64,000 bases of DNA, taken from contig OZ020313.1 in assembly GCA_963971305.1 (NCBI GenBank), forward strand, positions 27,690,602-27,754,601. Direction: 5' to 3'. The notes beneath the pieces are model-generated. The model made no database searches, was not told the origin of the DNA, and saw only the letters and a list, made by a program, of their open reading frames with translations. Source of the DNA: Arcuatula senhousia (lineage: Eukaryota; Mollusca; Bivalvia; Mytilida; Mytilidae). Shown here piece by piece: positions 1 through 64,000 of this stretch; positions within the stretch are counted from its first letter, which is position 1; the number at the start of each line of letters is the position of its first letter. A program made the translations under genes and the position numbers.

Positions 1-416
1 GTTTTCGCGGAACCTCCTACATTCAAAACTGAATTCGGTTCCTTACCCGGAAGAAGAAGAAGAAGAAGAATCTTAATCTGTACAAATTGAGTAGTAAATA
101 TTAAGCGTTAGAAGAAAATTAAGTGGCATTTCGAGTGGCATTCTGTCAATCAAGTTTTAATTGACCAATGGCAAAGCTTACATATAGTAATTAGGATTTT
201 AATAAATAGACGGAAAAAGCGTTGCTGGTCAGTTGCATTGGTGACCAGTCACCAATAAAGTTTACTTTTATTTATTGTTTTTATTACAGTAGAGGTCCCA
301 GGCCATAGCATTGCCTTGCAAGTCACAAGACCCCGTTTACAGAATTATGGTCCACAAAAATAAAAAAAAATTATCAAAAAGACCATAAAGAGCTACGATC
401 CACTGCTACTGAGTTC
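1..416. other. Non-coding start of window with GAA run
   Basis: AT-rich sequence with a short (GAA)n microsatellite at about 50-71. No ORF with a recognisable product and no splice-framed exon was found. The same trinucleotide (as CTT) adjoins a repeat copy at 40149-40186, so the run may be a repeat tail. Confidence 0.5.
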
Positions 417-420
417 ACTC

Positions 421-600
421 TTGTTACGACTTGAGTTTGCGTTGTTGATTTCCGTTCGGTTTTATTTTGTGTTTCTTCGTGCTGTTTTTGTTCGTGTTTA
501 CCGGTTTTATCGTTGCCCTTTCGGACTTTTGACACTCGATTGCCCCATTGGTGCCTCTTTGCTTCTTATGGAAGGTTATAAAGGGGTAATTCATGCTTTA
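421..600 (+). repeat. Interspersed repeat family A, copy 1
   Basis: This segment recurs, diverged, in inverse orientation at 2880-3085 and 26640-26880 and as a shorter forward piece at 36405-36500. Shared blocks include a TTTCTTCG(T/C)GCTGTTTT motif, a CGGACTTTTGACA motif and a GGTGCCTCTTTGCTTCTT-like end. The small ORF here is not conserved between copies. The repeat class is unknown. Confidence 0.6.
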
Positions 601-601
601 T

Positions 602-2073
602 CTTAGGTTCCACTAAAGCCAAAATATGGGATACGCATTTTCTATGTAAATTTGAAAAGAAGTACACACGACAATTAAAAACAATATTCGATTTAAAAGT
701 TGGATAAATGGATTCCTTTATGTTATAACTAGTGCAAGCTACTGATATTTTGACGAAAAAAGCATTTATATAAGAAAAAAATTATAAATGTTTGATTGTG
801 TTTGACTTTTGTAAAATGCTATCAACAATAATCCTTTTTTTCTTCATCGAAGTGAATTTTTCAACAAAACATCATTAGCTTACAGTTGATATTATAACTG
901 AAAAATCATTTCTATCGCAATTGGTCCCGTGAGCGGCCTTGGAGGCAAATGGCCCGCAACAGCGCTAAGTTGGTCGTAAAAGTCCATTAAAGAACGCATA
1001 GAATCCTGACATCGGATCAGGCAGCCCTGTCATAATGAATGCCGGGGTCGTTAGGCTATAATGCGGAAAACCTGACCGCAAACTTAAGTGGGCCAACGTG
1101 TGTGGAGAGGGCCACGCTTCATGCACGTAAAAGATCCCTTTGTGGACCGCCAATGGTTCACCACATAGGCTTAATTTTCCTTCCGTACCCACTTCTTCCC
1201 TTACCTGTGGTCTTCAAAATTTACTGTTCCGTTGTTTCCCGCCCCACCCCGATATTTCATTTCTCATCATCATTTCATGTTCTTTTTAACATCCTTTTCA
1301 TGTTCATCGCCTTATAGCGTTGCAAGGGCGTAAAACACCAACTCACTTACTCACTCACTGTAGCCATTGAGTTAAATATTGCTTTGACCTTACCCGTGTA
1401 TTTATTTTCTAAGGACAAGCTATGATAAGGGCTATTTTTGGCCTCTTTTTCAAAAGTGAAATTTTATGCTAAAGAATTGATTTATTTGATAATAAGTAAT
1501 GGACGTTTATAAATTTAAATGTTTTAGACAAAGAAAAGATCAGATATCATTTTAGCATTTGATCAAAGTTGATGAAAAAGTAGCTTTTTCTCAAAATTAC
1601 TCAAAATTTTGTATATTTTTTGTATTTTTTGGCAAAAAATAACTAGGCCCATAAAAAATATTTTAACTGTGAATTTGGCGTACAATTACTAATGTTTCCA
1701 GAAATTATCGTTGTGGGACGCAGGTCCGCTCATATTTAAATCTCACATTTTTACCATTTTAAGCCAATTTGGCTACATTTCATAGTTTTATTATTTCGAG
1801 CAGTTGCGTAATTACGCTATATGCCAAATTTTCAATACAATTATGACTGTTCCAAAAAATGTGACTTCTGAATCACAACATCACCCTGTTATAATCTGAT
1901 ATTCCAATTTTGGAAAATTTGTCCAGTTTAGGGGGCCGACTTGTGCTCTTATCCTATCTTGTCCTTTACCGTTTTGTGAGAGAAACGTTGACAATTTTTT
2001 TTCAGATCGTTTTATTTCAAATTTACATAGCAAATGCATGTCCCTGACTTTGACTTAAGTGGAACCTTAAGGT
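602..2073. mobile_element. Non-autonomous DNA element with ~60-bp TIRs
   Basis: The left end (about 602-655, CTTAGGTTCCACTAAAGCC then CTATGTAAATTTGAAA) is the imperfect reverse complement of the right end (about 2008-2073). No transposase ORF lies between the ends, so it is non-autonomous. A family C repeat copy sits inside at 905-1345. No clear target-site duplication was read and the superfamily is not assigned. Confidence 0.55.
905..1345 (+). repeat. Interspersed repeat family C, copy 1
   Basis: Three diverged copies exist: here, 38870-39240 and 53400-53890. Shared blocks are AGCGCTAAGT..GTCGTAAAAGTCC, CGGAAAACCTGAC, GCACGTAAAAGA, CTGTGGTCTTCAAAATTT, TCATCATCATTTCATGTTC and, in copies 1 and 2, a GTTGCAAG(G/A)G end. 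ORFs over it are not shared in frame. It may be a SINE or a short DNA element; no definite pol III boxes were identified. Confidence 0.6.
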
Positions 2074-2879
2074 ACACTGGCCCGATTTTGACATACGATG
2101 GAAACACGAATGTAAAAAAAAATATTTTCGTACGAAATGTATCTTCGAAACTTCAAGACTGCTAATTTTTATAATGATTTTAAATGTAGGATATTTTAAA
2201 ATTTTGACTCTTATTTTATGTTATGGTTTCCACACCTTCTTTTACCAATTTCCAGTCCAATTCACATGATGGAAATGTTCACACCAATGTAGGATAAACA
2301 GACTGCATATATTCAAGAAAGATTGAGGATTGATAATAAAATTTGAAATTTCCCGTAACTTTCTTTGGAAGATGGTATTGCACAATTTGAACGATTTAAT
2401 GTATTAAAATACTTATTAATAAATGTTTTCATTTTTTAATTAGTTTTTGGTTGCCGGTGTTATATTGCCATTTTTCCCCCATGCCAGTTTTTCCCCCCGG
2501 AAAAACTGGACCGATTTAGTTTTTCCCCCAGGGAAAAACTGGATCATTGCCATTTTTTCCCACTAGGAAAAATGACAATTCGTATACATATTGTATATTT
2601 TCCCCCATGCCAGTTTTCCCCCTTAATGTTTAGCATACTTTTAGCTTTTTAGTTGGTATATGTTTACCAGTCTGTAATTTTTATAAGAAAGTAGCTGCAA
2701 TATGATTAATACGCTTTTTCTTATGAAAATAAAACATTTAAACCAAGTATCTAATAAAAAATATATTATTTCCAGCTTTTAAAGTCTTGAAGTTATCCAT
2801 TTTAAGAAGGATCCAGTATTCAGTATTACCAATTTTGAAACTATGATAAATTCATAGAAATTTCATCTTTTTAATGCCA

Positions 2880-3085
2880 AGTCTTCATACTTTATTCGAT
2901 GAAAGAAGAAAAGAGGCACCAATGGTGCATACGAGTGTCAAAAGCCCAAAGGGCAATGACGAACAAGACAACACGAAGAAACACAAAACACAAAACACAC
3001 AATCAACTGAACGGAAATCAACAACGCAAACTCAAGTCGTAACTAGAGTGAACTCAGGTGTTCCGGAAGAGTAAGCGGTTCCTAC
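2880..3085 (-). repeat. Interspersed repeat family A, copy 2
   Basis: Reverse-complement match to 421-600 and to 26640-26880. It extends beyond the 421-600 copy through a GAACTCAGGTGTTCC..AGAGTAAGC block and a CCTGCT..AGC end. The small ORF over it is a chance reading. Confidence 0.6.
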
Positions 3086-3599
3086 CTGCTATAGCACACC
3101 CGTCGTGTTTTTAATTTCCAATTCAGTGTTTCAAATCCAGTAAAGAATAGAAACAGTAGATCCTTTTGCACTTCAAATTGAAAAATTGACAAGACATTTC
3201 ATATGTGTATTTTGAAACGGAAATTTATGCATTTGGTTACTGCATGGTTCAGTTTTACTCATGTAAATATTTATTTGGTACTCGGGGGTTCGTTGGGTTG
3301 TCCTTTATTATAGATCATTATAGGTTTTATGTCCTACCGAAAACATGACGGAATATATGGCATTAAGTTTAAGTCCGTCCACACGGAAATTACTGTGAAA
3401 ACCGCACAGGGAATGATTTGAAATTCGGCAGGATTGTTTAGTTCGACAAAATGTATCTTCTAGGGGATGTTTAAACCTATATACCTTAGAACATTTCTGT
3501 TTGGTGTCCTGTGTGGGCCATTTATGTCTTATAGATTTATTCTTCCAGAAGTCTTTATCAAAGATTATGTTTGTACTCTATGTGTTCTTTATGAAGTAG

Positions 3600-4056
3600 A
3601 AATGACAACAAAGTTCCAGACAATAAATTTTGCTACGCCTGACGCGCGTTTCGTCTATTCAAGACTCATCAGAGGCGCTCTATCAAAAATATTGAAAATG
3701 CCAAACACTATATGAATATGAAGAGCATAGAACAATAAAACCAAAAATACCAAACTGGGGAACCAAATTATTACTAAGATTGTCAACCTATGTCTGGGGT
3801 AGAAAGTACCTTAGGGTTTAGACAATTTTGAAATTTAGACGGATAATTTAAAGCTTTGATGTTTTCTCCAACTCAAAAATGTTGGTGCCGGAGCGGGCTA
3901 ACCTCGGGGAATTAAAACTCCACCAGCAGTGCTAACCTTCACGTGTGTTCGAAATAGAAATGACAACAAAGTTCCAGACAATAAATTTTGCTACGCCTGA
4001 CGCGCGTTTCGTCTATTCAAGACTCATCAGAGGCGCTCTATCAAAAATATTGAAGA
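3600..4056 (+). repeat. Repeat family B, two units about 355 bp apart
   Basis: A ~100-bp block starting AAATGACAACAAAGTTCC and containing GACGCGCGTTTCGTCTATTC occurs at about 3600 and 3958. The spacer holds GGTGCCGGAGCGGGC. The same unit and spacing recur at 39452-40147 and once more at 40798. The two 5' copies read TACGCCTGACGCG; the three 3' copies read CACGCCCGACGCG, so each locus expanded or was copied separately. Confidence 0.7.
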
Positions 4057-5320
4057 TGGATGGAGTTCTTCTAACATTTTATGATAAGTCTTGAAACTTT
4101 GGAAATACATTGATTATCGTGACGTCGATGACGTTATATCGTAAGGGGGAAAAATGAGCTTTTCACTAATAAAGGGGGAAAAACTGGACTGATCCTATTT
4201 TCCCCCGGGGGAAAAACTGGATCGATCTCATTCTTCCGGGGGGAAAAACTGGATCGATCCAGATTTTCCCCCCGGAAAAACTGGCATGGGGGAAAATCTA
4301 CAATAGAACACCGGTTCAATTTTACAAATTCTTGATGTATATTTCATATATGAACAAAAAAATTACCAGCACATAAATAGCTGTTCACGCACCACGCTTG
4401 TAAATTGAAACACCACGGAAAAATGAAACCCACGGAGAAGTGAGAAGGTGGTACATCAATCTCCTTCGCAGTAGGCTTATCCTTCCCGACAAATATAGGT
4501 CAGGATTATCCCACTGCTACAGGTTTGTATGAATTCCATCAAGATTCTTGATATTTTTTTTTTTAGTTTAATAAATTTTCAAAATTTTCCTAAAGTTAGC
4601 CATGAAAACACCAAATTTTCTGTAATATTTTTTTTCTTAGAATAATTAATTCAATTTGTTGTAACACCGGATTAAATGAATACGCACTATTTTAAAGTGA
4701 AGTAAAGTAGAAGTATTTAGGCTATACTATTAATAAACAATGTGGTTGTGAAATGCATTTTGGTATATGTGAGTACTTTTCATGGTTTTTTAATTTAGAG
4801 AGTAGGGGTCAAAAAGAGGTCATTGAAAAGAAGCCTGGGTTGTCACAAAGCCTGGTGCAGTGATAAGTGTACGGACCGTTATAGACGGGAACTGGAACTG
4901 TGAGGAGTTTGGTGGTACATGTATACATTTTGTACTTCTATTCAAATCCTGCGTCCAAAATGTGCTAAGTTTAAGTCGCTCTTCAACAAGTAGCTGTGTC
5001 TTTCTCTATATAAGACATTAAAGCTTGTGAGCAAACTTGAAATAGAGGTTAAACTTAAGGTAAACTGACTAAAGACGTATTGAAAAAAAAATTGTAACAG
5101 TTATTTTAGTTGCTTTAAGATGGGATTATTTGAATGTGTGTATACCCTTCCGTCCGGATTGGCTTATGGAGTTCACGTTTACAGTGAACATTTACTCTGA
5201 CAATCTAAATTGTTTTTTTTATTGTCTTCATAGTATTAACAGATTGATCCAACTTAAAAGAACAATATGCATTTCAACAAACAAAATAAGCACCCTTTGG
5301 GAGTACATGTATGTAAACCC

Positions 5321-5826
5321 CACAGGTACTTGTGGACAGGACCCCATTTGGAGCCCCATTAATGTTCACCCCCCCTTTTTTCTTGACTTATATATTTTTT
5401 GTCATTCTATCTTTACACTATATCAGACATAACATTATTTCAAGGAATATATGGGTTACTATCAAAAAGCGAGCTTCCCGAAGGGAAGCGAAGCGAAGGT
5501 AAGTCACTCTACTTTGTTTACATTGGGGTACCACATAGGAATTCTGCTCAATTTTCTAATTAAAAGTAACTTTGTACTTACCAAACTGTACATCGGCTAA
5601 CTCCAAATACATTATTCTTTCTGAAAATAGTCATTTAAAGTCACTATAAGCAACATTACCGGCGTAATTGACAACATTTGTACGATAATTTCTATAGTTT
5701 GAACGCCATTCGAGTTGAAAGAACGGAAGCAGGTATCGCGGCGCCACCTGTGAAAATCGATTTCTTCCGAATGGAAATGCGGCCTACGTACAATATAGAG
5801 AATCTCGAGTATTTTCGCGGATTTTC
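5321..5826 (+). repeat. Left terminal inverted repeat of the P-like transposon
   Basis: Matches the reverse complement of 12463-12966 with few differences. The outer end CACAGGTACTTGTG is itself nearly palindromic. Inside is a small hairpin, CTTCCC-GAA-GGGAAG, near 5473-5490, followed by AAG|GTAAGT near 5498, a strong splice-donor match reading inward. Thus a 5' UTR intron could start within each TIR. Just beyond the homology is TATAAAAA (about 5840), some 50 bp before the transposase ATG. Confidence 0.85.
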
Positions 5827-5892
5827 CTTGGCGCAAAAATATAAAAACAGAAAACTATTTTCCAACCCATTTTGGAAGCAAAGAGTCACATA

Positions 5893-8819
5893 ATGAGTGA
5901 AATATCACAAAGTTCTCTGTTAAATTGGTTGTTTTTAAATTTAGATGAAGGTAGTTGCGATGAATTTGTTGATTTGAATCAAATTAAGAAAAAAATTCAT
6001 TTTAAAACATCAAGCACAGCAATTGGAAATTTGATTGGAAAACTCTTTACAAAATGCAAAGTGAAAAAGGGCAGATGTCTGGATGACTGGACTAAAACAA
6101 CTCAAAGATATTATGGATTAACATGGAAAATTTCCTCCGATATCAAAACTCAATCTGAATCTGAATGTACAATTACATTTGAAAATTTGTCCAAAACTAT
6201 ACCCAATGATTTTTTCATAATGAAAAAAACCCTCACCAGTTATACTATTGGGTTTTTGACAGGCGAAGTTATTAATGGTGTCAAAACGATTCTTGAAATC
6301 ACACTGAATGAGGATTATAGCTGGAAACTACTTGTAATGGGTAAAAAGTGTGACTTGAAATATTTAAATGTTGGTGAAAAATACAATTTTTTAAGTATTT
6401 TTCCATTAATCAGGAGTTTGATTTATTGTAAAGGTACTACTGTTATTGATGACACAAAGTCAAAATATGAATTTATCACTGAAAATGTTTCCAAAATAGA
6501 TGATGAAAATTCAAATTTCATAAGATTTAAGGCAAGATCTTGCTGCCAAGTTCTCCCTTTCAAGAGTTCACAAAATGTTAAATCAACATGTAAAGACTGT
6601 ATATTTCTTGGAAAGTCAGATGTTACTTTACAATTACCTATTCCAAAAGCTGAAAATCATAAAGAAATGTCAAATGAACAATCAGGTGCTGAGAATGAAA
6701 TTAATCCAAAGGTTACATATGCAAATGTACCTATATGTAAGACATCTGAACAGGAAAACCCTGTTGAACACGTTGAACTTTCCCATAATGATAATACTGA
6801 TATGACAATAATCTTAAATAAAATATTCCCTGAATGTGGTGAAAAAATGAAATTATTTTTAAATTCTCAAAAAATGGCTTTGGAAAGAAACCCAAACGGT
6901 AGAAGATGGCCTAAGGACATTATTCGTTTGTGTTTAACTTTGTGGTGTCGCTGCCCTAGAGGGTACTCTGATTTAAGATCCAGTAATTTCTTGATATTGC
7001 CTTCTGAAAAACAGTTACAGCGGTTTAAAAACATTGTACATCAAAATGCTGGAATTAATAAAGAGTCACTTCATTGGATGAGTAACGAGGCAAAACTGAA
7101 ATGCTTACCACCTGAAGGATATCGAGGCGGGCTAATTATAGATGAAATGTCTATCCAGCCTGATTTACAATTTAGAAAAATAAATGGTGAAATTGAACTG
7201 ATTGGCTTTACGGACATATGTCCAGAAGCTCTTGTGCTGGAAAAAATGAAAACAAATAAAAATGAACGTACTTTAGCAACTCATGTGCTCCAATTTGTTT
7301 TTCTTGGATATACAGGTTTCAGGTTTCCCTTTGCACATTTCCCATCCCATAATGCTTCTGGACATGAACTCTATCTGTTACTATGGAAGGCTGTTAAAAT
7401 GTTGATAAATTTTGGATTTAGCATAGACTACATAAGTACTGATGGTGCACAAAGTAACAGGGACCTTTTTAAGCTTCTGGTTCCAGATTTTAAATCCTGC
7501 GACCCTAAAACATGTTCATTTAACAACATTTACAAATTTGGAGATGAAAAAATTTCATTTATTATGGATATCTCCCATGTTATAAAAAAAATTCGCAATA
7601 ATATTTTGAAGAGTGGCACTGATCCTGGATGTAAAAGACATTTACATTTACAAAATCTGTATATTGAGTGGAGACATTTTCGTGAAGCATATACTTGGGA
7701 CATTTCATCTCATCCATTTCCTATTCACCACAAATTAACGCAAGAACATTTTTACTTAACGTCTGAATTAAAGATGAGGAACTATTTAGCAGAGGATGTT
7801 TTAAATGATGAAATGCTTCATTTAATGAAGGAGTTCAAAATGAGTTTAAAAAATGACCAGAATAAACTTGATGCTACAATTCAACTTTTAGAAAATACAA
7901 GCATACTAATTCGAAACTTCAGAGATAGGAGGCCGATAACATTTTCAGAAGATGATAGACTAAAACAAAATCATGAAGCAATGAATTTTTTTATCAGTTG
8001 GGAAAATGAAATTAAAACAAACATGAACATCAAGAACAAAGAACGCTGTCTGATATCGCATCAAACAAGAGAGGACATTGTGTCCAGCATTCTAGGGTTC
8101 GAGGAATTGTGTAAAGAACACTTTAAAAAGACCCATGGTTCGATAATTCCCTCAAGATTGAACAGTGATGTTATAGAAAATGTTTTCTGCCAGCAAAGGA
8201 CTCTACACAATGGTGCTAACACCAACCCTACATACCTTGGCTATTGTAACTCTTTGAACTCAGTTATTCTTGGGCAGACTGTGATTTCAAGGAAATCCAA
8301 CACTGGAGGTGACAGGGAGGCAGCTCAACTGAAAGAAAGTAATCAGAAAGTAAGTTGTTTAGTCATGTTGGTTAATATGAAAGAAGTAGTATAAACTAGA
8401 AAAAAAAGCTATATTGAGATCATCATCAAAAACCCAGAGGTCCTAACAAGCACATATATGTACAGTGAAACCTGAATAAACCGAAAACCCTAACCCTGTC
8501 TAAACCAAGATGAATTCAAAGTCCAGTTTAAACTATGCCATTACATTTATAATCTGTATAAACCAAACCCCTGTCTATATGGAACAATTCCTTCAGTCCC
8601 AAATGGATTTGGTTCAGACAGGTTCACTGTATTTATTCTTTTTTTTCAATCGACATGTAAATGTATGTAAAATTTGATAATTATCATAAAAGGGGGGGGG
8701 GCGCTTTTGAAAAAAAATTGGTTGCTTCATTTATATAGGAAATCACTGAACTGGAACAAAGCCATTCTAAGTCTGTAAATGCCCCCTTTTTTCAGACATC
8801 CTGGATCCATCATCACTGA
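5893..8819 (+). CDS. P-element/THAP9-like transposase with RFX-like N-terminus, two exons
   Basis: Start ATG 5893; an upstream in-frame TTG at 5872 is not a likely start. Exon 1 is 5893-8349. AAA|GTAAGT at 8350 and ATATAG at 8738 join in frame to exon 2 (8739-8819), giving about 845 aa; read-through would give 833 aa ending at 8394. Residues ~8-80 resemble an RFX winged helix (IGNLIGKLF .. QRYYGLTWK). A C-C..C-x2-C cluster lies at 217-236. The P-type core follows: RRWPKDIIRLCL (~337), LPSEKQL (~369), DEMS with Asp417, STDGAQSNR with Asp517, DISHVIKKIRNN (~559), and SDVIENVF with Glu762 followed by NTNPT. Asp417/Asp517/Glu762 are the inferred RNase H-fold triad. A C-terminal block usual in this family seems to be missing and may sit in the helicase gene. 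Confidence 0.8.
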
Positions 8820-9201
8820 TTATCTTAATACAATCATGTTTTCTTTTTATAAAAGCAGGAACATTTTAAAACAAGTGTTTATTTAATGTTCCTGATAAAA
8901 GCTATGGGCAACTGTTTTTGTATGATAATTGATTTATTTTCCTAAATATATTGATATGGGAAAAAAGAAACTTAAAAGAAAAGAAAATCAGATGTGTTAA
9001 AGTTCAACTTGACATAAAAAAGATTACAATAAACAGGGTACTGTATTTAAAAAAAATACTTTAAGATACTGTACACTTTGTTCAAGTAAAAAATTACAGG
9101 CACAAAATGTAAATTTTTTTAAAATGCCTTTTTGCTCTTAATAAAATGTAATATGTAATTAAAAAAAATATATGTATAGAAAAAAACATACTGTAGTAAA
9201 T

Positions 9202-12200
9202 TTACATGCACATCGGGCAAGTAAATTGTGCCTCTTCCTTCTGTATTTCTTCCCAGGCCGTATCATCTTCCAAGTTCACACATTGACGGTGATACCACCC
9301 TTCACAAATGTCACAAGAAATCCATTGTTCTCCTTCAACATAACCTTTACTACAAATTCCACAGTGTTCATTATCTTCCTGCTCCTCTTCCTGTCTTTTC
9401 TTTGACCTTTTTCCTTTTCCTTTCCCTTTCCCTCGTGTGCATCGTCTCTTACCGGCTGATTTTGATGTTTTTGTTGTTACTTTTGTTTTGTTCTTTGCAG
9501 CTTGTGCAGGAAAAATCGACTGCTGAGCAGAAGAAACCAGTGAACCAGGCGGTTGCTCTAAAGAAGGCTGTTGAACAGGAGAAGCAGGTGGATGGTCAGA
9601 GGAAGAGGCCTGTGTTACAGGAACTGTTTGTAAACCACTAGTACCTGCTCCTTCAGATGGTAAGGGACTGTCATATTCCATAACACCTTTCATTAGGATC
9701 TCAATGATAGTACCTTTGTTTGCCTGTGTTGATATCTTTTCAAGTTTTAAGTCTTTACACAACAATATTAAATCCTTCTTAGTAAATGAATTTGATCTAT
9801 CATGAAAAAATTTTTTGTTTTGAATTAATTCAGATTTCATTCTCAAAAATGACACTTGTTTGTTTACTGATTTGTCTCCATTATAAAATTTCATATCAAA
9901 ATTTTTACTAGATTTCTTAATTTTTTCAGATACTTTTTTCCTGAGGGCTTTTCCTTTCTCTTTCCGCAACAATGTTAAAAAGTCCCTTCGGAATTGACTC
10001 AAACTTACTCTCAAAAACAAATCCACAACCAAATGAAATAAAGTAATGCAATTTTCACATGAAATAACTAAATCCGCCATAATTTTTTCAACATCATCTT
10101 CACTATCAACCGAAGGTTTTGACTTGGATACACAATACATCCATGCTTCAAATAATTTGGAGTCATTTAACAATCTGTCTTTCACTACTGCATATAGGTT
10201 TTTTCCAGAAACAACTAAGTTCAAATGGGTTAGTTCTTCCCTGCACCTTAATTCCAGAGTTTGAAAAAAGCCAAAAGCATAATCTGACACATTTGTAAGT
10301 CCTTCCCGACTATTTTGTTTTCTTTTAGTTTCATATAGAGAGGAAGGGTCAGTGCATGACTCACTGAGTTCATCATATGTGGCACATAAACTAGTAAGAA
10401 TGGTCATTTGATCCTGATCAGTGATGATCTGATTTTTCTTTGCTTTTACAAACAAAGAGTTTCTTATCCTTTTGGATAAGTTGTGTTTCAGTTTTGCTAA
10501 CACATACCCACTGACATATCTTATTTTGCTTTTTCCACTCGAGTCAATGTCAGCATCAACTGCAGGCTTCACAATTGGTTTAGGTGGATCGAGTTTTAGG
10601 TGTGACTCTAAGTTCAATAAATATTGACTTTGTAAATAAAATAATATGCTAACAAGAAGTTGGTAAATTGGTCCATCCAAAATTTGTTGATAATGTATCA
10701 GTACATTTGTTGCATGCGATTTGTAATCATTTGAATTTAGATATGCATTAAACTTTATAAAATAATCATTCCTATGTTTTTGAGAGAAAGTTTCTGTACC
10801 CTCTGGAAAACAATTTAGGCCGACATCATCCATTATGGACTCCTGCTGGGTAAACCAGTTACAAAATTTATTTGGATTTAAATAAACAATTTCTTTGAAT
10901 TTTAAAATATGATTTTCATTTGGTGTGTCTAAAAATTCAATAATTACATTCTCGAAAGCCTTCTTCCAATCTAATTCTTCATTTACTACACCTGTTTCTC
11001 TAAATAAGTCATCAATAAACTGCACATGTTCAATTTCAGAATCTGAAAAATCTGAGTCCCCTTCACAGTTTTCATTATATGGTTCATAATGATCTGAATC
11101 TGAAGCAGTACATGTATCACTGTCTGAAAATGTTTCGTTTGCTAACTTTTGACTATTACGACAACATGAAAGATCTTCAACAACATTACCAATGGAAAAT
11201 GAGTCATAAAAATTATAAAGTATCTGTGGATGTTTCTTACAGTAGTGTTTTTTGAAGTTTACTACTCGCAATCCCTTAATTGACACAGCTCTCCCAATAG
11301 CTACACCTAGCTGTCCAGGTTGTGAAATAAACTGACAATTCACTGTGACATTCTCCAAACTCATGCCCTGGGCTTTATGGATTGTAATTGCATATGCAAG
11401 TTTCAAAGGTATTTGGACTCTTTTTGCCAAAAGTGCTTTGTCGACAGGGTCATAAGTTGAAAATGATTCTGGTAAAAGTAAAGTTGTAACAGTTTTTTCA
11501 CTAATGACAAATTTAACTTGCACTGAAGTTTGATTAATTTGTGTCACTGTTCCACGAAGGCCATTAACCAGCACATCACTTATATTTTTGAGCAAAAGTA
11601 CTTGACACCCGACTTTTAATGCTAAGTGTTTTGGTGCTATTAGTTGTTTAAGGTAATAATCCGAACCTGAATCAACTGATGTATACATTTTTTCCTCTCC
11701 CTGAAATGTCTGAAGCTTGTTGTAGTTAAATGTGTCAACATCAAAATTTCGTGCAAAAAGTTGAATGCTACTATTTTCATTTTCAGTTGGTCGCTCAAGA
11801 GATTTTATGAATGCGATTGTCAAATCAGAGGGGTCACCAGCTTCTATTTCATTTATAGCCTGAATTAACTGTGGCTCATCTTGCCTGTGAACTATATGTA
11901 AGTTTATTTTATGTGGGAAATAACTTTCAAACCAGGATAGTCTAAAACAAGCAGTGCCTGGGTCACCATATATCTCATTTGCCACTGGGGGGAGTTGCAT
12001 GAAATCCCCAACAAGTATCACCTGAATATTTCCAAAAGTAACTTCAGAATTTCGAATTTGTTTACATAATGTTTGAACTTGATTGAGAACTTTGGCACTG
12101 ACCATTGAAATTTCATCAACAATCAACGTTTCAACTGATAAAATATTGGTTTTATTTTGTAGGTACCTCTCGTCTGTCCTCACTAAATGTACTATCTCTT

Positions 12201-12444
12201 CATTTAGATATCGTCCATCACCTACACCAGACCATTTGTGAATGGTTTGGGCCCCTAGGTTTTCATAATGAGTGCCAGCAATCCCCGTCGAGCAGACTAA
12301 ACTAACGTTTCTTTTTAGTTTAAACCTCATGTATTCCACTATTTTCCTTACCAGGAATGATTTACCTGTCCCCGCTTGCCCTGTAATGCACAGATTATGC
12401 CCTTTTAGGGCTAGATCAAACGCAAATAACTGATCTTCATCCAT
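9202..12444 (-). CDS. Pif1-type DNA helicase with SAP-like and PHD finger domains
   Basis: The first ATG is at 12444 (context AAAATGG), 1,080 aa, with no intron evident. Residues 22-29 GQAGTGKS (Walker A), 107-114 LIVDEISM (Walker B), 146-154 GDFMQLPPV, 187 HRQ and 354-360 TIHKAQG are Pif1/RecD-like superfamily 1 motifs. The usual ALSR near motif VI is VAIGRA here. Residues ~440-470 are acidic and serine-rich. Around 642-721 the blocks RYVSGYVLAKL and NSREGLTNVSD resemble the C-terminal part of P-like transposases. Residues ~885-916 look weakly like a SAP DNA-binding motif. A Lys/Arg-rich stretch (~997-1017) precedes a C4HC3 PHD finger (~1028-1079). The product probably unwinds DNA during transposition; the PHD finger could bind histone tails. 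The fusion is unusual and function is inferred. Confidence 0.8.
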   Translation of the reverse strand: MDEDQLFAFDLALKGHNLCITGQAGTGKSFLVRKIVEYMRFKLKRNVSLVCSTGIAGTHYENLGAQTIHKWSGVGDGRYLNEEIVHLVRTDERYLQNKTNILSVETLIVDEISMVSAKVLNQVQTLCKQIRNSEVTFGNIQVILVGDFMQLPPVANEIYGDPGTACFRLSWFESYFPHKINLHIVHRQDEPQLIQAINEIEAGDPSDLTIAFIKSLERPTENENSSIQLFARNFDVDTFNYNKLQTFQGEEKMYTSVDSGSDYYLKQLIAPKHLALKVGCQVLLLKNISDVLVNGLRGTVTQINQTSVQVKFVISEKTVTTLLLPESFSTYDPVDKALLAKRVQIPLKLAYAITIHKAQGMSLENVTVNCQFISQPGQLGVAIGRAVSIKGLRVVNFKKHYCKKHPQILYNFYDSFSIGNVVEDLSCCRNSQKLANETFSDSDTCTASDSDHYEPYNENCEGDSDFSDSEIEHVQFIDDLFRETGVVNEELDWKKAFENVIIEFLDTPNENHILKFKEIVYLNPNKFCNWFTQQESIMDDVGLNCFPEGTETFSQKHRNDYFIKFNAYLNSNDYKSHATNVLIHYQQILDGPIYQLLVSILFYLQSQYLLNLESHLKLDPPKPIVKPAVDADIDSSGKSKIRYVSGYVLAKLKHNLSKRIRNSLFVKAKKNQIITDQDQMTILTSLCATYDELSESCTDPSSLYETKRKQNSREGLTNVSDYAFGFFQTLELRCREELTHLNLVVSGKNLYAVVKDRLLNDSKLFEAWMYCVSKSKPSVDSEDDVEKIMADLVISCENCITLFHLVVDLFLRVSLSQFRRDFLTLLRKEKGKALRKKVSEKIKKSSKNFDMKFYNGDKSVNKQVSFLRMKSELIQNKKFFHDRSNSFTKKDLILLCKDLKLEKISTQANKGTIIEILMKGVMEYDSPLPSEGAGTSGLQTVPVTQASSSDHPPASPVQQPSLEQPPGSLVSSAQQSIFPAQAAKNKTKVTTKTSKSAGKRRCTRGKGKGKGKRSKKRQEEEQEDNEHCGICSKGYVEGEQWISCDICEGWYHRQCVNLEDDTAWEEIQKEEAQFTCPMCM

Positions 12445-12462
12445 TTTTGACAATTCAGCAGA

Positions 12463-12966
12463 AAATTCCGCGAAGATACTCGAGATTCTCTATATTGTAC
12501 GTAGGCCGCATTTCCATTCGGAAGAAATCGATTTTCACAGGTGGCGCCGCGATACCTGCTTCCGTTCTTTCAACTCGAATGGCGTTCAAACTATAGAAAT
12601 TATCGTAAAAATGTTGTCAATTACGCCGGTAATGTTGCTTATAGTGACTTTAAATGACTATTTTCAGAAAGAATAATGTATTTGGAGTTAGCCGATGTAC
12701 AGTTTGGTAAGTACAAAGTTACTTTTAATTAGAAAATTGAGCAGAATTCCTATGTGGTACCCCAATGTAAACAAAGTAGAGTGACTTACCTTCGCTTCGC
12801 TTCCCTTCGGGAAGCTCGCTTTTTGATAGTAACCCAAATATTCCTTGAAATAATGTTATGTCTGATATAGTGTAAAGATAGAAAGACAAAAAATATATAA
12901 GTCAAGAAAAAAGGGGGGTGAACATTAATGGGGCTCCAAATGGGGTCCTGTCCACAAGTACCTGTG
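12463..12966 (-). repeat. Right terminal inverted repeat of the P-like transposon
   Basis: Reverse complement of 5321-5826. It carries the same outer near-palindrome, hairpin and inward-facing AAG|GTAAGT donor. The helicase ATG lies only about 20 bp inside its inner edge, so transcription must start within this repeat. Confidence 0.85.
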
Positions 12967-13399
12967 ATATATACCAAATATCATATCTGTATATGAAATA
13001 TATTGCATATGAAACTTTATAAACACATGAAACTTGACATTTCGGGTGTTGGGTAGAGAATGATTAATTCATGAGACGATCTCCCGCACTAAGTGCTGGT
13101 CACCTGACCATCACTTACGTACCAAGTCACATGATCTAATGAATCGTTACTCTATACTTAGTCTCGATCACCCAGACGCTTATCATTAGATGATCACTAC
13201 CTTGGTAGTATGAGTTTGGGTTCGAGATCGAAACGCGGAAAATTATTATTCCAGTTTGCAGCTGTACCCTACCATATCCATTATCTTATTCAAAATAGTT
13301 TTTAGACCCACCCTTTTCAAGTCAAATGGTCGAGTCCTTGATACTTCATTGCTTTAAAATTTTAAAAGCTTATATAAGTTACAGTCATTTTCTTAATTT

Positions 13400-13506
13400 A
13401 GGCATTTTGTTAAATGACTGAAAATTTTAGGCATTTTATAAAATGCCGACCGATTTTAGGCATTCTATAAAATGACTAAAATCTTCAGTCACTTAACAAA
13501 ATGCCT
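13400..13506. repeat. AGGCATTTTGTTAA foldback, copy 1
   Basis: The block AGGCATTTTGTTAAATGACTG is mirrored by its near reverse complement ending at 13506, with smaller palindromes (GGCATTTTATAAAATGCC) between. It recurs at 19462-19568 in unit 2. It could be a mini foldback element or the end of a DNA transposon. The ORFs across it are unlikely to be genes. Confidence 0.55.
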
Positions 13507-13689
13507 GGAAAACTATTAAAAATTTTAATAAAATGCCTGAACAAGCAAACAACTTCTTAGTACCAAGAAAATGTTTTAAATAGGAATTAAGGCGGAATGT
13601 TAAATAAAAAGACATTATGCAAATAATACAAATTCTGGCAATAAAATTTATGGCTAATATAAAGTTTAAATAAAAAGCTACGCCGAGCG

Positions 13690-14010
13690 CAGCATGATAC
13701 GACCGCAACAAGTTGAACCCTGTACATTGGAGGCCCAATATGGATAGTCTATTGCTTTGGTCACATGCAGCCCATGGTGGACTTACAAAGCTTTTTGACA
13801 CATGCATCCTATGGTGGACTTTAAAATGCATATTTGACACATATATATTTACAATAACATTTAATAGAAAAAAATCTTATTTCTATATTCATTGACATTT
13901 TTGACATTTTTGACAAGTTTAAGCCCCTATTGGTCCTTTTTAAAAAAGATTAGGACCACAAACCCCAAAATGCAATAAAAAGCTTCCTGAATAGCTCAAA
14001 ATATTTCAAA
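13690..14010 (-). repeat. Interspersed repeat shared with 63150-63860
   Basis: The part with AAAGCTTTTTGACACATGCATCC and GGTGGACTTTAAAATG matches the reverse complement of 63771-63855, and TACGACCGCAA recurs at about 63153. The copy in unit 2 is at about 19752-20072. No protein-coding content is supported. Confidence 0.55.
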
Positions 14011-14929
14011 TACAAAAATAGCCGTTTGCTGAAATGTTCACAAAAATTAGATTCAAGTTAGTGTGTCTAACATAAATCAAAGTACATAATTAGAAACAAT
14101 GAAAGAAGAATAAAACAAGATAGCAGTCCTTTAATCTTTTATCTTCCCTTAAGAAATTCTATTGCTTTGACCAATGCCGTGTTTCCATCTCCATGCCATT
14201 AGTTACTCTAATTACGATGACTATACGAATAGAAACCGAGCCCTTTACGACGTCGTGTTCCCATCGTTGAACTTCTCATTTCATTTGTGTCGTTATCGTA
14301 AGATAAATGCAACCAACGACAATAAGAAGGCGAGACGAAATTATAAGATGCAATCGCGTAGGCATTACGGTGCAAAAGAAGGAATTCGCAATAACCTTCG
14401 GAAGTTTTTAACATGTTGAAAAAATAGGAATGTACAATGTATTATGAAGTTATTACCGAAGTTTTAATATTTCCGCCGATGGTGCTACGATGGTAAAAGA
14501 TGGCAACACGAATAGTGCAATTTGGATACGATCACTCCCCATTTGGAAGATATCCACAATCGTGTAATCGGGATAATGTGACGCGCCAGCATTTAAGAAC
14601 GAGAGGCTCCCAGGAGCCTGAATCGCCCACCTGGTCTTGATGTCGACCCTATAAAAAACTTTTCTAGAGCTAAATGAGCTGAACATTTAGGCAAGTAACA
14701 GCTTTTCTCTATCTACTATAGTTTCATTCTGTAGCCATAGGCCCAAATTATGAAAAAAAATGTTATTCTAGGGGCCATAATCTCTATAAGGGGTCATCTG
14801 ACAACTTCGACCCTATGAAACATTTTGTAGCGCTAAATGAACTCAACATTTAAGCAAGCAACAGCTTTTCTCTATCTGCTATAGTTTCCATTTTAAAGGC
14901 CAAAAACATACAGAAAGGCCGAAGGAGGA

Positions 14930-15209
14930 AATGACATATCTGTGATTGTAAATAATGACCTCCTTAGACAGTGTTGTAGCTGTGTATTTTGTGCTATAAT
15001 TGCTGGTGCGACCAACCCCTAATTTAGTCTTTCTTGTACACAACAATGATGTGATTTGGTGCTTTGTCTGCAGGTACAAGTTCAACATCATACATGTCAT
15101 GTAAGGTGGACAATGTTTTTGCAACATCAGCGCTGTAAAAAATCGATGTTGCTTTAGTGGTCATTGAGCCCTTCAAAGAATTGATGCTTTTCAAAATCAG
15201 TGACCTCAC
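14930..15209 (-). pseudogene. Penelope-like retroelement reverse transcriptase fragment
   Basis: On the minus strand one frame reads VPADKAPNHIIVVYKK and, after a frameshift near 15030, another reads KYTATTLSKE..NHR..SSFG. These two blocks, in this order, resemble the N-terminal region of Penelope-like element reverse transcriptases. It is short, frameshifted and embedded in a Helitron-like repeat, so it is dead. An identical copy lies in unit 2. Confidence 0.5.
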
Positions 15210-15612
15210 AGCTTAAACTCATTCTGACAAAAAACATGGAAAAAAAATCGTTATTTTTTACCTTAAAGGGGCAATAACCCCAATAAGTGGTCATCTGACA
15301 ACTTTGACACTATGGATACTTTTTAGAGCTTTTGCTTTAGATCCTTGGGTTTTTTCCTAACTGTCATAGTTGCTTGTGATTTTACCCAATGTTCTATTAT
15401 TAGCAACAGCGGTCATATTTTTTATTGAACAAATCCTTTCAAAATAGGGACCGATTTTTTGTTGTTGCCAACACGTCAGAAATTATTCATGCAAAGTTTC
15501 AGTCAAAATGATTCAGTGATTTCAAAGGAAAAGTTTTGAAATAGTTAATGGATGGCGACAGACGCATATTGGTGGCATTGGCATGGGTTAGGTCAGATGA
15601 GCTTAAAAGGCT

Positions 15613-16454
15613 TTTTGCGTCATCTTTTGCCATTGTAAATGCAAATTATCCTTCTATAATTAAATAAATGAAAAGAAACAGATGAACTCTAGACATGGGA
15701 CTGACTGACTTTATCCATGTGTATTTGCGGTAACCAATTTATAGAAATGTACCATCTAGCAAGATATTATTTTTAATGCAAAATCTAAAAATGTAATCTC
15801 ATGTCCAAACACTCAATTTGAATTCATCATCATTTTATACTTAAACAAGTTAATGGTGTGTTTCGTTGCGTGGTCAACAATCGAATCGACAATGTGCTTT
15901 AGTAAAAACAGGGCTACATAACCAAGAAAAATAAATAAATAAAAAGTCAGGGAAAAACGATATAACTAATACGGCCGAACAAGAAAATATCATCCATACC
16001 AAACCATCCCCATTAGGCATGTCTGTTACGGACTCTATACAAAATATTAAACAATTCGATTACATGTACCCCTTTGTTCACAGGTTCATTGAATAACCAC
16101 AGACCAATTCGAAATCATAGGCCCGGCTTACAGACTCACACATCCAATTTTAAACAATGTTAACCCTCCCCGCGGTCAACGGGCTGTTGTCTTTTTCGGA
16201 AGGTTCTGTTGTTCTTTCTACATAAATAAAAAGAGGGATTCTTTTGAATGGTCCTGCAGACCTTGGGGCGATTTAGAATCCTAGGCCCGTCTATTATGTG
16301 CTCAAATACATTTTTTAAAACAATTGGAGCACCCCTAGGGCACGCAGGTCCAATGGTGTTAGTACGGGATGCTAAGTGGAGGGTGTGGTTGTTCTGACCA
16401 ATCACAGCCATTGTTTCAAATTTGACCTTATGACGTCATTCAGCTTTCCCGTCA
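15613..16454. other. Non-coding stretch of unit 1 with weak internal repetition
   Basis: No gene is supported. Around 16100-16290 a block with CAGACC, GATTTAGAATCC or GAAATCATAGGCCCG and a following ..CTCA occurs twice in diverged form. The 83-residue minus ORF here is probably chance. The same sequence is at about 21674-22515. Confidence 0.45.
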
Positions 16455-16850
16455 TGCAATTATTGCATATGAATGAAAAATTCTACCATATGAATGAAAA
16501 ATTCTACCATATGAATGAAAATGGGTTTTGCCAAAGAAAGTGAAAATATAGCATTAAAATTGTAAATTATAACAAACGAATGATAAATCATAGAATTGAA
16601 AGAAAAAAATATACTATATAAAAAGATATTTGATCATTGAAAAATTTATTTTACCAATTGAATGGGAAATATGCCATAGAAATAAAGTTTTTAACAATAT
16701 AAATGAAAAATTATACCAATGAAATGAAATTTATATAATATAAATTACTTTTTATACCAAATGAATAAAATATTATAGCAATGAAATTGAAAATTTTAGC
16801 AATATAAATGAAGATTTTAGCATTGAAAAATTTATTATTGAATTTTGCAA
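16455..16850. repeat. AT-rich degenerate minisatellite
   Basis: It starts with three clean units of TACCATATGAATGAAAAATTC and decays over about 400 bp into variants of ATAGCAATGAAATTGAAAAT. It recurs at about 22516-22911 in unit 2 with the same internal variants, so its decay predates the duplication. Confidence 0.7.
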
Positions 16851-18105
16851 CGGAAATCACGCCATATTTAAGCAAGCAACAGCTTCTCTCTATCTGCTAT
16901 AGTTTTTATTCCATAGGCCAAAAATATGAAAAAACGTTATTTTAGGGACTGTAACCCCTTTAAGGGGTCGTCTGACAACTTCAATCCTATGGAGACTTTT
17001 GTAGGGCTAAATGAGCTGAACATTTAAGCAAGCAACAACTTTTCTCTATCTGCTATAGTTTTCATTTGAAAGGCCAAAAACATGAAAAAATGCTACTTTT
17101 CACCTTTAAGGGGCCGTAACTCCCATAAGGGGTCATCTAACAACTTCGACTCAGAAAGTACATTAGTAGAGCTTTTGATGCTGAAGCAGTAGCGTGGCAT
17201 CAGATTTCATCTATCTCTTATAAGAGAAGGTGGTACATCAATCTCCTTCGCAGTAGGCTTATCCTTCCCGACAAATATAGGTCAGGATTATCCCACTGCT
17301 ACAGGTTTGTATGAATTCCATCAAGATTCTTGATATTTTTTTTTTTTTAGTTTAATAAATTTTCAAAATTTTCCTAAAGTTAGCCATGAAAACACCAAAT
17401 TTTCTGTAATATTTTTTTTCTTAGAATAATTAATTCAATTTGTTGTAACACCGGATTAAATGAATACGCACTATTTTAAAGTGAAGTAAAGTAGAAGTAT
17501 TTAGGCTATACTATTAATAAACAATGTGGTTGTGAAATGCATTTTGGTATATGTGAGTACTTTTCATGGTTTTTTAATTTAGAGAGTAGGGGTCAAAAAG
17601 AGGTCATTGAAAAGAAGCCTGGGTTGTCACAAAGCCTGGTGCAGTGATAAGTGTACGGACCGTTATAGACGGGAACTGGAACTGTGAGGAGTTTGGTGGT
17701 ACATGTATACATTTTGTACTTCTATTCAAATCCTGCGTCCAAAATGTGCTAAGTTTAAGTCGCTCTTCAACAAGTAGCTGTGTCTTTCTCTATATAAGAC
17801 ATTAAAGCTTGTGAGCAAACTTGAAATAGAGGTTAAACTTAAGGTAAACTGACTAAAGACGTATTGAAAAAAAAATTGTAACAGTTATTTTAGTTGCTTT
17901 AAGATGGGATTATTTGAATGTGTGTATACCCTTCCGTCCGGATTGGCTTATGGAGTTCACGTTTACAGTGAACATTTACTCTGACAATCTAAATTGTTTT
18001 TTTTTATTGTCTTCATAGTATTAACAGATTGATCCAACTTAAAAGAACAATATGCATTTCAACAAACAAAATAAGCACCCTTTGGGAGTACATGTATGTA
18101 AACCC

Positions 18106-19028
18106 GAGTTCACATACTAGTTTTAAAAAGATTTTTTTTTGGTTTTTGATTGATAATAGTTAAGCTGTGTTATTGTCTTTGTTGTTGTTGTCGTTGTTTG
18201 TTGTTGTTGTTGCTAGCTGTTGTTTTTCATCAAAAATCTTATTCAAAATAGAAATAATAGAATGAAACGCATCTTTATAAACATGTGAAATAGATAATGG
18301 ATATGGTAGGGTACAGCTGCAAACTGGAACGTGTGTTATGTTTGACAGTATGACTCCAAGTCTTTGTAATGCAAATAACAACCCTGTTGGATTTTCCAGT
18401 GTTATTTGCAACAAAGAATCGGAGTCATAGTGCCAGACATAACACATGGTACACACTGTACTTATCTACATACCAAGTTTCATTATAACTTGTTGGCTAA
18501 GAGTTTCTTATTAACTCTGAATTCTTAAACAGCTAAAAATCTTCATTTGCCGACTGCCCAACAGTATATAGAAGATGGACGCCGGAGTTTATATAAGAAA
18601 CTATTCAAATATAACAGCATATATATTGTATACAATGCATGATCAAGTAATAATCAAATACATAAATATAAAAATCAAGAGATGGAAAAAATAATAAGGT
18701 TTAGTTTACACCCTTCAAACGGCCAAGGCACGCCCAGGAAAAACCAGAGATTAAAACCTCTGAGAAACCTGTGTTTTCATGGCAAAAATACCTTTCAACA
18801 GACCGTCTAGGAGTACAGTGTAAAAACCTGCACTGACACACTTGAATGTGTGTAAACTGTATTTGACAAATGAATCAAAAGCAAATGATCGCACTGAGAA
18901 GATAATAAAATATCTCGAGAATGAAAAGAAAGAGAAAAATTATAGAAAAAACAAATTTTGAATGATGTAAAAAAAAAAAAAACCCCTAAACCACACCACA
19001 TCATAAGCGCTATATATATCTTCAAATA
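18106..19028. other. 923-bp segment present only in unit 2
   Basis: It lies between GTAAACCC and ATATATACC, exactly where unit 1 carries the 7.6-kb transposon. It has no TIRs of its own and no target duplication, so it reads more like ancestral DNA lost from unit 1 than an insertion. It contains a GTT-rich run (about 18178-18215), a strong hairpin (18331-18448) and a short block inverted relative to 19311-19349. The ORFs are not convincing. Confidence 0.6.
18331..18448. repeat. Long hairpin, ~50-bp arms
   Basis: Arm 1 (18331-18380) has GTGTTATGT..TATGACTCC..GCAAATAACA; arm 2 (18399-18448) is its near reverse complement, at roughly 85% pairing, with an 18-base loop. It could be a small MITE or a pre-miRNA-like foldback. 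Nothing else supports a non-coding RNA gene. Confidence 0.55.
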
Positions 19029-19461
19029 ATATATACCAAATATCATATCTGTATATGAAATATATTGCATATGAAACTTTATAAACACATGAAACTTGAC
19101 ATTTCGGGTGTTGGGTAGAGAATGATTAATTCATGAGACGATCTCCCGCACTAAGTGCTGGTCACCTGACCATCACTTACGTACCAAGTCACATGATCTA
19201 ATGAATCGTTACTCTATACTTAGTCTCGATCACCCAGACGCTTATCATTAGATGATCACTACCTTGGTAGTATGAGTTTGGGTTCGAGATCGAAACGCGG
19301 AAAATTATTATTCCAGTTTGCAGCTGTACCCTACCATATCCATTATCTTATTCAAAATAGTTTTTAGACCCACCCTTTTCAAGTCAAATGGTCGAGTCCT
19401 TGATACTTCATTGCTTTAAAATTTTAAAAGCTTATATAAGTTACAGTCATTTTCTTAATTT

Positions 19462-19568
19462 AGGCATTTTGTTAAATGACTGAAAATTTTAGGCATTTTA
19501 TAAAATGCCGACCGATTTTAGGCATTCTATAAAATGACTAAAATCTTCAGTCACTTAACAAAATGCCT
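19462..19568. repeat. AGGCATTTTGTTAA foldback, copy 2
   Basis: Unit-2 copy of the foldback at 13400-13506, identical as far as can be read. Confidence 0.55.
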
Positions 19569-20660
19569 GGAAAACTATTAAAAATTTTAATAAAATGCCT
19601 GAACAAGCAAACAACTTCTTAGTACCAAGAAAATGTTTTAAATAGGAATTAAGGCGGAATGTTAAATAAAAAGACATTATGCAAATAATACAAATTCTGG
19701 CAATAAAATTTATGGCTAATATAAAGTTTAAATAAAAAGCTACGCCGAGCGCAGCATGATACGACCGCAACAAGTTGAACCCTGTACATTGGAGGCCCAA
19801 TATGGATAGTCTATTGCTTTGGTCACATGCAGCCCATGGTGGACTTACAAAGCTTTTTGACACATGCATCCTATGGTGGACTTTAAAATGCATATTTGAC
19901 ACATATATATTTACAATAACATTTAATAGAAAAAAATCTTATTTCTATATTCATTGACATTTTTGACATTTTTGACAAGTTTAAGCCCCTATTGGTCCTT
20001 TTTAAAAAAGATTAGGACCACAAACCCCAAAATGCAATAAAAAGCTTCCTGAATAGCTCAAAATATTTCAAATACAAAAATAGCCGTTTGCTGAAATGTT
20101 CACAAAAATTAGATTCAAGTTAGTGTGTCTAACATAAATCAAAGTACATAATTAGAAACAATGAAAGAAGAATAAAACAAGATAGCAGTCCTTTAATCTT
20201 TTATCTTCCCTTAAGAAATTCTATTGCTTTGACCAATGCCGTGTTTCCATCTCCATGCCATTAGTTACTCTAATTACGATGACTATACGAATAGAAACCG
20301 AGCCCTTTACGACGTCGTGTTCCCATCGTTGAACTTCTCATTTCATTTGTGTCGTTATCGTAAGATAAATGCAACCAACGACAATAAGAAGGCGAGACGA
20401 AATTATAAGATGCAATCGCGTAGGCATTACGGTGCAAAAGAAGGAATTCGCAATAACCTTCGGAAGTTTTTAACATGTTGAAAAAATAGGAATGTACAAT
20501 GTATTATGAAGTTATTACCGAAGTTTTAATATTTCCGCCGATGGTGCTACGATGGTAAAAGATGGCAACACGAATAGTGCAATTTGGATACGATCACTCC
20601 CCATTTGGAAGATATCCACAATCGTGTAATCGGGATAATGTGACGCGCCAGCATTTAAGA

Positions 20661-23535
20661 ACGAGAGGCTCCCAGGAGCCTGAATCGCCCACCTGGTCTT
20701 GATGTCGACCCTATAAAAAACTTTTCTAGAGCTAAATGAGCTGAACATTTAGGCAAGTAACAGCTTTTCTCTATCTACTATAGTTTCATTCTGTAGCCAT
20801 AGGCCCAAATTATGAAAAAAATGTTATTCTAGGGGCCATAATCTCTATAAGGGGTCATCTGACAACTTCGACCCTATGAAACATTTTGTAGCGCTAAATG
20901 AACTCAACATTTAAGCAAGCAACAGCTTTTCTCTATCTGCTATAGTTTCCATTTTAAAGGCCAAAAACATACAGAAAGGCCGAAGGAGGAAATGACATAT
21001 CTGTGATTGTAAATAATGACCTCCTTAGACAGTGTTGTAGCTGTGTATTTTGTGCTATAATTGCTGGTGCGACCAACCCCTAATTTAGTCTTTCTTGTAC
21101 ACAACAATGATGTGATTTGGTGCTTTGTCTGCAGGTACAAGTTCAACATCATACATGTCATGTAAGGTGGACAATGTTTTTGCAACATCAGCGCTGTAAA
21201 AAATCGATGTTGCTTTAGTGGTCATTGAGCCCTTCAAAGAATTGATGCTTTTCAAAATCAGTGACCTCACAGCTTAAACTCATTCTGACAAAAAACATGG
21301 AAAAAAAATCGTTATTTTTTACCTTAAAGGGGCAATAACCCCAATAAGTGGTCATCTGACAACTTTGACACTATGGATACTTTTTAGAGCTTTTGCTTTA
21401 GATCCTTGGGTTTTTTCCTAACTGTCATAGTTGCTTGTGATTTTACCCAATGTTCTATTATTAGCAACAGCGGTCATATTTTTTATTGAACAAATCCTTT
21501 CAAAATAGGGACCGATTTTTTGTTGTTGCCAACACGTCAGAAATTATTCATGCAAAGTTTCAGTCAAAATGATTCAGTGATTTCAAAGGAAAAGTTTTGA
21601 AATAGTTAATGGATGGCGACAGACGCATATTGGTGGCATTGGCATGGGTTAGGTCAGATGAGCTTAAAAGGCTTTTTGCGTCATCTTTTGCCATTGTAAA
21701 TGCAAATTATCCTTCTATAATTAAATAAATGAAAAGAAACAGATGAACTCTAGACATGGGACTGACTGACTTTATCCATGTGTATTTGCGGTAACCAATT
21801 TATAGAAATGTACCATCTAGCAAGATATTATTTTTAATGCAAAATCTAAAAATGTAATCTCATGTCCAAACACTCAATTTGAATTCATCATCATTTTATA
21901 CTTAAACAAGTTAATGGTGTGTTTCGTTGCGTGGTCAACAATCGAATCGACAATGTGCTTTAGTAAAAACAGGGCTACATAACCAAGAAAAATAAATAAA
22001 TAAAAAGTCAGGGAAAAACGATATAACTAATACGGCCGAACAAGAAAATATCATCCATACCAAACCATCCCCATTAGGCATGTCTGTTACGGACTCTATA
22101 CAAAATATTAAACAATTCGATTACATGTACCCCTTTGTTCACAGGTTCATTGAATAACCACAGACCAATTCGAAATCATAGGCCCGGGTTACAGACTCAC
22201 ACATCCAATTTTAAACAATGTTAACCCTCCCCGCGGTCAACGGGCTGTTGTCTTTTTCGGAAGGTTCTGTTGTTCTTTCTACATAAATAAAAAGAGGGAT
22301 TCTTTTGAATGGTCCTGCAGACCTTGGGGCGATTTAGAATCCTAGGCCCGTCTATTATGTGCTCAAATACATTTTTTAAAACAATTGGAGCACCCCTAGG
22401 GCACGCAGGTCCAATGGTGTTAGTACGGGATGCTAAGTGGAGGGTGTGGTTGTTCTGACCAATCACAGCCATTGTTTCAAATTTGACCTTATGACGTCAT
22501 TCAGCTTTCCCGTCATGCAATTATTGCATATGAATGAAAAATTCTACCATATGAATGAAAAATTCTACCATATGAATGAAAATGGGTTTTGCCAAAGAAA
22601 GTGAAAATATAGCATTAAAATTGTAAATTATAACAAACGAATGATAAATCATAGAATTGAAAGAAAAAAATATACTATATAAAAAGATATTTGATCATTG
22701 AAAAATTTATTTTACCAATTGAATGGGAAATATGCCATAGAAATAAAGTTTTTAACAATATAAATGAAAAATTATACCAATGAAATGAAATTTATATAAT
22801 ATAAATTACTTTTTATACCAAATGAATAAAATATTATAGCAATGAAATTGAAAATTTTAGCAATATAAATGAAGATTTTAGCATTGAAAAATTTATTATT
22901 GAATTTTGCAACGGAAATCACGCCATATTTAAGCAAGCAACAGCTTCTCTCTATCTGCTATAGTTTTTATTCCATAGGCCAAAAATATGAAAAAACGTTA
23001 TTTTAGGGACTGTAACCCCTTTAAGGGGTCGTCTGACAACTTCAATCCTATGGAGACTTTTGTAGGGCTAAATGAGCTGAACATTTAAGCAAGCAACAAC
23101 TTTTCTCTATCTGCTATAGTTTTCATTTGAAAGGCCAAAAACATGAAAAAATGCTACTTTTCACCTTTAAGGGGCCGTAACTCCCATAAGGGGTCATCTA
23201 ACAACTTCGACTCAGAAAGTACATTAGTAGAGCTTTTGATGCTGAAGCAGTAGCGTGGCATCAGATTTCATCTATCTCTTATACTTTTTGATTTACAAGC
23301 CAAAAACAGTAGTCTGACCCCCCTAGTCTATTTTTAGTAACGGCGGTCATGTTGTTTGGACGGCGGTTACTATTTGTCCAATCCTGGTAGTGGACATCCC
23401 ATAGATGAAGTGTGCAAAGTTTCAAAGTTATCCCTTCAGTCCTATTGGAGAAGATTTTCAAAGAAAAGTTAATGACGACGACGACGGACGCCATGTGATG
23501 GCAATAGCTCACATGGACACCGGTCCAGGTGAGCT
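20661..23535 (-). mobile_element. Composite Helitron/HINE-like repeat, unit 2, complete ends
   Basis: The 3' end with hairpin AGGCTCCCAGGAGCCT is at 20661 and the 5' end ..GGTCCAGGTGAGCT at 23535, in reverse orientation. Near the 5' end are (GAC)n (about 23474-23490) and GCCAAAAACAGTAGTCTGACC, both shared with 61477-62690. It is longer than that copy because of inserted DNA (Penelope-like fragment about 20990-21270, second element end about 21674, minisatellite about 22516-22911). Confidence 0.6.
20990..21270 (-). pseudogene. Penelope-like fragment, unit 2 copy
   Basis: Same two-frame protein remnants as 14930-15209, including the same frameshift, so the damage predates the duplication. Confidence 0.5.
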
Positions 23536-24105
23536 AAAAATGAGTTACCTTTGAACATGGTTAAGCTGTTAAACAATTGAAAGTTTCAAATCTGTTTATG
23601 TTCAAACAATATAAATATTTTTTTCGTTAGTTTGCACTCTCGTTTGAACTCGACCTTTCCAATTTAATCAATCTATGAATGATTCACAAGCCTCAGACTG
23701 GACTTTTTCATCGGTTTTTTTCTCGGCATTGGTTATGGTGAAATTATAAAAGGAAAAGGAAGGATGGCAAATAAAAAAGGACCATGACAGTCGTCTGCTT
23801 TAAAAAATCAAGATGAAGTATATAGCTAAAAAACTAAATGCTCACCTGCTTCTTAAGCCAAAAGTGAACGGGATCGACAACTATGAGCAAATGGAAACTT
23901 TTGTAGACCTTAATGAGTAGAAGGGTTAAGAAAGCAACAGTTGAGTGGCTTGTGGTTGTGCTGAGATGGTAACCTCAATATTCCTGTTATGTCTCACAAC
24001 CGTAATCTGTTTTCGTACTATCGGACAAAGAATAAAATTGCAATGGAAGATGGAAGTTTTGCATCATCAAAATTGTTTGAAGCTTAAGCATATCTATTTA
24101 TCCTG
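23536..24105. other. Non-coding stretch
   Basis: No gene, splice-framed exon or clear repeat was recognised. A short piece near 23875-23935 (ATGAGCAAATGGAAACTTTTGTAGACC) vaguely recalls the Helitron-like tandem unit. Confidence 0.4.
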
Positions 24106-24109
24106 TATT

Positions 24110-24425
24110 GGGAAACAAGCTTAGCGCGTATGTGAATCCCTCTACAGCTAGCAGATTGCGAGTGTAGCCTTTGTAGCAACCCCCATTGAGCCTACTCTTA
24201 TCGAACTCTACAAAGGGGTTTTTAATGTGCATTGAATATTGCTCTCCGGATCCCCTACAAGGGAAAACCTTTTTCGTCCCTTCCGAAGGACTTGCATCAT
24301 TCCTTGAGACCAGCCTCGCAGATTGTGCCAAGAGAGAGTATGACATAATAACCCTTGACGAGGATCGAATGACGAACCTCGGTGATAGTAGCCCGACGTG
24401 TTAACCACTACACCACCGGCTCTCA
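24110..24425 (-). repeat. tRNA-derived SINE, full-length-like copy
   Basis: On the minus strand the 5' end reads GCCGGTGGTGTAGTGG then TTAACACG (A-box like) and later ATTCGATCC (B-box like), so it derives from a tRNA. A body follows with a CCTCGAGACC-like block and CCCTTTGTAGAGTTCGATAAG near the 3' end. Related pieces are at 29170-29290 and 55600-55860, both with the (TCTTATC(A/G)AACT)..GGG..TTCAATGT/ATTAATATGCAT pattern. The in-frame ORFs are shadows. Confidence 0.7.
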
Positions 24426-24683
24426 TTCTTTTGAAATGCATGTAAAAAGTCAGGACCATTGCGATTTTCAGTTATTCCGGTATGTCTACCTTGTTTCGTC
24501 TTTTCTCTTGGACGTTTGAGATTGGCCCTTCAGGTTCGGCAGTTTGTTGTTACCTTTATTGTTACAAAAACTTATGTTACAATGTTTTGAACGGGTTAAA
24601 AGAACCTTTAGTAGCAAGCATCGATAGTTCACATTCAAAAACTAGACGCATGCTTTTAATGTTTTTGTTTGTGTTTGTTGTGT

Positions 24684-24716
24684 GTGGGGGGGGTGGGGGG
24701 GGTTGGGGGGGGGGTC
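24684..24716 (+). other. G-run, potential G-quadruplex
   Basis: Runs of 7-10 G separated by single or double T on the plus strand. It could form a quadruplex or mark an assembly weak point. It lies in the 3' flank of the minus-strand propeptide gene. Confidence 0.5.
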
Positions 24717-25062
24717 TGAAAGTCAACAAGTTTTCAGTTCATGTATAAATGGTGCTAAAACAAAAGATAAATCTTTTTGCAGTATAAGATAATACTTTAG
24801 CAGACAAACAACATGAGATATTAAAAAAAGAAGTAACAAAATATATGAAATAATTATGTTTGAAAAAAAAAATTAGAAATCACATGCAATATATAAGAAA
24901 CACTTAACTGCATTTGTAACAATATTTTTGTAGTTTCTTCTTCGGTATCAGAAATGCTTTACATTTCATTTCTTAAAATAATATTCACGTTTCTTTCTGA
25001 AACCAGCTTCCAATTCTTCTTAGATTTTTTTTGGAGGATGATAGTGCCCCCATTTCTATTTT

Positions 25063-27559
25063 TTAAACCAGCTTCCAAATCTTGAAAGATGACTGTGCTT
25101 CACGTTTCTTTCTAAGACCAGATTTCAAATTTGTATTTACGTTTTTGAAAGATGAAAGTGCATTACGTTTCTTTCTCAGACCAGAGTCCAAATCTGTATT
25201 GACGGCTAAAGTAACTGGAAGTGCTTCACGTTTCTTTCTCAGACCAGCTTCAAAATCTGCATTGACGGCTAGAGTAACTGGAAGTGCTTCACGTTTCTTT
25301 CTCAGACCAGCTTCAAAATCTGCATTGACGGCTAAAGTAACTGGAAGTGCTTCACGTTTCTTTCTCAGACCAGAGTCCAAATCTGCATTGACGGCTAAAG
25401 TAACTGGAAGTGCTTCACGTTTCTTTCTCAGACCAGAGTCTAAATCTGCATTGACGGCTATAGTAACTGGAAGTGCTTCACGTTTTTTTCTCAGACCAGA
25501 GTCTAAATCTGCATTGACGGCTATAGTAACTGGAAGTGCTTCACGTTTCTTTCTCAGACCAGAGTCTAAATCTGCATTGACGGCTAAAGTAACTGGAAGT
25601 GCTTCACGTTTCTTTCTCAGACCAGATTTCAAATTTGTATTAACGTTTTTGAAAGATGGAATTGCATTACGTTTCTTTCTCAGACCTGAGTCTAAATCTG
25701 CATTGACGGCTATAGTAACTGGAAGTGCTTCACGTTTCTTTCTCAAACGAGCTTCCAATTTTGCAATGACGCTTTTGAAAGATGAAAATGCTTCACGTTT
25801 CTTTCTCAGACCAGAGTCCAAATCTGCATTGACGGCTAAAGTAACTGGAAGTGCTTCACGTTTCTTTCTCAGACCAGCTTCCAAATCTGCATTGACAGCT
25901 AAAGTAACTGGAAGTGCTTCACGTTTCTTTCTCAGACCAGCTTCCAAATCTGCATTGACGGCTAAAGTAACTGGAAGTGCTTCACGTTTCTTTCTCAGAC
26001 CAGCTTCCAAATCTGCATTGACGGCTAAAGTAACTGGAAGTGCTTCAAGTTTCTTTCTCAGACCAGCTTTCAAACCTACCTTGGCGGCTTTGATGTCTTG
26101 GAACGCTGCTGTTGAAAAGAAAAAAAATGTAAAACTATTTACACTATTAACAATAAAAACAGTCAAACAGTCTATAGTTATCTAGGAACACGAAGGTCAG
26201 ACATATGGTGGTTACTAGTAATTTACTTTAGTAAAAATAGTATAGGAGATTGTTTTTAATGTAAGACTGACCAACGATAAATCTCATTTATATTCTAACG
26301 TCATTCCAAGTCACCCATAGACTGTTTTTTTATGTCTAACATTATGTTATCAAATAATGATGCGTCTTAATTAAACGAATGCAATAAAATGCAATAGCTT
26401 AAAGATACGGAAAGCGGAAGGTATATTTATACTTCAGACTTCTCTTTTTTTACTTCTGACTTCATTGTTCTTACGTCTATTGTTAAACTACATACCAATA
26501 ACTTAAAAAAATCTATGGAGGAGTTTAAAGATTTGCCGGTTTTATACGCTTAAAATCCTAACTGATATGTATATGGCCTTATGGTTTTAAGAAGCATATT
26601 TTAAGAAGCACATGAACAAACTGTACACTTAGGCCTGCAGAGGGGATATGAAAGAAACAAAAAGGCACCAATTCGAGTGTCAAAAGTCCGAAAGGGCACG
26701 ACAAAAAAAAAACGGTAAACACGAACAAAAACAGAACGCACGAGGAAACATAAAGCACAAATCAACCGAACAGAAATAAACAACGCGAAATCAAGTCGTA
26801 ACAATAGTGAACTCCAGAAGAGTAAGCATTTCTTGCCTGCTTTTAGCATACCTGTCGCGCTCCTAGTATCCAACTAAGTGTGTCAAAACCGGTATAAGGG
26901 ACGGACCATTTAACTTAAGGGGGGGCTTGGTTTTTTGTTTTGGCCAGAAAATTTTTTATTTTGTGAATGCGTCATGACAGAATTTTTATTTTTTGAAAGC
27001 GTCGCGACAGAATATTTTTTTTTTATTATTAGCATTATTTTATATTTTATAATTCTTCTTCAGAATATTTTTTCAACCCTCTGCTGCAAAAATATTTTTT
27101 TCATCAAAAATCATTTTCAAAATATTTTTTTCATCAAAAATCATTTTCAAAATATTTTTTTAGGAAAAAACCAAGGCCCCCCCCTTTCAAGTTAAATGGT
27201 CGGTCCCTAAAGGAAGAAAAAATAAAACTATGACAAACCAACATCTGCACAATGAAACATGAAACAAGATTAAAGATAACTACCATAGAAGCAGTCTTCT
27301 GTTTCTCTATTCACGTTATACCATTCGATTTTGATATAACTTTGAGGTTTTTTGCTTACTTTTTTTTTAAATATGAACATAGGAAAGATTCATTTCTTTT
27401 TAATTTACAATTATGCTGAATGATATCTGAAGAATGTAAAACGTACTAAATATTTATCATCAGATAAATAAAGCTTTACCAAATCTTAAATTATACGATA
27501 TTAAATTTAATTTTCTTACCAAAAACACACAATAGAACAGGGAAAACAAGGCTCCTCAT
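25063..27559 (-). CDS. Secreted multi-copy propeptide, fifteen 21-aa repeats with RKKR sites
   Basis: Two exons. Exon 1 (27559-27520) begins ATG and encodes MRSLVFPVLLCVF, a short signal peptide, then donor G|GTAAGA. Exon 2 starts at 26108 after a pyrimidine tract and CAACAG (alternative NAG at 26105, also in frame) and reads to a stop at 25063; about 361 aa. After a short AFQDIKAAKVG leader come 15 complete 21-residue repeats plus a partial one. Twelve are type 1 (EALPVTLAVNADL..), three are type 2 (..SFKNVNTNLKS or variants); nearly all end in LRKKR, a furin/prohormone convertase site. Cleavage would release 17-residue peptides. There are no cysteines in the repeats. The last repeats are frameshifted (see findings). 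It may be a neuropeptide-like, defence or matrix precursor; I do not recognise the family. Confidence 0.75.
26640..26880 (-). repeat. Interspersed repeat family A, copy 3
   Basis: In the intron of the propeptide gene. Reverse-complement match of 421-600 with the longer 3' extension also seen at 2880-3085 (GTAACAATAGTGAACTCCAG..AGAGTAAGC, CCTGCTTTTAGC). Confidence 0.6.
26896..27209. mobile_element. MITE with GGGACCGACCATTTAACTT termini
   Basis: The left end AAGGGACGGACCATTTAACTT and the right end AAGTTAAATGGTCGGTCCC are inverted, followed inward by G or C runs. The interior is T-rich with repeated TCATCAAAAATCATTTTC. Other members: the outer ends at 29476 and 31145, 37218-37417, possibly the core of the foldback at 32717-33168, and a half copy at about 13312-13340. 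It lies in the propeptide intron. Confidence 0.7.
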
Positions 27560-27606
27560 GTTGCTATACTTTTCTTAATTATGAGTATATGCAACCTCCA
27601 TACGTC

Positions 27607-27612
27607 TTTATA
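27607..27612 (-). promoter_or_regulatory. TATA box of the propeptide gene
   Basis: TATAAA on the minus strand, about 48 bp upstream of the ATG at 27559. A start ~30 bp downstream would leave a ~20-base 5' UTR. The position fits a canonical TATA promoter, as often found in highly expressed secreted-peptide genes. Confidence 0.55.
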
Positions 27613-29165
27613 CAAACCGTTGGAGCTGGACACACCCCAAACATCAATTAAACCACGGGCTGATAAATTATGGCGTAAATAAATTAATCTCGAAAACAAA
27701 TTAAAAGTTTATATTTATTATGGCTCCCCGATCTCTGAATCATGTAATAAATTCTTGTTATGTAAAAAAACTTATGTGAATACTAATTGAGTTGAAATTT
27801 TAAATACGTAGCTTGTTCTAAGACGTCAGAAGATCTTGATTGTACGCAGTTCACCATGATAATTAAAAAGAAGAACAAATGAACCCTGCAGCGTCTAGTA
27901 GCTCTATCAAATGGGACTAGGAAGGGAAGTTTTTTTTGTGGCATACATCCCAAAACTGATACGTTTTATCTGTGGCCAGCCAATCAATATGCTGCAATTT
28001 GTCCATCTATCATGATATGGAAATTTACAGATTGAAAACAACAGCTAGAGCACTGGTACCTTTGAAAACGCAATTTACACACGTACAATGTACACCGTTC
28101 TATTATCAAAGATGCATCAAGCTAAATAAAGTTATCAAGTTTGGCGAAAATGCTTCTATTCAAGTTTGACAATATTATGAATGATATAATGTAATAAATA
28201 TTTTAGATCGATTTTATCTGATGGGAATCAATTTGCTCCAATTAAGCGCGAACTATTTTTGTAGAAAATAAACCTTATATTTTATAACTATAAAGGTGAT
28301 GAGGTTCTGTCGCATTCCCATATTTTATAATTTTATTGAGAAAATTGCATATATGTCATGTATGTGCGTCATTCTCATATTTTTCCACAAAAAATTGAAA
28401 TGCATAAGTTCGTTGTCCTAAAAACATCTTACATGATGCTTCCTATGAATATCAAATAAGGTTAATGTATCATACAAAATAGTTGCTGTTTCCAGAGTTC
28501 CACGATTTGTATTTGCATGGGTTACTGTTATTTAAATTTGTTAATTTGGTGGCTAATTAAAAGGTAATCAATGCTTACGCTCTAATTTATGAATAAAAGG
28601 TGTTCTCGTAAGATTATAATAATAATGCACTTAATGAAAATTTCTTCACGTTATGGTTGTCCCTTTTCATTTAGTCTTAACATTTTGTCAGAATGTTATA
28701 TAACCACTCATTTGTCATTTCATAGCTTTGGTTAAAATGATAAATGCCTCACTTTAACAAACAATACGAAAACGCATATAAGTTTAGTACATTGAGTACA
28801 CGTTGCTGTTTGCATTTTGATGTTTTTTGTATAGTAATTGTTATGCTGTTCGTTCCTTCTTTCTTATCCCTCTTGTCTTTTATGAATTAGCCTTTTAGGA
28901 CTTATCTTACGACATTTATTCCAATGCCCAATTGTTCCAATTTGCTTCTTGATTTCAATATTGATATAAGTCGCAAATTACATCACAAATCAAATAAAAT
29001 GAATAAAAAGAAAAAAAATATTACCCTTTTCTCTAACATTGAATTAAAATTACAAGATGAAAAATTGGGGTGTATAGTCTTGTGCTCCGTTTTTAGTTAA
29101 AACCTAATTATTAAACATTGAAACTCAATATTTCTGTAAATCTCTCTCATGTTTGCAGTTTGGTA
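27613..29165. other. Intergenic region between divergent genes, left part
   Basis: AT-rich with no supported exon, TIR or tandem repeat. This and the following repeat block form the shared upstream region of the propeptide gene and the PHM-like gene. Confidence 0.4.
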
Positions 29166-29169
29166 GTGT

Positions 29170-29290
29170 TACTTTAAAGCCTGCTCTTATCAAACTTCAA
29201 AAAGGGGCCTTCAATGTTCGAGAGGTATAATACGAAACAACCGTTTTGTCCCTTGCGAAACGATCATTTCAAATAGTTTAAGCGAAAGGT
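29170..29290 (-). repeat. SINE fragment
   Basis: The block CTGCTCTTATCAAACTTC..AAAGGGG..TTCAATGTTCGAGAGG..TTTTGTCCCTTGCG aligns with the 3' half of the SINE at 24110-24425 and with 55600-55860. The tRNA-like head is missing. Confidence 0.5.
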
Positions 29291-29475
29291 CACAAAAGCC
29301 CGTTCGCTCCATTTTTAGCTTAGAATTTGCATTTTTGAAATTTGCTTCAAAAGTTACGGACAAGATTGAACACATGGTGTATATCATTGCAAAATAGCTA
29401 ATAAAGTCGTGTCTGTTTAATTCTGGTATAAAACATATACAATCAAAGATTACTTTGTCGGAAAGCTGGGTTGCT

Positions 29476-31145
29476 TAGAGACTAACCATTTGACTTTAGG
29501 GGGTCTGTGGATTTTTTTTCATTCTACCTTTTTATTTTCGGGTAAAATATCGGAGCCTGGACATTTTGTTTTGTTTTTTTTTTTGTTTTGTCATCCTGCC
29601 TTTTTATTTCAAACAGCACTATAGCCCACTCCATTATGGCCCTGTCACACTATAACGTTTAAGTCAACGTGTGCCGACGTTTTAGAATATATTTTCAACA
29701 CGCTGATGTACGTTGCGTAAGTTTTGTATGGGTAATGAACACGCTACAAACACGTTAGCGAACGTCAGCGTGCGTTGGTGAACGTCGAGTGCGTCGCTTC
29801 AACATGCTTAAAATTTCCGACGTTCGCCAACGTGTTAGAAATAAATTATTCGAACGCTAGGCATAAGTTAGAAGGAGGCTATACACACGCTGATGTACGC
29901 TATGTGGTCGTTGTGCGCATGTGAAATGCGTTTGACGAACGCTCAGCTAAATGGAAACGAACGTGTATAGCGATAATGCAGCGCATGTCTAGCGTCAGTC
30001 TAACGACCAAGAAACCTATTCAACGCGTTTAAAACGTGTACAGAGCGCACAGATCGTCATTGTAACGAACGAGTAGAGTATCAACCCCAGAATTTTATAA
30101 GTGAGATTGAATTACAAGGGGGAAAGTCAATTTCAAAGGCTTCAAATACTAATTCAAACCTGAAAAAAATCTTTATAAAAAAAAAACAATGAACAAAGCC
30201 CAAAAAAAATCTTGAATATAACAAGGATAACTTAGATGGTCTGGAATTGAAAGTAATTCTTGCAAATTGTAATACACCTGCCGTGTTTTCGGTGGTACCA
30301 AAAAATACTCAAATACAACGAGTAACGACAGTCTAACTTCAATACTCATTTGAAATAATGTGTATTTTTAATATTCAATAAGCACACGCTTTTTTCTCTA
30401 TTAAGGACATCCGTCATGCTGTCTGCGATCTTTTAGGATTTATTTAGTCAAGTGCTATAAAAAGGATGCTAGGCAAACTCTACAGACCGGTATTTCTTAC
30501 ATATATATAGTTACTCATTTGAGATTTTGAGAGTTTGTTAACAAGTGCATGCATTCCTCTCTGTATATTTTTGACATATCAAAATATAAAATACACACTT
30601 TATTCTATTCTTTTAGACTGAGTGCAAAAATCTTCACTATTGGTTAAAAAACGGCTTTAGAATAATTATACATTCATATTACCAGAACGCTGAAAACCAA
30701 TATTTTTATAACGAAACTAAATTTACATGATGTATCTATAATTATTAATTAATCCAGCAATACATTTAAGCCAGATAATAGATCTATTTGGGCTATTGTG
30801 AAATAATACTAAAGAAAAGACCAGAAATCCTAGGTCTCCCCACCGAGAGAAAAAAAAATTTAAGTTAGACTAACGCTATGAATGCGTTCAGCAGTCGTCA
30901 CACATGCGCTAGGCAAACGTCAAGTACGCCGGACAAACGCTATAGATAAGTTTTTAATAAGTTTGTCGTGCGTTGTAGGTAGTTAGTCTGACGCTTTGTG
31001 GTCGTTCACCGAGATATTTTTTGAAACTTTTTATATCGACTGCCAACGTGTTCCATCGTTTAGAACATTTATTTGAACGCTTGGCACACGTTGGCTTTAA
31101 CGTTATAGTATGACAGGGCCATAAGATTAAATGGTCGCTCCCTTA
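29476..31145. mobile_element. GGGACCGACCATTTAACTT-type element split by a nested element
   Basis: The left end (ACTAACCATTTGACTTTAGGGGG) and right end (GATTAAATGGTCGCTCCCTT) are diverged versions of the MITE termini at 26896-27209. The DNA between them is mostly a second element (29637-31121). Confidence 0.5.
29637..31121. mobile_element. Nested TIR element with TA target duplication and AACG-rich ends
   Basis: The termini TGGCCCTGTCACACTATAAC (left) and GTTATAGTATGACAGGGCCA (right) are inverted and flanked by TA on both sides. Several hundred bases inside each end are crowded with short AACG/CGTT words in both orientations (for example CAACGTGT, CGAACGCT, ACGTTGCG). There is no transposase ORF, so it is non-autonomous. 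The TA duplication is compatible with a Tc1/mariner-like or related mobiliser but does not prove one. Confidence 0.65.
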
Positions 31146-31691
31146 TAAAATGCCCAAAACGCCATTTTAAAGCAGCTTTCCGGTCTTTCACTTGAACTTC
31201 AGGGATCTCTAAAATTAGTGAACTTTTAGGTTTCATACACGAACAAAATTGTACACATGCTTAAAATACTTAATATCAAATAGGGATTTAACATTCACAA
31301 ACAGTGTATTTTTTTTTCACTGCACTATATTATGAGACAGGGGTCAATATTGACTCGGAAGAAGACCCGAAAGTTGGAATAAGGGTCCAGGAAATTTTCA
31401 TCCCTGACAAAGATCGAATCCATACGACGGACTACCGGCTTATATAATCCGTTGAATATTTTTTTTAGAATGAAAGCACATTATCTAATTACCAGAAGTC
31501 AATTCTGTTGTTTTATCAAGATTCAAGAAATAAACAAGTATATTTTTTTCAACATGCATGAGTGATGTGTTGACCATTGAACTTGTTATACGTAAGACAC
31601 GTCCTAGAACCATGATGTTTAATATTATATAGAATTTCTTCTGATTTTTTCTGTGTCAGTTGTTATGTCGGTGTAACTAAAACTAATCAAA
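31146..31691. other. Upstream region of the PHM-like gene
   Basis: No gene. A TATATAG stands about 60 bp before the ATG at 31692 and may be a TATA box. The leader just before the ATG reads AATCAAAATGG, a good initiation context. Confidence 0.4.
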
Positions 31692-34600
31692 ATGGCTTTA
31701 TCTGTCCTCTTGCTAGTGTTAGTGCATTTAGGTAAGATATTTGATGTGCAATATTGTCAAATATAAAGCTGCCAATTTCTAAATGTACTGTAATTTAATA
31801 TATTGTATGTAAAATGTTTGTAAAACGATGCATACAGATTTCTAACTATGTTTATTTTAAGTGAAAGTTTCATTTTTAAGCTTCATGGTGTCTTCAATGG
31901 TTAACAATTTGCTTTTCGATTTCGATTTATTTGTCCTTTTTGAATCAACAAAGACATTGCTTGCGTTTTATTTGTTTTAAAATAGTCCTAAACACAGCAC
32001 TGAAACCTTTCCCTTCTGTTTTTACTGGTGCTTGAGGTGCTGATTACGGGTTTTGTCTTTGATTTGATGGAATTTGGGAATTTGAGATTCGAATGCCCTT
32101 TAGTGTATCATTGCTTCCGTCGTGCATGTTTAGCTAATGCTCGAGTGTTTGAAAGAAGCAGAGGTACTAATATGGCAACCGAATATCAAAAGTCTGAACG
32201 GGCAAAACCTACGGAACCCATAAAGGGACAAGGAAAAAAATTAAAACTAATCCGAGATCTCGGTTTAGTAATCCGTTGTCTCGGATTATCAATCTGTTAT
32301 CTCAGTTTATTAAACCATTATCTCGGTTTCTCGGTTTGATAATCAATTATCTCGGATAAGAAAATCTGTGTTCTAAGTTTAATTATCTTTGATCTCGGAT
32401 TACTTAACTGAGATCACGGTTTGTTAATCCGTGATCTCGAATTATTAAACCGTTATCTCGGATTAATAAACTGTTATCTGTCTGTGCCTGGTTGTTCCTA
32501 CAGTAACAGCTTTAGTGATAGGCTGTGGTGCCTTGGTGATGCCGTCTTGTGTGTGATTGTCTGGCAGCTTTCCCTCCACTGGTCAAGACGACGACGGTCT
32601 CTTCTCCTAACGGCGGGAGACGTTTTCATGGCCTTGGTATTTCCTTTCCTCTTAGGCGGCACTTCAGCTGGCGACCAGGTCAACGCAACTTCTACCTTCC
32701 TCTCGGAGCAAGGGAAGGCCCACTTGGATTATTATACTTAAGAAAATATGTTCTACGTACAGGCCGTACAGTTGTAAGGGATCGACCATTGAAATGGAAA
32801 GAGAGTGGCCTCTTCTCTTTTTACTGGATAGCTTTTTGAAAAACGGGAAGCAGTGTGTAAAAATTGGATCAATATGCAGTCATTTTAAGACATATAAAAA
32901 TGTGTTCCACAAGGATCACTTTTGGATTCCGTACTCTTTAATTTTTTTGTTAGTGATATGGTGCAAAAGTGATATAGAGACGTCCGTTACTACTTATATA
33001 AATGTCCCCGCCGCCCCATTAAAGTTGAAAATTTACTCTGACTGCTTCCCGATTTTCAAAAAGCTATTCAGTAAAGAGAGGAGAGGCAACTCTCTTTCCA
33101 TTTCAATGGTCTATCCTTTACAATTGTACGTAGAACATATTTTCTTAAGTATAATAATCCAAGTGGCCCAAGGACGTATCTGGCTCATGAAGTTTTATGC
33201 AATATGTCTTTTTATAGTTTCAGCATTAAGAGAGCTTCCATACATTACATCCTATGATGTGGATGGACAACCCATGTACGAAATAACAATATCAGCTCCA
33301 GAAATTAGTGCGGACACGGTAAACAATCTAAAACTTGTTAGCTCTTCAAAATTAGTTAAACTTTTTCACTTTTCTTCTCATATTCTAATTGATTTTGATC
33401 TTTAAAATTTGAGCTATAGTATGTCGAAAAGGCTGATTTGATTTAAAATGTAAACTGAGCGAAAACGTATTAGTTGTTTTGTTTCACCTTGTTTTAATCT
33501 ATGTTTTCATATATATTTGTTCTACCAACAAATCCAGAAATTGAGTTCAGTTTCGTTTTAATACAGGAATTTTCAGTCGTGATAACTTGTTTCCTCATAG
33601 GTCTTTCTTTTAATGGACTTTAATTTTTTTAATTCAAATTCGTTGCTTTTGTTTTGTTATCATCTGTTATCATTTAACCAAACTTTGAGAATGGGGATTA
33701 TTGGCCCCAATGTTCTTCATAGGCTGTATTTATTAAGCCATCTTGAGTTATTAAATCAACAAATACTTTTACACTATTTTGTTGCAGTCTGATCAGTATT
33801 TTTGCTTTTCAAGATATTTGGAAGAATTGGGAGAAGTTTATATACGTAAGTTATAAATCTAAGTACCACATTTGTGCATCTGTTTTAGTCTGAGCATACT
33901 TCTACAGAAACTATCTTTTACTTTAAGATAGTGCATATTTGCTTGAATCCGTTTTACAACAAATAAATCAATTTTTCCACAGATAAAAATCATGACAGAA
34001 AATTTGATATTTTCAAGACATATCATAGCATTTTTTTAAATAATATATTCAAATTCAAATTTTCCTCAAGAATCTTGATAGAATTCATACAAGAGTGTTG
34101 CAATGGGATATCATAATTTGGATCTATTTTTTCTTTGGGAAGGAAAAGCATATTGTGAAGGAATTTGATACCAAATGTCAAGCGATTGTAGTTCATATCG
34201 AAAACTGTAACAAAAATATGTTTTGAAGACACAAAACGCAAGAAATTGTCAAAGTGGCCCCTGAATGCTGAATTGGATTACGTTCCAAACAGCATTTAAA
34301 TTTTATTTTGATATTTAGTTCGGCAATATGTCTAAAATATGAAATAACATTTACAGACCATAATCATTGAGACCATCGGCCCCTACGAAATATCCATTTT
34401 GTCTTTTCAGTGCAGTCCGATTTAGAATTCAATCAAGAGTATGTTCACCATGCATCGACAAGTTTCTGTGAAAATATAGAAGACTTTGCACGCGGTGACC
34501 CTTGGTAAGTTGTAAGTTTTTCACAATACAATGTTTGGAATTCTATTATATTGATTTTATACTTTAAAGAGTAAAGTAGTAATTATTAGCCCCTGATAAC

Positions 34601-37600
34601 ATTTATTCGTCTATTAGAAGATCTGTAGCACTGTTCATGCAGTTCCAAGATGGTTTCTTCAGGCTGTTTTTTTCCTGAGATGTATGCCCTAACATAACAT
34701 TTCAAGCATTTCGTCATTCCATTTATACAATCGGTTGGTACAAAATGTTGAGAAAGACTGCTTCGTGTGTGTGTTTCAGTATATCACTGAATTTACCGTT
34801 TGTGTGTATTGGTTTCGCTTTGCCTTTTAAGAATTTTGACTTTTGAATGCCCTATTATTACCTCTCTACCCGTCAATAGGACATAAACCTTATCTGTGGT
34901 AGCTAGATTGCCCGATCCTACCTTTACCTCCTTATTTTCCCATGGCACACTTTAGTATCATAAATTCTCACTTTATTCTAATTTCGTGTGCATTTTATGT
35001 TCTATTCATTCTTATCTCCTTCATATAACATACATGCGAATTCGCACTGCCTTGAAGTGGAGCAATACTAAAAATAAAGCAATGATATTTGAAAAATGCA
35101 TGCTTTATATCTTAACATAATTACATTGAATTATTGCAAAATATCTCTTTATAGGGAATGTTCTGCCAATAGAGATAAGATATGTATAGGTAGTTCTGCA
35201 ACGGGAATAAGTAGATCTGACTTTGAAAATGATAAAACTGGAATAACAAAGTACCCTGATGGTAAGTTGAGTAACACCACACGAGGTATTATTTTTTTGT
35301 GCACTGGAGATCACATCTAGTAAGGTGAGTTCACTTAAAAATGGTTTTGGTAAATATTTGTGTTTCGATACGATAATTTAAATAACAAAAATAGAAAACC
35401 GATACAAAACAGAATCCCAACTTGTTTACTTTTTTCTTCATTGGACAAGACATATCCCATTTAAATGCCTTACCAAAACCAAATCTTCATGAATCTTGGT
35501 AAATTTTACTCTTCTCTCGTGAACTCCACCAGGTTAGGCTTACCAAGTGTGGAGATGGTTGGTTCTTGTTCAGTTTTTGTCGTTAAATTTGATATTGGTG
35601 TGTTTTGTTGAATGTCAACTTCTTTGTCTTTGGACAATAGAAATTCTACGACTTCGAAATTTGACATGATTTGTGAAATGGTGTCAATCATCAAATATGA
35701 ATCATAAAGACTTCGAAAGAACTGACGGAGATTCTAAACTCTAAATCAGTTTCATCTTGTAACAGCATCAACAAGTTCAATTTCTCCATGCTTTTGTTGA
35801 CTTTCCTCATCTCAGATATCCCCTGGAACTTTAGTTTAAGGACACGATGGATTTATGTTTAGATCTACATCTCGAAATATACCCCCAAGGAAGACTTTTT
35901 ACAAAGCTCTTTATTTCAACTTTTCATTGTCAACTTTCCTTTCTTGCGGAGCAACATTCCATCCTTCAGCTTAGTACGGAGTTTACGTATAGCAATTGAT
36001 TTGCTTTTCCAGAGCTTGATGGACCCACATCGATTTTCTTGGCAGTGCGCCAAGTCTGACACACACACACACATCCACCCACCCAAAACAAAACAAAACA
36101 ATGTTGTTGCTTCTCGGTTGTCGTCCTAACTCTGGAAATTTTATTGAAGTTATCAGGCGCTCATAGCCAAATATGGGATTTATCTCTCAGATGAGTGCTA
36201 ATGTTGGTTTGTCATTAGGTTTTGTTTTGTCTTTTTTTTCCTGGATTTGACACGCTGAATGCACGATTAGCAGCGCGACGAATGTGAAATAGCGAGCAGA
36301 AACTGATTATTTTTAATGAGCACCTGAATTCACTCACGTTACGACATAAGTTGTTTATTGTTAGTCAATTGTTTTTGTGGTTTTTTTTTTGTTTTGTTTT
36401 TTTGTGTTTCTTCGCGCTGTTTTCGTTCCTGTTTGGCCATTTTGGACTTTTGACATCCGGATGGCCCAAATTGGTACCTTTTTGCTTCTTTTTTGTACCT
36501 TTGGCAAATCTTTATTTGTTTCAAAAATGATATTGCTTCACTTTATCTACCTGTACGATAAAGGAAGTGCCACTTAAGTAGTTTTTGTTTATGTTTCAGC
36601 TAAAGACATCTGGATTGCAGATAATTGAAATCCATTAATCTTTCTTTTCTTTTTTTAATTCTATATTTATATTTTTTTTTTTGGGGGGGGGGGTATGAAA
36701 AATATACAAGAATGAACAAAGAAGCAAATTATGAACAAAAAAGCAAATTAACAGATTTTATATTCACTTTCATGGTGTATTTTGATTTTTTTCCATGAAC
36801 CCATAGTCAAGTAGCCCGAATTATAGTCGTTATATTTCGCTCCTTGCAGTCACCATACATGTTCCACCGAAGTATACGAAATCGGACAGGGCTTGGATTA
36901 TTCGAGTTAATAGTCAAGTATATATTGGTTTTTTAAGTACATCGATCGTTTACATTAGTGACTTATTAGCCGAAAATACTTGTTCTTCTTTTTTCCCCTA
37001 GGAGTCTCTTTAAAAGTTGGTTCTTTAACAAATTTGAAGTACGTCAATCTTGAAATACACTTTAAAGTTCCCGCCAGAGGTAAGTGAGTTAAAATGCATC
37101 AGAATATTCAGTATGTTTTCATTTTATATGTGTATGTTTTGATGTGTCGTTCGGATATGTTAAATATTGAAAACAATTATCAGAAAAGAAATATTAGACC
37201 TAGGACATCTTGTGCTAGGAACCGACCATCTAACTTGAAATGGGGCTTATTTTTCGCCTTTTCAAAAAAAATGGTTTAGCAGCAGAGGTTAAGCAAAACA
37301 TTCTGAAGAAGGATATCCGCCATATAAAGTATGCTAATGATGTAAAACATATTTTGTCATGATGCCTTAGAAAACCAAGCCCCACCTCCTTCAAGCGTAA
37401 TGGTCACTCGGTCCCTTGGCTTATTTTTTAACACCCACTTCATAAGACAAATGGACTATCATCACATAATGACGAAATATCATCACATAATGAAGAACTT
37501 CATCATAAGGCAGCTGTGGCGTTCCATACTAGTAACAAATAACCTTTTTAACATCTTTTAACATTTTAAAATATTGATATTGTTAGAAAAAAATGTGACA

Positions 37601-40600
37601 TGCAGGATTTAAAGGAAATCTTAATATAATATATAGTTTCTAAAAGTTTAATTACTTGTAGCAGGTAAAGCAGATCAAATTGATCCATCGTCTTCTTTGT
37701 CGTTTTTACTTGTTCTAAAATGAAACAAATACATTGCCTTTGCATAAACATATTTACAAACTACATAAGCCTGCTGCTAATAAATGTATAAAGTGTTCTT
37801 AACTCAGAAATTACCTTAAAAATCTTAATGAATTTCTGGACGAGCATACATAAGTCAGTAAGAAGATCTAGATTTAAAAATGTCAACTGTCACAATTTTA
37901 TTTAAGGAGCTGGATTAGTGAATATAACCTGGACTTTCATAAAAGTTCCGTAAGTTTAGCATACAAAAAGCGTCTAAAATGTTAAAGAGACATTCAAATT
38001 TTAACAAGAAAGAATATGGAATATGTGCCAGTAATACACGATCCACATATTGACATACTTTTTATACATCATCAAATTTAAAAGCAAAATTACACTGCGT
38101 GTGAAGCGCTTTTCTGGAGTAACCTTCATCAATGACTCAACAAGATACTAAGAGTAAGTATAAATGCCGCAAATCTGAGTTAAAGAATAAAGAAAAAACC
38201 AGTAAACACACAAAACAACAGCAAAAATATGAAAAAAAAAACACATATGGGAGCAACTCTTTGATTATCAGGGGGAGGGCAATGGTGAAATAAGAAAAAA
38301 AAAGAAATAAAAAGGCAGGATATAAAAAGAGGAAAGAAAAGGCAGGGCAGTGCTTTTGAATTTAAAAAAAGGCACAAAGTCAGAAAAAGTTCCAGACAAA
38401 CCATTCTAAAAATTGTAAGAAACGCCAAGGAGTGAATCAACAATAAATTGACAAAATGTTTAACCTGTGTGACCATTGCTTATTGTAAAAAAAAATGCTG
38501 TGAAGGCTAGGGCACTTGTATTTCATGTATATATTCTTCTTTTGTAGAACAAAATACAATTTTCAGACAGAAATGTTGGTGACGACAGGATATATTCCAG
38601 CTAGTGTCCCAAAAGGTAACTATCATGTAGAAAAAATGTGGTGATTCCTTGATAATTTTTCCCGAGTTAATGGTAATTGTTTATTTTCAGCTCTGTTTGT
38701 TTTTGTTTGTTTGGTTTGTTTTACTTTCTTTTTTTTTTTTGGGGGGGGGTCTATTTTTGGAATTCGAAATCCCCATAACCCTTTTATCGATTACCTCCTT
38801 TGGTACTTTGTATTTTGATATTTACTAAAGAGGCAACTAATGTCTTTGAATTTTAACATTGGGTTAGTGCTCAGACGACAGAGCGACCATGCAAATTTGT
38901 ACCATAGGTTGCTGAATAAGGGAACCTGGGTGACCCTCTTTCGTGGGGGTTGTCAGGTCTACGATACAGAAACCCCGAGTGACCGCTGACCATATTGGGG
39001 CAACGTGTATGGAGAGTGCCACGCTTCTTGCACATAAAAGACCCCCTCTGTTGACCGCCAAGTAGTGCACAACACAAGCTAAATTTTTCGCTCCTACCCA
39101 CCTTTTCCTGTGGTCTTCAAAATTTACTGTTCCTGTGTTTCCTACCCTGCACCCATATTTTATTTTTCATCATCATTTCATGTTCATTTTGTCATTAATT
39201 TCATTTAATAACATATAGAAAGTTGCAAGAGACACAAACTCACACACCTTATTTTTTCCAGCTAAGGAATAAAGAAGGTTCGTTTTTGACCGTTTTTGGT
39301 GTTGTGTTTTTTCGCTATGTTTGAAAAAAAAAATGAAATAAAAACAAGCTCAAAAGAAATCAAAACATACGGATAATTAACCCAAGTTATAAGTCAACGA
39401 AGTAAATGGACGATATTTAAAGTTTCGCCTATTTAAAAAAAAAACTAAATACAAATGACAACAAAGTTCCAGACAATAAATTTTGCCACGCCCGACGCGC
39501 GCCTCGTCTACTCAAGACCCATCAGAGGCGCTCTGCCAAAAATTTTGAAAATGCCAAACACTGTATGAATATGAAGAGCATAGTACAGTATAACCAAAAA
39601 TACCAAACTGGGGAACCAAATTATTACTAAGATATTCAACCTATGTCTGGGGTAGGAAGAACCTTAGGGTTTAGACAATTTTGAAATTTAGACTTATAAT
39701 TTAAAGCTTTGATGTATTCTCCAACTCAAAAGTGTTGGTGCCGGAGCGGGCTAACCTCGGGGAATTTAAACTCCACCAGCAGTGCTAACCTTCACGTGTG
39801 TTCGAAATACAAATGACAACAAAGTTCCAGACAATAAATTTTGCCACGCCCGACGCGCGCCTCGTCTACTCAAGACCCATCAGAGGCGCTCTGCCAAAAA
39901 TTTTGAAAATGCCAAACACTGTATGAATATGAAGAGCATAGAACAGTATAACCAAAAATACCAAACTGGGGAACCAAATTATTACTAAGATATTCAACCT
40001 ATGTCTGGGGTAGGAAGAACCTTAGGGTTTAGACAATTTTGAAATTTTGACTTATAATTTAAAGCTTTGATGTATTCTCCAACTCAAAAGTGTTGGTGCC
40101 GGAGCGGGCTAACCTCGGGGAATTTAAACTCCACCAGCAGTGCTTACCTTCTTCTTCTTCTTCTTCTTCTTCTTCTTCTTCTTCTCTGTAAGGATAATCC
40201 TCCACTTGATTGGAGCACCCACATATACGTGGTAAAATTTAGTCAAATCGGCATACAATATAAAATGTTACACTAAAATGTAAAATCACTAATAACTTAA
40301 GACTTTTGGGGGTATGTACAGCAGCAAACACTGTCTTTGCAGTAATTGTTATATAGTATATATCTACATGAAATGGTTACACCAACAGTCAAGCGAAGAT
40401 AGCCCTCACTGACTCTTAAAGAAAAGTAAATAAAGCAAGTATATTGTATGTTAGTCAAGTGAAGTTAAGCCATCACTTACTCAGTTTAGTCTTATTTAGA
40501 ATGTGCGATCTCCCACAGTGTAGATTGTAACATAAGTTTCGGGTTGTTGCCTCAATTTCCTCATACATTTTGGCATCATCATTGGGAAGCAGACCTATTT

Positions 40601-43600
40601 CAAATAATTTGCTACTTGATAGAATTAACCTGGTTAGAAGTTCTGTGTCCTGGATTATAGTTGCCCATGTGTCAGGATGGTCAGCAGATATAATGTCCTG
40701 TAACTTCTGGAGTTGTTGAGCTCGATATTGATGAAGAGCATTGCATCTGCAGAGGAAGTGTGACATATCCTCGTCTTCAATGCCTTCACGTGTGTTCGAA
40801 ATACAAATGACAACAAAGTTCCAGACAATAAATTTTGCCACGCCCGACGCGCGCCTCGTCTACTCAAGACCCATCAGAGGCGCTCTGCCAAAAATTTTGA
40901 AAATGCCAAACACTGTATGAATATGAAGAGCATAGAACAGTATAACCAAAAAATACCAAACTGGGGAACCAAATTATTACTAAGATATTCAACCTATGTC
41001 TGGGGTAGGAAGAACCTTAGGGTTTATACAATTTTGAAATTTAGACGGATAAATTAAAGCTTTGATGTAAGAAAGGCCGGGCTCAAGTCAATATTAAAAA
41101 AACCCTGTCAAATTATACATGGAAGCATTAAATTCGAAGAGAGTGACAATAGAACCATAACGTTAGGCCAATATAAAAAAAAATAGCCTAGATTCTAACC
41201 CAAATTTTTCAGCCGCCTCAAAAACAATCTTTTGAAATTTTGGCAAAATATGATAAATTCAGGTCCATTTCCTTTAGAATGGCAGAATATTTGATCGAAA
41301 TGGATAAAAACAATAGAATTTGCCCACCCGCCCCATATTTTCAAGAATGATGGATGAGAATCTAAAATCTATTTTGTTATTTCCGAAAAAAAGGAAGACG
41401 AAAAACATATATAAGAAAACAGACGACTAACGAATTACTTCTATTTAATAGGTTATTTTGCTGAAATAGCATGCAGATGGACCAAACCGGAAGTACAAGG
41501 ATTTGGTGTCTCGCTGCATACCCATCACTATGGTAATTCTGCTTTCTATTTTAATTTTGCCAATTTGGAAAAAAAAAACATGTAAAGCTAATGTTCTGTA
41601 TATTTTTATGACTTTAATGTTTAATATTTAAAACATGTAAATTCTACAGACTGAATTTTGGCAGCTTTCCTTATCTAGGGTACATGGCTGACTTTTACAG
41701 AATTCGTAAAGGAACTTGGATTTTACTTGCAAGTCAGCTTACACAGAATGGAAAGGTTAGTATAAAGAAGTTCTTTTTTGTCGCTAGAAAACATGTGACT
41801 CTAAGAACACGTTCGCTCTACTAATTGCTTAATGCATAAACATACATTCCCTTTGAAAGACAACTCACACTGTTAGCATAGCATCAAACGGACTTGAAAA
41901 AAATCTTATATATCCATCCCTTGTGATATTATATCCATGTTTAATTTAAGTTTAGTGACACAACGAACCCCTTATAAATGCAAATATTTATCAGAAAAAC
42001 TCTATTATGTTTAAATCATTGAAAAAAACTCGACATATTTGCAAATGCACATAGTGCAAATATCCAGTTGAAAACGACCAGTAACTGCAGTGAAAGTGAC
42101 TTAAAATCGAACTTCAAAAGCACATTCGTGGTCTGATAGTGTTACCCCACGATAGTTTAAACTGACTGCATGCATATTTATCACGCAATTGCTTCCTCTT
42201 TTTCAGCATGTTACTCCTCTAATAGGTGGCTTTGTCGATATCAAACCTGGAGATATTTTAGTGAGTATTTGTCTATTGATTGATTGAATGTTGTACTTAT
42301 GACATGCATACTTGTCTGGTTCAAAGGGTTTTTGTCCGCTCCTTTTTCCATGTGTACTTTCGTTACTCCTTTGGTATCCATCTCTTTTCAGCAACTTCTA
42401 AACCGACCATTAAATTTTCATGAAACTTTCAAAAATTTTGTGTGACACCAAAATGTGAAGCTGTTATCTAAATATATATGATTTAGTATTTATTATACCC
42501 CCCAGTTCAAAAGTGGGGGGTATATAGTGATAGGGGTGTCCGTCCGTCCTTCCGTCCTTCTGTCCGTCCGTCCTTCCGTTACACCTCAGGGTACCCATCT
42601 CTTATCCGCAACTCCTCCTAAACCCCTTGGTGGATTTTCATGAAACTTGCACACCATCTTTTTGACATAATGTAGATGTGCACCTACTATTTTAAAATTT
42701 GATCAGAATGATTTTTGAGGTTTCCCATAGCAAAACATGGACTTAGCCATTTGACTACATGAGGGTACCCATCTCTTATCCGCAACTCCTCCTAAACCCC
42801 TTGATGGATTTTCATGAAACTTACACACAATCTTTGTGACATAATGTAGATGTGCATCTACTATTTTAAAATTTGATCAGAATGATTTTTGGGGTTTCCC
42901 ATAGCAAAACATGGACTTAGCCATTTGACTACATGGTGGTACCCATCTCTTATCCGCAACTCCTCCTAAACCCCTTGATGGATTTTCATGAAACTTACAC
43001 ACAATTGTTGTGACATAATGTAGATGTGCACCTACTATTTTAAAATTTGATCAGAATGATTTTTGGGGTTTCCTATACCAAAACATGGACTTAGCCATTG
43101 ACTACATGGGGGTACCCATCTCTTATCCGCCACTCCTCCTAAACCCCTAGATGGATTTTCATGAAACTTACACACAATTGTTGTGACAAAATGTAGATGT
43201 GCACCTACTATTTTAGAATTTGATCAGAATTATTTTTGGGGTTTCCAATAGCAAAACATGGACTTAGCCATTCGACTACATGGGGGTACCCATCTCTTAT
43301 CCACAACTCATCCTAAACCCCTTGATGGATTGTCATGAAACTTTTACACAATCTTTTTAACATAATATAGATGTGCACCTACTATTAGAAAGTTTGATCA
43401 GAATGATTTTGGGGTTTCCCATACCAATACATGGACTCAGCCATTCGACTACATGGGGATGCCCATCTCTTATCTGCAACTCCTCCTTAACCCCTTGATG
43501 GATTTTCATGAAACCTACACACAATCTTTGTGACATAATGTAGATGTGCATCTCCTATTCTAAATTTTATCTGATTAATTTTTTTGGGGGGTGGGGGGTA

Positions 43601-45292
43601 TTTATTTGTGAGCTGCGGCTCACAGTTTTTCTAGTTTGTTTTCTAGTATCTTCTATTCTTAGTTAAATTGAAACTTAATTTTAAGAAATTTGGTTTGATA
43701 ACATGATCTTCATAATGAAGCAAATGGGTACCGTTTAGGCACTCGAATGTCAATTGTCCGAAATATGAACGATTTATTCATACATTTCCCTTTTCAGGCA
43801 TCAAAATGTCTTTATATCAATGAAAGTGACAAGCCAGTACATTTTGGGTAAGTTAGTTAATAAATTTAACGATGAATTAATGGACACCTAAACTGAGAAA
43901 ATTAAAACTAAGTATGTTTTTTTTTAAATAATGCTGAAATCATGTTTCGATCTTTTTGGAATAAGATAATATGATTATTTTTATACCTTTAGTTTTTCCA
44001 CTTCGTTATGAATCGAATGCTGATGATGAGAGGTTACTCCTCAAACGTGCCGTGTGGAGTTAGTAGAACAATTCCACGTGTTTAAGATGTATGCTCTTTA
44101 TCTTTTTAGATATGGTGTACTTGTACATGAGATTACTTCTCATGTGTACACTTTGTTTTTAACCGCTATCTAAATTTATGTAAATTCTAAAACTTAAGGT
44201 TTAACTCCCTCCATCATCGTTTTGCCCTTAGCTATATATTTGGATTTCGTTTGGTTTTATGTATTTTGAACATTGTTGAATTGTGGATTTCCTTTGTTTG
44301 GGTTTTAGTGCTGCTGAGGAGAAATAATTTTCCGAAATGGCCATACAGCACATAAAAATAATTGCAGTAGGAGTTACATATGTGTTGCGGTCTCGTGTTC
44401 ATTTACTCCATATCCTTTCATAAATTATTTAATAGATAATTTTAATGACACCATCTTTGGAACATATTTTACAAGAAAATGTGGTGTCGTTTACTTTAAT
44501 GTCGTTGCTTTCAATGTCATTTGATAGTTCATTGCCTCTTGCTACTTTATTTTCGGTGGGGGCTATAAACTGTGAAGGACATATTTTGGTAATACAATAT
44601 GTGTTGTTGTTTGTTTGGGTTTTTTGTTTTTTTTTATTGCGTCAGACGGTCACGCAAACCAGTCGCTTGTTATTTTGTTATTACTAGATTTGTTATTGTC
44701 GTTTTGATGTTTTCTGTTCCTCTGGCGTCAACACTACATTAAATTAAGTCATGGTTTGACTTGGATTCGAGTCAGCCGAATTACAAGTTCAAAACTTCAA
44801 AATGATATAATAAATCTACCTTTCATTAACATTTAAAAACTATTACTTCGAAAAGTACGTACTAACTTATATTATTAGTTGACCTGTATGCCGTGTAAGT
44901 TCTAAAAATAAAAGAGGCCCGTTAGCTCTGTGGGGGATAAAGGCGTACAAAAACAGTTACAAGCTCAATTGAACCACCATTCAGTTAGAACACTCCATTT
45001 TGGATGATGCATACGCCCACTTGAACTATAATTCAGTTGGAGCATTAACTATTACTCGGTTGTTGTGTTTTGGTTACAAAAGCTAATCCTTTTTTTTATT
45101 AAAGATTGCATATCTTTTTATTTTAGACTGAGTGATGGTGAAGAAATGTGCAATGCAGATGTACTGTATGGATACGACCCCCATTATAAAGAACTTTTCA
45201 AACGGACAGGAGCATGTGTAACCGACCTACCCAAATTTTCCTTCTGTAACCACAAAGACACGGCTGGCGTTTGTCGAAAAACATTTTCTTGA
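31692..45292 (+). CDS. Secreted PHM-like copper monooxygenase, 13 exons
   Basis: Exons by splice signals and phase: 31692-31731, 33224-33318, 33788-33845, 34411-34504, 35155-35261, 37002-37079, 37907-37949, 38548-38615, 41452-41532, 41679-41755, 42207-42260, 43798-43847, 45127-45292; 336 aa. It starts MALSVLLLVLVHL, a signal peptide. The family match is the type II ascorbate-dependent copper monooxygenases: SDQYFCF (~46), VHHAS (first copper site, ~76-77), EIHFK (third His, ~151), SLHTHHYG (second copper site, ~215-222) and EEMCN (Met ligand, ~289). All expected copper ligands are present. Classical PHM hydroxylates the glycine of peptidyl-glycine hormones in the secretory pathway. Here the substrate-carboxylate Arg (Arg240 in rat PHM) aligns with Ser and Tyr318 with Asp, so the substrate may differ. 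No lyase domain or membrane anchor. Introns hold many repeats. Confidence 0.85.
32245..32480 (+). repeat. Degenerate ~21-bp minisatellite
   Basis: About eleven diverged units on the pattern TTATTAAACCGTTATCTCGG, in intron 1 of the PHM-like gene. ORFs over it are artefacts of the repetition. Confidence 0.65.
32717..33168. mobile_element. Foldback element with ~150-bp inverted arms
   Basis: The left arm 32717-32870 and right arm 33016-33168 are near-perfect reverse complements (CCACTTGGATTATTATACTT.. / ..AAGTATAATAATCCAAGTGG), apart from a 9-base GGCCGTACA-type insertion in the left arm and some substitutions. A ~145-bp loop separates them. The arms include GATCGACCATTGAAATGG, close to the GGGACCGACCATTT MITE family. 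It ends only ~55 bp before the exon 2 acceptor of the PHM-like gene. Confidence 0.75.
36405..36500 (+). repeat. Interspersed repeat family A, copy 4 (fragment)
   Basis: TTTCTTCGCGCTGTTTTCG..GGACTTTTGACATCC..TTTTTGCTTCTT matches 421-600. In intron 5 of the PHM-like gene; a (CA)n run lies at about 36059-36070 in the same intron. Confidence 0.55.
37218..37417. mobile_element. Short MITE of the GGGACCGACCATTTAACTT family
   Basis: The left end GGAACCGACCATCTAACTTG and right end CAAGCGTAATGGTCACTCGG..TCCC are inverted, with GGGGCTT and AAGCCCC just inside. About 200 bp, in intron 6 of the PHM-like gene. Confidence 0.6.
38870..39240 (+). repeat. Interspersed repeat family C, copy 2
   Basis: In intron 8 of the PHM-like gene. 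Shares GGCAACGTGTATGGAGAG..GCCACGCTTC, CTGTGGTCTTCAAAATTTAC and TCATCATCATTTCATGTTC with 905-1345. Confidence 0.6.
40149..40186 (+). repeat. (CTT)n microsatellite
   Basis: About twelve CTT units at the boundary between family B repeat and the LINE fragment. It may be the tail of the reverse-oriented insertion. Confidence 0.75.
40473..40790 (-). pseudogene. Non-LTR retrotransposon C-terminal fragment
   Basis: The minus frame reads EDEDMSHFLCRCNALHQYR followed by an alpha-helical tail. The E..HFL..C..L...R pattern is typical of the Cys/His segment after the reverse transcriptase of LINE-type ORF2 proteins. The first ~19 residues of the ORF (to 40841) come from the flanking family B repeat and are not LINE. 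Only the 3' end of the element is present, as with 5'-truncated LINE insertions. Confidence 0.6.
42493..43634 (+). mobile_element. Helitron-associated (pearl/HINE-like) element, TATACCCCCC family
   Basis: 5' end: ATACCCCCC-AGTTCAAAA-GTGGGGGGTAT hairpin. Then a (CCGT)n-type microsatellite (about 42539-42575), six ~173-bp tandem units (each with GGGTACCCATCTCTTATCC and ATGGATTTTCATGAAAC), then GGGGGGTAT as the internal copy of the inverted repeat, hairpin GTGAGCTGCGGCTCAC and CTAG at 43631-43634. A hairpin just before CTAG is the classical Helitron 3' end. Six-fold units with ACGG microsatellite resemble oyster pearl elements. In intron 11 of the PHM-like gene. Confidence 0.7.
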
Positions 45293-45757
45293 TTTTTTTG
45301 GGGGGAGGGGGTGTTTTCTTTTTTCTTTTTGTTTGTTTGTTTGTTTTTTTTCCCTTTGCTTTATTATTTTTTTCTAAATGACATGCGTTTTATTTTGTGA
45401 GAAAAAAAAAGAATCAATATAAAAAGTATGATATTTTTATTAGCAAAAATATATGATGATCAACATGATATCTTTACAAAAAAGAATTGCAACAGATATA
45501 AAGTATCAAAAATATATAAATTTGAAATAAATGAAAATCTGAAATCAACTTTTTACTTCATTCATAATAACATATATTCGTTGGCTACGCCCATCCGTTA
45601 TCCGTTAAAACTCGGCCTGCTTTCATTAAAGCATATCTCATATGGATTGCTGAAACTGAATGTAGCTGGAAGTGCTAATTTCTTTAGTTTAATAATTTTT
45701 TCGTTTTCTGCTATTTCATTGACACATAATAAGACAAAAGTCGGACATAGGGTTGGT

Positions 45758-45842
45758 TAATGTGCTGACATGAATCAATTAATGTGCTGACATGAATCAA
45801 TTAATGTGCTGACATGAATCAATTAATGTGCTGACATGAATC
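45758..45842 (+). repeat. 22-bp minisatellite, about 3.8 units
   Basis: Perfect units of TAATGTGCTGACATGAATCAAT just downstream of the PHM-like gene. Confidence 0.85.
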
Positions 45843-46032
45843 TTCAGTGATTTACACTGTGATCAAAATCTGATATCTCTGATTCTGGGTGATAATATAA
45901 TAAATACTAATAAGGAACGTTTTAATTTTTCTTCCAATATTTAAAAAAATGGCATCATTGCCTTCTTTCTTTTACCTTCATATTATACCACAGCAGTAGA
46001 GTTTACGAAAAACCATGCAACAATTAAAAAGT

Positions 46033-47582
46033 CATTTGTTCAGAGAACAAATGTGAGGTCTTTCCCATGTTTTTGTTAGTTTTATGATAACTGTTACGTT
46101 GGTTAAGCTATTTGCGTCTGTTTTTGACAATAGTATTTTATTATTTGTTGTGAAAAATGTTTTAGTGTAAAGAGCAGTGAGTTTGAAGTCAGAAAAGATA
46201 TGGTTGCTAAGGACCTTTATGACGGTTGCTATGGATAGATAGCCACTTCCGGTTGAAAAATCAAAACTCTAAACTCAGAAAGTAGTCTTGGTTAAGAATA
46301 TATATGGTTACTATGGATATTCATTTATGTTACCTTGTTGCTAGGGAATGACCTTGACCTATGACCTTTGACCCTGGACTCAAATTGTAGCTCTTAATAT
46401 ACTGATTCTTTTAAGTATACATGTTTACTATACTATCTGTTATGGTTTTCAAGTTATTGGCAAAATACGCGTTTTGCGAAACATGTTTTGGCCGCCATTT
46501 TGAAACTGTTCAACCAAATCATATACTGTTTGGGTTCAATTTGTAGGTAATTTAATTTTCTTTTAAATGCACCCTATGTTTCATTCATCATCTGTTATGG
46601 TTTAAAAGTTATAAACAAAAAATCATTTTAAAAATAAGAATCAAGGGCGATAACTCAAAAACAACAAGTTTTACGGTTTCGCACCTGAAACACTTTTTGT
46701 AGATTTCGACATGGCGAACATTTTTTTCATGTATTGTCCGCTTCAATTTTGTACGGTTTAAGTGTTATTCCATAAAAACTGTTTACGGTGTCAGCCATTT
46801 TGAAAATGGTCGCCCGTAACCATTCCACTTTGGTCTTAAATTGAAGGTCTTATAATGACGGTCACAAAAAACCCATATGTTTACTATATTATCTCTGACG
46901 GTTTAAAAGTTATAAGCCAAAAACGGATAAACCGAAACGCGTTAAGGGCCATAACTCGAAAACGGTTCGTCACACAGTGTTCGACCCTTTATATCAAATA
47001 AAGGTCTTAATGAGAGGAGTATTTTCCCCATTACATGTTTGCTTCAATTTTGTATGGTTTTTAAGCTATACTGCAAACAAGGTGTACCATGACCTCTGAC
47101 CTTGAGATTTGACCTTTGACCTTGACATTTTTAGATGTAATATATGTCACCTAGGATGATTGGTGAAGGTCCCAAGTCTATAGGACTAACCGTTTAGAAG
47201 AAAAAAAATTTGACGAGTCGCGACACTTTTCGAGTCAAAAACGCGTAACCAGGAAGTTGATCGAAATTTATTTTTTTTCGTGACGAATCATGACCATGAG
47301 TCTAGCAACATTTTCCCTGCTTCAGATTTTTGATAACGGTTACGGTTTTTGAGTTAATCTGCAAACAAGGTTTTTGGGTTCCGGGCAGATAACTCCGTTA
47401 CTAAAAATAGATCGGTTTCGCAGGGTTACTCAAGTCATGCCCTTATAGTGTCGGTTAATGGTATGAAGTTTCGTAATGTTACCTTAAGTATTTCTTCTTC
47501 TTTTTTTGTGGCGGAAAAAAAAATAATAATAATCATAAGAAATACAGTAAGGTCTTTCCTTCTGTGGAAGGGAAAGACCTTA
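46033..47582. mobile_element. Helitron/HINE-like element, GAGGTCTTTCCC family
   Basis: 5' hairpin CATTTGTTC-AGA-GAACAAATG then GAGGTCTTTCCC; 3' hairpin AAGGTCTTTCC..GGAAAGACCTT at about 47547-47581. The interior has diverged tandem blocks (CATAACTC(A/G)AAAAC, GACCTTTGACC, TTTTCAAGTTAT variants, T(A/G)TGGTTT). No ORF. The same terminal-hairpin plan as the other families here, but without the clear microsatellite. Confidence 0.5.
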
Positions 47583-47643
47583 ATTATGATTTTCAATCTT
47601 TTACAGAAATATCTATTCTTTCCTCTGCTTAAAATCAATCAGC

Positions 47644-49297
47644 TTATTTTTTGTTACGGCAACAAATGAAAAGGCTGCGTAAGGCATTTGCACATCGACT
47701 GAAGAATTTTCTAGGTCTGGAAACACTTTCAGCAGATGGCGTGGCATGGGGATCCAGTGGGGGCATCTCTGTCAGACGTCCAAAGAATGGGGGTAGTGTA
47801 GGTTTTTCTGGTTCCTCGATATCGGTCCAATCAAAGAATTCTTCTATTTCTGATCTGTGAATAATTTGCTGTTCTAGAAAAGACAACAAAAATACTAGAA
47901 TATACGTATGCTAATATTGAGTGTTGATATATACAAGACACAACATTCAGTTTTAAATCTGCTTCTAGTGACTTATATAAAATGTTCAAAATATGAAACA
48001 TGTAAAACAAGATTTCATTATCTTTTGCAACATAATTTTAACGCGAATTATCGTTGCTAGGTTTAATAAGCTGTGTTGTGTTCTTTTCAGACTCCGCAGG
48101 CTCCGTTGCTGTTTCTTTCACTACTTTCTTTTGACACTTTCGTTGTTCATAGAAGGTGTAAATAAATAAATAAAATGAACAGTTAAAGTAGTATATATAC
48201 CTTGTGTCTGTTTCTTGTTGTTTGCTTCAAGTGGGACAACTCTTAATCTTCCATCATCTAGATCAACTTTTCTGCCAGCGTTAACGCACAAGGAAGCACT
48301 TCTCTAAATAAAATATCGTAAAAACGTGACAACATTTAACCAGTTTATAAAAAAAGCTATGAAAATTGACAGGCACTGCAATGCAAATGCAAAGAAAAAC
48401 ATGTTTTCAAATACGTTTACAATAACTATTAAATGACAATGAATGTATAAAGAATTATTTAGAAACTCTAAAACCCCACCTTTTTCCAATCAGAAGTTTT
48501 TGACAACAAGAGCATGTTGTCGAGAACCCATAATTTTCAAACCCATTTGAGATGAGAATTTGATGTTGGCTTTTTTTTTCAGGTACAACATCTATAAATT
48601 GTTTAAGAATTTCAAAAAGGAGCTAAAAAGTGTAGTTAGGATTTGATAGGTTTTCCGTTTAATTAGGGCGGTTTAAATGAACCTGTTTTGTTTGTTTTTA
48701 ATCATTTCGGCATCGTACTGTTTATGGTTATGACGGTTCTATATAGTCCCCGAAAAAGAAATAATTTCAAATGTGATAAACTTTAAAAAGACTTTATGCA
48801 TGTAACACCAATATAAGTTTACCTGCAAAAATCTGTCAGTCAATGAAGACTTTTTTTCTATGGTAACTGCGCTGATGGCTGCAACTTAAAAATAGAATAG
48901 TCACTTTAAAAACTCAGTTGTATAAAGCAAGCTGCTATTAGTATTTAAGTCATGCGCTTATGGCTGCAACTAAAAAAATAGACATAGATATAAAAACTAA
49001 GTTGTATAAAGTCAGTATATGAATTTCACTAATGTCAACAGTTCTGGGGCCAGGTTTTCGAAAGTATCACAAAGTTGGTCGTAAGACATATCGCATGTCA
49101 TAAGTTACATCCATGTTATGATGGTCATACGACTCATCGTATCATGTAAAACATGACTTTTAACTTGGTAATGCCCCTTTCATTGGTAAATCTTTTTTTT
49201 CTCAGATTTAGAATATTTATCAGCAAAAACAATGCCCTCTTCAAGTTAAAGGCCCCTAATAATAATTCCTATTGAATTTAATTAGTTTTCTTAAAAA

Positions 49298-49329
<32 letters not shown>

Positions 49330-52087
49330 AAACCAGTTGAGTTGTTCTGTAAACATTCCATTCTAAAATATGTTCTATAAACTTTCCCTGTAGTCTTTGA
49401 AAATTTATACAAGTAAACAGCAGTCATTTTAGATCGTTTCATATCCAATATAATTATACTTGTGATCATCATAACTCGGTGTGACCATCTTACGACACCC
49501 CTGTAGGAGTCGTAAGATTTTGACAAATTTTGCGATGCATCGCAATTTACGATCCTTTCGAAAACATAGTTTAAGACTGCGACGTACCGTAAGACCATCT
49601 TTCGACACGTCGTAGTCGTAAGATACTTTCGAAGCTGTATGCATGCATGTGAAGACCCCCAAATTTAGTCCACAATAAAAAAAAAGTGTAAAAACGTTTG
49701 ATTGAAAAAAAGATAGAAAATTATGTATACATGTACCTGTCAGTGCAGAGTCTGAGGAAATTCTCTGGAGCTTGATCTCCTGTAGAATAGTTCTGGTAGG
49801 TATACGTTTTGGTCTGCTCTGGTCTAGTTCAGGATTAGTAGACTTCTCGGTAGGTATTAACCATCTTATAATAGAACCTTTGCACCCCAGTGGCTGGTGC
49901 TAAAAGATATATTTTGAAAAGATTAATCCTATAACTATAAAAACTTATAGTGATGAAAGCCGAATGAATATTTGTTATTAATTCGTTTGTGATTTTGTTA
50001 CACGGAAGATAATGAGATGTGGAGTAAGTGTACGCAACACAACCTACAATATAAACCACAATTCAAAAAAAAAGAATAGTTCTGGTAGGTATACGTTTTG
50101 GTCCGCACAATGGAAAACAGCCAGCAGTCTTCATGCATCTATCCAATATCTTTAAAAAGTATGAAGTATTACAAAAAAAATATTTTTTTATTAAAAATAA
50201 AGAAATTACAATTAGATCCAAAACACATGTATCTAACCTCATATCTCTTATAGTTCTGTTGATTTTTGATGAATTTGTATGTTGTTGAGAGTAAATCTCC
50301 GCATCCAATCCTGAGGATTCTATGTCCTTCTAGAAACTCGGATTCTTCAAGCTTTCTTTTTCTTGCGATGTCTTTTCTGAAGTCGTTGTATGCATAATCT
50401 GTATCCCCAGGCTATGGCGATTAAAATCAAATTGGGTAATGACAAGAAATATGAATGCTTACTAGTGATACCCCCGCTTTTATAAAAATGTTAAAAACGT
50501 AGATTCCGCAAAAACAATATGTCCATTTAAAACTTGGGGCCAGATATATCAATAACTTGACCTATGATAAATATATAGAGTAGCAATTGGTAAATAAAAA
50601 GTGCGACGAAAATAAGGAATATCGCCATAACGGTATAACGTTGTAGAACATTTTCCTCTTTTAAGAAACGGGGGTACTGTACATGTTTAAAGAAACATAT
50701 TTTAGAAGGGGCGGGTGAATAGATGTTCTTACAAGAATTCAGATTACCGAGGGTGGAAAGCTCTGCGATACACCCCTGGGATACACCACGACAATGTACT
50801 TGCAAAGAAATGAAACATTCAGGTTTTTTTTGTCTCGCCTGCGACGAATGTCGCAAAATGCGAGACTTAGGTATGGTGATTCCGGCGACGGCGGCGGCGG
50901 CGGCGGCGTCCACAATTAGTTAAAGTTTTTGCTTAAGTATGTTTTGTGTGAACTAGTAATGTTACACCATTGATATTTGGTATGCAGTTGCATCAGCATC
51001 AGTACAGATCAGTTTTATAAGGATTTCACCTGTATGCTCCTGCAGTCACGGTCTACTGACTTTGAAATTTTACACTGATTTGGCCGAGGTTAACCTTTTT
51101 TCTTACGTCTGTTTAACATGAAGCAGTTATGGTTCACCATTGATATTGGTTATGCACTTGCACTAGCATTAGTACAGATCAATTTCAAAAGCATTTCATC
51201 TGTATGCTCCTGCAGTCACGGTCTACTGACTTTGAAATTTTACACTGATTTGGTCGAGGTTAACCTTTTTTCTTACGTCTGTTTAACATGAAGCAGTTAT
51301 GGTTCACCATTGATATTGGGTATGCACTGTCATTAGCATTAGTACAGATCAATTTCAAAAGCATTTCATCTGTAAGCTCCTGCAGTCATGGTCTGCTGAC
51401 TTTGAAATTTTACACTGATTTGGCCAAGGTTAACCTTTTTTCTTAGGTCTGTTTAACATGAAGCAGTTATGGTACATCATTGATATTGGGTAGCATCAGT
51501 ACAGATCAATGTCAAAAGTATTTTATCTATATGCTCCTGCAGTGACGGTCTACTGACTTTGAGATTTTACACTTTTTAACTTTTTACTTATGTCATGAGT
51601 GTTTTATATAAAGCAGTTATGGTTCACCATTTATATTTGGTATGCAGCTGCTTAAGCATCAGTTAAGATCAGTTTAAGGAGGATTTTTACTTTATTTTAT
51701 ACTGTGTCCAGTTGCGACAGGCGAGACATGTCTCTGTGTTAACAGTTTATTTCTTCTGCATGTTCGTTTTCCCCTTACATTTATGAGAAGTTAATAGAGT
51801 ATTGCTAATCTAATCCTGGTTCATAGTATGAAAATCAGTTCAATCTTATTTGCCGTTCGTTGTTAATTTTTATATGTAACATTATGGTCTTTGCAATTAA
51901 GTATTACAAAATAATACACGCATTATACCATATTTACCTCTAAAGCTGCAAATAATTGACCTTCTTTGTTTTCCTTTTCTTTTCCCAATTCGTTAAATGC
52001 TGCTCTGATGATTGAGAAAGTGAAATTTCTCACTTGGTTCTCAAAATCATATTCTTCTCTGTTTGCCATGCTTTCACTTAGATCTAT
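47644..52087 (-). CDS. Unknown 287-aa intracellular protein, six coding exons
   Basis: Exons (minus): 52087-51938 (18-base UTR, ATG at 52069), 50411-50238, 49899-49737, 48884-48823, 48303-48201, 47873-47644. All junctions are GT-AG and keep one frame. It begins MANREEYDFENQV, with no signal peptide. Residues ~45-102 are charged and Tyr-rich (PGDTDYAYNDFRKDI). The middle has RPKRIPTRTIL. An acidic stretch EEFFDWTDIEEPEKP precedes a Pro-rich part, and the tail FFSRCANALRSLFICCRNKK is basic and Cys-containing, perhaps membrane-associated. I do not recognise the family. An upstream non-coding exon must exist because the first coding exon begins after an acceptor. Confidence 0.7.
49032..49640. repeat. 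Palindromic TCGTAAGA-rich repeat
   Basis: The ends GGTTTTCGAAAGTATC (left) and GATACTTTCGAAGC (right) are inverted, with many CGTAAGA/TCTTACG words inside and A- or T-runs at about 49294-49332. A probable MITE in the 49737/48884 intron of the unknown gene. Confidence 0.5.
49985..50160. repeat. Dispersed repeat with captured exon fragment
   Basis: Matches 60420-60540 (AGATAATGAGATGTGGAGTAAGTGTACGCAACACAACCTAC and, at the far end, ACAGCCAGCAG). Between the two shared parts lies about 33 bp identical to part of the neighbouring exon 49737-49899. A shorter piece of the repeat is at about 62448-62472. Confidence 0.55.
50832..51738 (+). mobile_element. Helitron-associated (HINE-like) element, GTCTCGCCTGCGAC family
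   Basis: 5' end GTCTCGCCTGCGAC with inner hairpin (GCGAC-GAAT-GTCGC), then a (GGC)n run (about 50884-50907), about four ~177-bp tandem units (TTCACCATTGATATTGG, TACTGACTTTGAAATTTTACAC), then GTTGCGACAGGCGAGAC as the inner inverted repeat and the palindrome GAGACATGTCTC at the 3' end. In the 51938/50411 intron of the unknown gene. Confidence 0.65.
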
Positions 52088-52131
52088 CTAAAATGAAAAA
52101 AAATCCAATATCCGATAAAGCAATAAAACGG

Positions 52132-52180
52132 GGAAAAATAAATAAATAGATAAATAAATAGAATAAATAAATAAATATAT
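52132..52180 (+). repeat. (TAAA)n microsatellite
   Basis: Interrupted TAAA/TAGA units just upstream of the first coding exon of the unknown gene. Confidence 0.8.
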
Positions 52181-52181
52181 A

Positions 52182-52789
52182 TATTAAAGCAGAAAAAAAC
52201 AAAAATCTCCAAATTTCTTTACACAATTAATATGAATATTATTGTAAGTTCAAAAGTTTTTTTTCCATGCAATAATCTGGAAAGCAGGTGAAGTATATAG
52301 AAGTAACTTACATGACTCTACTATTTCTTTTGTGGAAAGAATAATGCGATTTTCGAGAATACCGCTATATATATATATGAAATATTTTTTTTCGGCAAGT
52401 TGCACCAACTTCTCTTTCGATAAACGGTGTCGAAGGAGAACGTTTCTATGATGTATCATCTTATATTATGACGTTCTCGGACAAGAACGTCGCTGTAATT
52501 TCCGATTAGACGTCTTCGGCAATCTCCGACAAAGCCGAGTGGAAACGTTGTACATACATGTACATGAATTGTACTTTTTATAGAAAAGGGATACTGCGAC
52601 ATCAAAAACTGTATTCAGCGGCAGAACCATTAGGGGTAACGGGATCGGGACCTCGATCCTTTCCTCTGAGATTTGTTTTATCTTAATAATCATGTAGATT
52701 TTTGGTAAAAACTAGTCTGGATCATCCATCCTTTTTATCGTCCGAAGTATATTGTCATTGAAACCCCCACTTTTGATATTATCCAAATT
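52182..52789. other. Upstream region of the unknown gene
   Basis: No exon recognised. The non-coding first exon and promoter of the 287-aa gene should lie here or further right. A TATATATATAT run is near 52366. Confidence 0.35.
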
Positions 52790-54325
52790 CAGTAGCGGAT
52801 CCAGGGGGGTGTCACCCGGTGCATGTGACACCCCCCTGAGGTTCACAAGTATGGTTTCACTGGCACACTTTCTATATAAATCGACCACACAAGCCTAGCT
52901 TGATGGCTAGCTACATGTAAATTGCTAAATAAACATGTCATAGGTTAATTACAATGTACGCTTGTGACAACACTCATTTTACCTTTTGTTAATTAAGATC
53001 TTTTGATCAGTGATCGAAGTGTAAAGTTTTGATAGATAATATTAAAGTCTACGTTTTCAAGAACGACTTAAAAGAATCTCTTCAAATTGCATAATCCAAA
53101 CCTTTATGGAGAAATAACGGCGTAAAGTACTCGCATATGAAAAGTTCTGCATGCATGAATTCCAACATTCTTGAAAATTATATTTGAGCCATGTTTTATA
53201 CTGTTCCGGCGGAAATTTTAAGATTGTTTAATTCATTAATTGCATTTATGTATAAAAAATGACGAAACCTTGCCCCCTGAAACATTGTATTGTTAATCTT
53301 TCGTGTTCACTAGCATAAAACGCATTGAGAGTCGAAATTTTTGTACAACCATCATCCGTCTATTAATGGCCCTTTTACGAATCTCACCAGGGACAGACTT
53401 TCTGGTTGTTAAAAATCCGTTCAGTTTCGGCTTGCAAATAAGCCCACAGCAGCGCTAAGTCTTGTCCGTAAAAGTCCACTAAAACGCTTAGAAACCTGAC
53501 TGGATGTATGCACCAGGTTTTTGAATGAGACAGCCCTGCATGTCATATTGAATACCGTCGACTCGTCGGGCTACAATACGGAAAACCTGACGGCTATCTA
53601 TATTGGTGCACCGTGATGGGGAACATTCCTCGCACATTAAAGAACCCTGCTGCAGGTTTCGCTAAGGATCTTATGCAGGAAGCTGAATTGCACGTGCATA
53701 CCCATCAATCCTCAGTTTTCCAGTGGAAGTCGAAACTTTCTGCCCCGATTGCCCTTGAGTTCCTATTTCCCCATCGCCGTTTCATGTTCATTGTGTCTGA
53801 GAAAATCATATCGAATTTGATCATATTTAATTATTGTCTCAGATTGTGTCACCCCTTTCATGTTCATCTCACTGATATAGCAATCGAAATCGTACTACTT
53901 GGGAGTTTTGAAAGAGTTTCACAACCTGCTTCTCAAGCACAGGCACTTGTTTCTAGTAGTATGGTTAGTTAGTATTTAAGTTTTTTTCTACAAACAAGTG
54001 CCTGTGTTCTCAATTCTATTATAAACGAACCATAGAGAGATCTATATACGACATTTGATTGCATCTTGAATACGTCTTTGCTTTTTCCATCTTTCACTTT
54101 TGGGCTGAAAGGGGCCGCTTCGGAGGCTGCACTTGCAACTGCATGAAATTAAATTATACTCTAACAAAAGTACTATATTACCGACCTTACAATTTTGTTG
54201 AATACTTAGCATGTTAGTTAACAGGGGAGATTGCCAGTTAATAGAATGATGTTTCTTAATCTTGAACTTTATGACTTTACTCCATTCGGTGACACCCCCC
54301 TGACAAAATCCTGGATCCGCCACTG
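52790..54325. mobile_element. TIR element, CAGTGGCGGATCCAGG family, long member
   Basis: Left end CAGTAGCGGATCCAGGGGGG then TGTCACC; right end GGTGACACCCCCCTG..CCTGGATCCGCCACTG. It contains a family C copy. No transposase is encoded. The same termini bound the small element at 59645-59816. hAT-like ends are possible, but the target duplication could not be read here. Confidence 0.65.
53400..53890 (+). repeat. Interspersed repeat family C, copy 3
   Basis: Nested in 52790-54325. Shares AGCGCTAAGT, GTCCGTAAAAGTCCA, CGGAAAACCTGACGG and TTTCATGTTCAT with 905-1345. The 119-residue ORF over it is a chance reading. Confidence 0.6.
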
Positions 54326-55470
54326 CCAATACCAATAATGCCGAATTTAACCCATGTAGTTTAATATAAGTATCAATTAAAAATCAACAAAGCTTCATTT
54401 CTTCCTTTTGATCATTTTTTTTAACTAAAAGCAAAAGAACCTTATCAAACAACAAAATACTCTGGATCATTAAGATAGGTCCATGTCATTTCTTCCCGTG
54501 TTACTCATTTGCATTTGTATTCTCTCCTTTTTATGCTGATTAAAAAAATAAGTGAAAATGTATGACGCTTTTTTTAGCTGACATTGATTTTGCCAGATAT
54601 AGAGATAAAGTAAAAATTTTAATAACTTAAAAAATAGTTGTTTCTTCAAAAAGAATTATGGCATTTCAGAAATTATTTTTGATACAGTTTTACTAAAAAA
54701 GTTTTGTTTTCAAAAGAAGGGTGCGGGATATGCTATTTTCTTGACACCCGAGGAGTTGTCTAACTTTACCCGGAATGTGACAGCAAAATGTAAACAAATC
54801 GTCAATCATTTTTAGACCATTTCAACTTATTTCCTTGTGCAAGTTTATAATAATTTTAAAGGTATTAATCATGTTAATATGTACTTTAAAGTTGAAGCTA
54901 TACCAATATCATTTAATCTATTGTAAGCTCAAACAAAAGTCGGTCGAAAATTTAACTATAAATTATAACCGGCATGTGTACACATGCTTGAACCAGGAAC
55001 ACATTTATCAAACTATTATTTGACCGAGTTAGCTTGACATCTCACATGACCATGAATATTTTCCACAGTGCTCATGATGTAGTAGTCAATTTTATTTTTA
55101 GATCAGATAATTTAAAGCGTTTTAATCAATACATAATGCTCAGATTTGAATATAAATTTATGCATAGGTGTTTCTTATTTCAAAAGGACTTTTCTTGCAT
55201 ACAGTTGTACATGTACTGCCTTAGTGTGTAGATCATTTAAGTGTATATCATTCACCTGCAAATTTTAAAATATATTAAGAATTTATTATGTGAGTAAGTT
55301 TAATATATTTACTATTTTATAGCACATTCATCACACGATTCATCATGTTCATATAAACAGGATGATGTAAATAAATACAGTTGCGACAGTATAAATTTTA
55401 GAAACAGAAGAATGATCCTCTGCATCAAAGCTTATTATACATGTAGGCCTGTAGCTGCAAAATAAATAAT
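54326..55470. other. Intergenic stretch before the DRAM-family gene
   Basis: No gene or repeat recognised. At 55471-55480 AAG|GTAAGT may end a non-coding first exon of the DRAM-family gene, pairing with the acceptor at 56039. Confidence 0.35.
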
Positions 55471-55599
55471 TATTAAGGTAAGTTTTTCATTTGTTTTTAT
55501 GCATTATATGTTGGAATTAAAATAAAAAAAACTGTACACATGCTTGTATTTACATGTATTTATATGAGTCAGCTTAATGTAGCTTGCTGTGGGTGAATG

Positions 55600-55860
55600 A
55601 GGCCCATAATGCATTTAGCCTTCTCTTATCAAACTGAACAATGGGTCATTAATATGCATCAGGGTTTTGCTCTTCCAAAACATAGAGCAACCATTTTTTT
55701 GTCCTTTCCAGAGGACAAGAATCCTTCCTTGAGACCATCCTAGTAAATGGTCTAAAGGAGGAGTCAGAAATTGGTACAAGTACATTAAATTGTCTTTTCT
55801 ATGTGGATCAAATTATAGAGCTTGGAGGTAGTATCCCGACTTTAATTGATCACCTACATG
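55600..55860 (-). repeat. tRNA-derived SINE, diverged copy
   Basis: Aligns with 24110-24425 through CTTCTCTTATCAAACTG, GGTCATTAATATGCAT, TTTTGTCCTTTCCAGAGGAC and CCTTCCTTGAGACCA. The tRNA-like head is eroded. It lies in the presumed 5' UTR intron of the DRAM-family gene. Confidence 0.6.
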
Positions 55861-56058
55861 CCATGTTTTTGTAAAATGCACTTGAAATTTTTATAATTCT
55901 TCTACAAGTCTCATATGCGTCATATGTGGCTTTATCAATACATGTATTACATTTTTCATATATCTTTTTACAAGAAAACCCCCCAACCCCCAATAAATCA
56001 GGTTATTTTTCCATAGATATCTTTTATTTCTATTTTCAGAAGTGACCTAGATCTGAAG

Positions 56059-59000
56059 ATGTGTTTAAGAGGTCTGAGCTATTTGCCGATCTGTCTTGTG
56101 TTCAACTCATTGATCACTTTCATAGTGTCCTATGTTATAGCCATATCCAGACACGATGTCAAACCATATTTTCCATACATCAGGTACCGACCATTGTCAT
56201 TGTCTCCCCAATCCTGGCATGAACCTTCCCACGTGGGAGTCAGTTCCTGTCTCTGGTCCAACTGTAACTGGAGCAACTAACTCTGGGGATGGTGTGTCAT
56301 GGGCTGGATGACCTATGGCACATAGCTTGTCTTGTTTAACAGTCCCTGCAGAGGCTTCTAGCCCTATAGTCACAACCATAAACACCCTATTATTGTCATC
56401 AATGAAAAAAAGAAAGTAATCTTTACAGCTACAATGTAGCTAGAATGATAAGTCAATTGAAACATAAACAAATTCAGGATGCAAGTTTAGTTTTTAGTTA
56501 GATTGGAAAAGATACAAACTGCATTTAACAGAATATCTACACACACAAAAAATCACAAATTTGATCCAATTGCATATACATGTAGGTTGAAAAAAAAACA
56601 ATGATTAATCTTATGTTCTCTCATTTTACAGTGACACAGGTACTAAGCCACCAGAGAGCTGTATATTTGGCCAGTTCTTGAATATTTCTGCTGCTTTGGG
56701 TAGGTTTAGTCTTGTGAGGTTTATAATACATTTCTATTTTTATAGACAATTGCTTTATATTTATCAAAAACTCTACTTTATGTATAGAATTTGTCTTAAT
56801 ATATGTGCATCTGCCTGTTCCTCCTTCTGTATGGATTGGTTTACTGAGTATAACTTTTGAATGATGATATAATTGCATGGAACTTACAGTTACAGGTGAA
56901 AAGTTGAAATTGAATAGAGAAATTGGTTTATTGCATATATATAACTGTTGAGCACCTTGGTACAATTTTATTTAACTTAAAACATATTACAAGCTAATGA
57001 CGAAGGAAGAAATCTGAAGATTTGTGGGTCAAAAGGTGAAAGGTCAAGTTCACAAGCTATGTCAGGCAGGTGACCTTGAACCATTATCTTCAATGAAATA
57101 TAAATTAATTCTTGTTATTTCATTTATTTTGTACATTAATTCTTGTTCTTTATACATTATAACACAGGATTCTTTAAAACATTATAACACTGTCACAGGA
57201 TTCTTTAAATAGTATGTACAGTAATGGGTGTTGCCATTTTTTCAGCTGCATGTACTATGTACGTACGTTATAAACTGGTGGATCAGATCTGTATCGGAGA
57301 GGACAGGAAACTTGTCTGTTTAAACAAAGCTGGTCTAGTATTAGGGGTACTTTCTTCTCTTGGACTAAGCCTGGTGGCTAACTTTCAGGTAAATTTTTCA
57401 TATTTAAACAAAGCTGGTCTAGTATTAGGGGTACTTTCTTCTCTTGGACTAAGCCTGGTGGCTAACTTTCAGGTAAATGTTTCATGTTTAAACAAAGCTG
57501 GTCTAGTATTAGGGGTACTTTCTTCTCTTGGACTAAGCCTGGTGGCTAACTTTCAGGTAAATGTTTCATGTTTAAACAAAGCTGGTCTAGTATTAGGGGT
57601 ACTTTCTTCTCTTGGACTAAGCCTGGTGGCTAACTTTCAGATAAATGTTTCATGTTTAAACAAAGCTGGTCTAGTATTAGGGGTACTTTCTTCTCTTGGA
57701 CTAAGCCTGGTGGCTAACTTTCAGGTAAATGTTTCATGTTTAAACAAAGCTGGTCTAGTATTAGGGGTACTTTCATCCCTTGGACTTGCCTGGTGCCAAC
57801 TTTCAGGTATATATGGTCAAAATTGCAAAAAATATTCTACATTAACGCCACAAAATAATTTGAATTATAAATTTTGTCTGCTACTGTATGGTTAAACAGG
57901 ATGTCTATACAAAAACAGTGGTAACATCAATATTGACAAACATGGCAGATCTATAAAAAAAAACAGGCACAAATATTAAGTAACTACAACTGCAATGGTC
58001 CTGATTTTAAGACTCACTTTAAGAGCCACTTTATCTTTATATCTCTACCGCGTGTGCTGCATGTGTCTGAAACTGACTATCCAAACATGCCATAATTGGC
58101 CTCCAACATACAGTTTAACATATGTCAAACGTTGAGCTCAGAGTAGCTTTCATTTTTCAAATATTTTTTTTTTATCAGGAAACAAATGTTGAGCCAGTAC
58201 ATGTGACAGGTGCAGCCATGGTCCTTGGTTTTGGGGTCGTCTATGCGTTTGTACAGACCTCCCTGTCTTATCATATGTACCCAGACTACAACGGAGTTAA
58301 GATCTGCAGAATTAGATTTGTTATCTCAGTTATTGCCCTTGTTGCCATGGTTACTAGTATCCTTTTAAAAATTATTGAACTAGAATAAGCAAAAGAAATA
58401 GGTGGTCTGTTTATTTTGTCTGCAATGTGTTGCAAAAGTCTGTAAAGTACCATATAGAACTCACTTGGATTTTTCCATCACCTTGTACAGAAATTTAACA
58501 TCAGACTTCAGAACCACAAAATTTAAATATTTGAAATAAGAAATACTTACCAATGGTGGATTCAGAGGGGTGCAGAGGGCATGTGATCCAATTGATGAAT
58601 CAGGTGTTCAAATTAGCATTGGTCCGAGGTCCGGGACTCTCAATTCTTTATGAAGGACCTTCTAATTTTCATTGACAAAGGTCCTGGACATGTCAGTATT
58701 TACAATAACTCTTATTGGGGACTTTCAATTTCTTCTGGAGGACCTTCCTTTCTGGACTCCCAAAAGTCTGGGACTTTTTGCGCTCAAATGTTAATTTGAA
58801 TCCCTGTGAATAGTCACAGAAGGCGAAAAAAAGAATCCACAAACTGACTCTTTTTCGTCAATCCATGAATATTGATCATCATTAAAGTAAATGAATCCAC
58901 AGTATCCTTCCTAAGAAAAAATACTGTAGATACTATTACATAGTACATCATATAGGAAAATGTTATATTTTTTTTGTATTATACAATATGTTAAGTGCTC

Positions 59001-60077
59001 ACATTTTATTCTAACTTTACTTCCTTGACAACCATTTCTAGCTTTTGTAGCAGCCACAATATCAAGAATCCAGGTACATGGACACATAGATAAAACTAAA
59101 TGGACGCCACAGGATGGAGTAAGTTATTCCATTGTTTGTATCTTAAGAATTGATCTTTGTCCACAACCCTAGGAGCAGATTAAGAAATTTGACTTTAATT
59201 TGAAATGTACATGACTTGTATATTGATTTAAAGTAAAGTTTTTGTAAGATCTTTATAAAAGTATACAGAGTAGAATTTTTCTTATAACAAACCTTTAAAA
59301 AAATGCTTACTGAAACTTGGTTGGTAGGCTTAGCCATTTTTACTCAAGTAGACATTACCGTTATATTTAGATTTAAAGCTGAATTGAAAAGATTACTTCC
59401 TAAATTTTTATCGATAATTATGTAAATTTGAACAGAAAAGCACACATTTGACATATATTCTGGTTAGAGTAATTTCTCTTAGATTGTATAAGCACTTGTA
59501 CTATTTTCATCAAATTAAATCTACATTGCAGGTAGAGGTTAACCCTTATATTACATATACAATGCCAATATTTTAAACATGAGCTTTAATTAAATGCAAA
59601 CTGCATGAAAATTTGTCAATTGTATAGTAATTATCAGATCATAGCAGTGGTGGTTCCAGGATTTTTGAAAGGGGGGGGGGGGTCATCGGTAGAAAAGAGG
59701 GGGGTCCAAAACTATAAATTGATGATTTTTGCCCAAATTTTGCATGAAAATTACAGAATTTTCCGAATAAAGGGGGGTTCCAGACCCCCTGGACCCCCCC
59801 TCTGGATCCGCCACTGCATAGGTTTGACTTCCCATTGGATAATACACACACTTATTTTATTTTATTTCAGGGTTTCACAGCACACATCATCAGTACGATA
59901 TCAGAATGGATCACAGCCGTCACATTCCTATTATTCTTTTTCACATACATAAGAGACTTTCAGAAGCTTACGATGGGTGTTACGGCTACTGTGCTAGTGA
60001 GACATTTAGACGTAGAACCTCACGACGCGTCGTTTGTGAATGTAGAACATGATGAAAGAAGACCTTTGTTATCCTGA
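56059..60077 (+). CDS. DRAM-family (Frag1/DRAM/Sfk1) membrane protein, six exons
   Basis: Exons: 56059-56183, 56632-56699, 57246-57388, 58179-58356, 59042-59118, 59871-60077; all GT-AG, one frame, 265 aa, close to the length of human DRAM2. Hallmarks: SDTGTKPPES in the first loop, NKAGLVLGVLSSLGLSLVANFQ as a membrane helix, a Q-TSLSY block, R-RFVISVIALVAMV, and the final helix with FFFTYIRDFQK followed by a cytosolic tail ending RRPLLS. DRAM proteins are multi-pass lysosome or plasma-membrane proteins that modulate autophagy. The exon 4 donor (A|GTATCC) is weak but keeps the frame. A 5' UTR part starts at 56040. The 3' part of exon 3 is tandemly amplified downstream (57320-57815). Confidence 0.85.
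57320..57815 (+). repeat. 84-bp tandem array copying exon 3 end and its splice donor
   Basis: Six units start at 57320, 57404, 57488, 57572, 57656 and 57740. The first is the real exon 3 end plus donor. Units 1, 2, 3 and 5 end TTTCAG|GTAAAT; in unit 4 GT is changed to AT, which kills the donor; unit 6 has lost two bases and has TTTCAG|GTATAT. The frame is open through all units because 84 is a multiple of three. Confidence 0.9.
58609..58799. mobile_element. Small MITE, TTCAAATTAGCATT ends
   Basis: The left TTCAAATTAGCATTGG and right CAAATGTTAATTTGAA are inverted; the interior has repeated GGACCTT and GGGACT words. About 190 bp, in intron 4 of the DRAM-family gene. Confidence 0.5.
59645..59816. 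mobile_element. Small MITE, CAGTGGCGGATCCAGG family
   Basis: Begins CAGTGGTGGTTCCAGG and ends CTGGATCCGCCACTG, with G-runs and C-runs just inside. CATAG flanks both sides (59640-59644, 59817-59821), an apparent 5-bp target duplication. In intron 5 of the DRAM-family gene; related to 52790-54325. Confidence 0.7.
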
Positions 60078-60419
60078 TGTTCATTGTTGTTTAAAGTATA
60101 TTTACATGTAAAAGGCATCATTGGAGCTTTATTTTTACTACAGTACATGCTTTAAAGGTGTAAGTGCTTTATTGTTGACTGCATTTTTAAAAAGCCATTG
60201 GAGTTTTGCTCTGACATGACTACTTGCTTTAAAGGCTCAATTTTTGAGCTTTTTGTAACCCAATTTAAAAGCATTTGAGCTTTACTTTTACCTATATGTG
60301 ATTAAAAAGCATTTTTTAAGCCTTGTCATTGGTTGTATGTTTAAAAGTCATTGTTTTGCTCAGTTTTCTATTTTATAATTAAACGGCTTAAGTGTACGTT
60401 CTTATGATATATGGTTCAA

Positions 60420-60540
60420 GTTTATTGGAAACACGATAACGAGGTTTGGAATAAGTGTATGGGAAACAACCTACATAAACTATCTGCAATTTAAAACTTT
60501 TCAATGAAGACAGCAGACAGCCAGCAGCCTTAAATGTGAT
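60420..60540. repeat. Dispersed repeat related to 49985-50160
   Basis: GGAATAAGTGTATGGGAAACAACCTACATAAAC, then ACAGCCAGCAGCC. Located in the 3' flank or UTR of the DRAM-family gene. Confidence 0.5.
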
Positions 60541-61476
60541 CAGTGGTCGCTGCTTGCCATCTTGCATTGGCAAAAAATAAAAAAATAGGATTCATAGATT
60601 CATACTAATCCTAAATTTATCAGTGAAACTGCACCTTATATAATAAGAAGACTTTTGAATAGTTGATTACTCGAGTATTTTTCACATATTTCATCATTTC
60701 TTTGAGATTCACATCGTTTTTTGCAGACACAGGGGTTATTTGCCATTCTATAAATGGGGGTCTCTACACCTCAAATTTCTTTTCAGAACTTTTGACACTT
60801 GGAAAGATTTATCTTTTCTGTTGACGTTCATTAACATAGAATGTTTTATGTCAATGTTATTAGAAAAACATATCACGCTTTGCAGGGTATTTGCAAAATA
60901 CCAATCTCCACATTAAACTTATCCCTTGCCATTTGGGCTCGGGGGAATTAACCATATCTAAATCGTTTTTTTTTTTCTTTGCAAATACTCCTTCAAAACA
61001 TGATATATCTGTTCAAAGACCAATTTCTGTACATAGAACAAATAACATAAAGAGGACAGGGACAAACATAATTAAGCTTTGACAAATTGGACTCAAAATA
61101 AAATTTGAGCTGATATGAATTGAATTAAAACAGAAGTGTCATAACTTTTCTTCCTATTAAATAACATTTGTAATAAGAGTTTCCTTTGTCTTTCAAAACA
61201 AAACAAAATGTAATTTCTTGTATGTAGTATGTACGGTAGAAAAAATGATATTTAAATGTCTCAGATTAACTTGTAAGCATTTTGTGATGAAAAAAGTGTG
61301 TGATGTCTCATAAGATTTTATAGTTCCAGTATCCTTGTTTATGAAATTGTAAGTCATTTTAAGAAGCTTTATATTTAAATGTGTCATGCACATGTATTAA
61401 ATGTGTGCAAATATTTATTTTGTTTTTGTTATGTCAACTGCAACGTTTTGCAAAGGAACATATAGGAGTTATTTTT
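60541..61476. other. 3' flank of the DRAM-family gene
   Basis: AT-rich with no second gene seen. Candidate polyadenylation signals AATAAA stand near 60586 and 61096. Confidence 0.35.
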
Positions 61477-62690
61477 AGCTCACCTGGACCAAGGTCCATA
61501 TGAGCTATTACCATCACTTGGCGTCTGTCATCGTCGTCTGTCGTCGTCTGTTATCAATTTTTCAAAAATCTTCTCCTCTGAAACTACTGAACAGAATTTA
61601 ATGAAACTTGGTATGAATGATCCTTAGGGTGTCTTGCACCAAACTTTTGTTTCAATTTTTGATCTGTCAAAAACATGGCCACCGTTACTAAAAATAGACC
61701 AGGGGGGTCAGACTGCTGTTTTTGGCTTGTAAATCAAAAAGTATAAGAGATAGATGAAATCTGATGCCATCATACTGCTTCAGCATTAAAAGTTCTACAA
61801 AAGTCTCCACTTGGTCGAAGTTGTCAGATGATCCCTTATAGGGGTTACAGCCACTTAAAGGTGAAATAGTGTTTTTGCATGTTTTTGGCCTATAGAATGA
61901 AAACTATTGTAGATAGAGAAGAGCTGTTGCTTGCTTAAATGTTCAGCTCATTTAGCTCTACAAAAGTCTTTATAGGGTCGAAGTTGTCAGATGACCCCTT
62001 ATAGGGGTTACAGCCCCTTAAAGGGGAAAAATAGTGTTTTTTGCCTATAGAATGAAAACTATTGCATATAGAGAAAAGCTGTTGCTTGCTAAAATGTTCA
62101 GCTCATTTAGGTCTACAAAAGTCTCCATGGGGTCAAAGTTGTCAGATGACTCCTTATATGGGTTACAGCCCCTTAAAGGCAAAAATAGTGTTTTTGGCTT
62201 AAAGAATGAAAACTATTGCAGATATAGAAAAGCTGTTGCTTGATTAAATGTTCACTCATTTAGCTCTACAAAAGTCTTCATAGGGTGGAAGTTGTCAGAT
62301 GATCCCTTATAGGAGTTACAGCCCCTTAAAGGTTTGAAAAATAGCGGTTTTTTTATGTTTTTGGCCCATAGAATGAAAACTATTGCAGATAAAGAAAAGC
62401 TGTTGCTTGCTTAAATGTTCAGCTCATTTAGCTCTTCAAAATAGAAAATAATGAGATGTGGAATAAGTGTAAAGTCTCCATAGGGTTGAAGTTGTCTGAT
62501 AACCCCTTATAGGGGTTACAGCCCATTAAAAGTTGAATAATAGTGTTTTTTGATTATTTAGAAGGAAAACTATTGCAGATAGAGAAAAGCTTTTTCATGC
62601 TTAAACATTCAGCTCAATTAGCTATACAAAAGTCTTCATAGGGTTGACATCAAGACCAGGTGAGCGATTCAGGCTCCTGGGAGCCTCTTG
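61477..62690 (+). mobile_element. Helitron-associated (HINE-like) element, AGCTCACCTGGACC family
   Basis: 5' end AGCTCACCTGGACCAAGGTCC..ATGAGCT forms nested hairpins, followed by (GTC)n (about 61521-61550). About five ~160-bp units carry GTTGTCAGATGACCCC and AAATGTTCAGCTCATTTAG. Then GACCAGGTGAGC, the inner copy of the 5' terminus, and a terminal hairpin AGGCTCCTGGGAGCCT before CTTG. The asymmetric inverted repeats plus 3' hairpin fit Helentron-associated non-autonomous elements. Reverse relatives: 14599-17222 and 20661-23535. Confidence 0.65.
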
Positions 62691-63149
62691 TTACAGTAGT
62701 TCTTTCTTTCAGAAAAATGTCTGTTATAGTTTTTTGTGGCAACTTCATGACACAGTCATGTCATGATATTTGGCATGTACCTTCACCTTTAGTAGATCAT
62801 AGTACTGTATGGTCATTATAGTGTAAACATATTTTATGCCTGAAACTCATCTTCTTCCTGTTTACCAAATATTTTTAGATTCAGGCAACATACATCTTTC
62901 ACAGAAAACACACATTCTAGCTTTTACTTTCATTTTTTTTATTTTAGAATTGTAATTTTTTTCATTTGTCTCAAACTGTTATGGTGTAATTTTCTGTTTT
63001 GTAACATTTGATGTTTGTTTTTGCTTGCCTTGTATGTGTAAAATGAAGAGGATTCTCAAAATGTTTTAGTTTCTGAATCATAAAATAATCTAGAAAATGG
63101 AATTTTTACTTTCCAAAATCAAGTGTTCTCTAAGTATTTACTTCCTTTC
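62691..63149. other. Non-coding stretch
   Basis: AT-rich intergenic DNA. No gene, tandem repeat or TIR recognised. Confidence 0.35.
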
Positions 63150-63861
63150 CATACGACCGCAAAATTTTTGCAATTGTATAATGTTATGGCGATATCATCG
63201 TCGTAGTCTGTATAAATTTGGTTTCTGTGCGATTATTTGAGTAAATATTGACCAATTGAAGGTTGATATTGTATTTGGGGTTTGTGGCCCCTACCGTTAT
63301 AGAAAAAAGGGCCAAAAAGGGCTAAAACATGTGTACTGACAAAACTGCTGTAGAATATGAATTTTTCATTTGATTTTAAAAATTCTTTTTTTTAACATTT
63401 CTCATTGCTACAGTGGGCTGAAGACGGACCACGCCCAATTTGTTGTCTGATTTTTAAAATCTTTTTTTTTTTTCATTGGAATCCTTGTGAAAATCCCTGC
63501 CTGCAATTTCAATCAGATTTGCAATATCTCTTACTGTTTTGGGGAAATGGCAAAAAAAACATGTTTAAGAGTTTGTCGAGGGAAATTGTTTTATACAGAG
63601 AATTTAATTACAGTGGGCCAGCTACTTTTAATGAATATCTTTTAAATATGAATATGTCCACTAATGGAAGCTTCTTTTAGCATTTTTGGTCATTGTGGCC
63701 CCTACCAATTTATCAAAAAAATAAGAAATTAGGGGTCAAAGGGCCAAAACATCAATTAGTATATATAAATAAGATTTTTTTCTATTAAATGTTGATGTAA
63801 TATTTGTGTCAAATATACATTTTTAAGTCCACCACAGGATGCAAATGTCAAAAAGCTTTTT
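63150..63861. repeat. Interspersed repeat shared with 13690-14010
   Basis: TACGACCGCAA near 63153, two blocks with GTGGCCCCTACC..(63285 and 63688) and the end AAGTCCACCACAGGATGC..TCAAAAAGCTTTT match 13690-14010 in reverse orientation. The 91-residue ORF is not supported. Confidence 0.5.
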
Positions 63862-64000
63862 AGCTAACCTGACCCGAAGGGTCGGGTCAGCTATTGTCAT
63901 CACTTGGCGTCCGTCCGTCGTCCGTCGTCCGTAAACTTTTTAAAACGTTAACTCCTCTGACACCATAAGTCCAATTGCAACCAAACTTGGTATGGTTGTT
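63862..64000 (+). mobile_element. Helitron-associated-like element, AGCTAACCTGACCC family, cut by window end
   Basis: AGCTAACCTGACCC-GAA-GGGTCGGGTCAGCT hairpin, then a (CCGT/CGT)n microsatellite and the start of a unit with ACCAAACTTGGTATGG, parallel to 61477. The rest is outside the window. Confidence 0.6.

Follow-up and report, generated by a model that had tools for sequence, protein, structure and literature searches.

A two-gene DNA transposon of the P superfamily encoding a transposase and a Pif1-type helicase with a PHD finger

Anatomy of the element

Within the window, that is, the whole stretch of 64,000 nucleotides that was analysed, we found an element bounded by long terminal inverted repeats (TIRs) and holding one gene for a transposase and one for a helicase (Table 1). 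The preliminary description of the locus had put the TIRs at ~505 bp and the genes as convergent and intact; the TIRs measure about 508 bp, and both reading frames are indeed open and face each other across a gap of 807 bp.

Table 1. Coordinates of the features of the window copy
Feature	Position	Strand	Remarks
Whole element, 7646 bp	5321..12966	.	flanks gtaaaccc / atatatac differ, hence no target site duplication
Left TIR, 508 bp	5321..5828	+	starts CACAGGTACTTGTGGACAGG
17-bp palindrome GCTTCCCGAAGGGAAGC	5473..5489	.	153-169 bp from element end
Transposase gene, 833 aa, single open frame	5893..8394	+	
RFX-like N terminus of transposase, residues 2-81	5896..6135	+	
RNase H N domain (PF21787) of transposase	7045..7479	+	D417 at 7141-7143, D517 at 7441-7443
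Transposase E762 within NSDVIENVF	8176..8178	+	aligned with P element E531
Pif1-type helicase gene, 1080 aa, single open frame	9202..12444	-	
PHD finger at helicase C terminus, residues 1028-1079	9208..9363	-	PF00628, E=1.2e-7; PHD chains 1we9, 5y20
Helicase middle region, about residues 430-930	9655..11157	-	conserved, predicted mostly helical, typical of helicase family
Pif1 helicase core, about residues 1-420	11185..12444	-	GQAGTGKS, VDEISM, GDFMQLPP, VHRQ, TIHKAQGM, LGVAIGRA
Right TIR, 507 bp	12460..12966	-	98.6% identity with left TIR across 508 aligned columns; element ends CACAGG...CCTGTG

The transposase matches the TNP-like RNase H N family of Pfam (PF21787, E=1.9e-14), and its fold is closely P-like. 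D417 is aligned with D230 of the P element and E762 with E531, while D517 is presumably the counterpart of D303. Both D417 and D517 are present in at least 90% of 67 transposase relatives; E762 is present in at least 90% of 29 relatives and is off the 90% list of the 67, many rows of which are short. As judged from these alignments, D417, D517 and E762 are the putative D-D-E acidic triad of the P superfamily. When the GTP-binding insertion was compared, DISHVIKKIRNN of the window transposase was found aligned with DTPHLIKLVRN; PF21788 is recorded for some transposase relatives and has no match in the window protein. The protein had initially been called P/THAP9-like. The P type and the RNase H fold stand, and the THAP part does not: no THAP zinc finger was matched by Pfam at E<=1, and the N terminus resembles RFX5. 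The RFX, P-type, Pif1 and PHD assignments all hold on checking, the first of them as an RFX-like N terminus.

The helicase had been described as a 1,080-aa Pif1-like protein ending in a PHD finger, in agreement with its Pfam matches to PIF1 (PF05970, E=4.8e-23), Pif1_2B (E=2.5e-8) and PHD (E=1.2e-7). All six Pif1 motifs looked for are present. Among solved structures the best match is yeast Pif1 (1.9e-60), and the Helraiser Helitron protein is far weaker (8e-14). By its sequence, the protein is a Pif1 helicase, with a predicted SF1B core that carries the PIF1 motifs and a 2B domain. A search with residues 400-1079 returned 15 proteins, 14 of them of the same helicase kind, with Mytilus and Pinctada as the species-named members; the fifteenth, a weak moth match, was excluded from the helicase alignment. 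The C-terminal finger is reached by 10 rows of this 15-row alignment, and the Pfam PHD match is above the cut-off in four of five scanned family members, P0100 being below it (21.0 vs 24 bits). The structure model of the helicase is weak (pLDDT 61.6) and its Foldseek matches only repeat Pif1, so that we claim no fold for the middle region. No relative of either protein was confirmed in searches of viral contigs and prokaryote genomes.

Elsewhere in the window we noted short imperfect palindromic direct repeats with 29-bp spacing ~430 bp outside the element (13397-13506), a repeat array open on both strands that encodes units such as LRKKREALPVTLAVNADLDSG (25063-26185), and an ORF built of repeated units like LNKAGLVLGVLSSLGLSLVANFQVNVSC (57224-57895).

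Marks of mobility in the host genome

The host genome assembly (1.036 Gb) was searched with the left element end, giving at least 52 matches (40 of 63 candidates were scored); 20 stretches taken, together with the window, resolved into 14 large-copy loci and six short copies. Besides the window copy, there are about a dozen more large copies, which are about 97-99% identical to the window element over the aligned parts. A perfect 8-bp target site duplication (TSD) surrounds 15 of the 16 two-ended copies (12 large, 4 short), a count that excludes L015 and L026, each with a single end, L028, with an incomplete end, and L022. The window copy is the sole exception: only four of eight bases match between its flanks (5313-5320 and 12967-12974), which may have originated in rearrangement or recombination between copies. 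Base counts across the TSDs revealed no clear base preference. Copies with both genes between matching TIRs and with 8-bp TSDs had been named beforehand as the support to look for, and they account for 10 of the 12 large two-ended copies; the remaining two are the window copy and L019, in which the transposase is nearly all deleted. Both genes are seen at 12 of the 14 large-copy loci, L019 and L015 (transposase start alone) being the others. Essentially full-length ORFs for both genes are found in four copies, namely the window copy, L011, L012 (transposase of 830 aa) and L014.

With its P-type transposase of RNase H fold, its TIRs and the 8-bp TSDs of all two-ended copies except that in the window, the element belongs to the P superfamily. 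Membership in the hAT superfamily, which combines a hAT transposase with an 8-bp TSD, was considered and rejected. Window 5321-12966 is almost certainly an autonomous two-gene DNA transposon of the P superfamily.

Three short copies (L023, L024 and L025) consist of the outer 175-179 bp in foldback form, and a fourth, the 198-bp L027, has 28 bp of one end alone and yet a perfect TSD. From such short copies it follows that the sequence required in cis probably lies close to the element tips. Two further loci deserve mention. Contig C531 (L022; 102 kb) has element matches at both ends and shares a flank with the copy on C8 (L020); because the flanks are identical, the two contigs probably represent one locus, perhaps as different haplotypes. 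The copy at C2:30114489-30124674 (L009 with L010) has a 2.5-kb internal direct duplication with no evident microhomology at the junction, which may reflect ordinary host repair.

A long-kept pair of genes under selection

To see the pair beyond this family, we used each protein as a genome query. The transposase gave at least 70 matches (54 of 183 candidates scored) in at least 49 loci, 35 of them outside the family of the window element, and the helicase at least 46 matches (43 of 914 candidates scored) in at least 32 loci, 19 of them outside. At 17 of these 19 helicase loci a transposase relative lies less than 15 kb away, at distances from 175 bp to 11.1 kb, always in convergent orientation, so that the case that would have told against the preliminary description, the two genes residing in separate elements, was not borne out. 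The binomial tail for this adjacency is ~1e-48, a value that assumes uniform independent placement and is therefore overstated. No transposase was detected near the other two (C3:49389996-49393043 and C10:36070526-36071800). Conversely, 18 outside transposase loci had no match in the helicase search; tblastn on 12 of them found helicase sequence in 10 and none in L033 and L039. Among the matches scored, the genes are thereby paired at at least 27 of the 35 outside transposase loci, counted as loci rather than families, with several near-identical copies among them. The match extends beyond helicase residue 500 into the middle region at 20 of the 27; at the other seven (C9:53.85 Mb, C11:27.89 Mb, L029, L030, L032, L038 and L042) the Pif1 core or its edge alone is matched, which makes membership in the helicase family less sure there.

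The convergent layout recurs at L031, L034, L035, L037, L040, L041 and L043. TIRs around both genes were found at two of the 15 outside loci examined: L041 (289 bp, with 7 of 8 TSD bases matching) and L031 (about 74% identical, no TSD). A low-stringency search gave none in L034, L040 and L043 and merely a 15-bp match in L037, and a search of L036 with L044 found none. An interlocked version of the pair was observed at L036 (with L044) and L042, where the transposase lies antisense between predicted helicase exons with GT and AG at their borders. At L038, pieces of the helicase N terminus lie on the transposase's other side, which would fit either a head-to-head layout or nesting in an early intron. 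In Pinctada, P0020 and P0101 have a 65-Mb longest contig in common, a weak sign, and their locus tags are about 2,250 apart.

Transposase and helicase distances are correlated (r=0.76 for 14 loci, and 0.43 when each family is represented by a single locus). In FastTree trees, L034, L035/L043 and L037/L041 come in the same order for both genes, L036 groups with L042, L040 with the Pinctada proteins, and the window element with the Mytilus proteins. L029 is placed inconsistently between the genes, with weak support; the helicase tree excludes L030, L032 and L038, whose sequences are too short, and support is weak at the deep nodes of the transposase tree. In Ptychodera, Priapulus and a coral, relatives were found of the transposase alone, which leaves a helicase in these animals as a prediction. 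The overall picture reads as an old, diversified two-gene lineage in the P superfamily rather than a single capture.

Variants were counted in 11 of the 14 large-copy loci, those in at least two copies being taken as shared. For the transposase, shared variants comprise 17 synonymous and 2 nonsynonymous changes, and private ones 29 and 43; for the helicase, the corresponding numbers are 19 and 12, and 41 and 58. All four sets are under the neutral site ratio, computed without mutation bias (p from 1e-10 to 5e-5), and for the helicase pN/pS is not clearly different between shared (0.17) and private (0.37) variants (Fisher p 0.064). We interpret these counts as a sign that purifying selection acted on both genes in the lineage ancestral to the large copies, and the helicase is very probably a selected part of the element.

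Possible roles of the helicase and comparison with known systems

Since many related elements have retained both genes, the helicase probably contributes to the element's movement or multiplication. There is good support for cut-and-paste by the P-type transposase, with an 8-bp TSD. The transposase would bind the TIRs, with its RFX-like head possibly recognizing the ends, and by its RNase H fold with D417, D517 and E762 would excise the element and insert it elsewhere. After excision, the helicase would drive the DNA synthesis by which the donor gap is refilled with the 7.6-kb element, the sister or homologue serving as template, and cut-and-paste would end with one copy gained; the PHD finger may tether the helicase to histones. 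P elements rely on host repair by HR or NHEJ with BLM and have no helicase of their own. Drosophila PIF1 is reported to aid P{wa} gap repair in the absence of POL32 and to promote break-induced replication (PMC8951532, citing Kocak et al. 2019). An element-supplied Pif1 could raise the odds of copying back 7.6 kb and thereby gain copies. We give about an even chance to the whole reading, a two-gene P-superfamily transposon with a working helicase that most likely serves donor-gap copying after excision, and hold the copy-back role of the helicase itself a little more tentatively. Against copy-back count the number of large copies (a dozen rather than hundreds), the two helicase loci without transposase, L033 and L039 without helicase, the few TIRs outside the family, the L029 mismatch, the unclear pN/pS contrast of the helicase, the reliance of P elements on host repair and the chance that ordinary host repair made the duplication on C2. 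Broader still, and rather unlikely in our view, is the idea that a P-superfamily branch across animals made cut-and-paste effectively copy-and-paste through its own break-copying helicase, the transposase and the Pif1-PHD helicase having formed an obligate, coevolving pair from early bilaterians onward, with helicase-less P elements borrowing host PIF1 or BLM for that step.

Alternatively, the helicase might act in transposition itself, as RAG2 does, working with the transposase and remodelling or opening the ends or target chromatin via its PHD finger, and being needed for cleavage or insertion. This reading, nearly as good as gap copy-back and still on the unlikely side, would agree with the correlated gene distances, as expected of partners, and with the layout of RAG-like transposons, in which the accessory gene is likewise convergent and encodes a PHD finger at the C terminus (PMC7204232). 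However, the transposase fold is closely P-like, and to our knowledge the P element transposase needs no helicase in vitro. That the helicase drives replicative movement, by displacing an element strand or copying an excised form rather than by gap repair, appears improbable: rolling-circle elements do use Pif1-like helicases and Helraiser is matched, but the Pfam matches listed for both ORFs (25 of 26 for the helicase) include no HUH/Rep or polymerase domain, and TIRs with 8-bp TSDs suit cut-and-paste. We consider it very improbable that the helicase is a passenger gene, once captured, that spread along with the element and is devoid of any role; transposons do pick up genes, and two helicase loci lack a transposase, yet the pairing at related loci, the distance correlation, the purifying selection and the transposase lying between helicase exons at two loci all speak against it. 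Chance nesting of two unrelated elements or an assembly artefact, which the missing TSD of the window copy might suggest, is ruled out for the family, with virtually no probability left, because the two-gene TIR unit recurs on many contigs at about 97-99% identity with TSDs outside its TIRs.

Returning to gap copy-back, P elements are the model for excision-gap copying by host repair; if our reading is true, an element with its own Pif1 helicase would allow a direct test of this step through the deletion of a single gene. Alongside RAG1/RAG2, it would be the second example of a transposase whose convergent partner bears a PHD finger, and the paired proteins would provide natural material for studies of coevolution and complex structure. 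No P-type element with a helicase was listed by the literature searches; their coverage was thin, so that absence from print is poorly tested. The host Bloom helicase is the sole helicase named in the available portion of the P element review, and the word helicase is absent from the zebrafish THAP9 preprint. In other words, the P superfamily is known, and the long-kept helicase partner is, as far as tested, undescribed.

The Drosophila P element and THAP9/Pdre2 belong to the same superfamily; the window element differs in having an RFX-like N terminus and no THAP match, TIRs of about 508 bp as against 13 bp in Pdre2 and 31 bp in the P element, a second gene for a Pif1-PHD helicase, and a length of 7.6 kb as against 2.9 kb in the P element. 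RAG-like (RAG1L-RAG2L) transposons likewise have a convergent transposase and a PHD-ending accessory gene between TIRs; there, however, the accessory protein has a Kelch propeller instead of a helicase and the TSD is 5 bp, whereas the transposase here is P-type. No RAG or Kelch domain is among the Pfam matches listed for both ORFs (25 of 26 for the helicase). Helitrons also carry a Pif1-like helicase, but they have an HUH Rep endonuclease and neither TIR nor TSD; Helitron cargo was ruled out by the TIRs and 8-bp TSDs of our family, the lack of HUH/Rep among the matches listed and a helicase closer to yeast Pif1 than to Helraiser. Academ transposons are TIR transposons with a helicase domain, which is of superfamily II and paired with another transposase. 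With cellular PIF1 helicases, finally, the window helicase has the core motifs and the 2B domain in common, and it adds to them the ~500-residue middle region and the PHD finger.
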